DNA of 56,099 nucleotides from Syntrophaceae bacterium (GTDB lineage: Bacteria > Desulfobacterota > Syntrophia > Syntrophales > UBA2185), in NCBI GenBank assembly GCA_003153775.1, contig PMBI01000044.1:31176-87274 (forward strand), written 5' to 3'. The position numbers and the translations under genes were made by a program. Below the pieces are notes generated by a model that was not told the origin of the DNA, did no database searches, and saw only the letters and a program-made list of their open reading frames with translations. Positions 1 to 56,099 of the stretch are shown in pieces (the stretch's first letter is position 1; every line of letters starts with the position of its first letter).

Positions 1-355
1 ATGCTGCATTAATGTACGTCGTGATTCCCATGTGGGAGGTGAAATCTCCTGAGCTGTATTTGGCTGACCGGTTGGACTTGTCCAAAATGATCTCCACATG
101 CACTCCCCGCTTATGCGCATTAAGGATAGCAGCGGCGATATCTTTCGATGTGAATGAATACGCCTCCATGAGGATCTCGGATCTGGCATTGTCGAGCTCT
201 CTGACGATTGCTTCCGTACATCTGCCGTGCGGACTAAAGCAGACCCTAATCGGGGTATTGTTTAATGTGAGGTCAGCGGCATAGGTTAATGGCATGGATA
301 CGCTGCCTACGGAGAATACGAACACGAGAATAACAGTAACAATAGATTTTTTCAT
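1..355 (-). CDS. Phospholipase D-like nuclease, exported (partial, C-terminus outside window)
   Basis: Reading leftward from the ATG at 353-355, the frame is open to the window edge (118 codons). The first 25 residues are a signal peptide (MKKSIVTVILVFVFSVGSVS, then an Ala-Asp cleavage region). The mature part has the start of a phospholipase D-superfamily fold: a CFSPHGRCTEAIV segment, then EILMEAYSFTSKDIAAAI and a helix-strand pair around AHKRGVHVEIILDKSN. This matches the Nuc/PLD family of secreted phosphodiesterases that cut DNA or phospholipids. The catalytic HKD motif would lie beyond residue 118, so activity cannot be judged. A GGAG sits 9 bases before the start. Family assignment is fairly firm; the substrate is unknown. 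Confidence 0.75.
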   Translation of the reverse strand, partial: MKKSIVTVILVFVFSVGSVSMPLTYAADLTLNNTPIRVCFSPHGRCTEAIVRELDNARSEILMEAYSFTSKDIAAAILNAHKRGVHVEIILDKSNRSAKYSSGDFTSHMGITTYINAA

Positions 356-557
356 ATTAGACTACTCCATGTTAATTTTATGCCGAAGGTATTTGAGATA
401 ATCGGCATTATCAGAAAAATTCTGAAGCCGCGGATGGCGGTGGGTGACCTTATACAAATCTCCTCTTATTGTAAAGGGGAATACCGGCAATCTTGCATGG
501 TGGAATAAATCCCCCGCTGCCGCCTTTGTCAAAGGGAGCGAATAAATGACAATAGAA

Positions 558-608
558 CTGGATTCCCGCCGGAGCCTGCCCTCGGACTTCTTTATCGGGG
601 ACGGGATT
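558..608 (+). repeat. Dispersed intergenic repeat, GGATTCCCGCC family, copy 1
   Basis: It begins CTGGATTCCCGCCGGAGCC and ends in an imperfect inverted partner (CGGGGACGGGATTG), so the unit can fold. The same left half recurs at 2349 and 3473. Elements of this kind are frequent in deltaproteobacterial intergenic DNA. This copy has lost the usual GGGAATGACA end. Confidence 0.7.
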
Positions 609-620
609 GATTTACTGGGA

Positions 621-638
621 GCAGACCTGAAGGTCTGC
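621..638. repeat. Perfect hairpin GCAGACCT-GA-AGGTCTGC
   Basis: Eight perfectly paired bases flank a two-base loop, in intergenic DNA next to another repeat. No T-tract follows on either strand, so it is not a standard terminator. It resembles the short dispersed palindromes of related genomes. Confidence 0.55.
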
Positions 639-743
639 ACTACGCAAACACAATAAATGTAGTGCCGGACTTTAGTTCTGCGAAGATGGCGATGACGTTC
701 GTTCAGGATGAGAAACGAGGGGCGGGAAAGATAGTAAATACGA

Positions 744-1634
744 TTACCGCAGGTGGGTTTCAATGATGCATTCGGCGCAGAAATTAGAGAGCTGCAGATA
801 TTCGGCGGAGATGCCTTCGAGGGCCTCTTCGGGGATGAGGCCGATCAGCTCCGACTCGATGATGGAAACGCCGCATGCTGCGGCCTTCTTTTTTATAGCA
901 TCAAAAACCTTCCGCGGCGGCGTCACCTTATAATTGGTGAGGTTCATCGATACCTGAACGATATTCCTGCTCGCAAGAGGAACGCCGATGGCCTTCACAT
1001 ATTGCAGTCCCCCGCTTGATTGCCTGATGGAACAGGCGATATCCTTTGCCACCTGGAGATTATCCGTGGCGAGATTGATGTTGTAAGCAATGAGCGGCTC
1101 CCGCGCCCCGCAGGCGACTGCGCCGCTCTGCGGATCGAAGCGGGCCGGACCGGCATCCGGCATCCACAGAGGGTCGTCAAACCGCGTTTGCAAAGCCTCG
1201 TATTCGCCTCTTCTTAAATCTGCTAATTCTCTTCTTTTCGGATCAAGTGCGGCCTCACCGTAAAAGTAGACGGGGATCCTGCGCTTCTCTCCCAATGCAC
1301 GGCCGAATCTGTGCGCGAGATCAACGGCGTCTTTCATCGTCGCACCTTTCAAAGGGACGAAGGGAACGACATCGACGGCGCCGATCCGCGGGTGCACGCC
1401 CTTGTGCTTGCGCATGTCGATGAGGTCGAGGGCCTTCTCGCATGCTGCAGTGGCTCCTTTCAGCACATTTTCCGGTTCTCCGATGAAGGTCAGAACCGTC
1501 CGGTTGTGATCTGCATCGGCGCACACGTTAAGGAGTCTCACGCCTTTGACTGTGGAGAGCGCCGCGGCGATGCTGTCTATTTTTTTCCTGTCGCAGCCTT
1601 CACTGATATTGGGGACGCATTCGATAATTTTCAT
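744..1634 (-). CDS. ftcD: Glutamate formimidoyltransferase
   Basis: The 296-residue protein matches the stand-alone formiminotransferase, which moves a formimino group from formiminoglutamate to tetrahydrofolate; some relatives also act on 5-formyl-THF. The family N-terminus MKIIECVPNISEG is intact, with conserved HNRTVLTFIG, HKGVHPRIGAVDVVPFVP and YFYGEAA segments of the N-terminal subdomain. The second subdomain starts near residue 180 (LIAYNINLAT). There is no fused cyclodeaminase domain, as is usual for bacterial versions. It starts 5 bases after the stop of the metallophosphatase gene, so the two are probably co-transcribed. No histidine-degradation genes lie nearby, so the pathway (histidine breakdown or C1 metabolism) is not settled by context. 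Confidence 0.9.
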   Translation of the reverse strand: MKIIECVPNISEGCDRKKIDSIAAALSTVKGVRLLNVCADADHNRTVLTFIGEPENVLKGATAACEKALDLIDMRKHKGVHPRIGAVDVVPFVPLKGATMKDAVDLAHRFGRALGEKRRIPVYFYGEAALDPKRRELADLRRGEYEALQTRFDDPLWMPDAGPARFDPQSGAVACGAREPLIAYNINLATDNLQVAKDIACSIRQSSGGLQYVKAIGVPLASRNIVQVSMNLTNYKVTPPRKVFDAIKKKAAACGVSIIESELIGLIPEEALEGISAEYLQLSNFCAECIIETHLR

Positions 1635-1639
1635 GAAAG

Positions 1640-2284
1640 TCAGACCTGGTATATTGTCATCTTCGGCAGTTCAATGCAGGTGAGCTTGCCGCCATACACG
1701 GCGCCTGTATCGATGCATATCTTATTCTTGTCGATGAGAGGCTTATTCAGGGAGACGGGCGTATGCCCGTAAACAACAGTCTTGCCGAAATCGTACGGAG
1801 AGTTGATAAACTCGAACCGTATCCACATGAGGTCTTCGCGGTCCTGCCGATCAAGGGGAATGCCGGGCCTCAGACCGGCATGGACGAATATATAATCGTC
1901 AGTTTCATGGTATGTGCGAAGGCCGGTGAAGAACTCTCTGTGGCTTGGGGGAAGGATCAATTCCTCCGTACCTTCCGGGGAAAAGCCATACGACGCCAAG
2001 GTGCGCATGCCCCCGTTCGACATATAGAGGTTTTCATTCCTGCGGTCAAGGCAGTAGTTGAGAAACATATCCTCGTGATTGCCCGTGAGACAAACAACGT
2101 CCCCGATGTTTTTCCTGATATCAAGGATGGCATCGATTACCCCTTCTGAGTCAGGGCCGCGGTCAATGTAATCGCCTACGAAAATAAGCGTATCTTGAGA
2201 GGCGTCGATATCAAGCTGCGCCATCAGCTTGTCAAGGTGGGAGATGCAGCCGTGTATGTCTCCTATGGCGAATATTTTTTCCAT
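1640..2284 (-). CDS. Calcineurin-like metallophosphatase (PrpA/ApaH-like protein phosphatase)
   Basis: The 214-residue protein has every metal-binding motif of the PPP-type phosphoesterase fold: GDIHG (8-12), GDYIDRG (37-43), GNHED (68-72), HAG (135-137) and GHT (173-175). Such enzymes remove phosphate from serine/threonine, or cleave dinucleoside polyphosphates, using two metal ions. The start chosen is the ATG at 2282-2284, giving the family N-terminus MEKIFAIGDIHG. A longer frame upstream only reads through an intergenic repeat. It leads a two-gene unit with ftcD. The physiological substrate cannot be read from sequence; a cytosolic protein phosphatase is most likely. Confidence 0.88.
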   Translation of the reverse strand: MEKIFAIGDIHGCISHLDKLMAQLDIDASQDTLIFVGDYIDRGPDSEGVIDAILDIRKNIGDVVCLTGNHEDMFLNYCLDRRNENLYMSNGGMRTLASYGFSPEGTEELILPPSHREFFTGLRTYHETDDYIFVHAGLRPGIPLDRQDREDLMWIRFEFINSPYDFGKTVVYGHTPVSLNKPLIDKNKICIDTGAVYGGKLTCIELPKMTIYQV

Positions 2285-2348
2285 ACACAATAAAATTACA
2301 CATTCGTCTTGCCCTCTCCTTCGAAGGGGGTGAATAAATGCAAGAGAA

Positions 2349-2376
2349 CTGGATTCCCGCCTGTGCGGGAATGACA
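2349..2376 (+). repeat. Dispersed intergenic repeat, GGATTCCCGCC family, copy 2
   Basis: A short, clean copy: CTGGATTCCCGCC, then TGT, then GCGGGAATGACA. GATTCCCGC and GCGGGAAT pair nearly perfectly, giving a compact hairpin between ftsY and the phosphatase gene. Confidence 0.8.
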
Positions 2377-2384
2377 TAGTATTC

Positions 2385-2452
2385 TTGTCATTTCGAAGGA
2401 GCGTAGCGACTGAGAAATCTTAAAGATTCCTCACATTCGTTAGGAATGACAA
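2385..2452. repeat. Dispersed palindromic repeat, TGTCATTTCGA...GGAATGACA family, copy 1
   Basis: The outer ends TTGTCATT and GGAATGACAA pair, as do inner GAAATCTT and AAGATTCC, giving a long imperfect hairpin. It abuts copy 2 of the GGATTCCCGCC repeat. The same composite arrangement recurs at 3473-3600, so the two families travel together here. Confidence 0.7.
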
Positions 2453-2464
2453 TAGCACTATGGG

Positions 2465-3400
2465 CTACCGTTCGAAGAGGGCATCCACGAATTCTGCGCT
2501 ATTGAAAATTTTCAGGTCGTCGAGCCTCTCTCCGATACCGATATACCGGATGGGAATGTTAAGCTCCCTCGCAATCCCTATGATGACGCCGCCCTTCGCC
2601 GTCCCGTCGAGCTTGGTTAATATAATTCCCGTAACACCGATTTCATCGTTGAACATCTTTGCCTGGACAACTGCATTCTGCCCCGTTGTGGCGTCGAGGA
2701 CAAGGAGGATCTCATGCGGGGCAGCCGGCAGTTCCCTTTCGATGATGCGCTTCATCTTCTTGAGCTCTTCCATCAGATTGACCTTCGTGTGAAGCCTCCC
2801 TGCCGTGTCGATGATAACGGCATCGGTTTTCCGGGCCTTCGCAGCGACAATGGCATCGAAGACGACAGCGGCAGGATCGGCACCGGGCTTCTGCTTGATG
2901 AGCGGCACATCGACCCTCTTACTCCACACCTCAAGCTGTTCGATTGCAGCAGCCCTGAAGGTGTCGGCTGCGACAAGTATGAGGGACGCCCCATCTTTCT
3001 TCAAGGCGTTTGCGAGCTTTCCGATTGTCGTGGTCTTGCCTGTGCCGTTGACTCCCACGACCATGATGGTAAAAAGTTGATTCTTGGGAATTTGAAGAGG
3101 CGCCTCAGTTTTCTTCAGCGTATCGGTGATCGTATCGCGGAGGACTTTCCTTAATATCTCCGCGTCTCCGAGTTCGTTTCTCTTGGCCTGCTCTTTCATT
3201 TTTTCGATGAGTTCGTATGTAAATACAGGGCCGACATCAGCCATGATAAGGGTTTCCTCAAGTTCGTCAAAGAGTTTCTGGCTGATGACCCTTTCTCCGA
3301 GGAGGATATCATCGATATTCTTGATGAAGGCGTTTCTTGTCCGGGCAAGGCCTGCCTTCAGCCTTTCAAAAAAGCCTTTGCTTTCGGTATCGCTTGTCAT
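2465..3400 (-). CDS. ftsY: Signal recognition particle receptor FtsY
   Basis: This SRP-family GTPase receives ribosome-SRP complexes at the inner membrane. Its 311 residues hold an N domain (about 1-100) and a G domain with GVNGTGKTTT (116-125), ADTFRAAAIEQL (145-156), DTAGRL (198-203) and TKLDGTAKGG (262-271). The long acidic A domain of enterobacterial FtsY is missing, as in many deltaproteobacteria, so membrane contact probably relies on the basic N-terminal helix (residues 10-30). It lies downstream of smc on the same strand, but a 270-base gap filled with repeats separates them. Confidence 0.97.
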   Translation of the reverse strand: MTSDTESKGFFERLKAGLARTRNAFIKNIDDILLGERVISQKLFDELEETLIMADVGPVFTYELIEKMKEQAKRNELGDAEILRKVLRDTITDTLKKTEAPLQIPKNQLFTIMVVGVNGTGKTTTIGKLANALKKDGASLILVAADTFRAAAIEQLEVWSKRVDVPLIKQKPGADPAAVVFDAIVAAKARKTDAVIIDTAGRLHTKVNLMEELKKMKRIIERELPAAPHEILLVLDATTGQNAVVQAKMFNDEIGVTGIILTKLDGTAKGGVIIGIARELNIPIRYIGIGERLDDLKIFNSAEFVDALFER

Positions 3401-3472
3401 TTATCCATCCGTTCTCACACCAAGAAAAATATTTTCAGCCTTCGTTATTGCGCCCTTCCAATGGGACTGCAT

Positions 3473-3527
3473 CTGGATTCCCGCCGGAGCCTGCCCTCGA
3501 ATGTCCTTGTCGGGGGCGGGAATGACA
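3473..3527 (+). repeat. Dispersed intergenic repeat, GGATTCCCGCC family, copy 3
   Basis: It begins with the same CTGGATTCCCGCCGGAGCC as copy 1 but keeps the intact right end GGCGGGAATGACA. It lies between smc and ftsY. Confidence 0.8.
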
Positions 3528-3536
3528 TAGTTGTCT

Positions 3537-3600
3537 TGTCATTTAGACCGGAGGGAGAAATCTTGTGTGACATAATGATTTCCACTGCCCCGGAATGACG
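3537..3600. repeat. Dispersed palindromic repeat, TGTCATTT...GGAATGACG family, copy 2
   Basis: TGTCATTTAGACC, GAGAAATCT and CGGAATGACG match copy 1 at 2385 in order. It follows copy 3 of the first family by about 10 bases, reproducing the composite seen at 2349-2452. Confidence 0.65.
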
Positions 3601-3670
3601 TCAGGGACATGGTCAATGTATAACAATTTTTATTCGGAGATGTAAAGGATGGAATGCCTGAATGCCGGGT

Positions 3671-6600
3671 TTAGTTCAGGACTACGGAGACCATGGTGGA
3701 TATGCCCTGCTTCTGCATGGTGATGCCGAACAGATATTCCGCGACCTCCATGGACTTCTTGTTATGGGTGACCATGATTATCTGGGAGTTTGACGAGATG
3801 TCTTTAACGAGGTTGTTAAACAGGCTTATATTTGCATCGTCGAGCGCAGCGTCCACCTCATCGAGAACCAGGAAGGGAACGGGCCGGTACATGAGAATGG
3901 CGAAAATCAGAGCTATAGCGGCGAGCGATTTTTCTCCACCCGACAGCAGGCTGACACTCTGCGCGCGTTTTCCGGGAATAACGATATCGATGTCCACGCC
4001 TGTTTCCAGTATGTCTTCGGCTTCCGTCAGCTTCAGTTCACCTTTGCCGCCCGGGAATATCCTCGCAAATATTTCCTTGAAACATCCGTTGACTGCTTCA
4101 AAGGTCTCTGCGAAACGCTTTCGTGATTCGACGTTTATTTTCGTAATGGTCGCCTGGAGTGAATCGAGCGAGGCATTCAAATCACCGACCTGGGTCGTGA
4201 GAAATTCGTAGCGCCCTTTCAGCTCTTCAAATTCGCTGAGGGCCAGCAGATTCACTTCGCCGAAGTTTTCCACAAACTGCCTGTCCTTATTCAGCTTGGC
4301 GGTCAGCTCCTCGAGAAGCGTTTCATCGAGCCGCTGAAATTCGGGGACGAGAGTTTGGAGATCGACGTAGTATTTCTCCTGAATGCCCTGACGCAAGGCG
4401 TCTGCCTGAAATGTCAGCTCGCGGTAGGCTATCTCCAGATCATTCGTTTCCTTTACAACCTGGTCGTGGGTCTTCTTGACTTCCCTGAGGTCCGTCTCCC
4501 TGTTTCTCAACAGGGCTTCCCGCTCCTGCTGTGAGGCCCTCATTTGCGTGAGCGTGCCTTCGACGCCCTCATGATCCGTGTACAGGCGTTCGAGCAGACC
4601 CTGTTCGGTAGAGATTTGACCGGTCACATCTTCAATCTCCTGGTCGCTCTGCCCAAGCTCCGCGGTCCTGACATCTATTTCACGGGAGGTGTCCGCCCGG
4701 TCGGCCTCCAGCCGCTCGATGGTCTTGAGGTCGGCGTTTCTCTTTTCTTCGAGAGACGCGAGTTGGATTTTTTCACCCGTGAGATGTTCTTCCCGTTCTT
4801 CCGCCTTCGCCTTCAGTGCTTCCAGCTTTTCCTGGAGGGCGGACATGGCGGCGTTCATTGTTTTTTCCTGGGCCTCGGAGGAAATGAGGCGCTTCTCTAT
4901 GACAGTGCATTCCTCGATGGCGGCCGCTTCTTCGGCCTGATGATTCTCACAATTGAAATCGAGGACTTTTATTCTCTGCTCGATCCCTCTTATGTCGGCC
5001 TCAAATCTCTCGACGTCTTTCTGCTTGCCGTTGACCAAGAGCTCGAGATCGCGGATTTCCGAGCGCAGCTGGACGAGCTCTTCTTCCCATTGCAGTATGA
5101 GGGATGCCGCGTCCCTTTTCTTTTCAGTGTCCTCCGCAAGCGAGATGTTTAACTGGTCTACGTCTCCTTCGAGTTCGGCGATCTCACGCTTGGTCTTGAG
5201 CAGGCTCTTGTCGCCGTTCGTCTTGCTTCCCCCCGTCAGCACTCCCTGCGGGTTTATTACGTCGCCTTCCGATGTAACGAAGGTGCCCCTGAAACCGTTT
5301 CGTTCCCAGAGGGAGACGCCGCTGTTGAGGTTCGGTATCACGAGGACATCGCCCAAGAGGTAGTCGGCTATTTTCTCGAAGCCCTGATGAATATTGACTA
5401 CGTCGATCAGTCTCACTGCGTCCTTGAGATACTCCGCAGTAGAGCCGTAATTATGATGTCTCACTTCGAGGGGGACGAAGGTTCCCCTTCCTGAAGACGA
5501 GCTTTTCAGATAGTCGATGGCGAGCATGCCGTCTCTCTGGCTTCTGACGACCATGTACTGGAGCTTTTCCCCCAGGACGGACTCAACCGCCGTTTCATAT
5601 TCACGGGGCACTTCGAGAAGGTCCGCAACGAGCCCGAGGCAGGTCTCGCCGGGCAGCATGTCTGGGCTCGCCACCTTCTTCGCCTGCATTATCGATTTCG
5701 TTCCGTCGGAACACCAGGCGTAGCTTTCCTGCAACTCTGTCAAGGAGGCCAGGCGCGACGACTTCATGCCTGCTTCGTCCTTCATCTCTGAGATGCGCTC
5801 GTCGATCAGCTGCAGATCGTTCTTCGCGCGTTCGAGCTCATCGGAGGTCATCCCCGCGCTGTCCGTGAGATTTTCGAGCGCGCCCCCATCGGTAATCAGG
5901 GCCGCAATCAGGTCATCAAGGTTCTGGCGGGTCACCGCAAGCCTCTCCCTGTTTTCGTCCGCTTCTCTCTCGTCCCTCTCTTTTCTCTTCCGGATATCTT
6001 CGATGCCCTTCCCGAGGCCGACAAGTGTGTTTTTCGCTTTCGCCTTTTCCGTGGCTAACTCGAAAAACTCAATCTTCTTTTCTTCAAGTTCCGCGTTAAG
6101 CGATTTCGCGGCTGTCTTGAGTTCTTCAAGGCTCGCCTGGTTTTCCTGGACATTGTTTCTTACTTTCTCGATCTCCGCACCGGATTCGTCTGCCATTATG
6201 ACGAGGGTTTCCACCTCGTCGGCCAGGTTCTTCGCCCTTGTACGGAGCATTTCCAACTCGGCTGTGTTTTTCTGTTTCTGCGAGGCGATGTCTTTTATCT
6301 TGCCTTTGAGATGTTCGATCCCCTGTTCTTTTATGTTGATCGAGTTTCTGATGTCATAGAGTTTTTCCTGGTGTTCGGAAACGGAAGCCTCGTTTTCCAG
6401 CACCTCCGCCTTCAAGCCTTCGATCGAGGCTTCGAGTTCTTTCAGTCTGGTCGTTAATTCCATATCCCTCTTGCTGAGGGAGCCGCGCGACTGCCCGAGG
6501 GTCTCCTTCTGCCCGGACAGGTCCGTGTATGTGTGGAGCGCCAGGACCAGTTCCGCCTCTTTCACTTCCTTCTTCAGAGCCTTGTACTGCTCCGCCCTCT

Positions 6601-7237
6601 TGGCCTGCCGCGATACGGCATTGAGCTGTGATTTTACTTCTCTGATAATATCATTCAAGCGGAGGATGTTCTGCTTTGTCGCCTCCATCTTCCGCATGGC
6701 CGATTCTTTCCTGATTTTATATTTCGATATGCCCGCTGCGTCTTCGATGAACTGTCTTCTGTCTTCGGGTTTTGCTTCCACGAGATTGGCGACGCTGTTC
6801 TGCTCAACGAGGGAATATGTTTTGACGCCAAGCCCCGTACCCATGAGGAAGTCCCTGACATCGATGAGCCGGCAGGGAACCTTGTTGATCGTGTATTCGC
6901 TTTCGCCGTCCCGGAAGAGCCGCCGCGAAATCATGACCTCGCTGCATTCCGCATATTCCCCGGGGAATTGCCGCCCGTTGCTGTCGAGGATCATCGATAC
7001 TTCGCTCATGCCGATGGGGGCCGCGTTCTCAGCGCCGTGGAAAATGACGTCATCCATCTTTTTCCCGCGCAGGGTCTTGATACGCTGTTCGCCCATTGCC
7101 CAGCGAATGGCATCGACGATATTGCTCTTGCCGCACCCGTTGGGACCGACGACTGCGGAGATCCCTTTCGAAAAGTCGAGGACGACCTTATCCCGGAAGG
7201 ATTTAAAGCCGGCTATCTCAAGTCTCTTAAGCCTCAT
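3671..7237 (-). CDS. smc: Chromosome segregation protein SMC
   Basis: SMC forms the ATP-driven dimer that compacts and segregates the chromosome together with ScpA and ScpB. The 1188 residues are the normal length. Walker A is GPNGCGKSNI (31-40). Two long coiled coils flank a hinge at about 525-675, which contains the GLVADLLEVP and NPQGVLTGGS segments. The C-terminal head has the LLSGGEKSL signature near 1095 and Walker B FLVLDEVDAALDD near 1122-1134. The start is the ATG at 7235-7237, giving the canonical MRLKRLEIAGFKSF; the frame extends 21 codons further but without family similarity. A good promoter lies at 7329-7357. scpAB are not in the window. Confidence 0.97.
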   Translation of the reverse strand: MRLKRLEIAGFKSFRDKVVLDFSKGISAVVGPNGCGKSNIVDAIRWAMGEQRIKTLRGKKMDDVIFHGAENAAPIGMSEVSMILDSNGRQFPGEYAECSEVMISRRLFRDGESEYTINKVPCRLIDVRDFLMGTGLGVKTYSLVEQNSVANLVEAKPEDRRQFIEDAAGISKYKIRKESAMRKMEATKQNILRLNDIIREVKSQLNAVSRQAKRAEQYKALKKEVKEAELVLALHTYTDLSGQKETLGQSRGSLSKRDMELTTRLKELEASIEGLKAEVLENEASVSEHQEKLYDIRNSINIKEQGIEHLKGKIKDIASQKQKNTAELEMLRTRAKNLADEVETLVIMADESGAEIEKVRNNVQENQASLEELKTAAKSLNAELEEKKIEFFELATEKAKAKNTLVGLGKGIEDIRKRKERDEREADENRERLAVTRQNLDDLIAALITDGGALENLTDSAGMTSDELERAKNDLQLIDERISEMKDEAGMKSSRLASLTELQESYAWCSDGTKSIMQAKKVASPDMLPGETCLGLVADLLEVPREYETAVESVLGEKLQYMVVRSQRDGMLAIDYLKSSSSGRGTFVPLEVRHHNYGSTAEYLKDAVRLIDVVNIHQGFEKIADYLLGDVLVIPNLNSGVSLWERNGFRGTFVTSEGDVINPQGVLTGGSKTNGDKSLLKTKREIAELEGDVDQLNISLAEDTEKKRDAASLILQWEEELVQLRSEIRDLELLVNGKQKDVERFEADIRGIEQRIKVLDFNCENHQAEEAAAIEECTVIEKRLISSEAQEKTMNAAMSALQEKLEALKAKAEEREEHLTGEKIQLASLEEKRNADLKTIERLEADRADTSREIDVRTAELGQSDQEIEDVTGQISTEQGLLERLYTDHEGVEGTLTQMRASQQEREALLRNRETDLREVKKTHDQVVKETNDLEIAYRELTFQADALRQGIQEKYYVDLQTLVPEFQRLDETLLEELTAKLNKDRQFVENFGEVNLLALSEFEELKGRYEFLTTQVGDLNASLDSLQATITKINVESRKRFAETFEAVNGCFKEIFARIFPGGKGELKLTEAEDILETGVDIDIVIPGKRAQSVSLLSGGEKSLAAIALIFAILMYRPVPFLVLDEVDAALDDANISLFNNLVKDISSNSQIIMVTHNKKSMEVAEYLFGITMQKQGISTMVSVVLN

Positions 7238-7578
7238 TTTTTTCTTTCCTGTTGAGATTACAACGAAAACTCTTGCAACCGTCCATCCGCCCGGGGTCAA
7301 TCAAGCCATCCCCCATCGGATTTACCGAATACTAACAGAAGAAATAGACCTTGTAAAGAAAAAATACAACTAAATGTATCCTAAAATTTTTTACCTACAA
7401 TATATAGTATTTTTATAGTCAATTCCGAAATGACACTTTTTTACAGGGGAGGGATGTGGTATAAGATGAGTAACAGTCGCCCCTGTCGTATTGTTTTATA
7501 ATAAAAATAATATGTTAGCAGTATAAGGGTCAATAATTATGCGTCCGATGTCATTGCGGGGTAGTGAGGGACGGTTCT
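7238..7578. other. AT-rich divergent intergenic region (smc / DUF2007)
   Basis: This 341-base gap separates two divergent genes. Towards smc it holds the 7329-7357 promoter. Towards the DUF2007 gene there is a perfect TATAAT at 7497-7502 and an extended minus-10 (TGGTATAAG, 7457-7465), both without a convincing minus-35. The rest is AT-rich, with no RNA gene or repeat seen. Confidence 0.5.
7329..7357 (-). promoter_or_regulatory. Putative sigma-70 promoter of smc
   Basis: On the minus strand: TTTACA, a 17-base spacer, then TAGTAT preceded by TGT (extended minus-10). It lies 92 bases before the smc start codon. Confidence 0.55.
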
Positions 7579-7830
7579 ATGGATGAGGAAAAATGGGAAG
7601 TGGCCTGTACGGCTTCGGGAATGACGAACGCCAATATTGTCTTGGGGAGACTAACGACGGAGGGCATACCCGCAAAATTGAAATACGAGGCAGTCGGAGC
7701 GATCTACGCGATAACGATCGATGGTCTCGGTAAAGTGGATATCCTGGTTCTTGCAAAGGATATGGAGAAGGCCCGGGAAATCCTGGCGCGGACTTACGAC
7801 GAAGGGGATATTGACTGGGAAACGCGATAG
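7579..7830 (+). CDS. DUF2007-type small protein (putative signal-transducing protein)
   Basis: The 83-residue protein resembles the DUF2007 family: a ferredoxin-like alpha/beta unit with WEVACTASGMTNANIVLGRL, EGIPAKLKY, then VDILVLAKDMEKAREIL. Family members are small, soluble and of unproven role, and are sometimes described as PII-like signal proteins. The ATG at 7579 is chosen because GAGGG precedes it by 8 bases; a GTG five codons earlier is possible. It is monocistronic, divergent from smc and convergent with moaA. Confidence 0.7.
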   Translation: MDEEKWEVACTASGMTNANIVLGRLTTEGIPAKLKYEAVGAIYAITIDGLGKVDILVLAKDMEKAREILARTYDEGDIDWETR

Positions 7831-7888
7831 GGCCAGGAGGCAGGCTTTATTTTCTCACGCATGTGTCTTTCGTTGCATGCATAGCATG

Positions 7889-8884
7889 TCAACCGCCTAT
7901 GGAAGACATGTCTTTCATGCACTTCTTTATATGGTGGCCTTCATCACAGGAATGGGCATGTTGAATGGGTTTTTTTGCAATGGCCCCCTTGATGAGCTCC
8001 GACAGATCCGCATCGCTGCAGCCCTTGCGCAGCGGGCCTCTCAGGTCGACGTCTTCGTCTGAGAGCAGGCACACCCTGAGGTGGCCGTTCGCGGTGAGCC
8101 TCAGGCGGTTGCATGAACCACAAAATTGCTGACTCAAAGGGCTTATGAAACCGATTTCTCCGGCGCCTCCTGCGATTCTGTACATCTCTGCGGGGCCGTC
8201 CATTTTGGTTCTTGTGCCGTTGGCGCGTTCGAGAATGTAACGCCTGCTGATTAATTCCCTGATAACAATGTTGGAGAGATAGCGGCTGCTGTGATCGAGG
8301 GCAGGGCGCCCAACATCCATGAGTTCAATGAACCTGACCTGGTAAGGCTTGCGAAGGCTGAGCTGGGCGAAATCCATTATCTCGTCTTCGTTAAATCCCT
8401 TCATTGCCACAATATTAATCTTGATAGGCGAAAACCCGATCCTGTGGACTTCATTGATACCTGCGAGGACGGCGCTAAGGTCTCCGCCTCTGGTAATCCG
8501 GGCGTACTTTTCGGGATTGAGCGAATCAAGACTGATGTTTATTCTTTTTACGCCTGCGGAAAAAAGTTTCGCAGCAAAGGCAGCCAGGAGTATGCCGTTC
8601 GTTGTGAGGCTTATGTCATGGAGACCTTCCGTGGACGAGAGATCGGCGATAAAATCGCAGGCGCCGCGCCTGACCAGAGGTTCGCCTCCCGTTATCCTGA
8701 CTTTGCTGATGCCTATGCCTGCTGCTATGCGGACGATCTGCAGTATTTCTTCGTATCTCAGGATGTCGTCATGCCCGATGAGGGAAACGCCCTCCTTGGG
8801 CATGCAATAGCTGCAGCGAAGGTTGCACCTGTCGGTGATGGAAACTCTGAGATAATTAATCTCTCTGTTGTAGCTATCAATCAT
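7889..8884 (-). CDS. moaA: GTP 3',8-cyclase MoaA
   Basis: This radical SAM enzyme catalyses the first step of molybdenum cofactor synthesis, turning GTP into 3',8-cyclo-GTP. The 331 residues show the SAM cluster cysteines C20, C24 and C27 (CNLRCSYC), the GGEPLVR segment, the second cluster C255, C258 and C272 (CGSCNRLRLT, then VC), and the C-terminal Gly-Gly that enters the active site. The ATG at 8884 gives the family N-terminus MIDSYNREINYLRVS. A TTG at 8923 with AAGGA 7 bases upstream would add 13 residues and overlap a cysteine-rich mini-ORF. No other Mo-cofactor gene lies in the window. Confidence 0.95.
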   Translation of the reverse strand: MIDSYNREINYLRVSITDRCNLRCSYCMPKEGVSLIGHDDILRYEEILQIVRIAAGIGISKVRITGGEPLVRRGACDFIADLSSTEGLHDISLTTNGILLAAFAAKLFSAGVKRINISLDSLNPEKYARITRGGDLSAVLAGINEVHRIGFSPIKINIVAMKGFNEDEIMDFAQLSLRKPYQVRFIELMDVGRPALDHSSRYLSNIVIRELISRRYILERANGTRTKMDGPAEMYRIAGGAGEIGFISPLSQQFCGSCNRLRLTANGHLRVCLLSDEDVDLRGPLRKGCSDADLSELIKGAIAKKPIQHAHSCDEGHHIKKCMKDMSSIGG

Positions 8885-8915
8885 GGATATGTTATTCGCC
8901 TGTGGACTTCTGCAT

Positions 8916-8990
8916 CTATTCAAAGAATTTTCCTTTTAGCATACTTGTGGAGACATAGCAAGACCCGCAACCCCCATACGGGCATGGCAA
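8916..8990 (-). CDS. Possible cysteine-rich mini-ORF (24 codons) upstream of moaA
   Basis: From TTG at 8988-8990 the frame reads MPCPYGGCGSCYVSTSMLKG and then KFFE before a stop at 8916-8918, 31 bases before the moaA ATG. AAGGA lies 4 bases before the TTG. The three cysteines (CX4CX2C) sit in a glycine-rich loop like those that bind iron-sulfur clusters or zinc. It may be a leader peptide, a small metalloprotein, the tail of a lost gene, or chance. I recognise no family. Its end overlaps the alternative TTG start of moaA by a few bases, which would allow translational coupling. Confidence 0.25.
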   Translation of the reverse strand: MPCPYGGCGSCYVSTSMLKGKFFE

Positions 8991-9021
8991 ATCTTCCTTG
9001 ACACCGGTCTATTTCTCTATT

Positions 9022-9035
9022 AGAAGTCAACTTCT
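9022..9035. promoter_or_regulatory. Inverted repeat AGAAGT-CA-ACTTCT between moaA and greA
   Basis: Two perfect 6-base arms around a 2-base centre, placed between divergent moaA and greA about 60 bases before the greA start. On the minus strand it contains TTGACT, a possible minus-35 for moaA. It could be an operator; no regulator is encoded nearby. Confidence 0.3.
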
Positions 9036-9092
9036 GTTTCTATCGTTTGTGATCGTGGCGCTTACACACGCGCACAGGATCAGGGAGAAGAT

Positions 9093-9575
9093 ATGGCAAA
9101 AATGCCGATTACGAAAGCCGGATACGAAAAACTGAAGAAGGAACTGGAATATATAAAGACAGTTTCGCTGCCCGAAAATATTCGGGACATCGAAATAGCG
9201 AGGGCGCACGGAGACATAACGGAGAATGCGGAATTTGCCGCGGCCAAGGAAAGGCAGTCTTTTTTGCAGGGCAGGATTGCGGAGCTCGAAAATAATCTCG
9301 CCACGTCATATGTTGTGAGCCTCGATGGTTTAACATCGGACAAGATAGTCTTTGGATCGATTGTTACTTTGGAAGACACGAATACGGGGAGCCGCATAAC
9401 CTATCAGCTCGTAGGTCCCTTCGAGTCGGATCTCAAAGAGAATAAGATTTCCGTGACCTCACCTATAGGTAAGGCGCTGATCGGGAAGGCTGCGGGTGAC
9501 GAAGTCAGCGTTAAGACGCCTGGCGGCACACGCGAATTTGAGATAACGGATATCTGCGTTGTCGCGAAAAAATAA
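9093..9575 (+). CDS. greA: Transcription elongation factor GreA
   Basis: GreA enters the RNA polymerase secondary channel and stimulates cleavage of backtracked RNA. The 160-residue length is typical. The N-terminal coiled coil (about 1-80) carries the acidic tip motif in ARAHGDITENAEF, followed by AAKERQSFLQGRI. The C-terminal FKBP-like domain has VTLED, SPIGKALIGKAAGDEVSVKTPGG. The start ATG follows an AGGGAGAAG ribosome site. It is monocistronic, with a terminator immediately after. Confidence 0.96.
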   Translation: MAKMPITKAGYEKLKKELEYIKTVSLPENIRDIEIARAHGDITENAEFAAAKERQSFLQGRIAELENNLATSYVVSLDGLTSDKIVFGSIVTLEDTNTGSRITYQLVGPFESDLKENKISVTSPIGKALIGKAAGDEVSVKTPGGTREFEITDICVVAKK

Positions 9576-9602
9576 TAGCGCAGGTATTATAAGAACAGAA
9601 AA

Positions 9603-9636
9603 GCCAGGAGTGCAAATGTCAACCCCTGGCTTTCTT
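9603..9636. terminator. Terminator between greA and atpC
   Basis: GCCAGGAGT and ACCCCTGGC pair with one mismatch around a 10-base loop, followed by TTTCTT. A-rich sequence on the left side gives a T-rich run on the other strand, so it may serve both convergent genes. Confidence 0.7.
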
Positions 9637-9656
9637 CATTTGTATCTACTTGCGTT

Positions 9657-10067
9657 CTAAGCGTGCTTATCGGCTACGCTGATCCTCGTAATTGCCCTGG
9701 CGAGGGCAGCTCTCATCAGTTCGTATTCCACATCTTCCTTGGGCAGCTTGGACAGCTTTGCTTCGGCATTGTCTTTTGCTTTTTTTGCTCGTTCTTTGTC
9801 GATCGCGTCAGCCCTTTCCGCAGTTTCCACGAGGATTGTAACTTTGCCTGTCGTGACTTCGGTATAGCCGGTATTCACGGCGTAGTATGTTTTTTTGCCG
9901 TCTTTCGTAAAATTCAACTCACCGACATCAATCGCACTCAGAAGCGCTGCATGGCCCCGGAGCACGCCGAACTCACCCTCGGAACCAGGTATAGTCACTT
10001 CTTCTATCTTGCCGCTGAAGGCCATTTTTTCGGGGGTAACAATTTCCAACATCAATTCGTCAGCCAT
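9657..10067 (-). CDS. atpC: ATP synthase F1 subunit epsilon
   Basis: Epsilon is part of the rotor stalk and restrains ATP hydrolysis. The 136 residues have the N-terminal beta-sandwich ([28 protein letters not shown] at about 6-45) and the C-terminal helical hairpin ([15 protein letters not shown] onward). The start is the ATG at 10065-10067; the open frame upstream overlaps atpD and is not family-like. It is the last gene of the operon. Confidence 0.95.
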
Positions 10068-10086
10068 GTACAATCCTCCAGCCTCA

Positions 10087-11508
<1,422 letters not shown>

Positions 11509-11525
11509 CTATAATGACTAATTTA

Positions 11526-12401
11526 TCAGCTCTTCGACAGGGCTTCCGTACCGCCGACAATATCCATCAACTCGGCCGTAATGGTTGCCTGTCTCGCTTT
11601 GTTCATTCTCAACGTAAGGCTCTGGATCATCTCCTCGCAATTCTTTGTCGCGTTGTCCATGGAGACCATGCGTGCGCCGTTCTCACCGGCGGATGTCTCC
11701 AGGAGCGCCCGGAAGATCAGAACATGAACGTACATGGGAAGAAGCTTCCCCAGCAGGATTTCATCCGAGGGCTCATAGATGTAATCGATTCTCGCGGTAG
11801 GTTCTGTATCTTCATCCTTTCCGATGGGGGGCAAGGGGAATAGCCTCACGACCGCAGGCCTCTGTATGGCAATGTTCCTGAACTCGTTGTATATGACATA
11901 CAGTTCGTCATATTCCGCCTGCATGAAAGGGGGAATGATATCGTCGGAAATTTTTACGGCGAGGGTTATATCGAATTTGCCAAAGACGTCAGACCAATCT
12001 TTAGCGAGCTTCACTTTTTTTCGGAAATAATCTCTCCCTTTCCTTCCGACGGCAATCAATTGCACCTCTTTGCCTTCGGCAATCTTCTCCCGGACGAATC
12101 TCTCCGCGGCCTTAATCAAATTGGTATTGAAACCACCGCACAAGCCTCTGTCAGAGGTCATGATGATAACCCTTATTCTCTTCGGGTCCCTGACAGCGAG
12201 CAGGGGGTGGGTTTCAGGGTCTACACGGAGCGCCAGGCTGGTAAGCACATCCATGAACCTCAGTGCATAAGGACGAAAATTCTCCATCCTCAACTGGGCA
12301 GCTTTGAGTTTCGAGGCAGCCACCATATTCATGGCCCGGGTGATCTGCTTCGTTTTCGAAACCGCGACAATCTTTCTTCTGATATCCTTTAATGAAGCCA
12401 T
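11526..12401 (-). CDS. atpG: ATP synthase F1 subunit gamma
   Basis: The central shaft of the rotor, 291 residues. Both terminal helices that form the coiled-coil axle are present: MASLKDIRRKIVAVSKTKQIT with AMNMVAASKLKAAQ at the start, and RMVSMDNATKNCEEMI with LRMNKARQATITAELMDIV at the end. The SDRGLCGGFNTNLI segment (about 84-97) is the conserved core. It is followed by atpD in the operon. Confidence 0.97.
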   Translation of the reverse strand: MASLKDIRRKIVAVSKTKQITRAMNMVAASKLKAAQLRMENFRPYALRFMDVLTSLALRVDPETHPLLAVRDPKRIRVIIMTSDRGLCGGFNTNLIKAAERFVREKIAEGKEVQLIAVGRKGRDYFRKKVKLAKDWSDVFGKFDITLAVKISDDIIPPFMQAEYDELYVIYNEFRNIAIQRPAVVRLFPLPPIGKDEDTEPTARIDYIYEPSDEILLGKLLPMYVHVLIFRALLETSAGENGARMVSMDNATKNCEEMIQSLTLRMNKARQATITAELMDIVGGTEALSKS

Positions 12402-12455
12402 TAACGCTCCCTTTTCTCTTTACGTGCTCTATTTCGTAAGATGTCTTCCGATTCT

Positions 12456-13970
12456 TTACGCCGTGACAAAAACAGTTTCAAACTCCGTCAATACGTCTTT
12501 CATCTTTTTCTCGAGGTCTGCGTTGATCTCCTTTTTCTCCTCAACCTCCCGGTTGACTTCGGGGTATTTACTGGCAATGAAGCTCAGGAGCTGAGGCTCG
12601 TATTCCTTCAGTTTGTCCACCGGGTATTTGTCCAGAAAGCCCCTGGTGCCTGCAAAGAGGATGGCAACCTGCTGCGCCAGAGTCCTGGGTTCGAACTGGG
12701 GCTGCTTCAATATCTCTACCAGACGCACGCCTCTTTCCAACTGCGCCTGCGTTCCCTTATCGAGATCGCTTCCGAACTGGGCAAACGCCGCAAGTTCACG
12801 ATACTGGGCGAGTTCAAGTTTCAGCCTCCCCGCCACCTGTTTCATCGCCTTGACCTGGGCTGCGCCGCCGACTCGCGAAACCGACAGACCCACGTTAATT
12901 GCCGGTCTGATACCGGAGAAGAACAGACTCGGTTCGAGATAAACCTGACCGTCCGTGATGGAAATAACGTTTGTCGGGATGTAAGCAGAGACGTCGCCTG
13001 CCTGGGTCTCAATTATGGGAAGGGCTGTAAGGGAGCCGCCGCCGAGGTCCTCGCTCACGCGGGCGGCGCGCTCGAGTAATCGGGAATGGTTATAGAAAAT
13101 ATCTCCCGGGAAGGCTTCACGTCCGGGGGGTCTTCTCAGAAGCAGCGATATCTGGCGGTAAGCGACGGCCTGTTTGGAAAGGTCGTCGTAGATGATCAGG
13201 GCGTCCTGTTTCCTGTCCCGGAAATATTCGCCGATACTGCAACCGGAGTAGGCTGCGATGTATTGCAGGGTCGCCGGATCGCTCGCGCATGCCGCGATGA
13301 CACAGGTATAAGACATGGCGCCGTTCTTGCGGAGGTTTTCCACCACCTGGGCCACTGTTGACTTTTTCTGGCCGATGGCGACATAGATGCACTTAACGCC
13401 GGTATCCTTCTGCCTGATGATGGAATCCACGCAGATCGCGGTCTTTCCGATCTGCCTGTCGCCGATGATAAGCTCTCTCTGACCCCTGCCGATGGGCGTC
13501 ATGGCATCGATAGCCTTGATGCCGGTATACATGGGCGTGTTGACTGGCTGGCGCTGAACGACGCCGGGGGCGATCATCTCTATTCTGCGGAACTCGGTGG
13601 ACTCAATGGGACCCTTGCCGTCAATCGGTGCGCCGGTGCCATCAATTACCCGGCCGAGCACAGCCTCTCCCACGGGAACCTGGGCGATCCTGCCCGTTCT
13701 CTTTACAATATCCCCCTCTTTAATATGTGTAACCTCTCCCAGGACGGCAACGCCGACATTGTCGGTTTCCAGGTTGAGAACCATGCCGAGGATCCCTCCC
13801 GGGAACTCCAGCAATTCCATGGCCATCGCATTTTCCACACCGTAAACCCTGGCAATACCGTCTCCCACAGACAGGACAGTTCCAACTTCACTTACGTCCA
13901 GTTTCTTCTCATAGTCTCTGATCTGTTTGGAGATGATGTCGCTTATTTCTTCTGCCCTGATTTTCTCCAT
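12456..13970 (-). CDS. atpA: ATP synthase F1 subunit alpha
   Basis: The non-catalytic nucleotide-binding subunit, 504 residues. It has the N-terminal crown ([18 protein letters not shown] at 32-49), Walker A GDRQIGKT (170-177), the [32 protein letters not shown] region, written here only as its DDLSKQA and PPGREA cores, and the [10 protein letters not shown] segment. It lies between atpH (3 bases upstream) and atpG (54 bases downstream). Confidence 0.98.
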
Positions 13971-13973
13971 GTT

Positions 13974-14519
13974 CTATATTTCCTCCCCTAAGAGATTCCT
14001 GATATTGTGCAGTTGAGTCTTAATGCTTCCATCATACATCGTATCACCTACGCCTACGACAATGCCGCCCAACAATGATGCATCTTCCGAAACAACCATC
14101 TCCACTTTTCTGCCCGTTATTTCCTCCATGCGCTTCTGAAGCTTTTCGGAAAGTTCAGTAGATAAAGGGAAGGCGGTCTTGACATCAACCCTGATTGTCT
14201 TTAAGGCATCGTCCATAAATTTCCGGTAACAGCTTTCTATATCGGGAAGAATACCTATTCTTCGCTTGTCAACGAGGAGTTTCAGAAAATTTGCCGTTAT
14301 GACGGATATATTGATTTTGGCGAGAACCGAATCCACAACGGCCCTTTTTTCCGCGTGGTCAAAAACAGGGTTCAACAATAGTTCCCGCAAATCCTTATTC
14401 TCTTTGACAACGGAAGAAAAGAGCGTCAATTCGGTGTAGTACTTTTCATAAAGCCCGTCATCCCTGGCTATGTCAAAAAACGCCTTTGCATAACGCTTTG
14501 CGATATTGCTGCTGCTCAA
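13974..14519 (-). CDS. atpH: ATP synthase F1 subunit delta
   Basis: Delta joins the peripheral stalk to the top of F1. The 181 residues have the typical N-terminal helical bundle (IAKRYAKAFFDIA near residue 5) and the C-terminal KLQKRMEEITGRKVEM and LLGGIVVGVGDTMYDGSIK segments. Its start overlaps the atpF stop by 4 bases, so the two are translationally coupled. It is followed closely by atpA. Confidence 0.95.
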   Translation of the reverse strand: MSSSNIAKRYAKAFFDIARDDGLYEKYYTELTLFSSVVKENKDLRELLLNPVFDHAEKRAVVDSVLAKINISVITANFLKLLVDKRRIGILPDIESCYRKFMDDALKTIRVDVKTAFPLSTELSEKLQKRMEEITGRKVEMVVSEDASLLGGIVVGVGDTMYDGSIKTQLHNIRNLLGEEI

Positions 14520-15127
14520 TTTTTTTTCACCACCTTATCGAGATAGTCTTTCACCATGTTCTCGTGAAGCCCCTGGTTTATATTCTTCTTCAGAAGCTCT
14601 TCTGCCATTGCCACGGAGAGCTCCGCGGCTTCCGACCTCAACTGATTTCTGGCAGCCTTAAGTTCCTGTTCCATTCTCGCCTGTGTATCTTCTATCATCT
14701 TCGCGGCGGCCTTTTTGGCGTCTTCGATTATCTTTTCTTTTTCTGTCAATCCCTGGGCCTTTATCATCTCGAAGATGCCCGTTATTTCCTCAGTGGCCTT
14801 ATCAAGCCTCAGGGAGTATTCCTTGAATTTCTTCTCCGTTTCATCCTTTTCAGTTATTTTCTCTTCGATGCCGGCCTTGATATTGTGGCGCCTGTCGACG
14901 AAGAACTCCTTGATTTTCTTTGCAGCAGCCCAGTAAAGGAACCCGACCAGAATTACAAAATCAAATATCCTCCAGGCGAAATCAATCCAGAGCTTCACAG
15001 TGTCTTCGTGACCTCCGCCTTCCGAGGCATATGCAATGGCAGAGGTGAGAACGAAGGTCAGCATTGATAAAAGGAAATAGCGTAAATAAGATCGACTGAA
15101 TAGCTCCCTCGAAAACCTTTTCATCAT
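14516..15127 (-). CDS. atpF: ATP synthase F0 subunit b
   Basis: The peripheral stalk subunit, 203 residues and longer than the usual 155-170 because of an N-terminal hydrophobic leader (about 15-35, ending AYASEGG) that looks like a cleavable signal. The membrane anchor follows (FAWRIFDFVILVGFLYWAA, about 50-68), then a long charged helix to the end. Such extended b subunits occur in delta-group bacteria. Start and stop overlap atpX and atpH by 4 bases each. Confidence 0.93.
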   Translation of the reverse strand: MMKRFSRELFSRSYLRYFLLSMLTFVLTSAIAYASEGGGHEDTVKLWIDFAWRIFDFVILVGFLYWAAAKKIKEFFVDRRHNIKAGIEEKITEKDETEKKFKEYSLRLDKATEEITGIFEMIKAQGLTEKEKIIEDAKKAAAKMIEDTQARMEQELKAARNQLRSEAAELSVAMAEELLKKNINQGLHENMVKDYLDKVVKKN

Positions 15128-15552
15128 CGGGGACTCCTTCCCAACAATTTCTCGGCAATCTCAACTGATATTTTCTGCGACTGACCGCTAAGAACGCTTC
15201 TGGCCTCGGAGACTTCCTTGTTCATCTCACCGTGAAACTGTTCCATCATTCCCGGGATCTCGCTTCTTGCGGCCTCGATGAGGCCCTTTGCCTGGTCAGC
15301 CCCTTCCTTGATGATCTCGGTCTTCTTCTCCAAAGCGTCCGTCTTTGCCTGACGAAGCTTCTCCTCATACGCCGCCATTCTTTCCTCGACGGATTGATTG
15401 AGGCGCTTTATCTCTTCTTCAGTGTCCTGTGCTTGTTTCTTTCTTCTGTCGATTATGCCCAGGATCGGCTTGTAGAGGAGGATGTTAAGGATAACAATCA
15501 AGATAAGGAAGTTAACCATCTGGATTAACATTGTATAATCGATTTTAATCAC
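15124..15552 (-). CDS. atpX: ATP synthase F0 subunit b' (second peripheral stalk subunit)
   Basis: The 142-residue b-type subunit has one N-terminal membrane helix (MLIQMVNFLILIVILNILLY, about 8-27), the conserved KPILGIIDRRKK junction and a long coiled coil. With atpF it gives a b/b' heterodimeric stalk, as in phototrophs and deltaproteobacteria. The start is GTG at 15550-15552 with GAGG 7 bases before. It is the first gene of the operon; no atpI, atpB or atpE precedes it, so subunits a and c must be encoded elsewhere. Confidence 0.93.
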   Translation of the reverse strand: MIKIDYTMLIQMVNFLILIVILNILLYKPILGIIDRRKKQAQDTEEEIKRLNQSVEERMAAYEEKLRQAKTDALEKKTEIIKEGADQAKGLIEAARSEIPGMMEQFHGEMNKEVSEARSVLSGQSQKISVEIAEKLLGRSPR

Positions 15553-15766
15553 TATTTTGCCTCACACTAAAATTGCTTTGAAGTTCAAAAAAACCCGTGA
15601 AAGGTATAGACTCCTGCCAGAGGTCTTCTTCAGTTTAACCTTTTCTTGATTCCAAATAGCTTATGACGGTTCTTTTCTTGAGAAATGTTTCATGAAATAA
15701 AGCGATATGAACTGAGTACACGAGTAACCTCAAGAACCCCCAAAGATGCTTGTAAAAATCGCGGTC

Positions 15767-15795
15767 TTCTAATCACAACCGTGGGTTAAAGTCAA
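15767..15795 (-). promoter_or_regulatory. Putative promoter of the ATP synthase operon
   Basis: On the minus strand: TTGACT, 17 bases, TTAGAA, with TGA before the minus-10 hexamer as in extended minus-10 promoters. It lies about 215 bases before atpX, leaving a long leader without an obvious riboswitch. Confidence 0.45.
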
Positions 15796-15834
15796 GTACT
15801 TTTTGGGTGAATGCGGTTTTGTCCGGCCGGGATG

Positions 15835-16233
15835 TCACTCTTCCGCATTTAATGCTTTGGATTTGCTGTTGACTTTGTATTTTTCCGACTTGCTGCTCTC
15901 CATTCTCGATGTTCCTTCGAAAACGGCGCCTTCCTTTATTATGAATCGCGGTGCTTTTACATTCCCGAGAACTCTTCCCGGTGGATAGATTTCGATCCTT
16001 TCCTTGCATTCGATCTGTCCGTGCACATCGCCGCTGATTATGACGGTTGCGACATTTATATCCGCTTCTATGTGTGCGCCATCACCCACGACCAAGGTTC
16101 CCTCACCGAATATCTCACCGTTGAAGTCACCGTCTATGCGGACAGCTCCATTGAATATCAATTTTCCGGTAAATTCTGCGCCTTTTCCGAGAAAGGCCTT
16201 GATTTCTTCATCTTTCTTCTTCTTGCTGAACAT
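15835..16233 (-). CDS. Bactofilin (polymer-forming cytoskeletal protein)
   Basis: The 132-residue protein has the bactofilin right-handed beta-helix core (about 15-105), marked by IDGDFNGEIFGEGTLVVGDGA, read here through its GTLVVG and VRIDGDF turns, then ADINVATVIISGDVHG and IYPPGRVLGNVKAPRFIIKEGA. Short disordered tails flank it. Bactofilins polymerise without nucleotide and often organise cell-wall enzymes. The gene sits directly downstream of the mre/mrd/rod block on the same strand, which supports a cell-shape role. Confidence 0.92.
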   Translation of the reverse strand: MFSKKKKDEEIKAFLGKGAEFTGKLIFNGAVRIDGDFNGEIFGEGTLVVGDGAHIEADINVATVIISGDVHGQIECKERIEIYPPGRVLGNVKAPRFIIKEGAVFEGTSRMESSKSEKYKVNSKSKALNAEE

Positions 16234-16324
16234 CGATCTGCCCCCAGTCTTTGGCGCTTTCCTGTCCTGATGACTTCGTTGATATCAAGACCAATGACAA
16301 ATAAATTTTACTCTCCCGCACATA

Positions 16325-17434
16325 TTATGGATAGAGGATAAACCGTCTCATGCTGACATTTAACAACAAGCCCATGGCCGCCATGAGAACGACCATTGAC
16401 GAGCCGCCATAACTTAAGAAGGGCAGCGGGATGCCGACAACGGGAAGCATGCCCAGCACCATTCCGACATTAATGAACACCTCCCAGAATACAAGCATTG
16501 TTATGCCGAACGATATGAGCATTCCCAAGAGATCCCGAGAATGCATGGCAATTTTCATGCACCACAGTATGAGTATGAGAAACATGGCGACAAGGACAAC
16601 TCCCCCGATAAAGCCCCATTCCTCCGCAAAAACGGAGAACACAAAATCAGTCTGCTGTACCGGCAAAAATTTCAACTGAGTCTGGGTTCCCTTCAGGTAG
16701 CCCTTGCCAAAGATGCCTCCTGAACCGACGGCAATTATGGATTGAAGGATATGATAACCCGATCCCAAGGGATCATTTTCCGGATTGAAAAATGTCATGA
16801 CCCTTTCCTTCTGGTAATCCCTCAAGAACAGCCACGACAAAGGTATCAGTATCATTCCTCCGGTGCAGGCCAAGATCAGTGATTTCCATTCTATGCCGAT
16901 GAAAAAAGTTATCGACAGTATAAGAAACATAAGGATCAAAGCGGTGCCGAGATCAGGCTGCTTCAAAATAAAAAGAAAAGGGACCACCACGATAAGAAAC
17001 GGTATATAGAGCTCTCTCAGCTTGTAGCGTCCTTCTATGATATGGTCGTCGAAATATTTCGCCAGGGCAATAATAATCGAGAGCTTTACCAGCTCCGAAG
17101 GCTGGAAGAAGAATCCTCCCAAGATGATCCACCGCTGGGAACCGTGGGTGGCATATCCATACAGCGATACCAGGACCAGCAGCAGAACAGAGGCAGCGTA
17201 GATTACGTAGGCAAACCGGCAGATGAATCTGTAATCAAAACATATGATGATCCCCATTAATGCAAGGCCGATGAATATCCATTGCGTTTGTTTCAGATAA
17301 AGGGTCTCCTGCCTGAAATTGTCCAGGCTGTAGCCGGCGCTGTAGATATTCAAAAGACCGACCAGACTGATCGCCAGTATGAGAAAGAGCAGCGTCCAAT
17401 CAAAATTGAAAAGTAGCCGGCGATCGATTTTCAT
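16325..17434 (-). CDS. rodA: Peptidoglycan glycosyltransferase RodA
   Basis: This SEDS-family polymerase builds glycan strands for cell elongation with PBP2. The 369 residues hold about ten membrane helices. Family landmarks are the RWIILGGFFFQPSEL segment near 97-111, KQPDLGTALI near 158-167, and GIPLPFLSYGGSSM near 338-351. The start overlaps the mrdA stop by 4 bases, so polymerase and transpeptidase are translationally coupled. Confidence 0.96.
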   Translation of the reverse strand: MKIDRRLLFNFDWTLLFLILAISLVGLLNIYSAGYSLDNFRQETLYLKQTQWIFIGLALMGIIICFDYRFICRFAYVIYAASVLLLVLVSLYGYATHGSQRWIILGGFFFQPSELVKLSIIIALAKYFDDHIIEGRYKLRELYIPFLIVVVPFLFILKQPDLGTALILMFLILSITFFIGIEWKSLILACTGGMILIPLSWLFLRDYQKERVMTFFNPENDPLGSGYHILQSIIAVGSGGIFGKGYLKGTQTQLKFLPVQQTDFVFSVFAEEWGFIGGVVLVAMFLILILWCMKIAMHSRDLLGMLISFGITMLVFWEVFINVGMVLGMLPVVGIPLPFLSYGGSSMVVLMAAMGLLLNVSMRRFILYP

Positions 17435-19329
17435 CTGTTGTTACCTGCCTGCGATTTCTGGCTGACGGTCAGAGGCGGCTGACTCTTCTTATTTGCGGAA
17501 TTCTTACCCTCAAAGTAGGCATCGATTATCTTCCTTGCTATGGGAGCGGCTGCGGAGCCCCCATGGCCGGCATGCTCCATGATAACGGCGATAGCTATTT
17601 CCGGATTCTCATAAGGTGCGTAGCACACAAAAAGGGCGTGATCCCCGTGTTTTGAAGCAATATATTTCCTTCTGCGGCTCTTTTCATCCGGCAGGCTTAC
17701 AACCTGGGCGGTGCCTGTTTTCCCAGAGACGTCCTCTTCCCTTCTCTTCAGCGCGTGACCCGTTCCCCCTCCTTCATTTACCACACCCCATAGACCGTAC
17801 TTCAAAATCTCAATGTTCTTCTCGCTGAGACCTATGCTGCCTTTTTGCTGAGGTTCAAATGCCTTTAGTACCCGGCCATCGGCAGTTTCGATGCGCTTTA
17901 CGAGTCGGGGCTGGTAGATAGTTCCTCCGTTGGCTAATGAGGCATAGGCGTTCACCAACTGAATAGGCGTTACAAGATTGAAGCCTTGCCCGATGGAGAG
18001 CGATATTGTTTCACCCAACTGCCATGTTTCTTTGAATCTCTGCTGTTTCCACTGTCTGGTCGGGATGAGGCCGCTCTTTTCCCGGGGAAGATCGATTCCC
18101 GTTGGCTGGCCCAGACCGAATCTGCGGGCATACTCGGCCAGTTTGTCAACGCCGACAAGCTTGCCCACATTGTAGAAATATACGTCGCAGGATTCGACGA
18201 TCGCGCGATGCAGATTGACCCTGCCGTGTCCGTGCTTCTGCCAGCACTTGAATGTCCTGTTGCCGAACTGAAACGATCCGTTGCAGTTGAACGCCGTATC
18301 CGGCGTGATCAATCCCTCTTCCAGGGCCGCGGCCGCCACAATGAGCTTGTACGTGGATCCGGGAGGATATTGACCGGCAATTGCCCTGTTTCCCATGGGG
18401 TGTGATGAATCATTTGAGAGATCATCCCAATCTTCCGCAGAGATTCCTCCGTTGAACAGGTTCGGATCAAAAGCCGGCGAGCTTGCAAGTGCAAGGACGG
18501 CGCCGTCTCGGGGATCAATGACAACAACAGACCCGGCTCTATCCTGGAGGGCCTCCCAGGCTACCTTCTGCAGATGGGCATCAACGGTAAGAACAACATT
18601 ATATCCGGAGACAGGTTCAATCTTGCCGATTACTTTGACCTCTTTGCCCAATACATTCACCTCGACCTGCTCAGCTCCGCTCTTGCCCTTCAGATACTGA
18701 TCTAACTGTTTCTCCAGGCCGTCTTTGCCCGTGATATCACCCACGCTGAAATCACCGGACATATCTTTTTTCAGCTCCTCGCGGCTGACTTCACCGGTAT
18801 AACCGATTATATGGGCTACCATCTCTCCATTTAAATATTGTCTGATAGGCACCACATCAATGGTTATGCCCGGCAAATCAGAGGCGTGTGTTTCCACGAT
18901 GGCAAGTTTTTCCATAGAGATGTTTTTTTCAAGTTTGACAGGCGGAAACCAGCCTCTCTTGCCCAAAGCAGGCAGGTCTGCCGAAAACGTGAGGGATCTT
19001 GTGGCGAATAATTGCCGCAATCTATATGCGGCCTCATCTATGTTCCGGTTGCGGTTGGGCACAAAAATGATGTCAAAAGATGGCTGATTATCCACCAGGA
19101 CCTGACCATTGGTGTCCAGGATCACGCCCCTCAAGGGCTTGATTTTCCGCAGGCGTACGCTATTGTTTTCCGATCTCTGTGTCAGTTCATCTCCCCTGAT
19201 TACCTGAAGATGCCACATCCTCATGATTAGAATAGCTAACATGATAGACACAATAGCAAATGCTATCTTGAATTTTTTTCTGAAATCGCCGGGTTCATGT
19301 CCGTTTAACCGGCTGTGATTCTCTGACAT
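17431..19329 (-). CDS. mrdA: Penicillin-binding protein 2 (peptidoglycan transpeptidase)
   Basis: This elongasome transpeptidase cross-links glycan made by RodA. Of 632 residues, one N-terminal membrane helix (about 21-40) anchors it, a pedestal domain follows, and the transpeptidase domain begins near 245. The catalytic SxxK is in PPGSTYKL, the SxD variant of the second motif is ESCDVYFYN (normal for PBP2), and the third motif is SGKTGTAQV. The first 35 bases overlap the end of mreD. It is followed by rodA. Confidence 0.96.
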   Translation of the reverse strand: MSENHSRLNGHEPGDFRKKFKIAFAIVSIMLAILIMRMWHLQVIRGDELTQRSENNSVRLRKIKPLRGVILDTNGQVLVDNQPSFDIIFVPNRNRNIDEAAYRLRQLFATRSLTFSADLPALGKRGWFPPVKLEKNISMEKLAIVETHASDLPGITIDVVPIRQYLNGEMVAHIIGYTGEVSREELKKDMSGDFSVGDITGKDGLEKQLDQYLKGKSGAEQVEVNVLGKEVKVIGKIEPVSGYNVVLTVDAHLQKVAWEALQDRAGSVVVIDPRDGAVLALASSPAFDPNLFNGGISAEDWDDLSNDSSHPMGNRAIAGQYPPGSTYKLIVAAAALEEGLITPDTAFNCNGSFQFGNRTFKCWQKHGHGRVNLHRAIVESCDVYFYNVGKLVGVDKLAEYARRFGLGQPTGIDLPREKSGLIPTRQWKQQRFKETWQLGETISLSIGQGFNLVTPIQLVNAYASLANGGTIYQPRLVKRIETADGRVLKAFEPQQKGSIGLSEKNIEILKYGLWGVVNEGGGTGHALKRREEDVSGKTGTAQVVSLPDEKSRRRKYIASKHGDHALFVCYAPYENPEIAIAVIMEHAGHGGSAAAPIARKIIDAYFEGKNSANKKSQPPLTVSQKSQAGNNR

Positions 19330-19807
19330 TCAGTACCGCCTCGATCCAATGGAAGGCCCCAAACAGAACAGGGCTAAGGACGCTGACAATTATTATCTGT
19401 GGTAAATAAGCTAAAATTGCGTGGGTGGAAATGGCGCCCCCGTATAACACCGGGTGGAAAAAAATGATCGTCATGCCTTCAAAAAGCGCACATACGAGGG
19501 TAAGACTCATGATCAAGAACGGCTGCCCCGGTGATATCCGGAGTGAAGCGACTTTCGAAATCAAAAATACAAGAACGTATATGAGTGTATAAAGTCCGGA
19601 AAGCGGGCACGTTAAGCAGTCGTGTATAAATCCAAGGATAAAGCTGAGGATTCCGCCTCTCAGCACGTCGAATCGGAATCCCGCATATATTACCACTATC
19701 AGGGACAGTTCCACGGCGATCTTCCCGGAGAAGACAATATCCTCAAACATCATCTGAGAAACTATGAGCGCCAAGGAAAAAAAGGGCAATGATATATAAT
19801 AGGTCAC
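19295..19807 (-). CDS. mreD: Rod shape-determining protein MreD
   Basis: A 170-residue polytopic membrane protein with five to six hydrophobic segments, fitting MreD of the elongasome. The family-like stretch GGILSFILGFIHDCL lies around 51-65. The start is GTG at 19805-19807 with AGGA about 7 bases upstream. MreD varies strongly in sequence, so position between mreC and mrdA is the main support. The 3' end overlaps mrdA by 35 bases. Confidence 0.9.
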   Translation of the reverse strand: MTYYISLPFFSLALIVSQMMFEDIVFSGKIAVELSLIVVIYAGFRFDVLRGGILSFILGFIHDCLTCPLSGLYTLIYVLVFLISKVASLRISPGQPFLIMSLTLVCALFEGMTIIFFHPVLYGGAISTHAILAYLPQIIIVSVLSPVLFGAFHWIEAVLNVRESQPVKRT

Positions 19808-19858
19808 TTCTTGTTCCTATGGCGCATCCGCACGAAGTCAAGCACGGCGACGCCTTTA

Positions 19859-20707
19859 TTAATTCAGTTTTCGGGTTTTTCCTATATTATCACTTTTATC
19901 CAGCACAATTACCATCACTTCTTCAAGCCGCGAAAAATCAACGAAGGGAGCGACATCAATCTGCTGAAATAATCCGCTGTCCGTCTTCTCCACGCTTTTC
20001 ACCGCGCCGAGGAGCAAGCCCTTGGGAAAGAGACCGGACAAACCGGAAGTAACTACTATATTTCCGACGCTTACACTTTCCGTTTTCGGGACGTATTTCA
20101 GAGAACATCCAAGGGAAGCGGCCCCTTGAAGAATTCCCTGTATCCTGTTTTCCTGAACAAGCGCATCGGTATTGCTATTCTCATCTATGAGAAGCAGGAC
20201 CCTCGACACATGGGCGGACGTTTCAACAATCCTGCCTACAACCCCCTGGTCAGCTATGACCGGCAGATCGAGCCTCAGGCCATGCGTTGTTCCCTTATTA
20301 ATCAGGATCGCCTTCATCATTGATGTCTGGTCTCTCCCTATAACCATCGCAGCTACGGTATGATGATTGGTTCGCTCTTTAAGGGAAAGGAGTTTCTGCA
20401 GGCGTATATTCTCGAGGTATCCTTCCCGGTATCGATTTATTTCCTGTATCAATAATGCATTATCCCTTTTCAGGCGTCCGTTTTCGTCTTCCAGTCCCAC
20501 GAGAAGTATATACCTCTTCCAAACGCCCGCAAGATCCTTGACGGATACAGTTATCATACTGGCTAAGGGAGCCGCTGTTTCCAGAATCAGTTCCCTGAAG
20601 AAGCCGACGCTCGTCGGTTTCTTCACGCTGTAAGATAATATGATGAGAGAGACAACTACCAGGAGGCATGCGATTATGAGCGGCTGATGTTTCTTGGGAA
20701 GCAACAT
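19859..20707 (-). CDS. mreC: Rod shape-determining protein MreC
   Basis: MreC is a periplasmic scaffold that activates PBP2-RodA. Its 282 residues have one N-terminal membrane helix (about 9-30), a coiled coil (about 60-100, with LEDENGRLKRDNALLIQEI, read by its alternating leucines) and two beta-barrel domains with VIGRD, INKGTTHGLRLDLPVI and VVTSGLSGLFPKGLLLG. The ATG at 20705-20707 is chosen; a longer frame upstream is Arg-rich and unrelated. It lies 170 bases downstream of mreB. Confidence 0.95.
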   Translation of the reverse strand: MLLPKKHQPLIIACLLVVVSLIILSYSVKKPTSVGFFRELILETAAPLASMITVSVKDLAGVWKRYILLVGLEDENGRLKRDNALLIQEINRYREGYLENIRLQKLLSLKERTNHHTVAAMVIGRDQTSMMKAILINKGTTHGLRLDLPVIADQGVVGRIVETSAHVSRVLLLIDENSNTDALVQENRIQGILQGAASLGCSLKYVPKTESVSVGNIVVTSGLSGLFPKGLLLGAVKSVEKTDSGLFQQIDVAPFVDFSRLEEVMVIVLDKSDNIGKTRKLN

Positions 20708-20878
20708 ATTTCTACAGCAAAAATACGGGCGGCGACTACGGGGAAATTTTCTCCCGCGCCCACCCCGCAGTGGGTGCAACCTATGCTTCTTGAATCGTGA
20801 TAGATTTCATCTTCTGGACACAAAATGATAACCTGTCCTTGATCCTATTTGAAAGTTACGATATTCCGAAAGGGGTGG

Positions 20879-21946
<1,068 letters not shown>

Positions 21947-21978
21947 TTAATATCTGCAATCCTCTCACGAAAGACTTT

Positions 21979-22007
21979 TTTATACAGCATTTCGCTTTCC
22001 TAATCAA
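21979..22007 (-). promoter_or_regulatory. Putative sigma-70 promoter of mreB
   Basis: On the minus strand: TTGATT, 17 bases, TATAAA, with CTG just before the minus-10. It lies 63 bases before the mreB start codon and would drive the mre-mrd-rod-bactofilin block. Confidence 0.7.
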
Positions 22008-22088
22008 CGACTTTTTAAAAATGTATTGCATTTTGCAAACGGCTGTAATACAGATTTGTGCCTAATATCACAAATAAGGAAATACGCC

Positions 22089-23690
22089 ATGCTTGATCTT
22101 ATGCGGAAACATGCCAAGAACTGGCTCGTGAAAATTTTACTGGGAATGGTTATTGTTGTCTTTATCTTTTATTTCGGCTCCACGCGCTGGAGGGAAAAGG
22201 CGGAAGCCATCGCCATTATTGACGGCAGGGTCATTCCTTACGCAGAATTTCACAAGAACTACCAAAAACTTCTTGATGCCTACAGAGAGCAATACAAAGG
22301 GGTGCTTACGGATGATATTTTAAAAGGCCTGAATCTTAAACAGCAGGCATATGACAGTGTCATTAACCAAGCTATTATCCTGCAAAAAGCTAAGGACTTA
22401 GGCATAGAGGTTTCGGAGGAAGAAATTAAGGGATCAATCCTTTCCACCTCTGCTTTTCAAAGGGACGGCGTTTTTGACGAAAGGATCTATAATCTGCTCC
22501 TGCGTCAGAACAAGATGACGCCGACCGATTTTGAAGACAGTCAGAGGATGTTGATAACAACAGTAAAACTGGAAGACATCATCCAGAGCGCAGTCAAGGT
22601 TTCAGACAAAGAGGTATTTGATCTTTACCGGCTGCAGAATGAAAAGATTAACGTACAGTATCTCAGTCTTTCAGCTAAGAATTACAGGCAGAAGATCAGT
22701 CCCCGCCGAGCAGATCTGGAGTCGTACATGAAGGAGCATGAGAATGCATTCAGCGTTCCGGATGAGATAGAGATCAAATACATCTCATTTCCAGGCCGGA
22801 ACTTTACGTCCTCTGTGACAGTCTCCGATGCGGAAGCGACCGATTACTATAACCGCAACAAGGATAAGTTTATGAAAAAGGGAGGCGCAGTCGCTCCTTT
22901 TGCAGAAGTCAAAGGCAGGATCGTTGACGCGCTGAAAGAAGTCCATGGCATGCGCGCGGCGTCCCTCGAAGCCAAGAAGGCCCACGATGAAATTTACCAG
23001 AAAGAAAACTTCGACGAATTCGCAGGGAAGAACGGATTCAAGGTCAACAGCACAAATTTTTTCAGTGTGAAAAACCCTCCCCAGGAACTCAGGCAGGTTC
23101 AGGACTTTGCCAGAGTAGCCTTCGGCCTTCAAAAGAATGAGATAAGTACTGTGGTCTCGGATGATAAGACTTATTACGTTCTCAAGCTCATCGATAGAAG
23201 ACCCGCCCATGTTCCGGCTTTTAATGAAATCGAGAAGGAGGTCGAGAGGCAATACCTGGAAGAAGAGTCAGCCCGTATGTGCAAGAAGGACGCCCTCGAT
23301 ATCCTTGACCGTCTCAAGAAAGGAGAGCCGCTCACAAAGATCTCCCAGGAAAAGGGCGTGAAGGTTGAAGAAACGGGACTATTTATGCCAAGCTCCGCCA
23401 TGCCGAAAATCGGCTTCTCCCGGGACATTAGTATCGCTCTCTTTCAGCTTTCTGAAAAGAACCCTTATCCGGACACCGTCTATGACATCAAGGGAAACAT
23501 TGTGATAGTGAAGTTCAAGGAAAGAGGTAAGCTTGATCAAAAGGACTTCGAAGCGAAGAAGGCGGCCATAGGGGCTCAGCTCCTCAGGATGAAGAAAAGC
23601 GAAGTTACAGTTTCGTGGATAATGAAAAACAAGGAAGCCATGATCAAAGATGGAAGATTGAAATTTACGAAAGACATCAAAGATATTTAA
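22089..23690 (+). CDS. PpiD/SurA-type peptidyl-prolyl isomerase, membrane-anchored
   Basis: A 533-residue periplasmic folding factor. One N-terminal membrane helix (about 14-30, LVKILLGMVIVVFIFYFG) is followed by a SurA-N-like chaperone domain (about 40-185) and a parvulin-like region (about 300-380, with FGLQKNEISTVVSDDKTYYVLKL, identified by its QKNEIS core). A C-terminal helical part follows. This is the layout of PpiD, which assists proteins leaving the Sec translocon. The ATG at 22089 has AAGGA 8 bases upstream. Its last 14 bases overlap the end of the convergent ade remnant. Confidence 0.88.
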   Translation: MLDLMRKHAKNWLVKILLGMVIVVFIFYFGSTRWREKAEAIAIIDGRVIPYAEFHKNYQKLLDAYREQYKGVLTDDILKGLNLKQQAYDSVINQAIILQKAKDLGIEVSEEEIKGSILSTSAFQRDGVFDERIYNLLLRQNKMTPTDFEDSQRMLITTVKLEDIIQSAVKVSDKEVFDLYRLQNEKINVQYLSLSAKNYRQKISPRRADLESYMKEHENAFSVPDEIEIKYISFPGRNFTSSVTVSDAEATDYYNRNKDKFMKKGGAVAPFAEVKGRIVDALKEVHGMRAASLEAKKAHDEIYQKENFDEFAGKNGFKVNSTNFFSVKNPPQELRQVQDFARVAFGLQKNEISTVVSDDKTYYVLKLIDRRPAHVPAFNEIEKEVERQYLEEESARMCKKDALDILDRLKKGEPLTKISQEKGVKVEETGLFMPSSAMPKIGFSRDISIALFQLSEKNPYPDTVYDIKGNIVIVKFKERGKLDQKDFEAKKAAIGAQLLRMKKSEVTVSWIMKNKEAMIKDGRLKFTKDIKDI

Positions 23691-23976
23691 ACCAGCCGGG
23701 AAGTTCAGGCGCCGTAAGCATGGTGCTTCCACTATGGAAATGACCATCGATAAAACCCGGGCAGTCGTAATGTCCCCTTGCATCAAGACACTTTTCTCCC
23801 TTGTATGAAACGGTCTCAACGACGACACCGTCGGAGATGGCCACATATGTTTCGATGGCCTCGATAAATACGTTGATCACCCTGCCGTCTTTCAATATCA
23901 GATCAGGTGCGATTTCACCGCGTGCCGTCCGGATACGATTTTTCAGCACATCATTCATGCTCGGCCTCTTTATCAT
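23677..23976 (-). pseudogene. Adenine deaminase, N-terminal remnant (truncated ade)
   Basis: The 99 codons match only the N-terminus of adenine deaminase, normally about 550-600 residues: DLILKDGRVINVF, VAISDGVVVE, CLDARGHYDCPGFIDGH and the HxH metal pair in GHFHSGSTMLT. Just after this, at about residue 92, the frame runs into the 3' end of ppiD and stops. The amidohydrolase barrel, other metal ligands and catalytic residues are missing, so it cannot be active. Its ATG still overlaps the Nudix stop (ATGA), preserving the old operon joint. A deletion that removed the rest of ade is the simplest explanation. Confidence 0.85.
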
Positions 23977-24527
23977 TTCATGTCCGGCCTGTACTCCATG
24001 TAGAAGCGGTAAAATGCCGCGATAACCAGCGCATGAGAAATTGTCCCCTCCCGGATTAGATGGGGAATTTCTGAAAGCGGCTGGATGACCACTTCGATGT
24101 CCTCCCGATCATCCTGAAGCAATTCTCCTGCGGGAAAGACACCTGTTGCGAGAAAAGTGTAGCAGAGATTGTTCTGAATGGCGGGGTTCGGATGCACGGT
24201 CCCGAGAGGAATCAGCTTTTCTTCCTGGTAGCCCGTTTCTTCCCGTAGTTCGCGCCGCGCAGCTTCTTCCGGAGAGTCCACCGGCTCCATCAGTCCGCCG
24301 GGGATCTCGAGGGTCATATCCTGAATGCCGAAGCGGTACTGTCGGATTAACACAACCTCCTTTGTGGGCGTAAGGGGAATGATATTTACCCATGACGGCG
24401 ACTCCAGAATATAAAAATCATGCGTTTCGCCTGTCCGCGGAGAAAGCGCGCGATCACGTCGCAGATTGAAAAGTCGGTAGGATTTGTCAACATGACTTGA
24501 AATAATTGTCCAGGGTTTGAGAAGCAT
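23973..24527 (-). CDS. Nudix hydrolase, ADP-ribose pyrophosphatase-like
   Basis: The 184-residue protein resembles ADP-sugar pyrophosphatases that split ADP-ribose into AMP and ribose 5-phosphate. The Nudix box spans about residues 78-100 with the core RELREETGY, but the first box glutamate is Asp (D84); the metal-binding glutamates E93, E96 and E97 are kept. The upstream half has the family strand pair VNIIPLTPTKEVVLIRQYR. The ATG at 24527 is chosen because GAGG lies 6 bases before; a GTG ten codons upstream is possible. It once preceded ade, which suggests purine salvage. Confidence 0.85.
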   Translation of the reverse strand: MLLKPWTIISSHVDKSYRLFNLRRDRALSPRTGETHDFYILESPSWVNIIPLTPTKEVVLIRQYRFGIQDMTLEIPGGLMEPVDSPEEAARRELREETGYQEEKLIPLGTVHPNPAIQNNLCYTFLATGVFPAGELLQDDREDIEVVIQPLSEIPHLIREGTISHALVIAAFYRFYMEYRPDMK

Positions 24528-24824
24528 AGGAGACCTCGAAGATTTTTTCTTGATCACGGGGAATATTATTGGATGCGTTACATCGTTTTAAATAATAGAT
24601 CGCTTCATCTCGTGGACGGACCTTCCCCTCCGCCCCATATGGTGATGAGGAACCTGCAAGAACGGTCTAATAAATAAGAGACGGTTGTCGGATCGGGGCT
24701 GTATAGCACGACACCCGGCAAAAATGAAGAAAAACAATTTCAGAGAGACAGAATGTCTTTACAAATTATATTTATCAATGCTAATTTTAACAAATAGATA
24801 GCCCACGACTTCAAGGAGACGAAG

Positions 24825-25268
24825 ATGAGTTTCATAAAAGTTAGATTTACGGATGACATCGTAGATATCAATTCGGAATTGAGAAAGAGCATCGATGAGA
24901 TGTTTTCACTTGTCAATTCAACTTTTACGGTTTTTCAAAACGTCTGGAGGCCCCAGGTGGATATTTATGAATCTCCTGATGAGATCATGATCGTGACCGA
25001 TATAGCGGGTGTGAAGACAGAGGATCTGTATGTGGAGGTCCATCGCAGGGTGCTGAGAATCTATGGGAAGAGGGAAAAACCGGCTGCGGGAAATACAAGG
25101 TATCGCCTTGCCGAAATTCCTTACGGATATTTCGAAAGAAACCTTTCGCTGCCTCTGCCCATTAATACTGAATCAGTTACAGCAGTGTATGCGGACGGGC
25201 TTCTTCAAATACGCATGGAAAAGCTGCCAATGAATAGGGTTCGCAAAATACCCATTCAGAGTGACTAA
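24825..25268 (+). CDS. Small heat shock protein, Hsp20 family
   Basis: A 147-residue ATP-independent holdase. The alpha-crystallin domain covers about 42-135, with WRPQVDIYESPDEIMIV, LRIYGKRE, YGYFERNLSLP and the GLLQIRM strand in place of the usual GVL. The N-terminal arm is short and helical. AAGGAG precedes the ATG by about 8 bases. It is followed by lon after 58 bases on the same strand, so the two probably respond together to protein damage. I could not identify a convincing heat-shock promoter upstream. Confidence 0.92.
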   Translation: MSFIKVRFTDDIVDINSELRKSIDEMFSLVNSTFTVFQNVWRPQVDIYESPDEIMIVTDIAGVKTEDLYVEVHRRVLRIYGKREKPAAGNTRYRLAEIPYGYFERNLSLPLPINTESVTAVYADGLLQIRMEKLPMNRVRKIPIQSD

Positions 25269-25326
25269 TACTACGAAGAACAAATCGGCTGCGCCGTAGA
25301 GCAGGAAATCAGTTTTGGAGGTTCCC

Positions 25327-27675
25327 ATGGCAGAAGAAAAATCAACTGACGAATTAAAAGTGCTTAAGATACCTGACATCTTACCTCTTATACCGTTATT
25401 TAACGTCGTCGTATTTCCGAATATGGTGTTTCCTTTGGAGGTCTTCGGTGAGCAGACTATGACGCTCGTCGATGAGGCGATGGCTGCAGACCGCATCGTG
25501 GGCCTTGTCATGTCTAAGAAATCACCGAAGGAGATCAAGAATCAGGCCGAGGATCTTTATGCAATAGGGACAAGTGTTGTGATCGTGAAGATGGCGAAAA
25601 CGGGCGAGAATGGGGCAAGCCTTCTTGTCCAGGGTGTAAGCAGATTCAAGATCATCGAATTTGTAGACGACAAGCCTTACATGCGGGCCCGGGTGGAAGT
25701 AGTCGAAGATGAGATCGAAAAAGATATTGAGATAGAGGCGCTCATGGCAAATCTCAATGGGCTGTTTGACAGGATGGTCAAATTGTCGCCGGTCCTGCCC
25801 CAGGAGTTCGGCGCCATGGCCAAGGCCATCACTTCACCCAGCGTGCTTGCCGACGTGATTGCATCCATCATAAATTCCGTGCCTGCCGAAAAGCAGAAGA
25901 TCCTGGAAATACTCGACGTGAAGGGGCGCCTGAAGGAAGTCACGAGGCTCATAAGCCACCAGTTGGAAGTTCTGGAACTGGGCAACAAAATTCAGTCTCA
26001 GGTGAAGGACGACATTGACAAGAGTCAGCGTGAATACTACCTCCGTCAGCAGCTCAAAGCGATAAAGCAGGAATTGGGCGAGACGGATGAAGCAAACGGT
26101 GAAGTCGCAGAATATCGGGCCAAGATTGAGAAAAAGAATCTTCCTGCAGAAGCAAAAAAAGAAGCCGAGCGGGAGCTTGAGAGACTCTCCCGCATGCATC
26201 CGTCTTCAGCGGAATATACGGTGGCATCAAGCTATCTGGACTGGATAATGGCCCTTCCCTGGAATGAAAGCACGGAGGACAACCTTGACATCAAGAAGGC
26301 GAGAAGAATTCTGGATGACGATCATTTCGGCCTGGATAAGGCCAAAAAGCGCATCATAGAGTATCTTGCCGTGCGCAAGCTCAAGCCTGATTCCAAAGGG
26401 CCTATCCTGTGCTTTGTGGGTCCTCCCGGCACAGGCAAGACGTCGCTCGCCCTTTCCATAGCCCATGCCCTGGGCCGCAAATTTATCCGTATAGCCTTAG
26501 GGGGTGTGCGTGACGAGGCGGAAATCCGCGGACACCGCAGGACATATGTGGGAGCCCTTCCCGGCCGGATCATCCAGGGCATCAGACGGGCCGAATCAAA
26601 TAACCCCGTATTTGTGCTCGACGAGATAGACAAGGTCGGCAGTGATTTCCGGGGAGATCCATCGTCGGCCCTTCTCGAAGTGCTCGATCCGGAGCAGAAT
26701 TATTCCTTCATGGATCACTACCTTGATGTGCCCTTTGATCTTTCTCACGTAATATTCATTACTACTGCGAATATACTCGATACGATCCCTCCTCCTCTCC
26801 GTGACAGGATGGAGGTTATCGAACTTCCCGGATATACGCTGGACGAGAAGGTAAAAATTGCGGAGCGCTATCTTATCCCGAGGCAGACGGCGGCCAATGG
26901 TATTTCCCAGCAGCAGATCAGCTTCACAAAGAGCGCCATAACGCTCATCATAACAGGCTATACGCGGGAGGCCGGACTGAGGAATCTTGAAAGGGAGATC
27001 GGCACCATATGCCGGGGAATAGCAAGCATGGTGGCCGGAGGGGAGTTAAACAAGGCATCCATCACCGTTAAGGATCTGCATAAGTATCTGGGACCCATAC
27101 GCATCATGTCTGAAGTCAGCGCCAGGACATCCAAACCCGGGGTGGCGACGGGCCTGGCATGGACGCCCGCAGGCGGCGACATTCTTTTTATCGAAGCAAC
27201 GGCCATGAAGGGGAAGAAGGGGCTGACATTGACCGGTCAGTTGGGAGAGGTCATGAAGGAGTCCGCCACGGCTGCCTTGAGTTTCATCCGGGCCAATGCA
27301 GGGGATCTCGGTATACCAGTGGATTTTTTTGAAGAGAACGATATTCATATTCATGTACCCGCCGGAGCAATTCCGAAGGATGGACCATCGGCAGGCGTTA
27401 CCATGCTTACAGCACTGGCTTCGCTTCTAACCGGGAAGACCGTCAAGAAAGACCTTGCCATGACCGGGGAAATCACCCTGCGGGGACTGGTGCTTCCCGT
27501 CGGCGGCATTAAAGAAAAGGTCTTGGCTGCGCACCGTGCCGGCATCAAGACAATAATACTCCCCAAATGGAACAAGAAAGATCTGGTGGACATCCCCCAG
27601 AAGGTGCAGAAGGACATGCAGTTTTACTTCGTGGACGATATGCTTGAGGTCTTGAAGCTTGCCCTTGAGAAATGA
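25327..27675 (+). CDS. lon: ATP-dependent Lon protease
   Basis: Lon degrades damaged and regulatory proteins in the cytoplasm. The 782 residues have the N-terminal substrate domain (about 15-215), AAA+ module with Walker A GPPGTGKT (near 364-371) and Walker [10 protein letters not shown] (near 428), and the C-terminal protease with catalytic S688 ([10 protein letters not shown]) and K731; the 43-residue spacing equals that of E. coli Lon. The ATG at 25327 follows GGAGG. It pairs with the upstream hsp20. Confidence 0.98.
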
Positions 27676-27702
27676 CGAAAGCTTCCTCATGATTCTGACA
27701 AT

Positions 27703-28401
27703 TCATCCTTCCTTTTCTATCAGATACAGATGGGAAATGCCGCCGAAGACGGACCTTGACCGGACAACCCGGAAACCTTGCCTTTTCATCATGTCCTCCA
27801 ATGCCTTCGGGACCGGGAATCCCGTCACCGAGTCCCGCAGATACCGGTAGGTATCATAGTCGCCGGAAATCAGACCGCCTATTATCGGTACCGCATATGT
27901 AAGGTAAACCCCGTATATCCATCTGAAAAGCGAACTTTCCGGCAGGGAAAACTCGAGTATGGAGAAACGGCCGCTGCTGCTCAGTACCCGGTGTATCTCC
28001 GCGAGGAAAACCTCCAGATTATTCATATTCCTGATGCCGAAAGCCACCATAGCCGAGTTAAATGTCTCGTCGCGGAAGGGCATGGACAGGGCATCACCCT
28101 GCACCACGGAATAGCGTGTGCGAAGACCCTGTTCGCGAGCCTTTCCAAGGGCACGCAGAAGCATCTGTCTGGAGAGGTCGATGCCTATGACGTTTGCGCC
28201 GCCAATTGCGGCAGGAAGGGCCAGGTCACCGGTGCCGGTTGCTACATCGAGAACCGTGTCGCCGGTACGGATCTCAAGGAGATTTGTGGCTGCCCTTCTC
28301 CAGGCTCTATCGAGGGATAAAGACAGAATCGTGTTGAGCAGGTCATAGGTGGGCGCAATTCTATCGAACATCCTCCCTATGATTGACGGCCTCTTATCCA
28401 T
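27703..28401 (-). CDS. menG: Demethylmenaquinone methyltransferase (UbiE/MenG family)
   Basis: This SAM-dependent methyltransferase does the last step of menaquinone (or ubiquinone C-methylation) synthesis. The 232 residues have the family N-terminus MFDRIAPTYDLLNTILSL, the SAM loop VLDVATGTGDLAL, then GDALSMPFRDETFN, AFGIRN and GGLISGDYDTYRYLRDSV. The ATG at 28401 has GGGAGA 6 bases upstream; another ATG four codons earlier is possible. In an anaerobe the product is probably menaquinone. No other quinone genes lie in the window. Confidence 0.93.
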   Translation of the reverse strand: MDKRPSIIGRMFDRIAPTYDLLNTILSLSLDRAWRRAATNLLEIRTGDTVLDVATGTGDLALPAAIGGANVIGIDLSRQMLLRALGKAREQGLRTRYSVVQGDALSMPFRDETFNSAMVAFGIRNMNNLEVFLAEIHRVLSSSGRFSILEFSLPESSLFRWIYGVYLTYAVPIIGGLISGDYDTYRYLRDSVTGFPVPKALEDMMKRQGFRVVRSRSVFGGISHLYLIEKEG

Positions 28402-28871
28402 CGATTCTCCCATTCAGGCTAATCAACGGTTTCACTATTTTTCCCTCTCATGGCATGTACTCGATTGAACTCTTCTGCCTTCTATACAAATTTAATTTAC
28501 GAAGATGCAATAGAAAAGTCTCGGCAGCCTTGAGAGGGCCATTCATGCGGTTTCTTAAGATTCAATCTCTGACTTCTGCGTTCGAGCAACAGACATATGA
28601 TGGCACGACCCACGGAAGCCGTCTTAGGACAGAATTGCGGGGACAGTTCTGCCTGATCACCATGGTAGTATTAGCCTACTACTATACGTCTATTAAACCA
28701 CTATTGAAATGCGGAATTTATGCATTAATATACGCTCCAAGATATCTGCTTATCACGAACTTCAAGCAAACCGTTTTACTAACAGCAGGGTAACATTGGG
28801 TGATAAAAATCAGTAGGCTCAAAAAAAGGGTGGGTCCAAACAATTTATTTAACTTATTTAAGGAGGAAGCT
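28402..28871. other. Intergenic region between menG and a secreted-protein gene
   Basis: This 470-base gap separates divergent genes. A promoter for the rightward gene is at 28704-28731. Around 28630-28650 is a GCGGGGACAGTTCT segment like short transposase-linked palindromes found in many genomes, flanked by AGAATT and AGTTCT arms. A 136-codon open frame crosses the gap on the plus strand but has no ribosome site or family similarity. Nothing else is seen. Confidence 0.5.
28704..28731 (+). promoter_or_regulatory. Putative sigma-70 promoter of the 28872 secreted-protein gene
   Basis: TTGAAA, 16 bases, TAATAT, about 140 bases before the start codon. Confidence 0.5.
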
Positions 28872-29333
28872 ATGCGAAAGTTGGCAATAGGGATTGTCGT
28901 GGTTGTTGCAATTAGTATGATGTTTGTGCAGGTATCGTTTGCTCAGAAATCAGGAACGGGTGCATGGAGTTTCGGACTTCCCGCATCTGTCACAGTCGAT
29001 TCAGGCTTTACAGGAAAAGAGGCTATTGTCGTTGAATCCGGCAAGGTAGTGAAACTGGAGAAGATCGCCGGAGTAAAAGACGGTCTGCAGATGAAATTCA
29101 AGACTGAGCAGGGTAATGTTTATACTGTTTACATGGGACCCAAGTGGTTCATCGATAATCAGAAAATTAAGTTTTCGCCTGGTGACAGCGTGATGGTGAG
29201 GGGGAAGAAGATTGGTTCCGCCATCATAGCAACAGAAATCAGCAAGGGCGAATGGACCATGAAGCTTCGTAATGAAGAAGATGGCCAGCCAAAGTGGGAA
29301 TGCTGTTTCCCCGGAAAAGTGAAAATGCAGTAA
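28872..29333 (+). CDS. Uncharacterised secreted protein
   Basis: The 153-residue protein starts with a clear signal peptide (MRKLAIGIVVVVAISMMFVQ, cleavage after VSFA at about 25). The mature part is rich in beta-strands and basic residues, with GPKWFIDNQKIKFSPGDSVMVRGKKIG reminiscent of an OB-type barrel (key turns PGDSV and VRGKKIG). A Cys-Cys pair near the C-terminus (WECCFPG) could be oxidised in the periplasm. AGGAGG lies 6 bases before the ATG. I recognise no named family. It has its own promoter and a terminator at 29542, so it is probably monocistronic. Confidence 0.75.
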   Translation: MRKLAIGIVVVVAISMMFVQVSFAQKSGTGAWSFGLPASVTVDSGFTGKEAIVVESGKVVKLEKIAGVKDGLQMKFKTEQGNVYTVYMGPKWFIDNQKIKFSPGDSVMVRGKKIGSAIIATEISKGEWTMKLRNEEDGQPKWECCFPGKVKMQ

Positions 29334-29541
29334 GAATCGGCGACCCACCCAATTTTTTAGCCGGTTTGAGATGTTTACCTTGTGAGGCTGGTCTCGGTTG
29401 TGTGGAGGATTTTCGCCTCCCTTCTGCAAAGTAGGCAAGATGGATGGCGCGGCTTCAGCAATCGAACTGAGATTCGAATACATTATTTGCTAATTCTGTC
29501 CGTAAGGCTTTCTCAGGCGGCTTATGGACTATATCCGGATC

Positions 29542-29572
29542 GGCCTTCCCGTGCTCTCAGGGAAGGCCTTTT
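29542..29572 (+). terminator. Rho-independent terminator
   Basis: GGCCTTCCC (29542-29550) and GGGAAGGCC (29560-29568) pair perfectly around a 9-base loop, followed by TTTT. It ends the secreted-protein transcript before the rhodanese gene. Confidence 0.9.
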
Positions 29573-29619
29573 ACCATTCTCAGATATAGTAATACATTTC
29601 TGCGGGAAAGGATGTGACA

Positions 29620-30048
29620 ATGATGACATTGCGATGGCTGTGGAAGGGATTACTGTTTTCTCTATGTGTTGTCTTTTCTAATCATCTGATTGCGCCGGCC
29701 GTTTTTTCTGCAACAGACAACGTGCCGAGGATCACGGTCCAGGAACTGAAAGCGAAGGTGGATAAAGGGGAAGACATAGTAATTATCGATGTACGAACAG
29801 GCGAGGATTATCAGGGCAGCAGAATCAAGATAAAAGGAGCAGTCAGGATTCCCATAGTTCAGCTGGAGGAAAGGTACAAAGAACTCCCTAAGGATAAACA
29901 GATCATCCTTTATTGTACCTGACACAATGAAGCCACGAGTGCCCGTGCGGCACAAATTTTGTTGGATAAAGGTTTCAGATCGGTAAGCGCTCTCTTGGGC
30001 GGGTTTCATGCCTGGACGGACGCAGGGTACCCCACAGAACCCAAGTGA
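29620..30048 (+). CDS. Exported rhodanese with in-frame TGA at the active-site loop (probable selenoprotein)
   Basis: Two parts of one rhodanese domain lie in a single frame split by one TGA (29920-29922). Before it are a signal peptide (about 1-30) and the fold's first half (VIIDVRTGEDYQGSRIKIKG, then IVQLEERYKELPKDKQIILY). After it comes HNEATSARAAQILLDKGF, LLGGFHAWTDAGYPTEPK and a TGA stop at 30046. Relatives read YCxC-(P)NEATSARAA, so the TGA falls exactly on the second cysteine, giving C99-T100-U101 if read as selenocysteine. Two foldings just downstream fit a bacterial SECIS: a 5-bp stem GTGCC/GGCAC with loop CGTGC, or GCC-ACG/CGT-GC-GGC with loop AGTGCC. The ATG at 29620 has GGAAAGGA 8 bases before. 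A nonsense mutation is the alternative. Confidence 0.8.
29929..29953 (+). promoter_or_regulatory. Candidate bacterial SECIS element inside the rhodanese gene
   Basis: Starting 7-10 bases after the TGA, the RNA can fold as GCC + ACG pairing with CGT + GGC (a 2-base bulge on the 3' side) with a six-base apical loop AGUGCC, close to the bulged stem and AGGUCU loop of E. coli fdhF. A competing stem, GUGCC with GGCAC and loop CGUGC, begins 17 bases after the TGA. Both place a G within the first two loop bases, as SelB recognition usually needs. Confidence 0.55.
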
Positions 30049-30226
30049 CACTATTACGTCTGCACATCTTTTTTTGCCGATCTTCCATTTTTCCCGCTAT
30101 CTTTAAGGTGACCATATGAGGGATCTGCAACTTACATTTACGGTCTTTTGAGAAACGGAAAAAGTACGGGTTGCCGAGAGTCACAATCAAGAGGTCAAAA
30201 AGGTTACAGGCAGGAAATTGCGTCGG

Positions 30227-30745
30227 CTACTTCGTATTTATTTCGAACTGCTTGGCGAGCAGGCTGTCGAAGGAGCGGCAATTCCAGCAGATGATCCGGC
30301 CGTCCCGGTCGATCAAAGCCTTGACTGGCACACCACCGACGCCATAATTTCGGTAGACCTTTCCTTCTTCATCCAGGAGGATGGGATAGGGGATGTTGTA
30401 TTTTCTGGAGAAGGCTGCTGCTTTCTCCTTCGATTCCATGACATCGATAGAGAGGAAGATCAATCCTTTCGGGTTATATGAGGCATAGAGCTCTCTGAGG
30501 TGTGGAATCGCGCTTCGGCATTCTGGACACCATGTTGCCATGAAATACAATACGATTGTCTTTCCCTTATAATCGCTCAGACTGACGGTCCGTCCGTCCA
30601 GATCTTTTAAGGTAAAATCTGAGGCGCGGTCGTCCTGACTCGCTTCGGCGCTTCCTTGTTCCGGTGCCATATACGGGACGGAGAAAAATATGACAACACT
30701 GCACACCAAGATGAAACTGGTGAGCCATCGCAGATATGTTTTCAT
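30227..30745 (-). CDS. TlpA/ResA-type exported thioredoxin
   Basis: A 172-residue thiol-disulfide oxidoreductase. The N-terminal hydrophobic segment (about 8-24) is a signal or anchor, so the domain is periplasmic. The AhpC/TSA-thioredoxin fold starts with ASDFTLKDLDGRTVSLSDYKG, identified by its FTLKDLDG core. The active site is C73-P-E-C76 in FMATWCPECR, and the cis-proline is in GVGGVPVKALI. An extra WNC near the C-terminus is unusual. It is convergent with the rhodanese gene, 178 bases apart, which suggests shared work in extracytoplasmic sulfur or thiol chemistry; that link is inference. Confidence 0.9.
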   Translation of the reverse strand: MKTYLRWLTSFILVCSVVIFFSVPYMAPEQGSAEASQDDRASDFTLKDLDGRTVSLSDYKGKTIVLYFMATWCPECRSAIPHLRELYASYNPKGLIFLSIDVMESKEKAAAFSRKYNIPYPILLDEEGKVYRNYGVGGVPVKALIDRDGRIICWNCRSFDSLLAKQFEINTK

Positions 30746-30825
30746 AATCGGCCTTTCTTCGAGTCATACTAGTGAGACTCTCGACTAACTCGTCGCAAAA
30801 AGAATAGAAAGAAAGAGATTGCATG

Positions 30826-30987
30826 TCAAGAACAAAAGAAGACCGGAGGCGCGTGTGATATGATTGCCGTCGTCGTTCTCCATATATCACTTATAGTATT
30901 GTCACCACCACACAAGTACAAGCTTCCTGAGTCCCCCGCTTCTTCCGGCTGAACATTCTCTTGAAGTTCATATACGGCAAGGCTCAT
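30826..30987 (-). CDS. Possible small protein (53 codons), unrecognised
   Basis: An ATG at 30985-30987 is preceded by AGGAGAAAC, a strong ribosome site, and opens a 53-codon frame beginning MSLAVYELQENVQPEEAGDS, with a later LYLCGGDN and FFCS end. It is acidic, without membrane segments. It has no recognised relatives and the region is otherwise intergenic, so it may be a small gene, the start of a decayed gene, or chance. It would be transcribed away from the MORN gene, towards tlpA. Confidence 0.3.
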   Translation of the reverse strand: MSLAVYELQENVQPEEAGDSGSLYLCGGDNTISDIWRTTTAIISHAPPVFFCS

Positions 30988-31019
30988 GTTTCTCCTATCT
31001 ACTCTTGACGTCATCAGAA

Positions 31020-31041
31020 GAGAATTCGTACGGTAATTCTC
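31020..31041. promoter_or_regulatory. Inverted repeat upstream of the MORN promoter
   Basis: GAGAATT and AATTCTC form perfect 7-base arms around an 8-base centre, 27 bases before the minus-35 of the MORN promoter. The position suits a transcription-factor site; no candidate regulator is adjacent. Confidence 0.4.
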
Positions 31042-31068
31042 ATCGTCACATCTGAAGTTATTATTTTT

Positions 31069-31097
31069 TTGACACATTTGACCAATTCTACTATATT
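31069..31097 (+). promoter_or_regulatory. Strong sigma-70 promoter of the MORN gene
   Basis: TTGACA, exactly 17 bases, TATATT. It lies 140 bases before the start at 31237, leaving a leader of about 130 bases. Confidence 0.75.
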
Positions 31098-31236
31098 TGA
31101 CCGGCCGAGAGAATCTTATCAGGCAGTGAAGGATGCAGACAGTGTTATCAGGTTTCGATGTTTGATATTTCTTTACTGCCAAAACTATCGGATTACCTCT
31201 TCTTTATGAGGATGTGGGGATAAGAGGCACGAAATA

Positions 31237-34200
31237 ATGTTGCAGCGGCTAGCGAGAGGATCATCAGGCAAAGAACAGTACAAAGTTGCGTGGACGGATG
31301 ATCCATTTAGTGGACAGGGAACATTCACGTGGCCTGATGGAAGTCAGTATACCGGAGACTGGGCGGATGGCCTCCCCAGCGGGACGGGAACATACTTGTG
31401 GCCCGATGGCAGCAAGTTTGAAGGCGAATGGCAGGGGGGAGTGCCGCATGGAAGCGGAGAGTATACATATTCCGACGGGACAAAATATCAAGGCAAGTGG
31501 AGGGCCGGCAACGAAAGCGACGGGAAAGCCCGCTTAGCTTTAGAGCTGCAGGCCAGAGCAGAAGCGGAAGAGATAGCAAGGGCGGAGACAGCGGCGGAAG
31601 CGCGAGTTCAAGAAGAAGCCCGGTTGACAGCGGACTTGAGAGTGAGGGCGGAGGCGGAAGCAAGGCTCAGAGAAGAAGCCGAGGCCGGAAAGAAGGCAGT
31701 AGCTGAGGCGGAAGCAAGGGCCGAAGCGGAAGTCAAAGCGCGGATTCAAGTGGAAGGCCGCCTGGCAGCAGAATTGAAGGCGAGAGAAGCAGCGGAAGCA
31801 CGGTTTACAGAGGCAGCCGGCGCAGGGAAGAGGGCTGCAGAGGAGGCGAGAGCAAGAGCGGAGGCGGAGGCAAGGGCGGAAAAGGAGGCGAAGGCGCGAT
31901 CCCACATAGAGGCCCGCCTGGCGGCCGAATTAAAGGCAAGAGAAGAGGCGGAAGCCAAGTTCCGGGACGTGGCGAATGCAGGGAAAAAGGCGGCAGAAGA
32001 AGCAAAAGCAAGGGCCGAAGCGGAAGCGAGAGCACGTCTAGAGGTGGAAGCCCGGCTGGCACAAGAAACGAGGGCTCGGGAAGAAGCCGAAGAAAAGTAT
32101 AGAGGAGTGGCGGAGGCAGGGAAAAAGGCAGCAGAAGAAGCAAAAGCAAGGGCCGAAGCGGAAGCGAGAGCGCGTGTAGAGGTGGAAGCCCGCCTGGCGG
32201 CCGAGGTAAGGGCGAGAGAAGAAGCTGAGAGGGCGGCAAGGGAGGAAGCGAAGGCCGGTAAGAGAGCAGCAGAGGAAGCAAGAGAGAGGGCGGAGGCCGA
32301 GACAAAGGCACGGGCTCACGTGGAAGAGCAACTGGCGGCTGAACTTCGGGCGAGAGAAGAAGCGGAAGAGAAATTCAGAGGAGTAGCTGAAGCAGAGAAG
32401 AAGGCAGCAGAGGAGGCAAGAGCGAGGGCGGAGGCCGAGGCAAAGGCGCGGGCGCACGTGGAAGCAAGATTGGCGTCCGAGCTAAGGGCTCGGGCAGGAG
32501 CTGAAAAGTTAGCGAAGGAGGAAGCGGAGGCCGGGAAGAGGGCTGCAGAGGAAGCGAGAGCCAGGGCGGAGGCGGAAGCAGCGGCGCGTGCGCACGTAGA
32601 AGAGCAACTGGCGGGCGAATTGAGGGCGAGAGAAGCAGCGGAAGCTAAGCTTACGGAGGCAGCCGGTGCCGGGAGAAAGGCAGAAGAGGAAGCAATAGCA
32701 AGGGCGGAAGCGGAGGCGAAGGCAAGAGCCGAACTGGAAGTCCGCCTGGCTGCGGAATTGAAGGCGAGAGAAGAAGCGGAAGCGCGTTTCAGGGAGATAG
32801 CGGAGGCGGGGAAGAGGGCTGCGGAAGAGGCGAAGGCAAGAGCCGAAGCGGAGGCAAAGACGCGGGCCGATGTTGAAGGCCGCCTGGCTGCGGAATTGAA
32901 GGCGAGGGAAGAGGCGGAAGCGCGGTTCAGAGAGGAGGCGGAGGCCGCAAAGAGGGCGGAAGAGGAAGCAAAAGCGAAGGCGGCAGCGGAGGCGAAGGCG
33001 AGGGCGCGCGTAGAAGAGCGTCTGGCCGGTGAGTTGAAGGCGAGAGAGGAAGCTGAAGCGAGGTTCGCAGAGGCGGCGGGCGCCGGTAAGAAAGCAGAAG
33101 CGGAAGCAAAGACGAAGGCAGAAGCGGAGGCCAAGGCCAGGGCCCATGTGGAAGCCCGTTTGGCTGCGGAATTAAAGGCCAGGGAAACGGCGGAGGCGCG
33201 GTTCAGAGAAGAAGCAGAGGCGGCGCGGAAAGCAGAAGAGGAAGCAAAGACGAAGGCGGAAGCGGAGGCCAAGGTCAGGGCCGAAGTGGAAGACCTGCTG
33301 GCAGCCGAGATGAGGGCGCGACAGGAAACTGAAAAGAGAGCCAGGGAAGAGGTAGGGGCAGGGCGGAAGGCCGAAGCGGAAGCTAAAACGAAGGCGGAAG
33401 AAGAGGCCAAGGCGCGAGTCCTTGTAGAGGCGCGGCTGGCGGAAGTGGGAAAGGCAAGGGAAGAAGCGGAAAGGAGGGCAAAAGAAGAGGCAGAAGCGAG
33501 GAGGAAGGCGGAAGCAGAAGCAAAGGTAAGGGCAGAAGCAGAGGCCAAGGCGCGGGCTGAAGTGGAGACCCGTTTGGCGGAAGAGGCGAAAGCCAAACAG
33601 GAGGCAGAGGCGAGAAAGAGGGCGGAAGCCGAAGCGAAAGCAAGAGCTGAAGCAGAGGCCAAGGCGCGGGCCGAAATAGAGACACGTTTGGCAGCAGAGG
33701 CAAAGGGAAGGGAAGAAGCGGAAGCCAGGCTGAAGGTGGAAACGGAAGCGCGAACCAAAGCGGAAGCAGAAGCGAAGGTACGGGTTGAAGTAGAGGCGCG
33801 CCTGGCAGAAGAAGCAAAGGCCAGGGAAGAGGCGGAAAGAAAAGCCAAGGCGGAAGCAGAGGCCAGAAAGAAGGCGGAGGCAGAAGCTAAGGCCAGGGCT
33901 GACGAGCAGGAAGAGGCAGAGGCAAGAAGCAAAGCGGAAGAGGAGGCCGAAACTTTCGGAAAGAAGGCGGCTATCTCTCATGGTCAATGGTCAATCACCT
34001 ATCCCGATGGCCGAAGCTATGTGGGTCAACTAAAGGATGATCTTCCCCACGGACAGGGAACCATGATCCTTCCCGGCGGTGAGAAGTATATGGGCGAGTG
34101 GAAAGCGGGAGAAAGGAATGGACAGGGCCTTTTCACCCTCGCGGACGGCTCCGTCTATACCGGACATTGGAAGAAGGACGTGAGAGAAGGCGAAGGAGTA

Positions 34201-34608
34201 TTGACCCTGGCGGGTGGACGAAAATACACAGGCGGATGGAAGGGTGACCAATTCCACGGAGAAGGCCTTGATATCTATCCGGATGGAAAAAAATATGAAG
34301 GTCAATTCAAGACGGGGAAATATGAAGGCAAGGGTTCTCTGATCCTTGCCGATGGGACAAAATATGTGGGTGAATTTAAGAATGGGTTGTCAAATGGGAA
34401 AGGGGTCCTGACATATCCAAACGGAGACCGATACTCGGGAGAGTTCAAGAACAACAAGTATCATGGACGGGGTGTACTTTCCCTGAAGGATGGAAGAAAA
34501 TATGAAGGTGAAATGGAAAATGGCCTGCCTCACGGCCAGGGAACGATGACATTTCCAGGCGGCAGGAAATATCAGGGGCGGTTCGAGAACGGCAAATTTA
34601 CCGGATAA
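31237..34608 (+). CDS. Giant MORN-helix-MORN protein (1123 residues)
   Basis: Three N-terminal MORN units (about 24-92; YTGDW, FEGEW, YQGKW) and nine C-terminal ones (about 910-1123; YVGQ through YQGR) flank about 810 residues made almost wholly of Ala, Glu, Lys and Arg. That middle has 18 units anchored by a RLAAEL-type motif, mostly 46 residues apart (138 bases in the DNA), with a shorter first unit and 38-residue spacing near the end. It should be a continuous helix or coiled coil roughly 120 nm long. There is no signal peptide or membrane segment, so it is probably cytoplasmic. MORN units often bind membranes or proteins. No stop interrupts the repeats, arguing for selection. I know no characterised homologue of this architecture; function is open. 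A strong promoter drives it and a second MORN gene follows. Confidence 0.88.
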   Translation: MLQRLARGSSGKEQYKVAWTDDPFSGQGTFTWPDGSQYTGDWADGLPSGTGTYLWPDGSKFEGEWQGGVPHGSGEYTYSDGTKYQGKWRAGNESDGKARLALELQARAEAEEIARAETAAEARVQEEARLTADLRVRAEAEARLREEAEAGKKAVAEAEARAEAEVKARIQVEGRLAAELKAREAAEARFTEAAGAGKRAAEEARARAEAEARAEKEAKARSHIEARLAAELKAREEAEAKFRDVANAGKKAAEEAKARAEAEARARLEVEARLAQETRAREEAEEKYRGVAEAGKKAAEEAKARAEAEARARVEVEARLAAEVRAREEAERAAREEAKAGKRAAEEARERAEAETKARAHVEEQLAAELRAREEAEEKFRGVAEAEKKAAEEARARAEAEAKARAHVEARLASELRARAGAEKLAKEEAEAGKRAAEEARARAEAEAAARAHVEEQLAGELRAREAAEAKLTEAAGAGRKAEEEAIARAEAEAKARAELEVRLAAELKAREEAEARFREIAEAGKRAAEEAKARAEAEAKTRADVEGRLAAELKAREEAEARFREEAEAAKRAEEEAKAKAAAEAKARARVEERLAGELKAREEAEARFAEAAGAGKKAEAEAKTKAEAEAKARAHVEARLAAELKARETAEARFREEAEAARKAEEEAKTKAEAEAKVRAEVEDLLAAEMRARQETEKRAREEVGAGRKAEAEAKTKAEEEAKARVLVEARLAEVGKAREEAERRAKEEAEARRKAEAEAKVRAEAEAKARAEVETRLAEEAKAKQEAEARKRAEAEAKARAEAEAKARAEIETRLAAEAKGREEAEARLKVETEARTKAEAEAKVRVEVEARLAEEAKAREEAERKAKAEAEARKKAEAEAKARADEQEEAEARSKAEEEAETFGKKAAISHGQWSITYPDGRSYVGQLKDDLPHGQGTMILPGGEKYMGEWKAGERNGQGLFTLADGSVYTGHWKKDVREGEGVLTLAGGRKYTGGWKGDQFHGEGLDIYPDGKKYEGQFKTGKYEGKGSLILADGTKYVGEFKNGLSNGKGVLTYPNGDRYSGEFKNNKYHGRGVLSLKDGRKYEGEMENGLPHGQGTMTFPGGRKYQGRFENGKFTG
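31500..33950 (+). repeat. 138-base coding tandem repeat (46-residue helix unit)
   Basis: Coding repeat inside the MORN gene: 18 degenerate units. One well-preserved pair is GCAGAAGAAGCAAAAGCAAG at about 31993 and again exactly 138 bases later. The plus strand is strongly purine-rich (GAGGCGGAAGC-type runs), which keeps the opposite strand open for over 500 codons without meaning. Confidence 0.85.
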
Positions 34609-34639
34609 GGGAATTACCCGCGTGTGATAGAGGTGATGG

Positions 34640-35224
34640 GTGTTGAAAAAGCTGGTCAAAGAAATATTTGAGAGCGGACAGGTTGACTTTGCGTTGAAGG
34701 ATGACGTCCATGAAGGTAAGGGAGTTTATGGCCATCCCGACGGGAGCAGTTATGACGGCCTGTTTAAGGAAGGCGTTTTTCAAGGTAAGGGGATCTTCAA
34801 ATGGCCCGACGGAAGCAACTATGAGGGAGATTGGGACAAGGGCCTTCCAACCGGACAGGGGGTTTTGAAGTTCGCTGACGGCAGCCGTTATCACGGCGCA
34901 TGGAGAGAAGGCGGTATCAATGGGATAGGGACATTGACCCAGCCTGATGGAAGCAAATATGTAGGACAGTGGAAGAACGGCAGTAGAAACGGGAAGGGAG
35001 TGTTAACACTCCCGGACGGCAAGAAGTACGATTGCGAATGGGAAGATGATAAGTTCCACGGCAAGGGAACTTTGACATTCCCGGACGGTTCCATGTATAC
35101 AGGCAATTGGAAAGAAGACAAGTTTTACGGCATAGGGGTTCTAACACTTCCGGACGGTTCGAAACATGAGGGTGAATGGTCCGGCAATAAATTTAAATTC
35201 CTCCTCAAAAAAGAGAAACGGTAG
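34640..35224 (+). CDS. Seven-unit MORN repeat protein
   Basis: The 194-residue protein is seven MORN units of about 23 residues (YDGLF, YEGDW, YHGAW, YVGQW, YDCEW, YTGNW, HEGEW) after a short N-terminal helix (MLKKLVKEIFESGQ). The fifth unit has Cys in place of Gly and the seventh His in place of Tyr. The start is GTG at 34640 behind AGAGGTGAT. It begins 31 bases after the large MORN gene on the same strand, so co-transcription is likely. Its units closely resemble the C-terminal units of the neighbour, suggesting duplication. No enzyme domain is attached; a binding or scaffold role is inferred. Confidence 0.85.
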   Translation: MLKKLVKEIFESGQVDFALKDDVHEGKGVYGHPDGSSYDGLFKEGVFQGKGIFKWPDGSNYEGDWDKGLPTGQGVLKFADGSRYHGAWREGGINGIGTLTQPDGSKYVGQWKNGSRNGKGVLTLPDGKKYDCEWEDDKFHGKGTLTFPDGSMYTGNWKEDKFYGIGVLTLPDGSKHEGEWSGNKFKFLLKKEKR

Positions 35225-35299
35225 TTATCAAAGGTGGGCATTATATCTTGCCCTGGCGATGCAGCGTCGGTTCGCAATTGCAGGAAGCACGTCACTCCC

Positions 35300-35328
35300 T
35301 TGACAGACGGATACTTTCCCCCTATACT
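35300..35328 (+). promoter_or_regulatory. Strong sigma-70 promoter of the tandem GAF gene
   Basis: TTGACA, exactly 17 bases, TATACT, 37 bases before the ATG. This is among the best promoter matches in the window. Confidence 0.8.
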
Positions 35329-35364
35329 AAAAGAGGAATTCATATCCTCTTAGGGCGAAGGTGA

Positions 35365-36549
35365 ATGATGGCGGAACAGAAGACGGGCGAATATCTGCGG
35401 ACTTTTTTCGATGTGAATCAAACTATTTTCTCCTCTTTCTCTCTCAAGGAAATACTCAAAATTATCGTGAAGAAAACTGTCAGCGCCCTCGGGGCTAAGG
35501 CCGGAAGCCTGAGGCTTCTCGACGACCGGACCAAGCGTCTGGAGCTTGCTGCATCGCATAACCTCAGCAAAAAGTATCTTGACAAAGGGCCCTTGAGTTC
35601 CGACCAAAGCATCCCGGAAGTTCTGGAAGGGAAAGTCGTCCTTGTCAAGGATGCCCACAACGATTCGAGAATTCAGTATAGGACAGAGAAGATAAAAGAG
35701 GGCATCAACACGATCCTCTCAGTACCGGTGGTTGCGAAAGATAAAGTCATCGGCGTTCTCAGGCTCTATTCAGGAGAGCCCAGGGACTTCAGCGCTGAAG
35801 AGATCGAATTAGTCTCGGCACTGGCAGAGATGGGCGGGCTTGCAATCGCCAATGCGAAAATCTATGAAGATGAGGGCGTCAGACTTTCTTCCCTCCTCAA
35901 ACAGGTCGGCATCGACCTTCCAAAAGAGCGGAAAAGGCCGAAGCAGAAATTAAGGCCTCTTGCCATGCAACCGGTCGATTCTTCCCATGGCCTCGATTAT
36001 TTCCGGGCGCTCCATGATATTGCCAAGACCATCCTGTCCACCCTCGACTCACGGCGGGTGATAGACCTGTTGATCGGAAAAGTGCTCGCGATCACGGCCG
36101 TAAGGGCGTGCTCGCTGCGCCTGGTCAACGAAACGACGCGGGAGCTTGAACTGGTTGCATCTGAGGGACTGAGTGAAAGCTATCTCCAAAAGGGACCTGT
36201 CCATATGGACAAGAGCATCCGCGAGACACTGAAGGGCATGCCTGTGCTGATCTTCGATGCGTCAGCGGATCCGCGGATCGAGTATCCACAGGAAAATGCC
36301 CGGGAAGGTATCGCCTCGATCCTCTCCCTGCCCATCATAGCCGGGAAGCGCGTTATCGGGATCCTCAGGCTGTATTCGCAGGAGCCGAGGCAGTATAGCG
36401 GGAACGAAGTGGCCTTCCTCTCGGCTGTGGCAGAGCTCGCAGGTCTTGCCATCATAAATGCCAGGCTGTACGAGAAAACCAAGTATGACCTTTCCTTCTG
36501 GAAGACGACGCTGGAATATCTCGATGCGGAAAGCGCCCAACGGAAATGA
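35365..36549 (+). CDS. Tandem GAF-domain sensor protein without output domain
   Basis: The 394 residues contain two similar GAF domains, about 10-170 and 215-375, each ending in the pattern IGVLRLYSGEPRDFSAEE / IGILRLYSQEPRQYSGNE with a following ALAE/AVAE-GLAI helix. They are joined by a basic linker (PKERKRPKQKLRP, about 184-196). GAF domains bind cyclic nucleotides, haem or small ligands; neither copy shows a diagnostic motif. There is no kinase, cyclase, HD or DNA-binding domain, so it must act through a partner. The two halves look like an internal duplication. AAGGTGA precedes the ATG; the next codon is also ATG. Confidence 0.88.
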   Translation: MMAEQKTGEYLRTFFDVNQTIFSSFSLKEILKIIVKKTVSALGAKAGSLRLLDDRTKRLELAASHNLSKKYLDKGPLSSDQSIPEVLEGKVVLVKDAHNDSRIQYRTEKIKEGINTILSVPVVAKDKVIGVLRLYSGEPRDFSAEEIELVSALAEMGGLAIANAKIYEDEGVRLSSLLKQVGIDLPKERKRPKQKLRPLAMQPVDSSHGLDYFRALHDIAKTILSTLDSRRVIDLLIGKVLAITAVRACSLRLVNETTRELELVASEGLSESYLQKGPVHMDKSIRETLKGMPVLIFDASADPRIEYPQENAREGIASILSLPIIAGKRVIGILRLYSQEPRQYSGNEVAFLSAVAELAGLAIINARLYEKTKYDLSFWKTTLEYLDAESAQRK

Positions 36550-36637
36550 TCTGTGCATGTCGGACGTCCGTCTCTTGAATTCGGCGGCGATCTTCAATTT
36601 CGCTTCGGGTTGGCGTATTTCTGAATGAGAGTATGAA

Positions 36638-37735
36638 ATGAAATATATTGATGAGTACAGAGACCGGTCCCTTGTGAAAGGACTCACAGCCGCCATAGGA
36701 AAGATTGCCGGGAAGATAGGCAAAGACATTACCCTTATGGAGATCTGCGGAACCCACACCCATGTGATAGGCCGCTTCGGAATCAAGAAGCTCCTCCCCG
36801 AGAATATAAGGCTTGTTTCAGGGCCCGGCTGCCCTGTCTGTGTAACGTCCATTCACGATGTCGATAAGGCCCTTTATCTCGCCGGAATGAAGGATACGAT
36901 CTTTGCCACCTTTGGCGATATGCTCAGGGTGCCCGGCACGGGACGCGCAAGCCTGCAGAAGTCTCGAGCCGCGGGGGCGGATGTCAGGGTGATTGCGTCC
37001 ACGACGGATTGCATTGATATTGCCGGCAAGAACACTGCCAAGGAAGTGGTCTTGATGGGCATCGGCTTTGAGACAACGACCCCGATGGTAGCCTCTGTTG
37101 TGGACTTCTGCCGGGAAAAGGGGATTAAAAACTTTTCCGTCTTCTCCGTGCACAAGGTAGTACCGCCGGCTCTCAAGGCCCTTATCGATGACCCTTCCCT
37201 GAATATCGACGGTTTCATCTGTCCCGGGCATGTAAGCACGATCATAGGTTTGAGTCCATATAACGTAATCGCAGAAGCAGGAAGGGCCGCCGTCATTACG
37301 GGTTTTGAGCCCGTTGATGTCCTGGAAGGGATAATGATGATCTTGGGGCAGATTGCGGAAGGGAAAAGAGAAGTCTCCATACAGTATGCAAGGGGCGTCA
37401 ACGCGGAGGGGAACCCCCGTGCACGGGATATCATCAACCGCGTCTTCCGGACGGGAGATGCGGAATGGCGGGGGCTTGGCAGAATACCGGCAAGCGGTCT
37501 CTTTCTGCGGGATGAGTTCAAGGCCTTTGACGCACTTGAAAAATTAGATGTTCCCCCTATTCACTCAATGGAGATCAAGGGGTGCAGCTGCGGGGACGTC
37601 CTCAGGGGCGTCATGCTTCCCGGGCAGTGTTCGTTATTCAGAAAGACATGCACCCCGACCAATCCCATAGGCCCCTGCATGGTGTCATCAGAGGGCACCT
37701 GCGCGGCCTACTACGCTTATCATCTCGATTCTTAA
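36638..37735 (+). CDS. hypD: Hydrogenase maturation protein HypD
   Basis: HypD with HypC assembles the Fe(CN)2CO group of NiFe hydrogenases. The 365 residues have all family cysteine motifs: ICGTHTH (36-42), GPGCPVC (62-68), GFETTTP, ICPGHVSTIIG, and the C-terminal [4Fe-4S] cluster region with CSCGDVL, GQCSLF, KTCTPTNPIGPC. It is followed by hypF after 75 bases on the same strand. hypC, usually adjacent, is not found. Confidence 0.97.
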   Translation: MKYIDEYRDRSLVKGLTAAIGKIAGKIGKDITLMEICGTHTHVIGRFGIKKLLPENIRLVSGPGCPVCVTSIHDVDKALYLAGMKDTIFATFGDMLRVPGTGRASLQKSRAAGADVRVIASTTDCIDIAGKNTAKEVVLMGIGFETTTPMVASVVDFCREKGIKNFSVFSVHKVVPPALKALIDDPSLNIDGFICPGHVSTIIGLSPYNVIAEAGRAAVITGFEPVDVLEGIMMILGQIAEGKREVSIQYARGVNAEGNPRARDIINRVFRTGDAEWRGLGRIPASGLFLRDEFKAFDALEKLDVPPIHSMEIKGCSCGDVLRGVMLPGQCSLFRKTCTPTNPIGPCMVSSEGTCAAYYAYHLDS

Positions 37736-37810
37736 GAGGCGCTTTATCTTTTTGAAAGAAGAAAATAATCTGAGACTTCAAATGACAAGTGCGGGAGCAA
37801 AAAAAAATCA

Positions 37811-40087
37811 GTGATTAAGAGGGTACGCTACCTGTTTACCGGCGTCGTTCAAGGGGTGGGATTCCGCCCTTTTATCTTTCGCATGGCGACAAGGCATTTA
37901 CTCTCCGGCTTTGTTCAGAACCGTCCCGACGGAGTCGTAGTTGAGGTGGAGGGCCCCGCGGACGCTATCCATTCCTTCATGTCCGGCGTGAACAGAGAAC
38001 CTCCTCCCCTTGCCGATGTCTCGGAAATTTCCTCCGAAGAAGTGGAAATAAGGAACGACAAGGCGTTCCTTATTATTGAGAGCGAAGCCCGGGGCCCCGG
38101 AAAGGTTCACATTGCGCCCGACATCGCCACATGCGGCGACTGCCTGAAGGAACTTTTTGACCCCGCAGATCGAAGGTTCCGTTATCCCTTCATCAACTGC
38201 ACAAACTGCGGCCCCAGGCTGACGATTATCAAGGATGTCCCCTACGACCGGATCAACACGTCCATGTCCTGTTTTCCGATGTGTTCTCTTTGCCGGGAGG
38301 AATACGAAAACCCGGGAGACCGCCGTTATCACGCCGAACCGATTGCCTGTCCCGCCTGCGGGCCGCAACTTACGCTTCTTGATGGAAAAGGAACCCCGCT
38401 TTCTGACGGAGACCCCCTTGAGAAGGCCATCGAATTTCTCCATTCCGGGTTTGTAGTTGCCATAAAGGGTCTCGGAGGTTTTCATCTTGCCGTTGATGCG
38501 GCCAATGATGAAGCCATAAAGAGGTTGCGGTCACGGAAGTTCAGGGAGGAAAAACCGCTCGCCGTCATGGTGAGGGATGTGGAAACGGCCCGCTCGATTT
38601 CCAAGATCGGGAAGGAGGAGGAGCTGATTCTCCTCTCTCCCCAGAGGCCGATAGTCCTTGCGAAAAAGAGAAAAGGGGAGAGGATATCCCCGGCAGTTGC
38701 CCCGGGGGTATCTGATTTCGGAATCATGCTCCCCTATACGCCTCTTCATCACATGCTCCTGGAAAAAAACTTTCGCGCCCTCGTCATGACCAGCGCAAAC
38801 CAGGTGGATGAGCCCATCTGTATCGAAAACAGGGAGGCTGTTAAGCGCCTGGACGGCATCGCCGATTGGTTCCTCGTGCATAACAGGGATATCCTGGTGC
38901 GCTGCGATGACTCCATTGCTACTGTATCTTCCGGAGAGAGAAGGATCATCCGCCGGTCCAGAGGTTTTGCCCCGATACCAATCACACTTGCGAAGCCTTA
39001 TCCTCCCGTCCTTGCTCTGGGGCCCCAAATGAAGACGACCCTCTGTATTTTGAAAGGAAACCTTGCCTTCCTGAGCCCCCACATCGGGGATATGGAAACC
39101 CCGGAGGCGAGAGATTTTTATCGGGAGACCCTTGGCCTCATGAAAAAGATCGCGGAATGTGACCCCGGTATCGTTGCCTGCGACCTTCATCCCGGTTACT
39201 ACACCACGAAGCTCGCAGAAGGGCTCACGGCATCATCCCGTGTCATCCGCGTACAGCACCATCATGCGCACATAGTAAGTTCTATGGCGGAAAATGGCAT
39301 CGAGGGCGAGGTCATCGGCATCGCCATGGACGGGACCGGATACGGCACAGACGGCACGGTGTGGGGAGGCGAATTCCTCGTTGCATCCGAAGCGGCCTTC
39401 ACGCGCGTCGGCCACATAACGAATTACCTCCTTCCCGGCGGTGAGAAGGCCATCAGGGAACCCTGGCGGATTGCCGTGAGTCTTCTTAGACAGGCATACG
39501 GCGATGACTGGACGGATGTCGCGAAAAGCCTGGATATAGTTCCCGAGAAATCATTCTATGAAACGATGGACAGGATAATGAAGCAGGGATTCAATTCTCC
39601 CCTGACGTCAAGTCTGGGAAGGATCTTCGACGGTGTTGCCGTTATCCTGGGGCTTCGCAAAAAGGTCACCTTCGAGGGACAGGCGGCGATGGAATTGGAA
39701 GCCATGGCGAGGTATGGGAGCGGCAGAGTCATGCAATTCGGAATCGAAGAGGCCGGAGATATCATTCACCTTGATTTTTCGCCCATGATCCGGGCAATCA
39801 CTAAAAGGCTTCAAGCAGGAAAGGACAGCGGTGAGCTCGCCTTTTCCTTCCACCTTACCTTGCAGGTCGCTTTCTGTAAGATGGCCCGGACGATACGTGA
39901 TAAGACAGGGCTGAACCGAGTTGTCCTCAGCGGCGGGTGCTTCCAAAACCGTATTCTCACCGAGGGGACCATTGCGGAACTTGAGAAAGCGGGCTTCGAC
40001 GTTTTTTTTCATAATGCAATACCCGCCAACGACGGCTGCATCTCTCTCGGGCAGGCCGTCTGTGCAGGCGCACAGGCAATGCGGTAA
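37811..40087 (+). CDS. hypF: Carbamoyltransferase HypF (hydrogenase maturation)
   Basis: HypF turns carbamoyl phosphate into the thiocarbamate used for hydrogenase cyanide ligands. Its 758 residues show, in order, an acylphosphatase domain (GVVQGVGFRPF at 11-21), a double zinc finger (CGDC at 108-111, CTNCGP, CSLC, CPACGP), a YrdC-like domain (KGLGGFHLAVDA) and a Kae1-like carbamoyltransferase domain with the metal-binding HHHAHIVSSM and AMDGTGYGTDG. The start is GTG at 37811 with a weak, distant GGGAG. All domains look intact. Confidence 0.97.
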   Translation: MIKRVRYLFTGVVQGVGFRPFIFRMATRHLLSGFVQNRPDGVVVEVEGPADAIHSFMSGVNREPPPLADVSEISSEEVEIRNDKAFLIIESEARGPGKVHIAPDIATCGDCLKELFDPADRRFRYPFINCTNCGPRLTIIKDVPYDRINTSMSCFPMCSLCREEYENPGDRRYHAEPIACPACGPQLTLLDGKGTPLSDGDPLEKAIEFLHSGFVVAIKGLGGFHLAVDAANDEAIKRLRSRKFREEKPLAVMVRDVETARSISKIGKEEELILLSPQRPIVLAKKRKGERISPAVAPGVSDFGIMLPYTPLHHMLLEKNFRALVMTSANQVDEPICIENREAVKRLDGIADWFLVHNRDILVRCDDSIATVSSGERRIIRRSRGFAPIPITLAKPYPPVLALGPQMKTTLCILKGNLAFLSPHIGDMETPEARDFYRETLGLMKKIAECDPGIVACDLHPGYYTTKLAEGLTASSRVIRVQHHHAHIVSSMAENGIEGEVIGIAMDGTGYGTDGTVWGGEFLVASEAAFTRVGHITNYLLPGGEKAIREPWRIAVSLLRQAYGDDWTDVAKSLDIVPEKSFYETMDRIMKQGFNSPLTSSLGRIFDGVAVILGLRKKVTFEGQAAMELEAMARYGSGRVMQFGIEEAGDIIHLDFSPMIRAITKRLQAGKDSGELAFSFHLTLQVAFCKMARTIRDKTGLNRVVLSGGCFQNRILTEGTIAELEKAGFDVFFHNAIPANDGCISLGQAVCAGAQAMR

Positions 40088-40189
40088 TCGACGGGACGGG
40101 ATTACTGAAAATCGATGCTCTCGTTACGGGGGAGTGGCCTCCGCGGCTGCCGGCGCCGGAATACAGACGAACCTTACGGGAAGGGCGGC

Positions 40190-42352
40190 CTACGCAGTTT
40201 TCGCCTTGGGAATGAAAAAGGTGAACTTGCTTCCTTTTCCTTCTTCGCTTTCCACCGTTATGCCGCCATCGTGCAATTCCACGATGTACTTAACTATCGA
40301 GAGTCCGATTCCCGTGCCGCCGATTTTCTTCACGGCGGGGCTATCCACCCTATAGAACTTTTCAAATATTATCGGCAGCGCGTCCGCCGGCATTCCGAGT
40401 CCTTTGTCAGAGACAGAAATATAAATTCTGTTGTTCCTGTCTTCCATGGCGATATGAATATCGCCGCCATCCGGGGAGTATTTAACGGCGTTCGAAAGGA
40501 GGTTACTCATAACCTGTATTATCTTATTTCTGTCGACGGTTATCTTCTCGGCTTTCTCGGGCGCTGTGAGAGATATCCTGTGCTTGGCCGAAGCGCTCTT
40601 GAACGTGTTGTACACAGTGTCTAAAAGTTCCCTGAAGTCCACTTCCTCCGGGGAGATGCTGAGCCCCTTGCCCGCGTCTATCCTCGACAGGTCAAGCAGG
40701 TCGCCTATGAGTGCACCCAGCCGCAGGGTCTCCTTGTTTATGATGCATGCGTAGCTCTTGATTTTCTCCGCGTCGAGGTTCCTCATCATGATCAGCTCGC
40801 TGTAGGCCTGTATCGGTGTCAGAGGCGTCCGGAGTTCATGTGAGACCATGTTTAAGAAGTCGGTCTTCATCCTGTCAATTTCTTTTGACTCTGTGATGTC
40901 CCTTAGTACCGCGACCGTTCCCGCAGTCTCGCCCAATTCATCTATTATGGGCGCGAACACTGCCGCAAATGTATGTTCCTTTCCGCCTATCTTGAATACG
41001 ACCTCTTCACGCAGGGAACTCTTTGAGCGTGAGACCTTCGAGAAATTGTCTATAACCTCGCTCTTCGCAATGCTTTCCCTGATGGCTTTGTTTATCACCT
41101 GCTCCGATCTTATCGAGAATACCTTTTCGGCGAGTCTGTTTGCCATAACTATTCTATTTTCCCGGTCCACGGCAATAACCGCGTCTTCCATGCTTTGTAC
41201 TATGGATTCGATACGCTGTTTTTCTATTGCCAGGTTTACGTTGACCTTCTTCAATTCCTTGTTCAACTGTTCGGCGCGTTCTTCGAGATGTTCGTACAGG
41301 TTCGTGTTCTCAATGGCTATGGCAGCCTGCGACGCCAGCGCCTCCAGGAATTTTGTCTCGCTTTCCGAAAAGCTCGCCGCACCCAGTCTGTTCACCACCT
41401 GGACCACGCCTATTATCTGGTTTCGCACCTTGAGCGGCACGCAGAGGATTGACCGCGTGATGAAATGTGTTTCCGCATCGACGCGCCTGGCAAAACGCGG
41501 GTCTTTCGTCACATCCGGCACAAGCAGCGGCAAGCCCGTAGAGGCCACCCAACCGGCTATACCCTCTCCCTTCTTCAGCCGTATCTTTTTGACTTCTTCT
41601 TCTTTCGGACCTGTGGCGACTTCGAAATAGAGCTCGTCTGTCTGCCGGTCAATAAGAAATACGGAGCTGGCCTCTGCCTGCATGACACGCTCCGCGGATT
41701 GCATGACAATCTTCAACAGTTGCTTCAGGTAGCGCGTGGAGTTTATTACGATGCTTATCTCCATCAGTGCCGTCATCTTGGCAAGTTCTTCTTCCTTCTC
41801 CCTGGTTACCTTCTCGGTGACGTACTTCTGTATGGCAAGCTCGACCGTCACCTTGAAAAGGTGCGCGATTAAGTCAGCCAGTTCTCTTATCCTGTCCGGC
41901 GCGGGAAATGTCGATTTCTCATACGCAGCCTTGAGCATGCTGTAGTCGATCCCGTAATCGCGGCTTATTTTCTTCAGTCCCGTTTTGCCCCATGAAGGGT
42001 CCGCGCACAATCCGACCATGATAAACATCTTTTTTCCGAACCATTCCGCTGAGACGCAGAGGTGAGAGAAGCCGCACGTATCGCACTTGACGGTGCCGGT
42101 TTCTTCATTTAAGTTTTTAACTTTGAAATCCGCGCACACGGCGGCGGCTTTTTCGGAGGTTTTCAGGAGACTGCATACGGCGGAAAAGTTGCTTTCGGGG
42201 ATGTTGATTGATCCGTCTTCGCTCACTACCTTTATGCTGACGCCTAAAGCCCCGGAGATTCTATCCTGGATATCTTTCCAGCGCCCGGTATTGAATGCCA
42301 GGGAATAATAACGGGCATCAGATTGCCCTATGCCTGCAAGTATCTTTTCCAT
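40190..42352 (-). CDS. PocR-GAF-PAS sensor histidine kinase
   Basis: The 720-residue soluble kinase has an N-terminal PocR-type domain (about 20-180) with cysteines in CADFKV, CDTCGFSHLCVS and GLCADPSWG, a GAF domain (about 205-355), a PAS domain (about 375-490, VIAVDRENRIVMANR), the phosphoacceptor H505 in VSHELRTPLTP, and an ATPase domain (about 605-715; NLLSNAVKYSPDGG, then GIGLSIVKYI). There are no membrane helices, so it senses a cytoplasmic signal; PocR domains are thought to bind small organic ligands or carry a metal site. No response regulator is adjacent. It splits the hyp genes. Confidence 0.93.
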   Translation of the reverse strand: MEKILAGIGQSDARYYSLAFNTGRWKDIQDRISGALGVSIKVVSEDGSINIPESNFSAVCSLLKTSEKAAAVCADFKVKNLNEETGTVKCDTCGFSHLCVSAEWFGKKMFIMVGLCADPSWGKTGLKKISRDYGIDYSMLKAAYEKSTFPAPDRIRELADLIAHLFKVTVELAIQKYVTEKVTREKEEELAKMTALMEISIVINSTRYLKQLLKIVMQSAERVMQAEASSVFLIDRQTDELYFEVATGPKEEEVKKIRLKKGEGIAGWVASTGLPLLVPDVTKDPRFARRVDAETHFITRSILCVPLKVRNQIIGVVQVVNRLGAASFSESETKFLEALASQAAIAIENTNLYEHLEERAEQLNKELKKVNVNLAIEKQRIESIVQSMEDAVIAVDRENRIVMANRLAEKVFSIRSEQVINKAIRESIAKSEVIDNFSKVSRSKSSLREEVVFKIGGKEHTFAAVFAPIIDELGETAGTVAVLRDITESKEIDRMKTDFLNMVSHELRTPLTPIQAYSELIMMRNLDAEKIKSYACIINKETLRLGALIGDLLDLSRIDAGKGLSISPEEVDFRELLDTVYNTFKSASAKHRISLTAPEKAEKITVDRNKIIQVMSNLLSNAVKYSPDGGDIHIAMEDRNNRIYISVSDKGLGMPADALPIIFEKFYRVDSPAVKKIGGTGIGLSIVKYIVELHDGGITVESEEGKGSKFTFFIPKAKTA

Positions 42353-42552
42353 CCATTTCCTTTCCCGCCTCCTGTATCAGAAGAAGTCGGGGGGATTAGA
42401 TAACATGGTCAAACAAAGCCAAGGAGCAATACGCAGAAGGATGGGGATGCGCCCTTCCAGAACCTTGGCGCTCTCTCCGCCAATTCGCCTTCCGGGATTT
42501 TGCGCACGAATTCGGCACATTAGTCGGGAAGGGTGGCTTTATTGGCGAACCA

Positions 42553-42581
42553 AGTATAGGAATAAGTCTTTTGCATGTCAA
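42553..42581 (-). promoter_or_regulatory. Strong sigma-70 promoter of the PocR histidine kinase
   Basis: On the minus strand: TTGACA, exactly 17 bases, TATACT. The same hexamers and spacing drive the tandem GAF gene at 35300. Confidence 0.8.
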
Positions 42582-42583
42582 GG

Positions 42584-42610
42584 AAAAAGCCCGCCGCCTG
42601 CGGGAGCGGG
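42584..42610 (-). terminator. Rho-independent terminator after the ATP-grasp gene
   Basis: On the minus strand CCCGC...GCGGG closes a GC-rich stem (CCCGCTCCCGCAGGCGGCGG core) followed by CTTTTT. It ends 3 bases before the next promoter's minus-35. Confidence 0.75.
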
Positions 42611-42760
42611 ACTGAATGGAATCAGTGGGAGATAAATTGAATGTGTGCGGAGACAACCTGAAACCGGACTGCAAACGATGAGGGCCCTCCTGCGGAAGAA
42701 CGGATGCGGAGATGAACAAGATGCGTCTAATGTGAGGACAGTTGATAAAGGAAGGATACG

Positions 42761-43819
42761 CTACGCGTATTGATAAGACTGTGATAATGCTGCTGCTCTT
42801 GAAGGTCGTTTTTTGAAGATAGGATGACGCTTGGCGGCAAGGTTGATGATGTGGCTGATCATCTCTCCATGCGAGTAGCCCGCACATTCGGCAGCGCACG
42901 CCATACTGGCTTCGGCGCTGATATCGGAATTGGGATTAACATCAAGGACATAAAAAATACCGTCCCTGAGCCTGATGTCAAGCCGGGCATAGTCGCGGCA
43001 GCCGCTGGTCTTGTATGCCAGAATGCTGGTCTTCTTCAGACGTTCGTACTCGGCCTCGTCAAGGGGTGCAGGTAATTGCAGGCCTATCTTCACGTAGTGG
43101 GATGAGCCGGGCATGAATTTGGAATCGTAGGTGCAGAGACGATCACGCACGTCGGCGAAGAGGGTGAAGTCCATTTCTGCCGGCGGCAGCATCCGGACGC
43201 TGCCGTTGCCCCAGAGAGAAACGTGAAATTCACGCCCGTCAATGAAATCCTCAACGAGAGCGGGTTGACGGAATGTGTCGAGTATATAACCAATCCGATC
43301 TTCCAGTTCACGAGGCGACGTAACGACGGCATCCGTAGTTACCCCATGACTGCAGTGTTCCCGGGACGGCTTCACAATCGCCGGAAAACAGCTCCAATCA
43401 TCGATCTTCGGGGAATCATAAATGCGCCAGCGCGGCGTGGGTACGCCGGCCCTTTCCAACATCCTCTTGACCATCTCTTTATCCCAACAGAAACGCAGCA
43501 CTTCGGATGTTGCGCCCGTGTATGTGAAATCCAGGTCCTCGAGCGTTTCCACAGCGAGCGCTTCGCTGTTCGCTACACCGGGGATCTCTTCGCACCAGTT
43601 GAAGACGATATGCCGGTCGGGGTCGTAGGCGCTCAGGCACGAGCCGAGATCATGGTTGATGACAGGTACGTTGGTGACGGGATGTCCCTGCTCTTCTATG
43701 GCTGACTCAAGATTTGCGACTTCCTGAAGGGTGATATCAATATCGGCGGGGTCCCATGCCTGATCGATATTGTGAAGCAATAGGACCGGTAGATCGGTGC
43801 GAGTTCTGGCCAAAGGCAT
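42761..43819 (-). CDS. ATP-grasp ligase, D-Ala-D-Ala ligase-like
   Basis: The 352 residues have the ATP-grasp order of D-alanine-D-alanine ligases: a variable N-terminal domain, the hinge CFPAIVKPSREHCSHGV (phosphate-binding loop with SHGV), LVEDFIDGREFHVSLWG, and the metal-binding YARLDIRLRDG with LDVNPNSDIS near 290. In true Ddl the loop is S-x-G-V and the third motif is similar, but the flanking sequence differs, so the amino-acid substrates are uncertain. AGGAGG precedes the ATG by 9 bases. It is far from cell-wall genes, between a sensor kinase and hypBA, arguing for a specialised peptide or amino-acid ligase. Confidence 0.82.
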   Translation of the reverse strand: MPLARTRTDLPVLLLHNIDQAWDPADIDITLQEVANLESAIEEQGHPVTNVPVINHDLGSCLSAYDPDRHIVFNWCEEIPGVANSEALAVETLEDLDFTYTGATSEVLRFCWDKEMVKRMLERAGVPTPRWRIYDSPKIDDWSCFPAIVKPSREHCSHGVTTDAVVTSPRELEDRIGYILDTFRQPALVEDFIDGREFHVSLWGNGSVRMLPPAEMDFTLFADVRDRLCTYDSKFMPGSSHYVKIGLQLPAPLDEAEYERLKKTSILAYKTSGCRDYARLDIRLRDGIFYVLDVNPNSDISAEASMACAAECAGYSHGEMISHIINLAAKRHPIFKKRPSRAAALSQSYQYA

Positions 43820-44409
43820 AATGCACTACCTCCTCTTTACAGGTTCACGTGGAGCAGCGAACGATACTTCATATTTTTAGAAGTCAAACCCAGTGCCCGC
43901 CTGAAACGGGATATGGTTTTTGCTCCCGGAAATCGACAGTGCAATTGTTTCATGCCCTAACAGTTCCACGGACGTGAGAAGATCTGTGATACGGAATTTT
44001 TCAGTGTTACCTGTTGGGCTGCCTTTTAATCTCGCCTCGTTTCTATATTGTGTTAACACCTTCATAGAAAACTTTACCGAATTTTTCAAGAACTTTTTTT
44101 AAATTTGCAAATTTTTTTTGATGGACGTGAAGTTCGAAGAACAAAGAATAAGGTGTGTCATGATGGGCGGTGCAATAAAATTTGCGTAACGAGCATCAAG
44201 AGGTGCTGCAAGTGGCAGACGGAATAATTTGCGAAGAAGCAGTACCTGTGCGGGTTTGACGAATTAAATACGACGACGTCCGCTTGTGTATCAGCTCCTT
44301 GTGATTTTCAAGAAGCGCTTGATCTTAACTTCTTCTTTGAGTGTCGGGGAAAAGGAGTTGGTTTGATTAAGTTGCTTCAAAAATATATAGCCATATAACC
44401 GCGCCGCCA
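43820..44409. other. Long intergenic region upstream of the ATP-grasp gene
   Basis: The largest gap in the window (590 bases). The left 235 bases are the leader of the ATP-grasp gene, whose promoter is at 44062-44090 with a palindrome at its start site. The right 320 bases, after hypB, are AT-rich at first and contain no gene or clear terminator. A 70-codon frame (43877-44089) is judged spurious because its start overlaps the promoter. Confidence 0.5.
44051..44090 (-). promoter_or_regulatory. Promoter with start-site palindrome, ATP-grasp gene
   Basis: On the minus strand: TTGAAA (44085-44090), 17 bases, TATGAA (44062-44067), then the perfect 10-base palindrome GTGTTAACAC (44051-44060) right over the expected start point. 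Such a site would let a repressor block initiation. Confidence 0.55.
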
Positions 44410-45090
44410 TCAAGGGGCCGTGGAACCCCGATAAGTCTTTATTTCTTTTTCCAGCCAGCATGTCCACTCTTCCACGCCCTGTCCCGTTTTGCACGAAACG
44501 TCAATGATCTTGATTTTCGGATTCAGTTTGACGACCCTCTCCTTTGCGGCATTCATGTCAAAATCGGCGATACCGAGATAATCTATTTTATTGATTACCA
44601 GGACATCGCAGACGCTGAACATCATGGGATACTTGAGGGGCTTGTCATCGCCCTCAGGAACGCTAAGGATCATCGCCTGCTTATGGGCGCCCGTATCAAA
44701 TTCGGCGGGGCAGACCAGGTTTCCGATATTCTCAATGATGACAAGATCGAGACCGGCGAGGTCCAATTCGTTGAGGGCCAGCTTGATCATGGAGGCGTCG
44801 AGATGACAGAAGCCCCCCGTCTTCAGCTGGACCGCCGGGATTCCCTCTTTGACGACTTTCTCCGCATCGACTACGGAATCTATGTCGCCCTCGATCACGG
44901 CGATTCTGAAGGCGTCTTTCATCCTGCGGATCGTGTTTATGATGAGGCTCGTTTTTCCGCCCCCTGGCGAAGCCATCAGATTCAGCATGAAAACTTTATG
45001 CCTTCCGAGCGTATCCCGGATCTCATCGGCGAGGTCTTTGTTATCGGAAAGGATGTCTTCCTTGATTTCGATCAGGCGTATGTCCGCCAT
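44410..45090 (-). CDS. hypB: Hydrogenase nickel incorporation GTPase HypB
   Basis: HypB delivers nickel to hydrogenase with HypA. The 226 residues carry the P-loop SPGGGKTS (41-48), EGDIDSVVDAEKV, the metal/switch region TGGFCHLDASM, ENIGNLVCPAEFD and the NKID specificity motif. The N-terminus has neither the histidine-rich stretch nor the CxxCGC nickel site of some homologues, so nickel storage is unlikely. It follows hypA by 14 bases. Confidence 0.96.
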   Translation of the reverse strand: MADIRLIEIKEDILSDNKDLADEIRDTLGRHKVFMLNLMASPGGGKTSLIINTIRRMKDAFRIAVIEGDIDSVVDAEKVVKEGIPAVQLKTGGFCHLDASMIKLALNELDLAGLDLVIIENIGNLVCPAEFDTGAHKQAMILSVPEGDDKPLKYPMMFSVCDVLVINKIDYLGIADFDMNAAKERVVKLNPKIKIIDVSCKTGQGVEEWTCWLEKEIKTYRGSTAP

Positions 45091-45104
45091 AATATCGCTC
45101 CTTC

Positions 45105-45455
45105 TTACGAGATTGTTATATCCTTAATATAAAATTCACGGCCGGAGACCAGCGTGACCTTGGCGCCATGACATTCCGGGCACGTGAAATCTTTCGTGTC
45201 ACTGAAAGATGCCTGGAAGGTGTGCTTGCATTCAGTGCAGTCAAATACTATGGGCGCTCTTTCAATCTCGAGTACCGCCCCTTCCGCGATGGTACCTTTA
45301 CTAAGATAGTCAAAGTAGTGCTGGATGCACTCGCCGACAAGTTCACTTAGCTCGCCTATTTTAAGTCCGATGGTGAGAACCTTCTCGGCTCCATTTTCCT
45401 CGGCGTGCTTAAGTACAATTTTAAGGATGCTTTCTGTTACAGATAGTTCGTGCAT
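45105..45455 (-). CDS. hypA: Hydrogenase nickel chaperone HypA
   Basis: The 116-residue protein has the nickel-binding N-terminus MHELSVTESIL (His2) and the zinc site made of CTEC and CPEC. The ATG at 45453-45455 is chosen since the mature N-terminus must be Met-His; the frame runs further upstream without family similarity. It is the first gene of hypAB, divergent from dedA. Together with hypD and hypF it implies a NiFe hydrogenase elsewhere in the genome. Confidence 0.96.
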   Translation of the reverse strand: MHELSVTESILKIVLKHAEENGAEKVLTIGLKIGELSELVGECIQHYFDYLSKGTIAEGAVLEIERAPIVFDCTECKHTFQASFSDTKDFTCPECHGAKVTLVSGREFYIKDITIS

Positions 45456-45555
45456 TTCCTGGGCCTCTATGCGAGAAGGGCAATCCTCGCCTCCGGAAAA
45501 GTCTATTACATGAGCGGAGCAAATATCAATTAAAAAATGGGCGAGATAAAAAGAT

Positions 45556-45567
45556 GCAGGCGCCTGC
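45556..45567. promoter_or_regulatory. Perfect 12-base palindrome between hypA and dedA
   Basis: GCAGGCGCCTGC lies about 100 bases before hypA and 24 bases before the minus-35 of the dedA promoter, on the divergent strand. It could be a regulator site. Confidence 0.3.
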
Positions 45568-45590
45568 CCATGCATAGACCTTCTTTGTTG

Positions 45591-45619
45591 TTGACACAGC
45601 AACCCCTTTCTTATACTAA
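45591..45619 (+). promoter_or_regulatory. Putative promoter of dedA
   Basis: TTGACA (45591-45596) with TATACT after 15 bases or TACTAA after 17. It lies 48-76 bases before the dedA start. Confidence 0.55.
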
Positions 45620-45666
45620 TCGAATAGATATATTGCGTGTAGAAATCGTAGTTCCGGATCACAACA

Positions 45667-46311
45667 ATGGACCTTATTATCAATTTTGCGGATTTTTTTA
45701 TTCACCTTGACAGGCATCTTGCTTCCATCATTCAGTTCTTCGGCGGTTGGACCTACTTCATTTTCTTCCTCGTCATATTCTGTGAAACCGGTCTTGTCGT
45801 TACACCCTTTCTGCCGGGAGATTCTCTTCTGTTTGGGCTCGGCACCTTTGCCGCCCTCGGATTGCTCAATATCGAATGGTTGTTGACCCTCCTTGCAATC
45901 GCCGCTGTAGCAGGCAATATGGTGAACTATGCGATGGGAAAATTCCTCGGTCCGAAAGTTTTTCATAAGGACAACGCCCGTTTTCTGAACAAGGAATATC
46001 TTGAGCGCGCCCACAATTTTTATGAAAGGCACGGAGGGAAAGCGATAGTCATCGCAAGATTCATCCCGATTATCCGCACGTTTGCGCCTTTCGTCGCAGG
46101 CATCGGGAAAATGTCATACCTGCGTTTCATCATTTACAATATCGCGGGCAGTGTCGCCTGGGTTGCGCTTTTCATCCTGGGCGGGTATTATTTCGGCAAT
46201 CTTCCTGCCGTCCGGCGTAATTTCACTTTTGTTATCTTTGCCATTATCATAGTATCCGTACTCCCCGTGGTCATTGAATATTTTCGAGGCCGCAGCCGAT
46301 TATCGCAATGA
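45667..46311 (+). CDS. DedA-family membrane protein
   Basis: The 214 residues have the DedA (SNARE-associated, VTT) layout: re-entrant and membrane helices with the conserved [17 protein letters not shown] (about 41-57), [13 protein letters not shown] (about 83-95), and [17 protein letters not shown] (about 130-146) with its key arginines. DedA proteins act as undecaprenyl-phosphate or lipid flippases and support envelope integrity. It is followed by a bactofilin-like membrane protein after 42 bases, probably in one operon. Confidence 0.93.
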
Positions 46312-46353
46312 ATGCCATAGAAGAATAGCGTAATGGACATATAAGGAAAAGAT

Positions 46354-47196
46354 ATGAAAAAGAAGACGGTGCTCTCTCTGATTTTCGTTATCATGTTCTG
46401 CTCGGGGGCAACAGCCGGGGTGGAAAGTCCGAGCGTCGTGAAAATCGGCAGCGATCTCACAGTTGAGGAAGGCACGAAGGTTCATAATGTCCTGGTCATG
46501 GGCGGACAGATTACAGTGGAGGGAACCGTTGAAAATTACGTGACAGCCATCGGAGGGTCTGTAGTCCTTGCAAATACGGCCGTCGTTGGTGGGAACGTCT
46601 TTTGCCTCGGAGGGATCATAGTCAGAGGGAGGGGCGCAGAAGTCCGTGGCAGCGTGACAGAGATCAATTCCAATGATATCTCCCAAGCCGTGACGAACGC
46701 CTTGAGTGAGGAATGGGAAGGATGGTCGTGGATATTCGCCGTTATCTCCATGTCCATTTTCCTCGGCCTCCTGATCATTACTATCGTGACCGTGCTCCTG
46801 ATTCCGAAGCCGGTGCGTCTGGTTTCGGCGGCTATCAAGGAGAAGCCTTTCAAGGTTACCATGTGGGGCCTTGGCGGACTGGTATTGATTGTCCCGCTGG
46901 CAGTGCTTCTGGCAATTTCGGTTGTCGGCATCGTCCTGATACCCCTCGAAATGACCATCGTTCTCTGCGCGGTCCTCATCGGTTTTATTTCAGTGTCACA
47001 GCTCGTCGGAAGAAAATTATTCGAGGTTCTCAAGAGGAATGATCAAAGCATGATGCGGGAGAGCATATGGGGACTCATCATCTTGTGGTTAATCGGATGG
47101 ATACCCTATGTCGGCTGGATGATCAAGGTATGCGCCATTGTCATTGGCCTGGGAGCGGTTCTCTTGACGCGCTTCGGCACCAATCAGCACATATGA
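46354..47196 (+). CDS. Bactofilin-like polymer-forming membrane protein
   Basis: The 280 residues begin with a signal peptide (about 1-21). Next is a short beta-helix of bactofilin type (about 28-110: IGSDLTVEEGTKVHNVLVMG, read by its spaced glycines, then GTVENYVTAIGGSVVL and GGNVFCLGGIIVRG). Three or four hydrophobic segments follow (about 127-152, 168-215, 232-275), with the charged loop KPVRLVSAAIKEKPFK between. This pairs an extracytoplasmic beta-helix with a membrane domain, as in DUF8173-like proteins. Function is unproven; neighbours dedA and glmM suggest envelope work. Confidence 0.78.
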   Translation: MKKKTVLSLIFVIMFCSGATAGVESPSVVKIGSDLTVEEGTKVHNVLVMGGQITVEGTVENYVTAIGGSVVLANTAVVGGNVFCLGGIIVRGRGAEVRGSVTEINSNDISQAVTNALSEEWEGWSWIFAVISMSIFLGLLIITIVTVLLIPKPVRLVSAAIKEKPFKVTMWGLGGLVLIVPLAVLLAISVVGIVLIPLEMTIVLCAVLIGFISVSQLVGRKLFEVLKRNDQSMMRESIWGLIILWLIGWIPYVGWMIKVCAIVIGLGAVLLTRFGTNQHI

Positions 47197-47291
47197 GACC
47201 GGAAGGCATCCTTGTTGCAAAATAGATTTGATTGTTGTAGAAAATAACGTCATCAGGGTTCCTGCGACTTGGGAGCAGAAGGAGTAACTTG

Positions 47292-48641
47292 TTGGGAAAG
47301 CTTTTCGGGACCGACGGCATACGGGGCATCGCCAATGAATATCCCATGACGGCTGAAATGGCCTTGAACATCGGCCGCGCCACCGCCCGCCTGTTCAAGC
47401 AGAAAGGTCATGTGGCCAAGGTCATTGTCGGAAAGGATACCCGCATCTCCGGGTATATGTTTGAGAGCGCCCTCGTATCGGGAATCTGCTCCATGGGAGT
47501 GAATTCCATCATGGTCGGCGTCATGCCGACGCCGGGCATTGCCTTTCTCACAAGCAGCATGAGGGCTGACGCCGGTATCGTCATCTCCGCATCGCACAAT
47601 CCCTTTCAAGATAACGGCATCAAGATATTCTCCTCCCTCGGATTCAAACTTCCCGACGAAAAAGAGCTTGCCATAGAGGACTTTATTTTCGCAAACGACA
47701 AGGATAAAGATCGCCCTGCACCGGGAGACCTGGGCAAGGTGAATCGGCTCGATGACGCAAGGGGAAGATACATAGTTTTTTTAAAACATGCTTTTCCAAA
47801 GGAATATACCCTGGAGGGAACGAGGATCGTCCTCGATTGTGCAAACGGAGCGACCTACAGAATAGCGCCGGAGACTTTTTTTGAACTCGGGGCCCAGGTG
47901 ACAACCCTGTTCGATCATCCTGACGGGGTCAACATAAACGTCAACTGCGGGTCCCAGCATCCTGAGAAGCTCGCCCATGAAGTCGTGAAAAGGAAGGCAG
48001 ATGTCGGATTTGCATTCGACGGCGACGGCGACCGTGTCATCGCCGTCGACGAAAGAGGCGCTGTATTGACAGGGGACCAGATTCTTGCCGTCTGTGCGAA
48101 GATGATGAAAAAGGCAGGGACCCTGACCAATAATCTGGTCGTCCGCACGGTGATGAGCAACATCGGCCTGGGCATCGCCCTTCACGAAATGGGTATAGAT
48201 TCCGTAATGGCCAATGTGGGGGACAGGAGCGTCCTCGAAGAAATGCGTGCGAAAGGGGCGGCAATAGGTGGCGAGGACTCGGGCCATTTGATCTTTCTTC
48301 CGCACCATACGACAGGAGACGGGATTATAACGGCGCTGCAGGTGCTGACCGCGATGAAGAGGGAAAGGAAACCTCTTTCCGAACTCGCGAAAGGCATGAC
48401 CGTATTTCCCCAGGTGCTGATCAATATAGACGTCAAGGCAAGACCTGACTTGTCAACAGTGCCGGAAATTGTCGGAGCGATCAAGGACGCAGAGGACGCC
48501 CTGGGAAACAGGGGCCGGGTTCTGGTGCGGTATTCGGGGACGCAGAATATGTGCCGCGTCATGGTTGAAGGCCCCACCAAAGAAGAAACAGCAAAACACT
48601 GCGAGAGAATCGCCGATGCAGTGAAGACAAAGCTCGCCTGA
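47292..48641 (+). CDS. glmM: Phosphoglucosamine mutase GlmM
   Basis: GlmM converts glucosamine-6-phosphate to glucosamine-1-phosphate for peptidoglycan and LPS. The 449 residues have GKLFGTDGIRG at the start, the phosphoserine S101 in ISASHNPFQDNG, the metal loop DGDGDR near 240, the GEDSGH sugar loop near 325 and the RYSGTQNM phosphate site near the end. The start is TTG: 47292 lies 7 bases after GGAG, and an in-frame TTG at 47289 is the alternative. An unusual start codon may limit its expression. Confidence 0.95.
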   Translation: MGKLFGTDGIRGIANEYPMTAEMALNIGRATARLFKQKGHVAKVIVGKDTRISGYMFESALVSGICSMGVNSIMVGVMPTPGIAFLTSSMRADAGIVISASHNPFQDNGIKIFSSLGFKLPDEKELAIEDFIFANDKDKDRPAPGDLGKVNRLDDARGRYIVFLKHAFPKEYTLEGTRIVLDCANGATYRIAPETFFELGAQVTTLFDHPDGVNINVNCGSQHPEKLAHEVVKRKADVGFAFDGDGDRVIAVDERGAVLTGDQILAVCAKMMKKAGTLTNNLVVRTVMSNIGLGIALHEMGIDSVMANVGDRSVLEEMRAKGAAIGGEDSGHLIFLPHHTTGDGIITALQVLTAMKRERKPLSELAKGMTVFPQVLINIDVKARPDLSTVPEIVGAIKDAEDALGNRGRVLVRYSGTQNMCRVMVEGPTKEETAKHCERIADAVKTKLA

Positions 48642-48676
48642 AAAAGATAATCGAGACTGAAAAGAACTCGCCTGAA

Positions 48677-49189
48677 CTATACTTGACCGGCGATTATCCC
48701 GCGTAATATGTCGGAAACGGCTTCCTTGTGTTCCGCCATCACGACTTTGATCTGACTGTCTTTGCCGGTGATTATGTTACCCAGAGCAATGCCGTCTATA
48801 TTTAGGAGACACCCGAGCAGTCTGGGAGCGTGCGCCAGGAGGAGGTCTTCAATATGCCGGTAAAGACGCTCTGCCCCATCGTTGGAAAACAATAGCAGCC
48901 TGGAAACACGATCTCCATAAGAGGCGCCATTGCGCTCCCGCACATTCGCAATCCCTTTTCTTTCGCTTTCCAGCTTATCAAGGATCGCTTCGAATCCGCA
49001 GCGAAGCTGCCCCCTGAGCCTCGCCTTCTGCAATGCTTTTTCCAGCGGGTCGCTCATCGTGATTGCGGATACGTCAAGGTGACCGCCGGGCCAGAGCTTC
49101 ACAGTGCGGGCCATCAGGGCGTGACGGATGGTCTCGGCACTGTTATCGGCTTCCAACTGTCGGGGGAGGCTGATATCTGACAGGTTCAT
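48677..49189 (-). CDS. Uncharacterised conserved-looking protein
   Basis: The 170 residues form an alpha/beta protein with no signal peptide or membrane segment. Its first part is LSDISLPRQLEADNSAETIR; a central helical stretch (SDPLEKALQKARLRGQLRCG) is followed by LLLFSNDGAERLYRHIED and a hydrophobic RLLGCLLNIDGIALGNIITG. I recognise no family. The ATG at 49189 is used because the upstream in-frame extension overlaps the previous gene; its ribosome site is weak, so coupling to that gene (40 bases upstream) is likely. Confidence 0.6.
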   Translation of the reverse strand: MNLSDISLPRQLEADNSAETIRHALMARTVKLWPGGHLDVSAITMSDPLEKALQKARLRGQLRCGFEAILDKLESERKGIANVRERNGASYGDRVSRLLLFSNDGAERLYRHIEDLLLAHAPRLLGCLLNIDGIALGNIITGKDSQIKVVMAEHKEAVSDILRGIIAGQV

Positions 49190-49229
49190 ATCATGTATAT
49201 CCCAGGAGGATGCAGCGTCTGAAAAAATA

Positions 49230-49607
49230 TCATCCCTGATAAATCTTTTGCATTGTCTCGTACAGGTAATCACGATAGGCCCTGCGACGCTTCATTTCAT
49301 CGCGGTAGCCGCCTTCAAGAGCTTTCTTGTTTTCTTTGAGCTCCACGAAATCTTCGTCTTCTTCCCTGATCGCCTTCATCTTCTCTTTGAGGGCGTCTAT
49401 CTTGTCTCTGATGTTCTCCTCCTTATATTTGATCTGCGAAGCGAGCTCAGCAATTTGTTCGTCCTCCCTCTTGACCTTCTTCATAGCTTTAAGATCATCT
49501 TCTTCCTGGATGAAGCGTTTGACGATCTCATCTTTGGTCATCTTATTTACTTCCTCTATAAACTCATACGGAACTGCCGCCTGTTTCTTCCTGCTTCTTT
49601 TTGCCAT
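49230..49607 (-). CDS. Small coiled-coil protein, uncharacterised
   Basis: The 125 residues start MAKRSRKKQAAVPYEFIEEV and continue as one highly charged helix (about 22-120) rich in Glu, Lys, Arg and Asp, ending RAYRDYLYETMQKIYQG. GGGAGA lies 5 bases before the ATG. The basic N-terminus could bind nucleic acid; the rest should form a coiled coil. It has no recognised family and leads a two-gene unit with the 48677-49189 gene. Confidence 0.65.
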   Translation of the reverse strand: MAKRSRKKQAAVPYEFIEEVNKMTKDEIVKRFIQEEDDLKAMKKVKREDEQIAELASQIKYKEENIRDKIDALKEKMKAIREEDEDFVELKENKKALEGGYRDEMKRRRAYRDYLYETMQKIYQG

Positions 49608-49830
49608 ACGTTCTCCCTGAATTCTCCTGCCGCCGCGGCTGTCACCATCGGCGCAGTTGCTTTCGGTTATTTCTTCGCTGCGTGCATATCATAATTGCCG
49701 AGAAAATGCCGATAAATTATTGCCGCTTGAAAACATGCATATCGATTATTGTCGAAGATTTGATGGGACGAGGAGGTGTTCACTCTTGTTGAAGCATAAG
49801 GAGAATAAATGCGACGACGGCCTTTTTCTG

Positions 49831-50535
49831 CTAAACACCCAGGTAGGCTGTGCGGACATGCTCGTTGCTGAGCAACTCTGCACCTGTTCCCTGAAGTGCT
49901 ATCTTTCCATTTTCCAGGACGTAGGCCCGGTCGGCAATGGCGAGCGTCTGTTTTACATTCTGCTCTACGATCAGCACCGTTGTTCCTTCTTCTTTTATTC
50001 TCTTTATGACGTTGAATATGTCCCTAACCAGGATAGGAGAAAGGCCGAGGGAAGGCTCATCGAACATCTGCAGTTTTGGCTTTGCCATGAGCCCTCTTCC
50101 GATCGCAAGCATCTGCTGCTCGCCTCCGCTTAAGGTTCCTGCGAGCTGTCTCCTTCTTTCGAGAAGTCTGGGAAAGAGGTCGAACACCAATTCTTTGGTT
50201 ACTTCACGCTCCTTCTTTGCCTCCCCTTTTAAAGAACCCATGTCGAGATTTTCCTCGACGGACATTTCCACAAAGAGCCTTCTTGCCTCAGGCACATGGA
50301 CCAGCCCTATTTCGATCAGCTTGTAGGGCTCCACCTTATGGATCGGTATATCATTGAAATGAATCTCGCCCTTCTTGGGTCTTAAAATGCCTGATATGGT
50401 TTTCAGGGTCGTCGACTTTCCCGCCCCGTTTGCGCCGATGAGCGCTACTATCTCTCCCTGTTTTATATTGAAGGAAATGTCCCAGATCACCTGGACGTCG
50501 CCGTAAAAAACATCGATGTTCTTGATCTCAAGCAC
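49831..50535 (-). CDS. livF: Branched-chain amino-acid ABC transporter ATPase LivF
   Basis: One of the two ATPases of the HAAT-type importer. The 234 residues have Walker A GANGAGKST, signature TLSGGEQQMLAIGR, Walker B LQMFDEPSLGL and the switch histidine region replaced by VEQN as is normal for LivF. Its start overlaps livG by 8 bases. It is the last gene of the liv operon. Confidence 0.96.
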   Translation of the reverse strand: MLEIKNIDVFYGDVQVIWDISFNIKQGEIVALIGANGAGKSTTLKTISGILRPKKGEIHFNDIPIHKVEPYKLIEIGLVHVPEARRLFVEMSVEENLDMGSLKGEAKKEREVTKELVFDLFPRLLERRRQLAGTLSGGEQQMLAIGRGLMAKPKLQMFDEPSLGLSPILVRDIFNVIKRIKEEGTTVLIVEQNVKQTLAIADRAYVLENGKIALQGTGAELLSNEHVRTAYLGV

Positions 50536-51253
50536 TTTGTTCCTCTCCTAAGTATGCTTCAATCACAACGGGATTGTGGCCAATTTCCGAAGGCGTGCCT
50601 TCCGCTATTTTCTGACCGTAGTTAAGTACGACAATTCGATCGGAGACAGCCATGATCACCTTCATATGATGTTCGATAATGAGGATGGTTATTCCCTTTT
50701 CCGTCCTTATCTTCTGCACAATCTCGATCTGCTCGTTAATCTCTGTCGGGTTGAGTCCTGCAAAGGCCTCGTCGAGCAGGATAATCTCAGGCCGTGTGGC
50801 AAGGGCGCGGGCAATCTCTAGCCTTTTTCTCTTGCCGAGGGGGAGCCCCTTGGAGAGGACATTGATGTCGTCGGAAAGGCCGGTAAACTGCAGCACTTCG
50901 AGGGAGACCTTCTCCGCCTCCGCCTTGCTTTTGGTCCTTATGAAAGCCGAAGCTATGACATTGTCGAGGGTGGACATCCTCTGCAGCGGCCTTACCACCT
51001 GGAATGTCCTTGCCACACCCAGCTTGCAAAGAACATGAGGTCGGAGGTTTGATACCCTCTTACCATTCAATAGTACGTCACCCTTCGTGGGGCGGTAGAA
51101 TCCGTTGATGACATTGAACATGGTCGTTTTTCCCGCGCCGTTCGGTCCGATAAGGCCCAGTATTTCATCCTTGTTGAGCACGAAGGAAACGTCTGTAAGG
51201 GCGGCAAGCCCGCCGAATTGTTTTGAGACATTCTTTACTTCAATGAGACTCAT
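50528..51253 (-). CDS. livG: Branched-chain amino-acid ABC transporter ATPase LivG
   Basis: The second ATPase, 241 residues. Walker A is GPNGAGKTT, the long insertion typical of LivG includes ARTFQVVRPLQRMS, the signature is the LivG variant LPLGKRKRLEIARAL, and Walker B is IILLDEAFAGLNP followed by the switch segment IIEHHMKVIM. It overlaps livM by 4 bases and livF by 8. Confidence 0.96.
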   Translation of the reverse strand: MSLIEVKNVSKQFGGLAALTDVSFVLNKDEILGLIGPNGAGKTTMFNVINGFYRPTKGDVLLNGKRVSNLRPHVLCKLGVARTFQVVRPLQRMSTLDNVIASAFIRTKSKAEAEKVSLEVLQFTGLSDDINVLSKGLPLGKRKRLEIARALATRPEIILLDEAFAGLNPTEINEQIEIVQKIRTEKGITILIIEHHMKVIMAVSDRIVVLNYGQKIAEGTPSEIGHNPVVIEAYLGEEQSA

Positions 51254-52194
51254 GATGACGCCTCCTTCTTGCGCTTGAACGGTTTCAGTAATTTTTTATA
51301 ATCACCGACAATGCCGTTGGGCACGAACAGGATAATCAGTATGAGGATGACGCCGAAGATAGTCATATGCGCGGCCCCGATATATGGGAGGGAGCGTATT
51401 TCTTCGGCAAGGAAGACCATAATGACGGCGCCTACAACGGGGCCCCAGTATGTGGCGGCGCCGCCCACCATAACGACCATCACCGTCGTTATGGAAATGT
51501 CATAGAGGGGAAATACGACACCGGGATCGATATATCCCATGTAGTTCATGAAAAAGGCGCCGGCGATTCCGGTGAGGACACCGCTTAGGCAAAGGGAGAT
51601 TGTCTTATAAAAGGTCGTGTCTATTCCGAGGGACTCCGCTGCATCCTGGTCCTCCCTGATGGCCACGAAATAATATCCGAGCTTGGATTCCATAACTATC
51701 TTGATGAGGAGAAATGTTCCCGCGGCAATGAAGAGTATGATGTAGAAGTACCAAGTCTTGTCAATCCATGTCCTTTCCCTTATCATTATTCCCATGTTCC
51801 CCTGGGTTAAATCGACGAGGTTTTCCGTGGTCACCCTGCATATTTCACCGAGGGCAAGGGTGGCAAGTGCAAAGTAGGCGCCCCTGAGACGCAGACAGAT
51901 ATATCCGACAACCAGGGAGAGCGCCGTGAGTATGACAACGCATGCCGGTATGCCCCACCAGGCCGATATTTCTAAATGGTAATAGAGGATGCCCGCTGTG
52001 TATGCGCCGAAGCCGAAGAAGGCGGCATGTCCAAAGGAAACCTGGCCCGTGTATCCGCCGAGGATGTTCCATGCCATACCGATTACGGACCACATGAGGA
52101 CGAGGATGAGTATGTGCATGATATAGGAACTTAGATTCATGAGCGGGACGACGCAAAGGCCGGCAAAGATTATGTGAGGCAGGTATTTTTTCAT
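51250..52194 (-). CDS. livM: Branched-chain amino-acid ABC transporter permease LivM
   Basis: The 314-residue permease has eight or more membrane helices and the family segments NILGGYTGQVSFGHAAFFG (about 46-64), RLRGAYFALATLALGEI and VAIREDQDAAESLGID, the cytoplasmic coupling loop. The ATG at 52192-52194 gives the usual hydrophobic N-terminus; a longer frame upstream overlaps livH. Both neighbours overlap by 4 bases. Confidence 0.95.
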   Translation of the reverse strand: MKKYLPHIIFAGLCVVPLMNLSSYIMHILILVLMWSVIGMAWNILGGYTGQVSFGHAAFFGFGAYTAGILYYHLEISAWWGIPACVVILTALSLVVGYICLRLRGAYFALATLALGEICRVTTENLVDLTQGNMGIMIRERTWIDKTWYFYIILFIAAGTFLLIKIVMESKLGYYFVAIREDQDAAESLGIDTTFYKTISLCLSGVLTGIAGAFFMNYMGYIDPGVVFPLYDISITTVMVVMVGGAATYWGPVVGAVIMVFLAEEIRSLPYIGAAHMTIFGVILILIILFVPNGIVGDYKKLLKPFKRKKEASS

Positions 52195-53114
52195 TTTCCT
52201 AACCTCCTTTTCCTGATAATCGATGCAATCCCTCCGGGCAGAAATACGAGGGCTGCCACGAAGATTGCGAATCTTCCCGCAGGTGCCCATCCCATCCCGA
52301 TATAGGTGGCTGTCATGGACTCAAAAATACCGAGGATCAATCCTCCGATTACGGCGCCGTTTGTTGAACCCATGCCGCCGATGACTGTAATAACGAACCC
52401 TACATTTGTGAATTGTCTCCCCAGCGCCGGGTAGAGATAATATATGGGGATGAAAAGACAGCCGGCAGCGGCAACAAGGATCATTCCAATACCGAATGTC
52501 ATCATCCTGACCCGGTTCACATTGACGCCCATGAGGAGCGCCGCATCGACGTCCTGCGACGTTGCCCTGATAGATTTTCCCATATCCGTCTTGGTGAGGA
52601 ATATCCACAGGCCAATAGTGATAACAACGGCGAGGACAAACGATAATGTCCATGGCATGGAGAGGGAAAGTTCTATGGGAGATTCCGACCAGAAGTCCGT
52701 CAGATACCACGCATTTGAGGCATAGCTTACCGGCGTGGACCGATAGTCTCCCGTGAAGAATACCGTTGCAAGGTTGGAAAATACCATAGCCAGACCTACG
52801 GTGAGTATCACCAGGTTATGGGGCAGTATGGATTCCACCTTCATGACAGGGGTTAACAGGTACTTCTGAATCGCAAGGCCGAACAAGAAGAGCGCGGGCG
52901 CGGCGATAAACACGGAGAGATAGGGGTCTATGTCAAGAAGGGTAAAGAGCCAGTAGGCGATATACATGGCTATCATCATGAAATCGCCGTGGGCAAGGTT
53001 GATGACCCTCATGACGCCCATGACAAGCGCCATGCCGAGGCCAATCAGCGCATAAAGGCCCCCTAACATGAACCCGGCTATCAGGGTCTGTAAAAAGAGT
53101 TCAAGCTGCTCCAT
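52191..53114 (-). CDS. livH: Branched-chain amino-acid ABC transporter permease LivH
   Basis: The 307-residue partner permease has the family N-terminus with GGLYALIGLGMALVMGVMRV and NLAHGDFMM, the loop GKSIRATSQDVDAALLMGV (EAA-like coupling motif) and VIGGMGSTNGAVIGGLILG near 250. It lies 14 bases downstream of livK and overlaps livM by 4 bases. Confidence 0.95.
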   Translation of the reverse strand: MEQLELFLQTLIAGFMLGGLYALIGLGMALVMGVMRVINLAHGDFMMIAMYIAYWLFTLLDIDPYLSVFIAAPALFLFGLAIQKYLLTPVMKVESILPHNLVILTVGLAMVFSNLATVFFTGDYRSTPVSYASNAWYLTDFWSESPIELSLSMPWTLSFVLAVVITIGLWIFLTKTDMGKSIRATSQDVDAALLMGVNVNRVRMMTFGIGMILVAAAGCLFIPIYYLYPALGRQFTNVGFVITVIGGMGSTNGAVIGGLILGIFESMTATYIGMGWAPAGRFAIFVAALVFLPGGIASIIRKRRLGK

Positions 53115-53128
53115 TCATCCCCCTTCTG

Positions 53129-54319
53129 CTACTTTCGCTCTCTCCATTTCGGGATAGGGTATACATATTGAGCGCTGGCATATTTCTGCGGCCAGATGGT
53201 TTCATGTTTACCTTTGATGACCTGCATAACGAGGGTATCCATGAAGTTCTGGTTCGTGTAGCCTTCCTTGTCCTGAAATCTTACAGGGCCGAAAGCGGTC
53301 ATCATGTTTGTCGATTTCAAGGCCGCGCGGATGTCGTCCGGCTTCCAGGATTTTGCCCGGGTAAGCGCATCCTTTATGACGTAGAGAGCTGAATACGCCT
53401 CTGCACCGTGATAGGAAGGGTAATCCTTGTAGAGCTTCTTGTATTTCTCCGCAAACTCCTTTGCCCCGGGATACGCTATCTGGGGACTCCAGAGGGTGGC
53501 TGTCATGACAAGCTCTGAAGCCTCTTTTGCATTCTGTATAAATTCCGGGATGGCGAATCCGGCAGCGCCTCCCGCATAGAGCTTGGAATCAATCCGCAGT
53601 TCTCTTATCTGTCTCATGAGAAGCGCCGCATCCATGACATACGACACCATGTAGATGACATCAGGCTTTGCCGCTTTGACTTTCGATAAAATCGGTCGGA
53701 AATCCACCGCGCCTTTTTCATACTGTTCCTTTACGAGTACCTTAAAGCCGGCTTTCTTCGCCTGATGCACCATGTCCTCGGCGCCGGAGGTTCCGAAATC
53801 CGAACTCTCGTAAAGAATCGCGATTGTCTTTGGCTTCACGACTGTATTAAGGAACGACATGAGTCCTGTTGCATAGTATGCATTCGTGGGGTTCAGGCGG
53901 AACACGTATTTGTATTTCTGCTGGGTAATATCATCCGTTGCACCGGTGACGACCAGATACGGGACCTTTCTTTCCTCGGCCACCGCGGAAATCGCTTTCG
54001 AACAGGAAGAACTGTACTCACCGAAAACAACCGGCTGTTTTTTCACATCTATGAGTCTCTCGACTATAGACCGCGCTATTTCCGGTTTGCCCTGGGAGTC
54101 CTCAAATTCCAGTACAATCTTCTTCCCTTTTACGCCGCCCTTGGCGTTTATTTCCTGCATGGCGATCTCATAGGACTTCTTTTCTATTTCCCCGAATTTC
54201 GCGTTAGTGCCCGTGAGGGGCAGGGGGATGCCCAGCTTAAGCACCTCCTGGGCATACGCAGTTACCGAAAAAAGACTGACGACAAAGAAAATCGTGACGA
54301 AGAAAGACAAGCGTTTCAT
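53129..54319 (-). CDS. livK: ABC transporter substrate-binding protein LivK
   Basis: The 396-residue periplasmic type I binding protein starts with a signal peptide (MKRLSFFVTIFFVVSLFSVT, cleavage after AYA). Family segments are LKLGIPLPLTGTNAKFGE, GVKGKKIVLEFEDSQGKPE, identified by the EDSQGKP core, and GEYSSSCSKAISAVAEE. The ligand may be a branched-chain amino acid, an amide or an aromatic acid; HAAT systems in such bacteria often import carboxylates. AAAGGAGG precedes the ATG. It is first in the operon, behind a promoter at 54389. Confidence 0.93.
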   Translation of the reverse strand: MKRLSFFVTIFFVVSLFSVTAYAQEVLKLGIPLPLTGTNAKFGEIEKKSYEIAMQEINAKGGVKGKKIVLEFEDSQGKPEIARSIVERLIDVKKQPVVFGEYSSSCSKAISAVAEERKVPYLVVTGATDDITQQKYKYVFRLNPTNAYYATGLMSFLNTVVKPKTIAILYESSDFGTSGAEDMVHQAKKAGFKVLVKEQYEKGAVDFRPILSKVKAAKPDVIYMVSYVMDAALLMRQIRELRIDSKLYAGGAAGFAIPEFIQNAKEASELVMTATLWSPQIAYPGAKEFAEKYKKLYKDYPSYHGAEAYSALYVIKDALTRAKSWKPDDIRAALKSTNMMTAFGPVRFQDKEGYTNQNFMDTLVMQVIKGKHETIWPQKYASAQYVYPIPKWRERK

Positions 54320-54388
54320 TTTATCCTCCTTTTTTTAAGACGGGATAGCACAAGATAAACGGCGCTATAGCGGATTTGAGTATGCTGT

Positions 54389-54417
54389 TTTTTAAAAGAA
54401 TTTAGTCTATAAGTCAA
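54389..54417 (-). promoter_or_regulatory. Putative sigma-70 promoter of the liv operon
   Basis: On the minus strand: TTGACT, 17 bases, TAAAAA, about 70 bases before the livK start. Confidence 0.5.
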
Positions 54418-54512
54418 ACAAAAATATTTTGTAAGAATTTCTAAGTGTTAACTGCAGGAAATTATGGAGGGGATAAATTCAGCATGTCCGTAAATGTGAG
54501 ATATGGCCGGCG

Positions 54513-55226
54513 CTATCTTCTTGCAATGGGAAAGGTCAAAGTCGCTCCAAGCCATCCGATAGCTGATACGAGCGGTACGAATGACAGGATGAGTATCAAA
54601 TAAATAATCCCTGCAATCCCCCGGGCCTCCAGTATGCCGGGCACGAATATCCGCAAGAGAAGGGCGCCTGCTCCCGCAATGAGAAGAATTGCAGACATTG
54701 TAATCTTCAGAGTCACGGCCCGCATCGGTCGCGCCATGTAATTCAGCCACCAGGTAAACAACCCCGTCAGCATTGCAACCGGCAGAGACAAAAGCCCTGC
54801 TATCAGACAGTGCAGAGAGGTACTCTTGAATGAAGCTACGCCGTAAGAGAGATAGAGAATGTTAAAGAGGACAACGGATAGAAAGAAGACGATGGGGAAA
54901 TGGACCGTCATGGGATGGGGGTGTCTTTCGAGAAAAGGAAACCGGCTGATAAGGAACGAGAGCATCGCCGGCATAGCTCTCACGGGTTCCGTCTTCTCCT
55001 TCAAGAGTCCCACCTGCGGGTATCTGTCAAAGACTTCCTCGCCGTGGGGAGCCGCCTCAATATCGGCGCTGAGTTCGCGGGCCGCGTGGTGGCGCTTCAT
55101 GTGCAGTCCGCCAGCCCATAGTTTGCTCCCGCTTACATCGAAGACCCTCCCCTGGTATGCGATGTAGACAGGGTTTCCATCCTGTCCATTGAATTGCGCG
55201 AGAGTATCCGGATCAAATTCTTTCAT
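54513..55226 (-). CDS. Cytochrome b5-like domain fused to DUF2231 membrane domain
   Basis: The 237 residues start with a cytochrome b5-like fold (about 1-75: DTLAQFNGQDGNPVYIAYQG, then VFDVSGSKLWAGGLHMKRHH and DIEAAPHGEEVFDRYP), of the short type found in bacteria. Several histidines (in HMKRHHAA and APHGEE) could ligate haem. From about 100 there is a DUF2231-type domain with four membrane helices and HPHPMTVHFPIVFFL at its start, another likely haem or metal site. This suggests an inner-membrane electron-transfer protein. It is downstream of the DUF4337 gene by 17 bases. The redox role is inference. Confidence 0.82.
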   Translation of the reverse strand: MKEFDPDTLAQFNGQDGNPVYIAYQGRVFDVSGSKLWAGGLHMKRHHAARELSADIEAAPHGEEVFDRYPQVGLLKEKTEPVRAMPAMLSFLISRFPFLERHPHPMTVHFPIVFFLSVVLFNILYLSYGVASFKSTSLHCLIAGLLSLPVAMLTGLFTWWLNYMARPMRAVTLKITMSAILLIAGAGALLLRIFVPGILEARGIAGIIYLILILSFVPLVSAIGWLGATLTFPIARR

Positions 55227-55243
55227 CGCTGTATCCCTGATGT

Positions 55244-55777
55244 TCAGTAAAATAAGAAGACGGCGTCAAGAAAGAAAAATACCCAGCCGCTTACCGTTGC
55301 AACGCTGAGATAGAAGAGGGGCTTCTTCTTCGTCAGGGCTGAAATCGAGGCGAGCATGATGGATATCTGCAGGAAGATGAGGCCGTACCCGAAATTTCCC
55401 GCCCGTGCCTGCGCATCCTCCTTTGATTTTGCGAGGGCATCGGCCGTCGCCTTGATCTCCGTCTTCTCCGCATCGTACCGTTTGATCTGCTTATCATAGT
55501 CTTTGATAAGCTGCGAGTATCTTTCCCGGAAGGCTTTTGGCCTCTTTGCCTCTGCCATCGTCTCTAATTCCAGTTTCTGCTTCTGTATCTCATAGACATA
55601 TGACTTGATGCTCTTTGCCTGATAATAGGCCCACTGGCTCGTTTCCTGGCCTTGATTGAGAATTGCGCGGGAGGAATACTTGCCTATGTACAGCGTCGTT
55701 ACTGCGGCAAATACTGCCATGGCAGCAGTGGCTAAGGCCACCAATGACATCCACCTGTCAGGTTTCATATCAGACAT
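55244..55777 (-). CDS. DUF4337-like membrane protein
   Basis: The 177 residues have an N-terminal membrane helix (about 11-30), a central charged coiled coil (about 55-120, with YDKQIKRYDAEKTEIKATAD) and two C-terminal helices (about 125-145 and 155-175). This matches the DUF4337 layout, including the QWAYYQAKSIKSYVYEIQKQ-type segment after the first helix. No biochemical role is known. AGGAGG lies 9 bases before the ATG. It probably shares a transcript with the cytochrome b5/DUF2231 gene. Confidence 0.8.
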   Translation of the reverse strand: MSDMKPDRWMSLVALATAAMAVFAAVTTLYIGKYSSRAILNQGQETSQWAYYQAKSIKSYVYEIQKQKLELETMAEAKRPKAFRERYSQLIKDYDKQIKRYDAEKTEIKATADALAKSKEDAQARAGNFGYGLIFLQISIMLASISALTKKKPLFYLSVATVSGWVFFFLDAVFLFY

Positions 55778-55891
55778 ACAATAGAGCCTCCTTTGTCAAA
55801 GGGGAAAACCATCCACTCCTCCCTTTGTAATAATAAGAGAGGTTGGGAGGGATTTACAGTGCGTAAAGATGTTACAAATAGCCGTAATATT

Positions 55892-55922
55892 AAAAAAGGG
55901 TTAACCGATTCAAGCTAACCCT
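55892..55922 (-). terminator. Rho-independent terminator for a gene right of the window
   Basis: On the minus strand AGGGTTA and TAACCCT pair around a 12-base loop, followed by six T. It insulates the DUF4337 gene from upstream transcription. Confidence 0.8.
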
Positions 55923-55975
55923 CTATTAATTATTTGGTGGCGGAGGCAGTCTCTTCATAGCGCTCCTCGCGATCC

Positions 55976-56011
55976 AAATTCCCTGATAAACAGGGAATTT
56001 ACAGGGAATTT
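55976..56011. repeat. Palindromic AAATTCCCTG repeat with extra half-site
   Basis: AAATTCCCTG and CAGGGAATTT are perfect 10-base arms around ATAAA, followed at once by a third copy ACAGGGAATTT. Similar CAGGGAATTTACAGGGAATT sequences recur in many bacterial genomes and often lie near insertion-prone sites; that is from memory, not tested here. Confidence 0.7.
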
Positions 56012-56099
56012 TCTCTTTTTTGGCACTGAAAAGACAAAACCTCTGGCAATATGAAGGCTCATTCCCCGCGGTTACAGATAAAATTCCCTACTCAACGTA

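Follow-up and report, generated by a model that had tools for sequence, protein, structure and literature searches.

To our knowledge, hardly any of the MORN proteins that are common in bacteria is understood. The named MORN structures that were matched in this study by sequence or fold are all eukaryotic, with MORN1, junctophilin, and MORN4/Myo3a among the nearest solved folds. MORN arrays are best known as modules for contacts between proteins. MORN1 of trypanosomes and apicomplexans (PDB 6t4r, 6t68, 6t69, 6t6q, 6t4d) is the best match in both sequence and fold, and it shares arrays of 23-residue hairpins with the proteins described here. It dimerises tail to tail by its C-termini, structural work on it favours protein-protein interaction, and it did not bind membranes (PMC7725318). 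In junctophilins (PDB 7rw4, 7rxe, 9uo9), two separated MORN groups are combined with a helical region to link two membranes, which makes these proteins a precedent for a tether. Their order is MORN6-join-MORN2-helix-TM with a tail anchor, and no long rod lies between the groups (PMC8934682). MORN4, which is small and built of MORN repeats only, binds the tail of a myosin in its groove (PMC7725318; complex with myosin IIIa, PDB 6jle).

In this study, we analysed a pair of MORN genes in a stretch of 56,099 nucleotides of DNA from a Syntrophaceae bacterium (hereafter the window). MORN1 consists of MORN repeats alone, with no rod, no second array, and no known adjacent MORN partner gene, whereas the protein described here carries a long rod between two arrays and is encoded beside a MORN-only gene. 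MORN4 may serve as a model for that neighbour, but the MORN4/myosin IIIa pair is eukaryotic, and what the neighbour would presumably bind is itself a MORN protein, the one with the rod. Single alpha-helix (SAH/ER-K) spacers, known for example from myosin 10 and INCENP, have dense i/i+4 opposite charges and few large apolar residues. Compared with them, the rod is far longer, Ala-rich, and bacterial, and it has a 46-residue period.

Results

The rod gene starts with ATG and has zero internal stops over 1123 amino acids. Pfam MORN (PF02493) matched its product in 11 stretches located at both ends (E 1.1e-58, 192 bits against a cut-off of 22.5), and no domain other than MORN was found by Pfam search. 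In the AlphaFold model, strands were placed at aa 17-89 (N array) and 911-1117 (C array) with pLDDT of ~80-94, and a helix mostly at aa 96-837 with low confidence (mean pLDDT mostly 50-70). An earlier reading made from the sequence only had proposed an extremely long helix with a MORN array at either end, and this layout was borne out by Pfam, the repeat motif, and AlphaFold, the helix at low confidence. The C array matched MORN1 at E 1.3e-51 and junctophilins at E ~1e-26. The two arrays differ in charge, with a pI of 4.9 (acidic) for the N array and 9.3 (basic) for the C array. The rod is composed of 33% Ala, 26% Glu, 14% Arg, and 9% Lys, with zero proline. Signal peptide, TM segment, and cysteine were all absent from the rod protein (maximum 19-residue hydropathy, KD19, 0.11), and no hydrophobic segment of the junctophilin-type C-terminal tail anchor was found in it. 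The long ORF on the opposite strand (32316-33932) is most probably a side effect of codon composition. No Rfam RNA was found in the window.

Table 1. Positions of the rod gene, its parts, and the partner gene in the window.
Feature	Position	Strand	Basis
Rod gene, MORN - long helix - MORN, 1123 aa	31237..34608	+	ORF list, Pfam, AlphaFold
Probable Shine-Dalgarno AAGAGG, 9 nt 5' of the rod-gene ATG	31222..31227	+	Sequence read directly
N-terminal MORN array, aa 1-92, ~3-3.5 repeats, acidic, without signal peptide or TM	31237..31512	+	
Rod, charged and helical, 807 residues (aa 99-905), Pro-free, 276 opposite versus 12 same charge pairs at i to i+4	31531..33951	+	
12 units at an exact 46-residue (138 bp) spacing, aa 224-775	31906..33561	+	Anchor spacing
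2 units of 38 residues (46 minus 8), aa 776-851	33562..33789	+	Anchor spacing
C-terminal MORN array, aa 908-1123, 8-9 repeats, most conserved part	33958..34605	+	
MORN-only partner gene, product of 194 aa with 6-7 repeats, GTG start	34640..35224	+	ORF list, Pfam, AlphaFold

The rod had been read as 810 residues long with a 46-residue period and 18 units. We counted 807 residues, and the autocorrelation of the rod peaked at 46 (0.62), 92 (0.59), and 138 (0.55); in sister rods, composition would give ~0.2. An 8-residue period was also strong (autocorrelation 0.41). The anchored unit spacings were, in order, 47, 52, twelve times 46, and twice 38, giving about 17-18 units. The late units do shrink to 38 residues as had been noticed. 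Since 38 equals 46 minus 8 and 8 is itself a strong period, they are better described as units that lack one 8-residue sub-unit. At the DNA level, the mean identity between units was 68% (maximum 79%, neighbours 71%), and the longest exact repeat was 41 bp. With units this divergent, and neighbours just slightly closer to each other than the average pair, the array is old and does not stem from a recent amplification. An assembly collapse or repeat artefact is also unlikely as the source of the rod structure, since the units are too divergent.

We then considered the type of helix. The excess of opposite charges at i/i+4 amounted to a net 0.33 per residue in the rod versus 0.00 ± 0.02 in shuffled sequences, and large apolar residues made up 10% of the rod. 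This chemistry looks like the signature of a single salt-bridged alpha-helix and agrees with the sequence criterion for SAHs. A weaker, Ala-based periodicity of 3.54 could allow coiled-coil pairing. Large apolar residues alone gave a period of 4.18 (46/11), and 3.54 (46/13) appeared solely once Ala was added. As both values are harmonics of 46, the earlier arithmetic of 13 turns, or six heptads plus a stutter, is one possible reading of the period and does not discriminate between helix types. A heptad-type apolar periodicity near 3.5 was clear in two relatives (G053 and G026) and less clear in the window rod. A straight helix of this rod would span ~121 nm, which agrees with the ~120 nm first estimated. 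If single, the helix would be flexible: with a persistence length of 15 nm, the computed rms end distance of this 121 nm contour is ~56 nm; with a stiff 150 nm, it is ~107 nm.

Comparison of the window with the same-genus genome G002 gave dN/dS of 0.07 for the C array, 0.11 for the rod, and 0.21 for the N array, values from a counting method that are rough because of composition bias. In the same comparison, 57% of the rod substitutions stayed within a chemical class versus 34% expected from random single-base changes. Charge flips were found in 4 of 118 (3%) versus 12% expected, and proline was involved in 0 of 118 versus 4% expected. The sister pair G002/G003 had rod changes with no class bias (14/44 versus 33% expected), so the chemistry argument depends on the more distant comparisons. 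These results indicate that the ORF at 31237-34608 is a real protein under purifying selection.

A MORN-only gene lies directly 3' of the rod gene in the window and in 23 of the 24 relatives with downstream DNA. The lone exception was the second rod-gene copy in G005. The partner protein scored 131 bits to Pfam MORN (cut-off 22.5), and its AlphaFold model (pLDDT 88.3) had MORN1 as the best PDB match (Foldseek E 1.3e-17). Tandem repeats of ~23 residues and the beta-hairpin sheet fold of the MORN family were found in both the rod protein and the partner. In relatives, the partner is ~190-220 aa long, and the two genes are separated by tens of bases or overlap, by 4 nt in several loci. By gene order, the adjoining MORN-only gene is the most constant feature of the locus, a link that the first reading did not contain. 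Pairwise distances among the C array, N array, and partner were correlated (r 0.85-0.90), as would be expected for a unit inherited together, and part of this correlation reflects shared species descent. Beyond the partner, a GAF-GAF gene (35365-36549 in the window) was next in six loci and hypD/hypF in five. Among the fetched relative loci, no neighbour other than the partner was conserved order-wide, so the neighbours past it indicate no pathway. A flagellar role was rejected, as flagellin is missing from ~11 genomes with the rod gene (e.g. G002, G003, G005, G007, G008, G068, G088, G096).

The distribution of the system was examined by a whole-protein search of 100 related genomes, from which the regions around the matches were fetched and parsed. 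The search for homologues with both MORN ends, proposed from the sequence alone, found the same layout in the window's genus, its family, and many families of the order. With a model of the C array, 24 genomes out of the 155 in the class scored >=259 bits, every one of them from the window's order (Syntrophales), and three more matched weakly. Over 395 genomes sampled across the phylum Desulfobacterota, the matches were the window genome and a second Syntrophales genome, and no rod/partner pair was found outside Syntrophales among them. A homologue without one of the arrays had been named as evidence against the design. The complete single-contig genome G042 has such a shortened form, with a short coil and the C array, no N array, and no partner seen. 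The same-genus G001 gave no C-array match at cut-off. Together with the shortened form in G042, this shows the system to be dispensable. The relatives are nearly all metagenome-assembled genomes. In one of them (G008, contig C129, L073), a second, broken-looking copy has the N and C parts of the rod protein in separate frames.

Two further MORN proteins are encoded in the window genome. One is rodless, with 423 aa and 16 repeats (L071, contig C94, 6842-8110), and occurs also in G001 (L081). The other is small, with an apparent N-terminal signal sequence (hydrophobic, then Ala-Gly-Cys), and is possibly exported (L072, contig C50, 5422-6024). A broader named scan was read from the best 80 of 317 loci and required C-array motifs, so that unrelated MORN-rod-MORN proteins would escape it. 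Among these 80, no other long helical rod between MORN arrays was found, and the nearest layout past Syntrophales was that of Candidatus Electrothrix and other Desulfobulbaceae (L148, L156, L164), MORN11 and MORN7 joined by a low-complexity linker of 200-250 residues. These proteins differ in that the linker is no helical rod, the array sizes are other, and no adjacent MORN-only gene was seen; the two-array proteins of the Desulfobulbaceae, which include cable bacteria, are perhaps an independent design. In SAR324 and other proteobacterial contigs (L111, L114, L142), four to six MORN genes lie side by side.

The spacer itself varied strongly between relatives. Intact genes encode spacers of ~370 to ~1340 residues, at most a 3.6-fold difference within the order; the spacer of G012 contains a run of N, which makes its length unusable, and metagenome-assembled repeats can be wrong. 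The comparison of rod length between relatives had been suggested from the first reading, and the length was not constant. Within the window's genus the rods have 540, 784, and ~810 residues. Between the sister species G002 and G003, the alignment has a single large gap, 230 residues or exactly 5 x 46, besides small ones of 6 and 20, and between the window and G003 the gaps are 138 (3 x 46) and 144 residues. The spacer period also differs by lineage. A strong 46-residue period was confined to the window's genus; many relatives have a period of 8, others 32, 39, or 71, and Syntrophus-like genomes 67, 68, or 135. The spacers with periods of 67, 68, or 135 are of the classical coiled-coil type; that of G053 has an apolar period of 3.56 (power 28) and an i/i+4 ratio of 52:25. 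In G030 and G011 (L064, L066), a Pro/Glu-rich spacer lies between the same two arrays. It has 91-102 Gly or Pro per ~410 residues, which makes a continuous helix impossible. Free change of repeat number with frameshifts had also been named as evidence against the design. The number does vary freely, and the changes are in frame at a dN/dS of ~0.11. Length, period, and even the helix vary among relatives, and therefore none of these is conserved, unlike the two ends and the partner. These results suggest that the spacer evolves freely in frame, by whole units or by replacement, with the MORN ends and partner kept.

Discussion

MORN repeats and charged single helices are already known. The literature searched contained no description of the two joined in one protein that has its own partner and whose spacer is exchanged freely, no characterised bacterial protein of this type, and no paper joining Syntrophus and MORN, which agrees with the earlier statement that no characterised bacterial protein has such a layout. 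We propose that the rod protein is soluble, most likely resides in the cytoplasm, and acts as a tether with two binding ends, an evolvable spacer, and a MORN partner encoded beside it, a reading to which we give about an even chance. As the rod protein has no signal peptide, TM segment, or cysteine, a tether or scaffold in the cytoplasm is the best reading. The N-terminal (3-repeat) and C-terminal (8-repeat) arrays would be protein-binding or dimerising modules, and the rod would serve as their spacer, mainly a single salt-bridged alpha-helix on which the reach of the two arrays depends. The MORN-only neighbour is probably in the same operon and would most likely be the direct partner of one array. 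Spacer length and type are altered by whole repeat units or by replacement, with the ends and partner retained. Because the spacer differs in both length and type between relatives, the tether would be adjustable rather than a fixed ruler.

A cytoskeletal or polar scaffold is an unlikely alternative. The C arrays would dimerise tail to tail into a bipolar rod, at most ~250 nm long and carrying an N-terminal MORN head at both ends, which would cross-link itself or other structures into a filament or mesh. The C-terminal tail-to-tail dimers of MORN1 are consistent with this arrangement (PMC7725318). So are the position of the C array as the most conserved part of the rod protein and the true coiled-coil rod of some relatives (apolar period 3.56, power 28). 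However, an 807-residue single salt-bridged helix would be flexible, with an rms end distance of ~56 nm at a persistence length of 15 nm, and in two genomes the spacer is not helical.

We regard a junctophilin-like membrane tether, in which one or both MORN arrays would sit on lipid, as rather improbable. The basic C array (pI 9.3) would suit such a role, but the N array is acidic (pI 4.9) and a TM anchor is absent. Junctophilins do provide the precedent of two MORN groups and a helical region joining two membranes (PMC8934682), whereas MORN1 showed no membrane binding (PMC7725318).

Still less probable is a true molecular ruler, in which rod length would determine how large a structure becomes in each species. 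The first reading had offered ruler or tether; the tether fits the layout, and the ruler fails on the range of ~370-1340 residues, the 5 x 46 jump between sister species, and the Pro/Glu-rich swaps. A very long helix is under purifying selection, and whole-unit changes would move its length stepwise, as a ruler would have it. Yet the spacer chemistry is swapped, even to a Pro-rich form, no conserved structural operon lies beside the gene, and its presence does not track flagella. With three rod lengths in one genus, a fixed-length ruler was rejected.

A TolA-like cell envelope protein is almost certainly the wrong identity: the rod protein scores 68.8 bits with NCBIfam TIGR02794 (TolA_full, cut-off 59.45) and shares a long Ala/Glu/Lys-rich helix with TolA, but the best-scoring stretch sits in that rod, the N-terminal TM (maximum KD19 0.11) and the TolA/TonB C-terminal globular domain III are both missing, and the C-terminus gives just MORN even at E 1, so the label is a composition artefact. 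Automatic annotation may mislabel rod proteins as TolA, since TIGR02794 passes its cut-off on the charged rod.

Starting again from the two-ended tether with its partner, a bolder and doubtful proposal is that the pair is a MORN cytoskeletal cross-linker private to Syntrophales, made of two genes, with a rod of up to 200 nm and a partner, and with its span tuned by units or swaps. If true, it would be a bacterial MORN-based cross-linker of cellular structures whose span is set by gain or loss of helix units or by exchange of the spacer. The conserved ends, the near-constant partner, and a spacer swapped among single helix, coiled coil, and Pro-rich linker make this locus a clean case, in which two questions become testable: what the arrays of bacterial MORN proteins bind, and whether such a rod serves as a mere tether or requires a set length.
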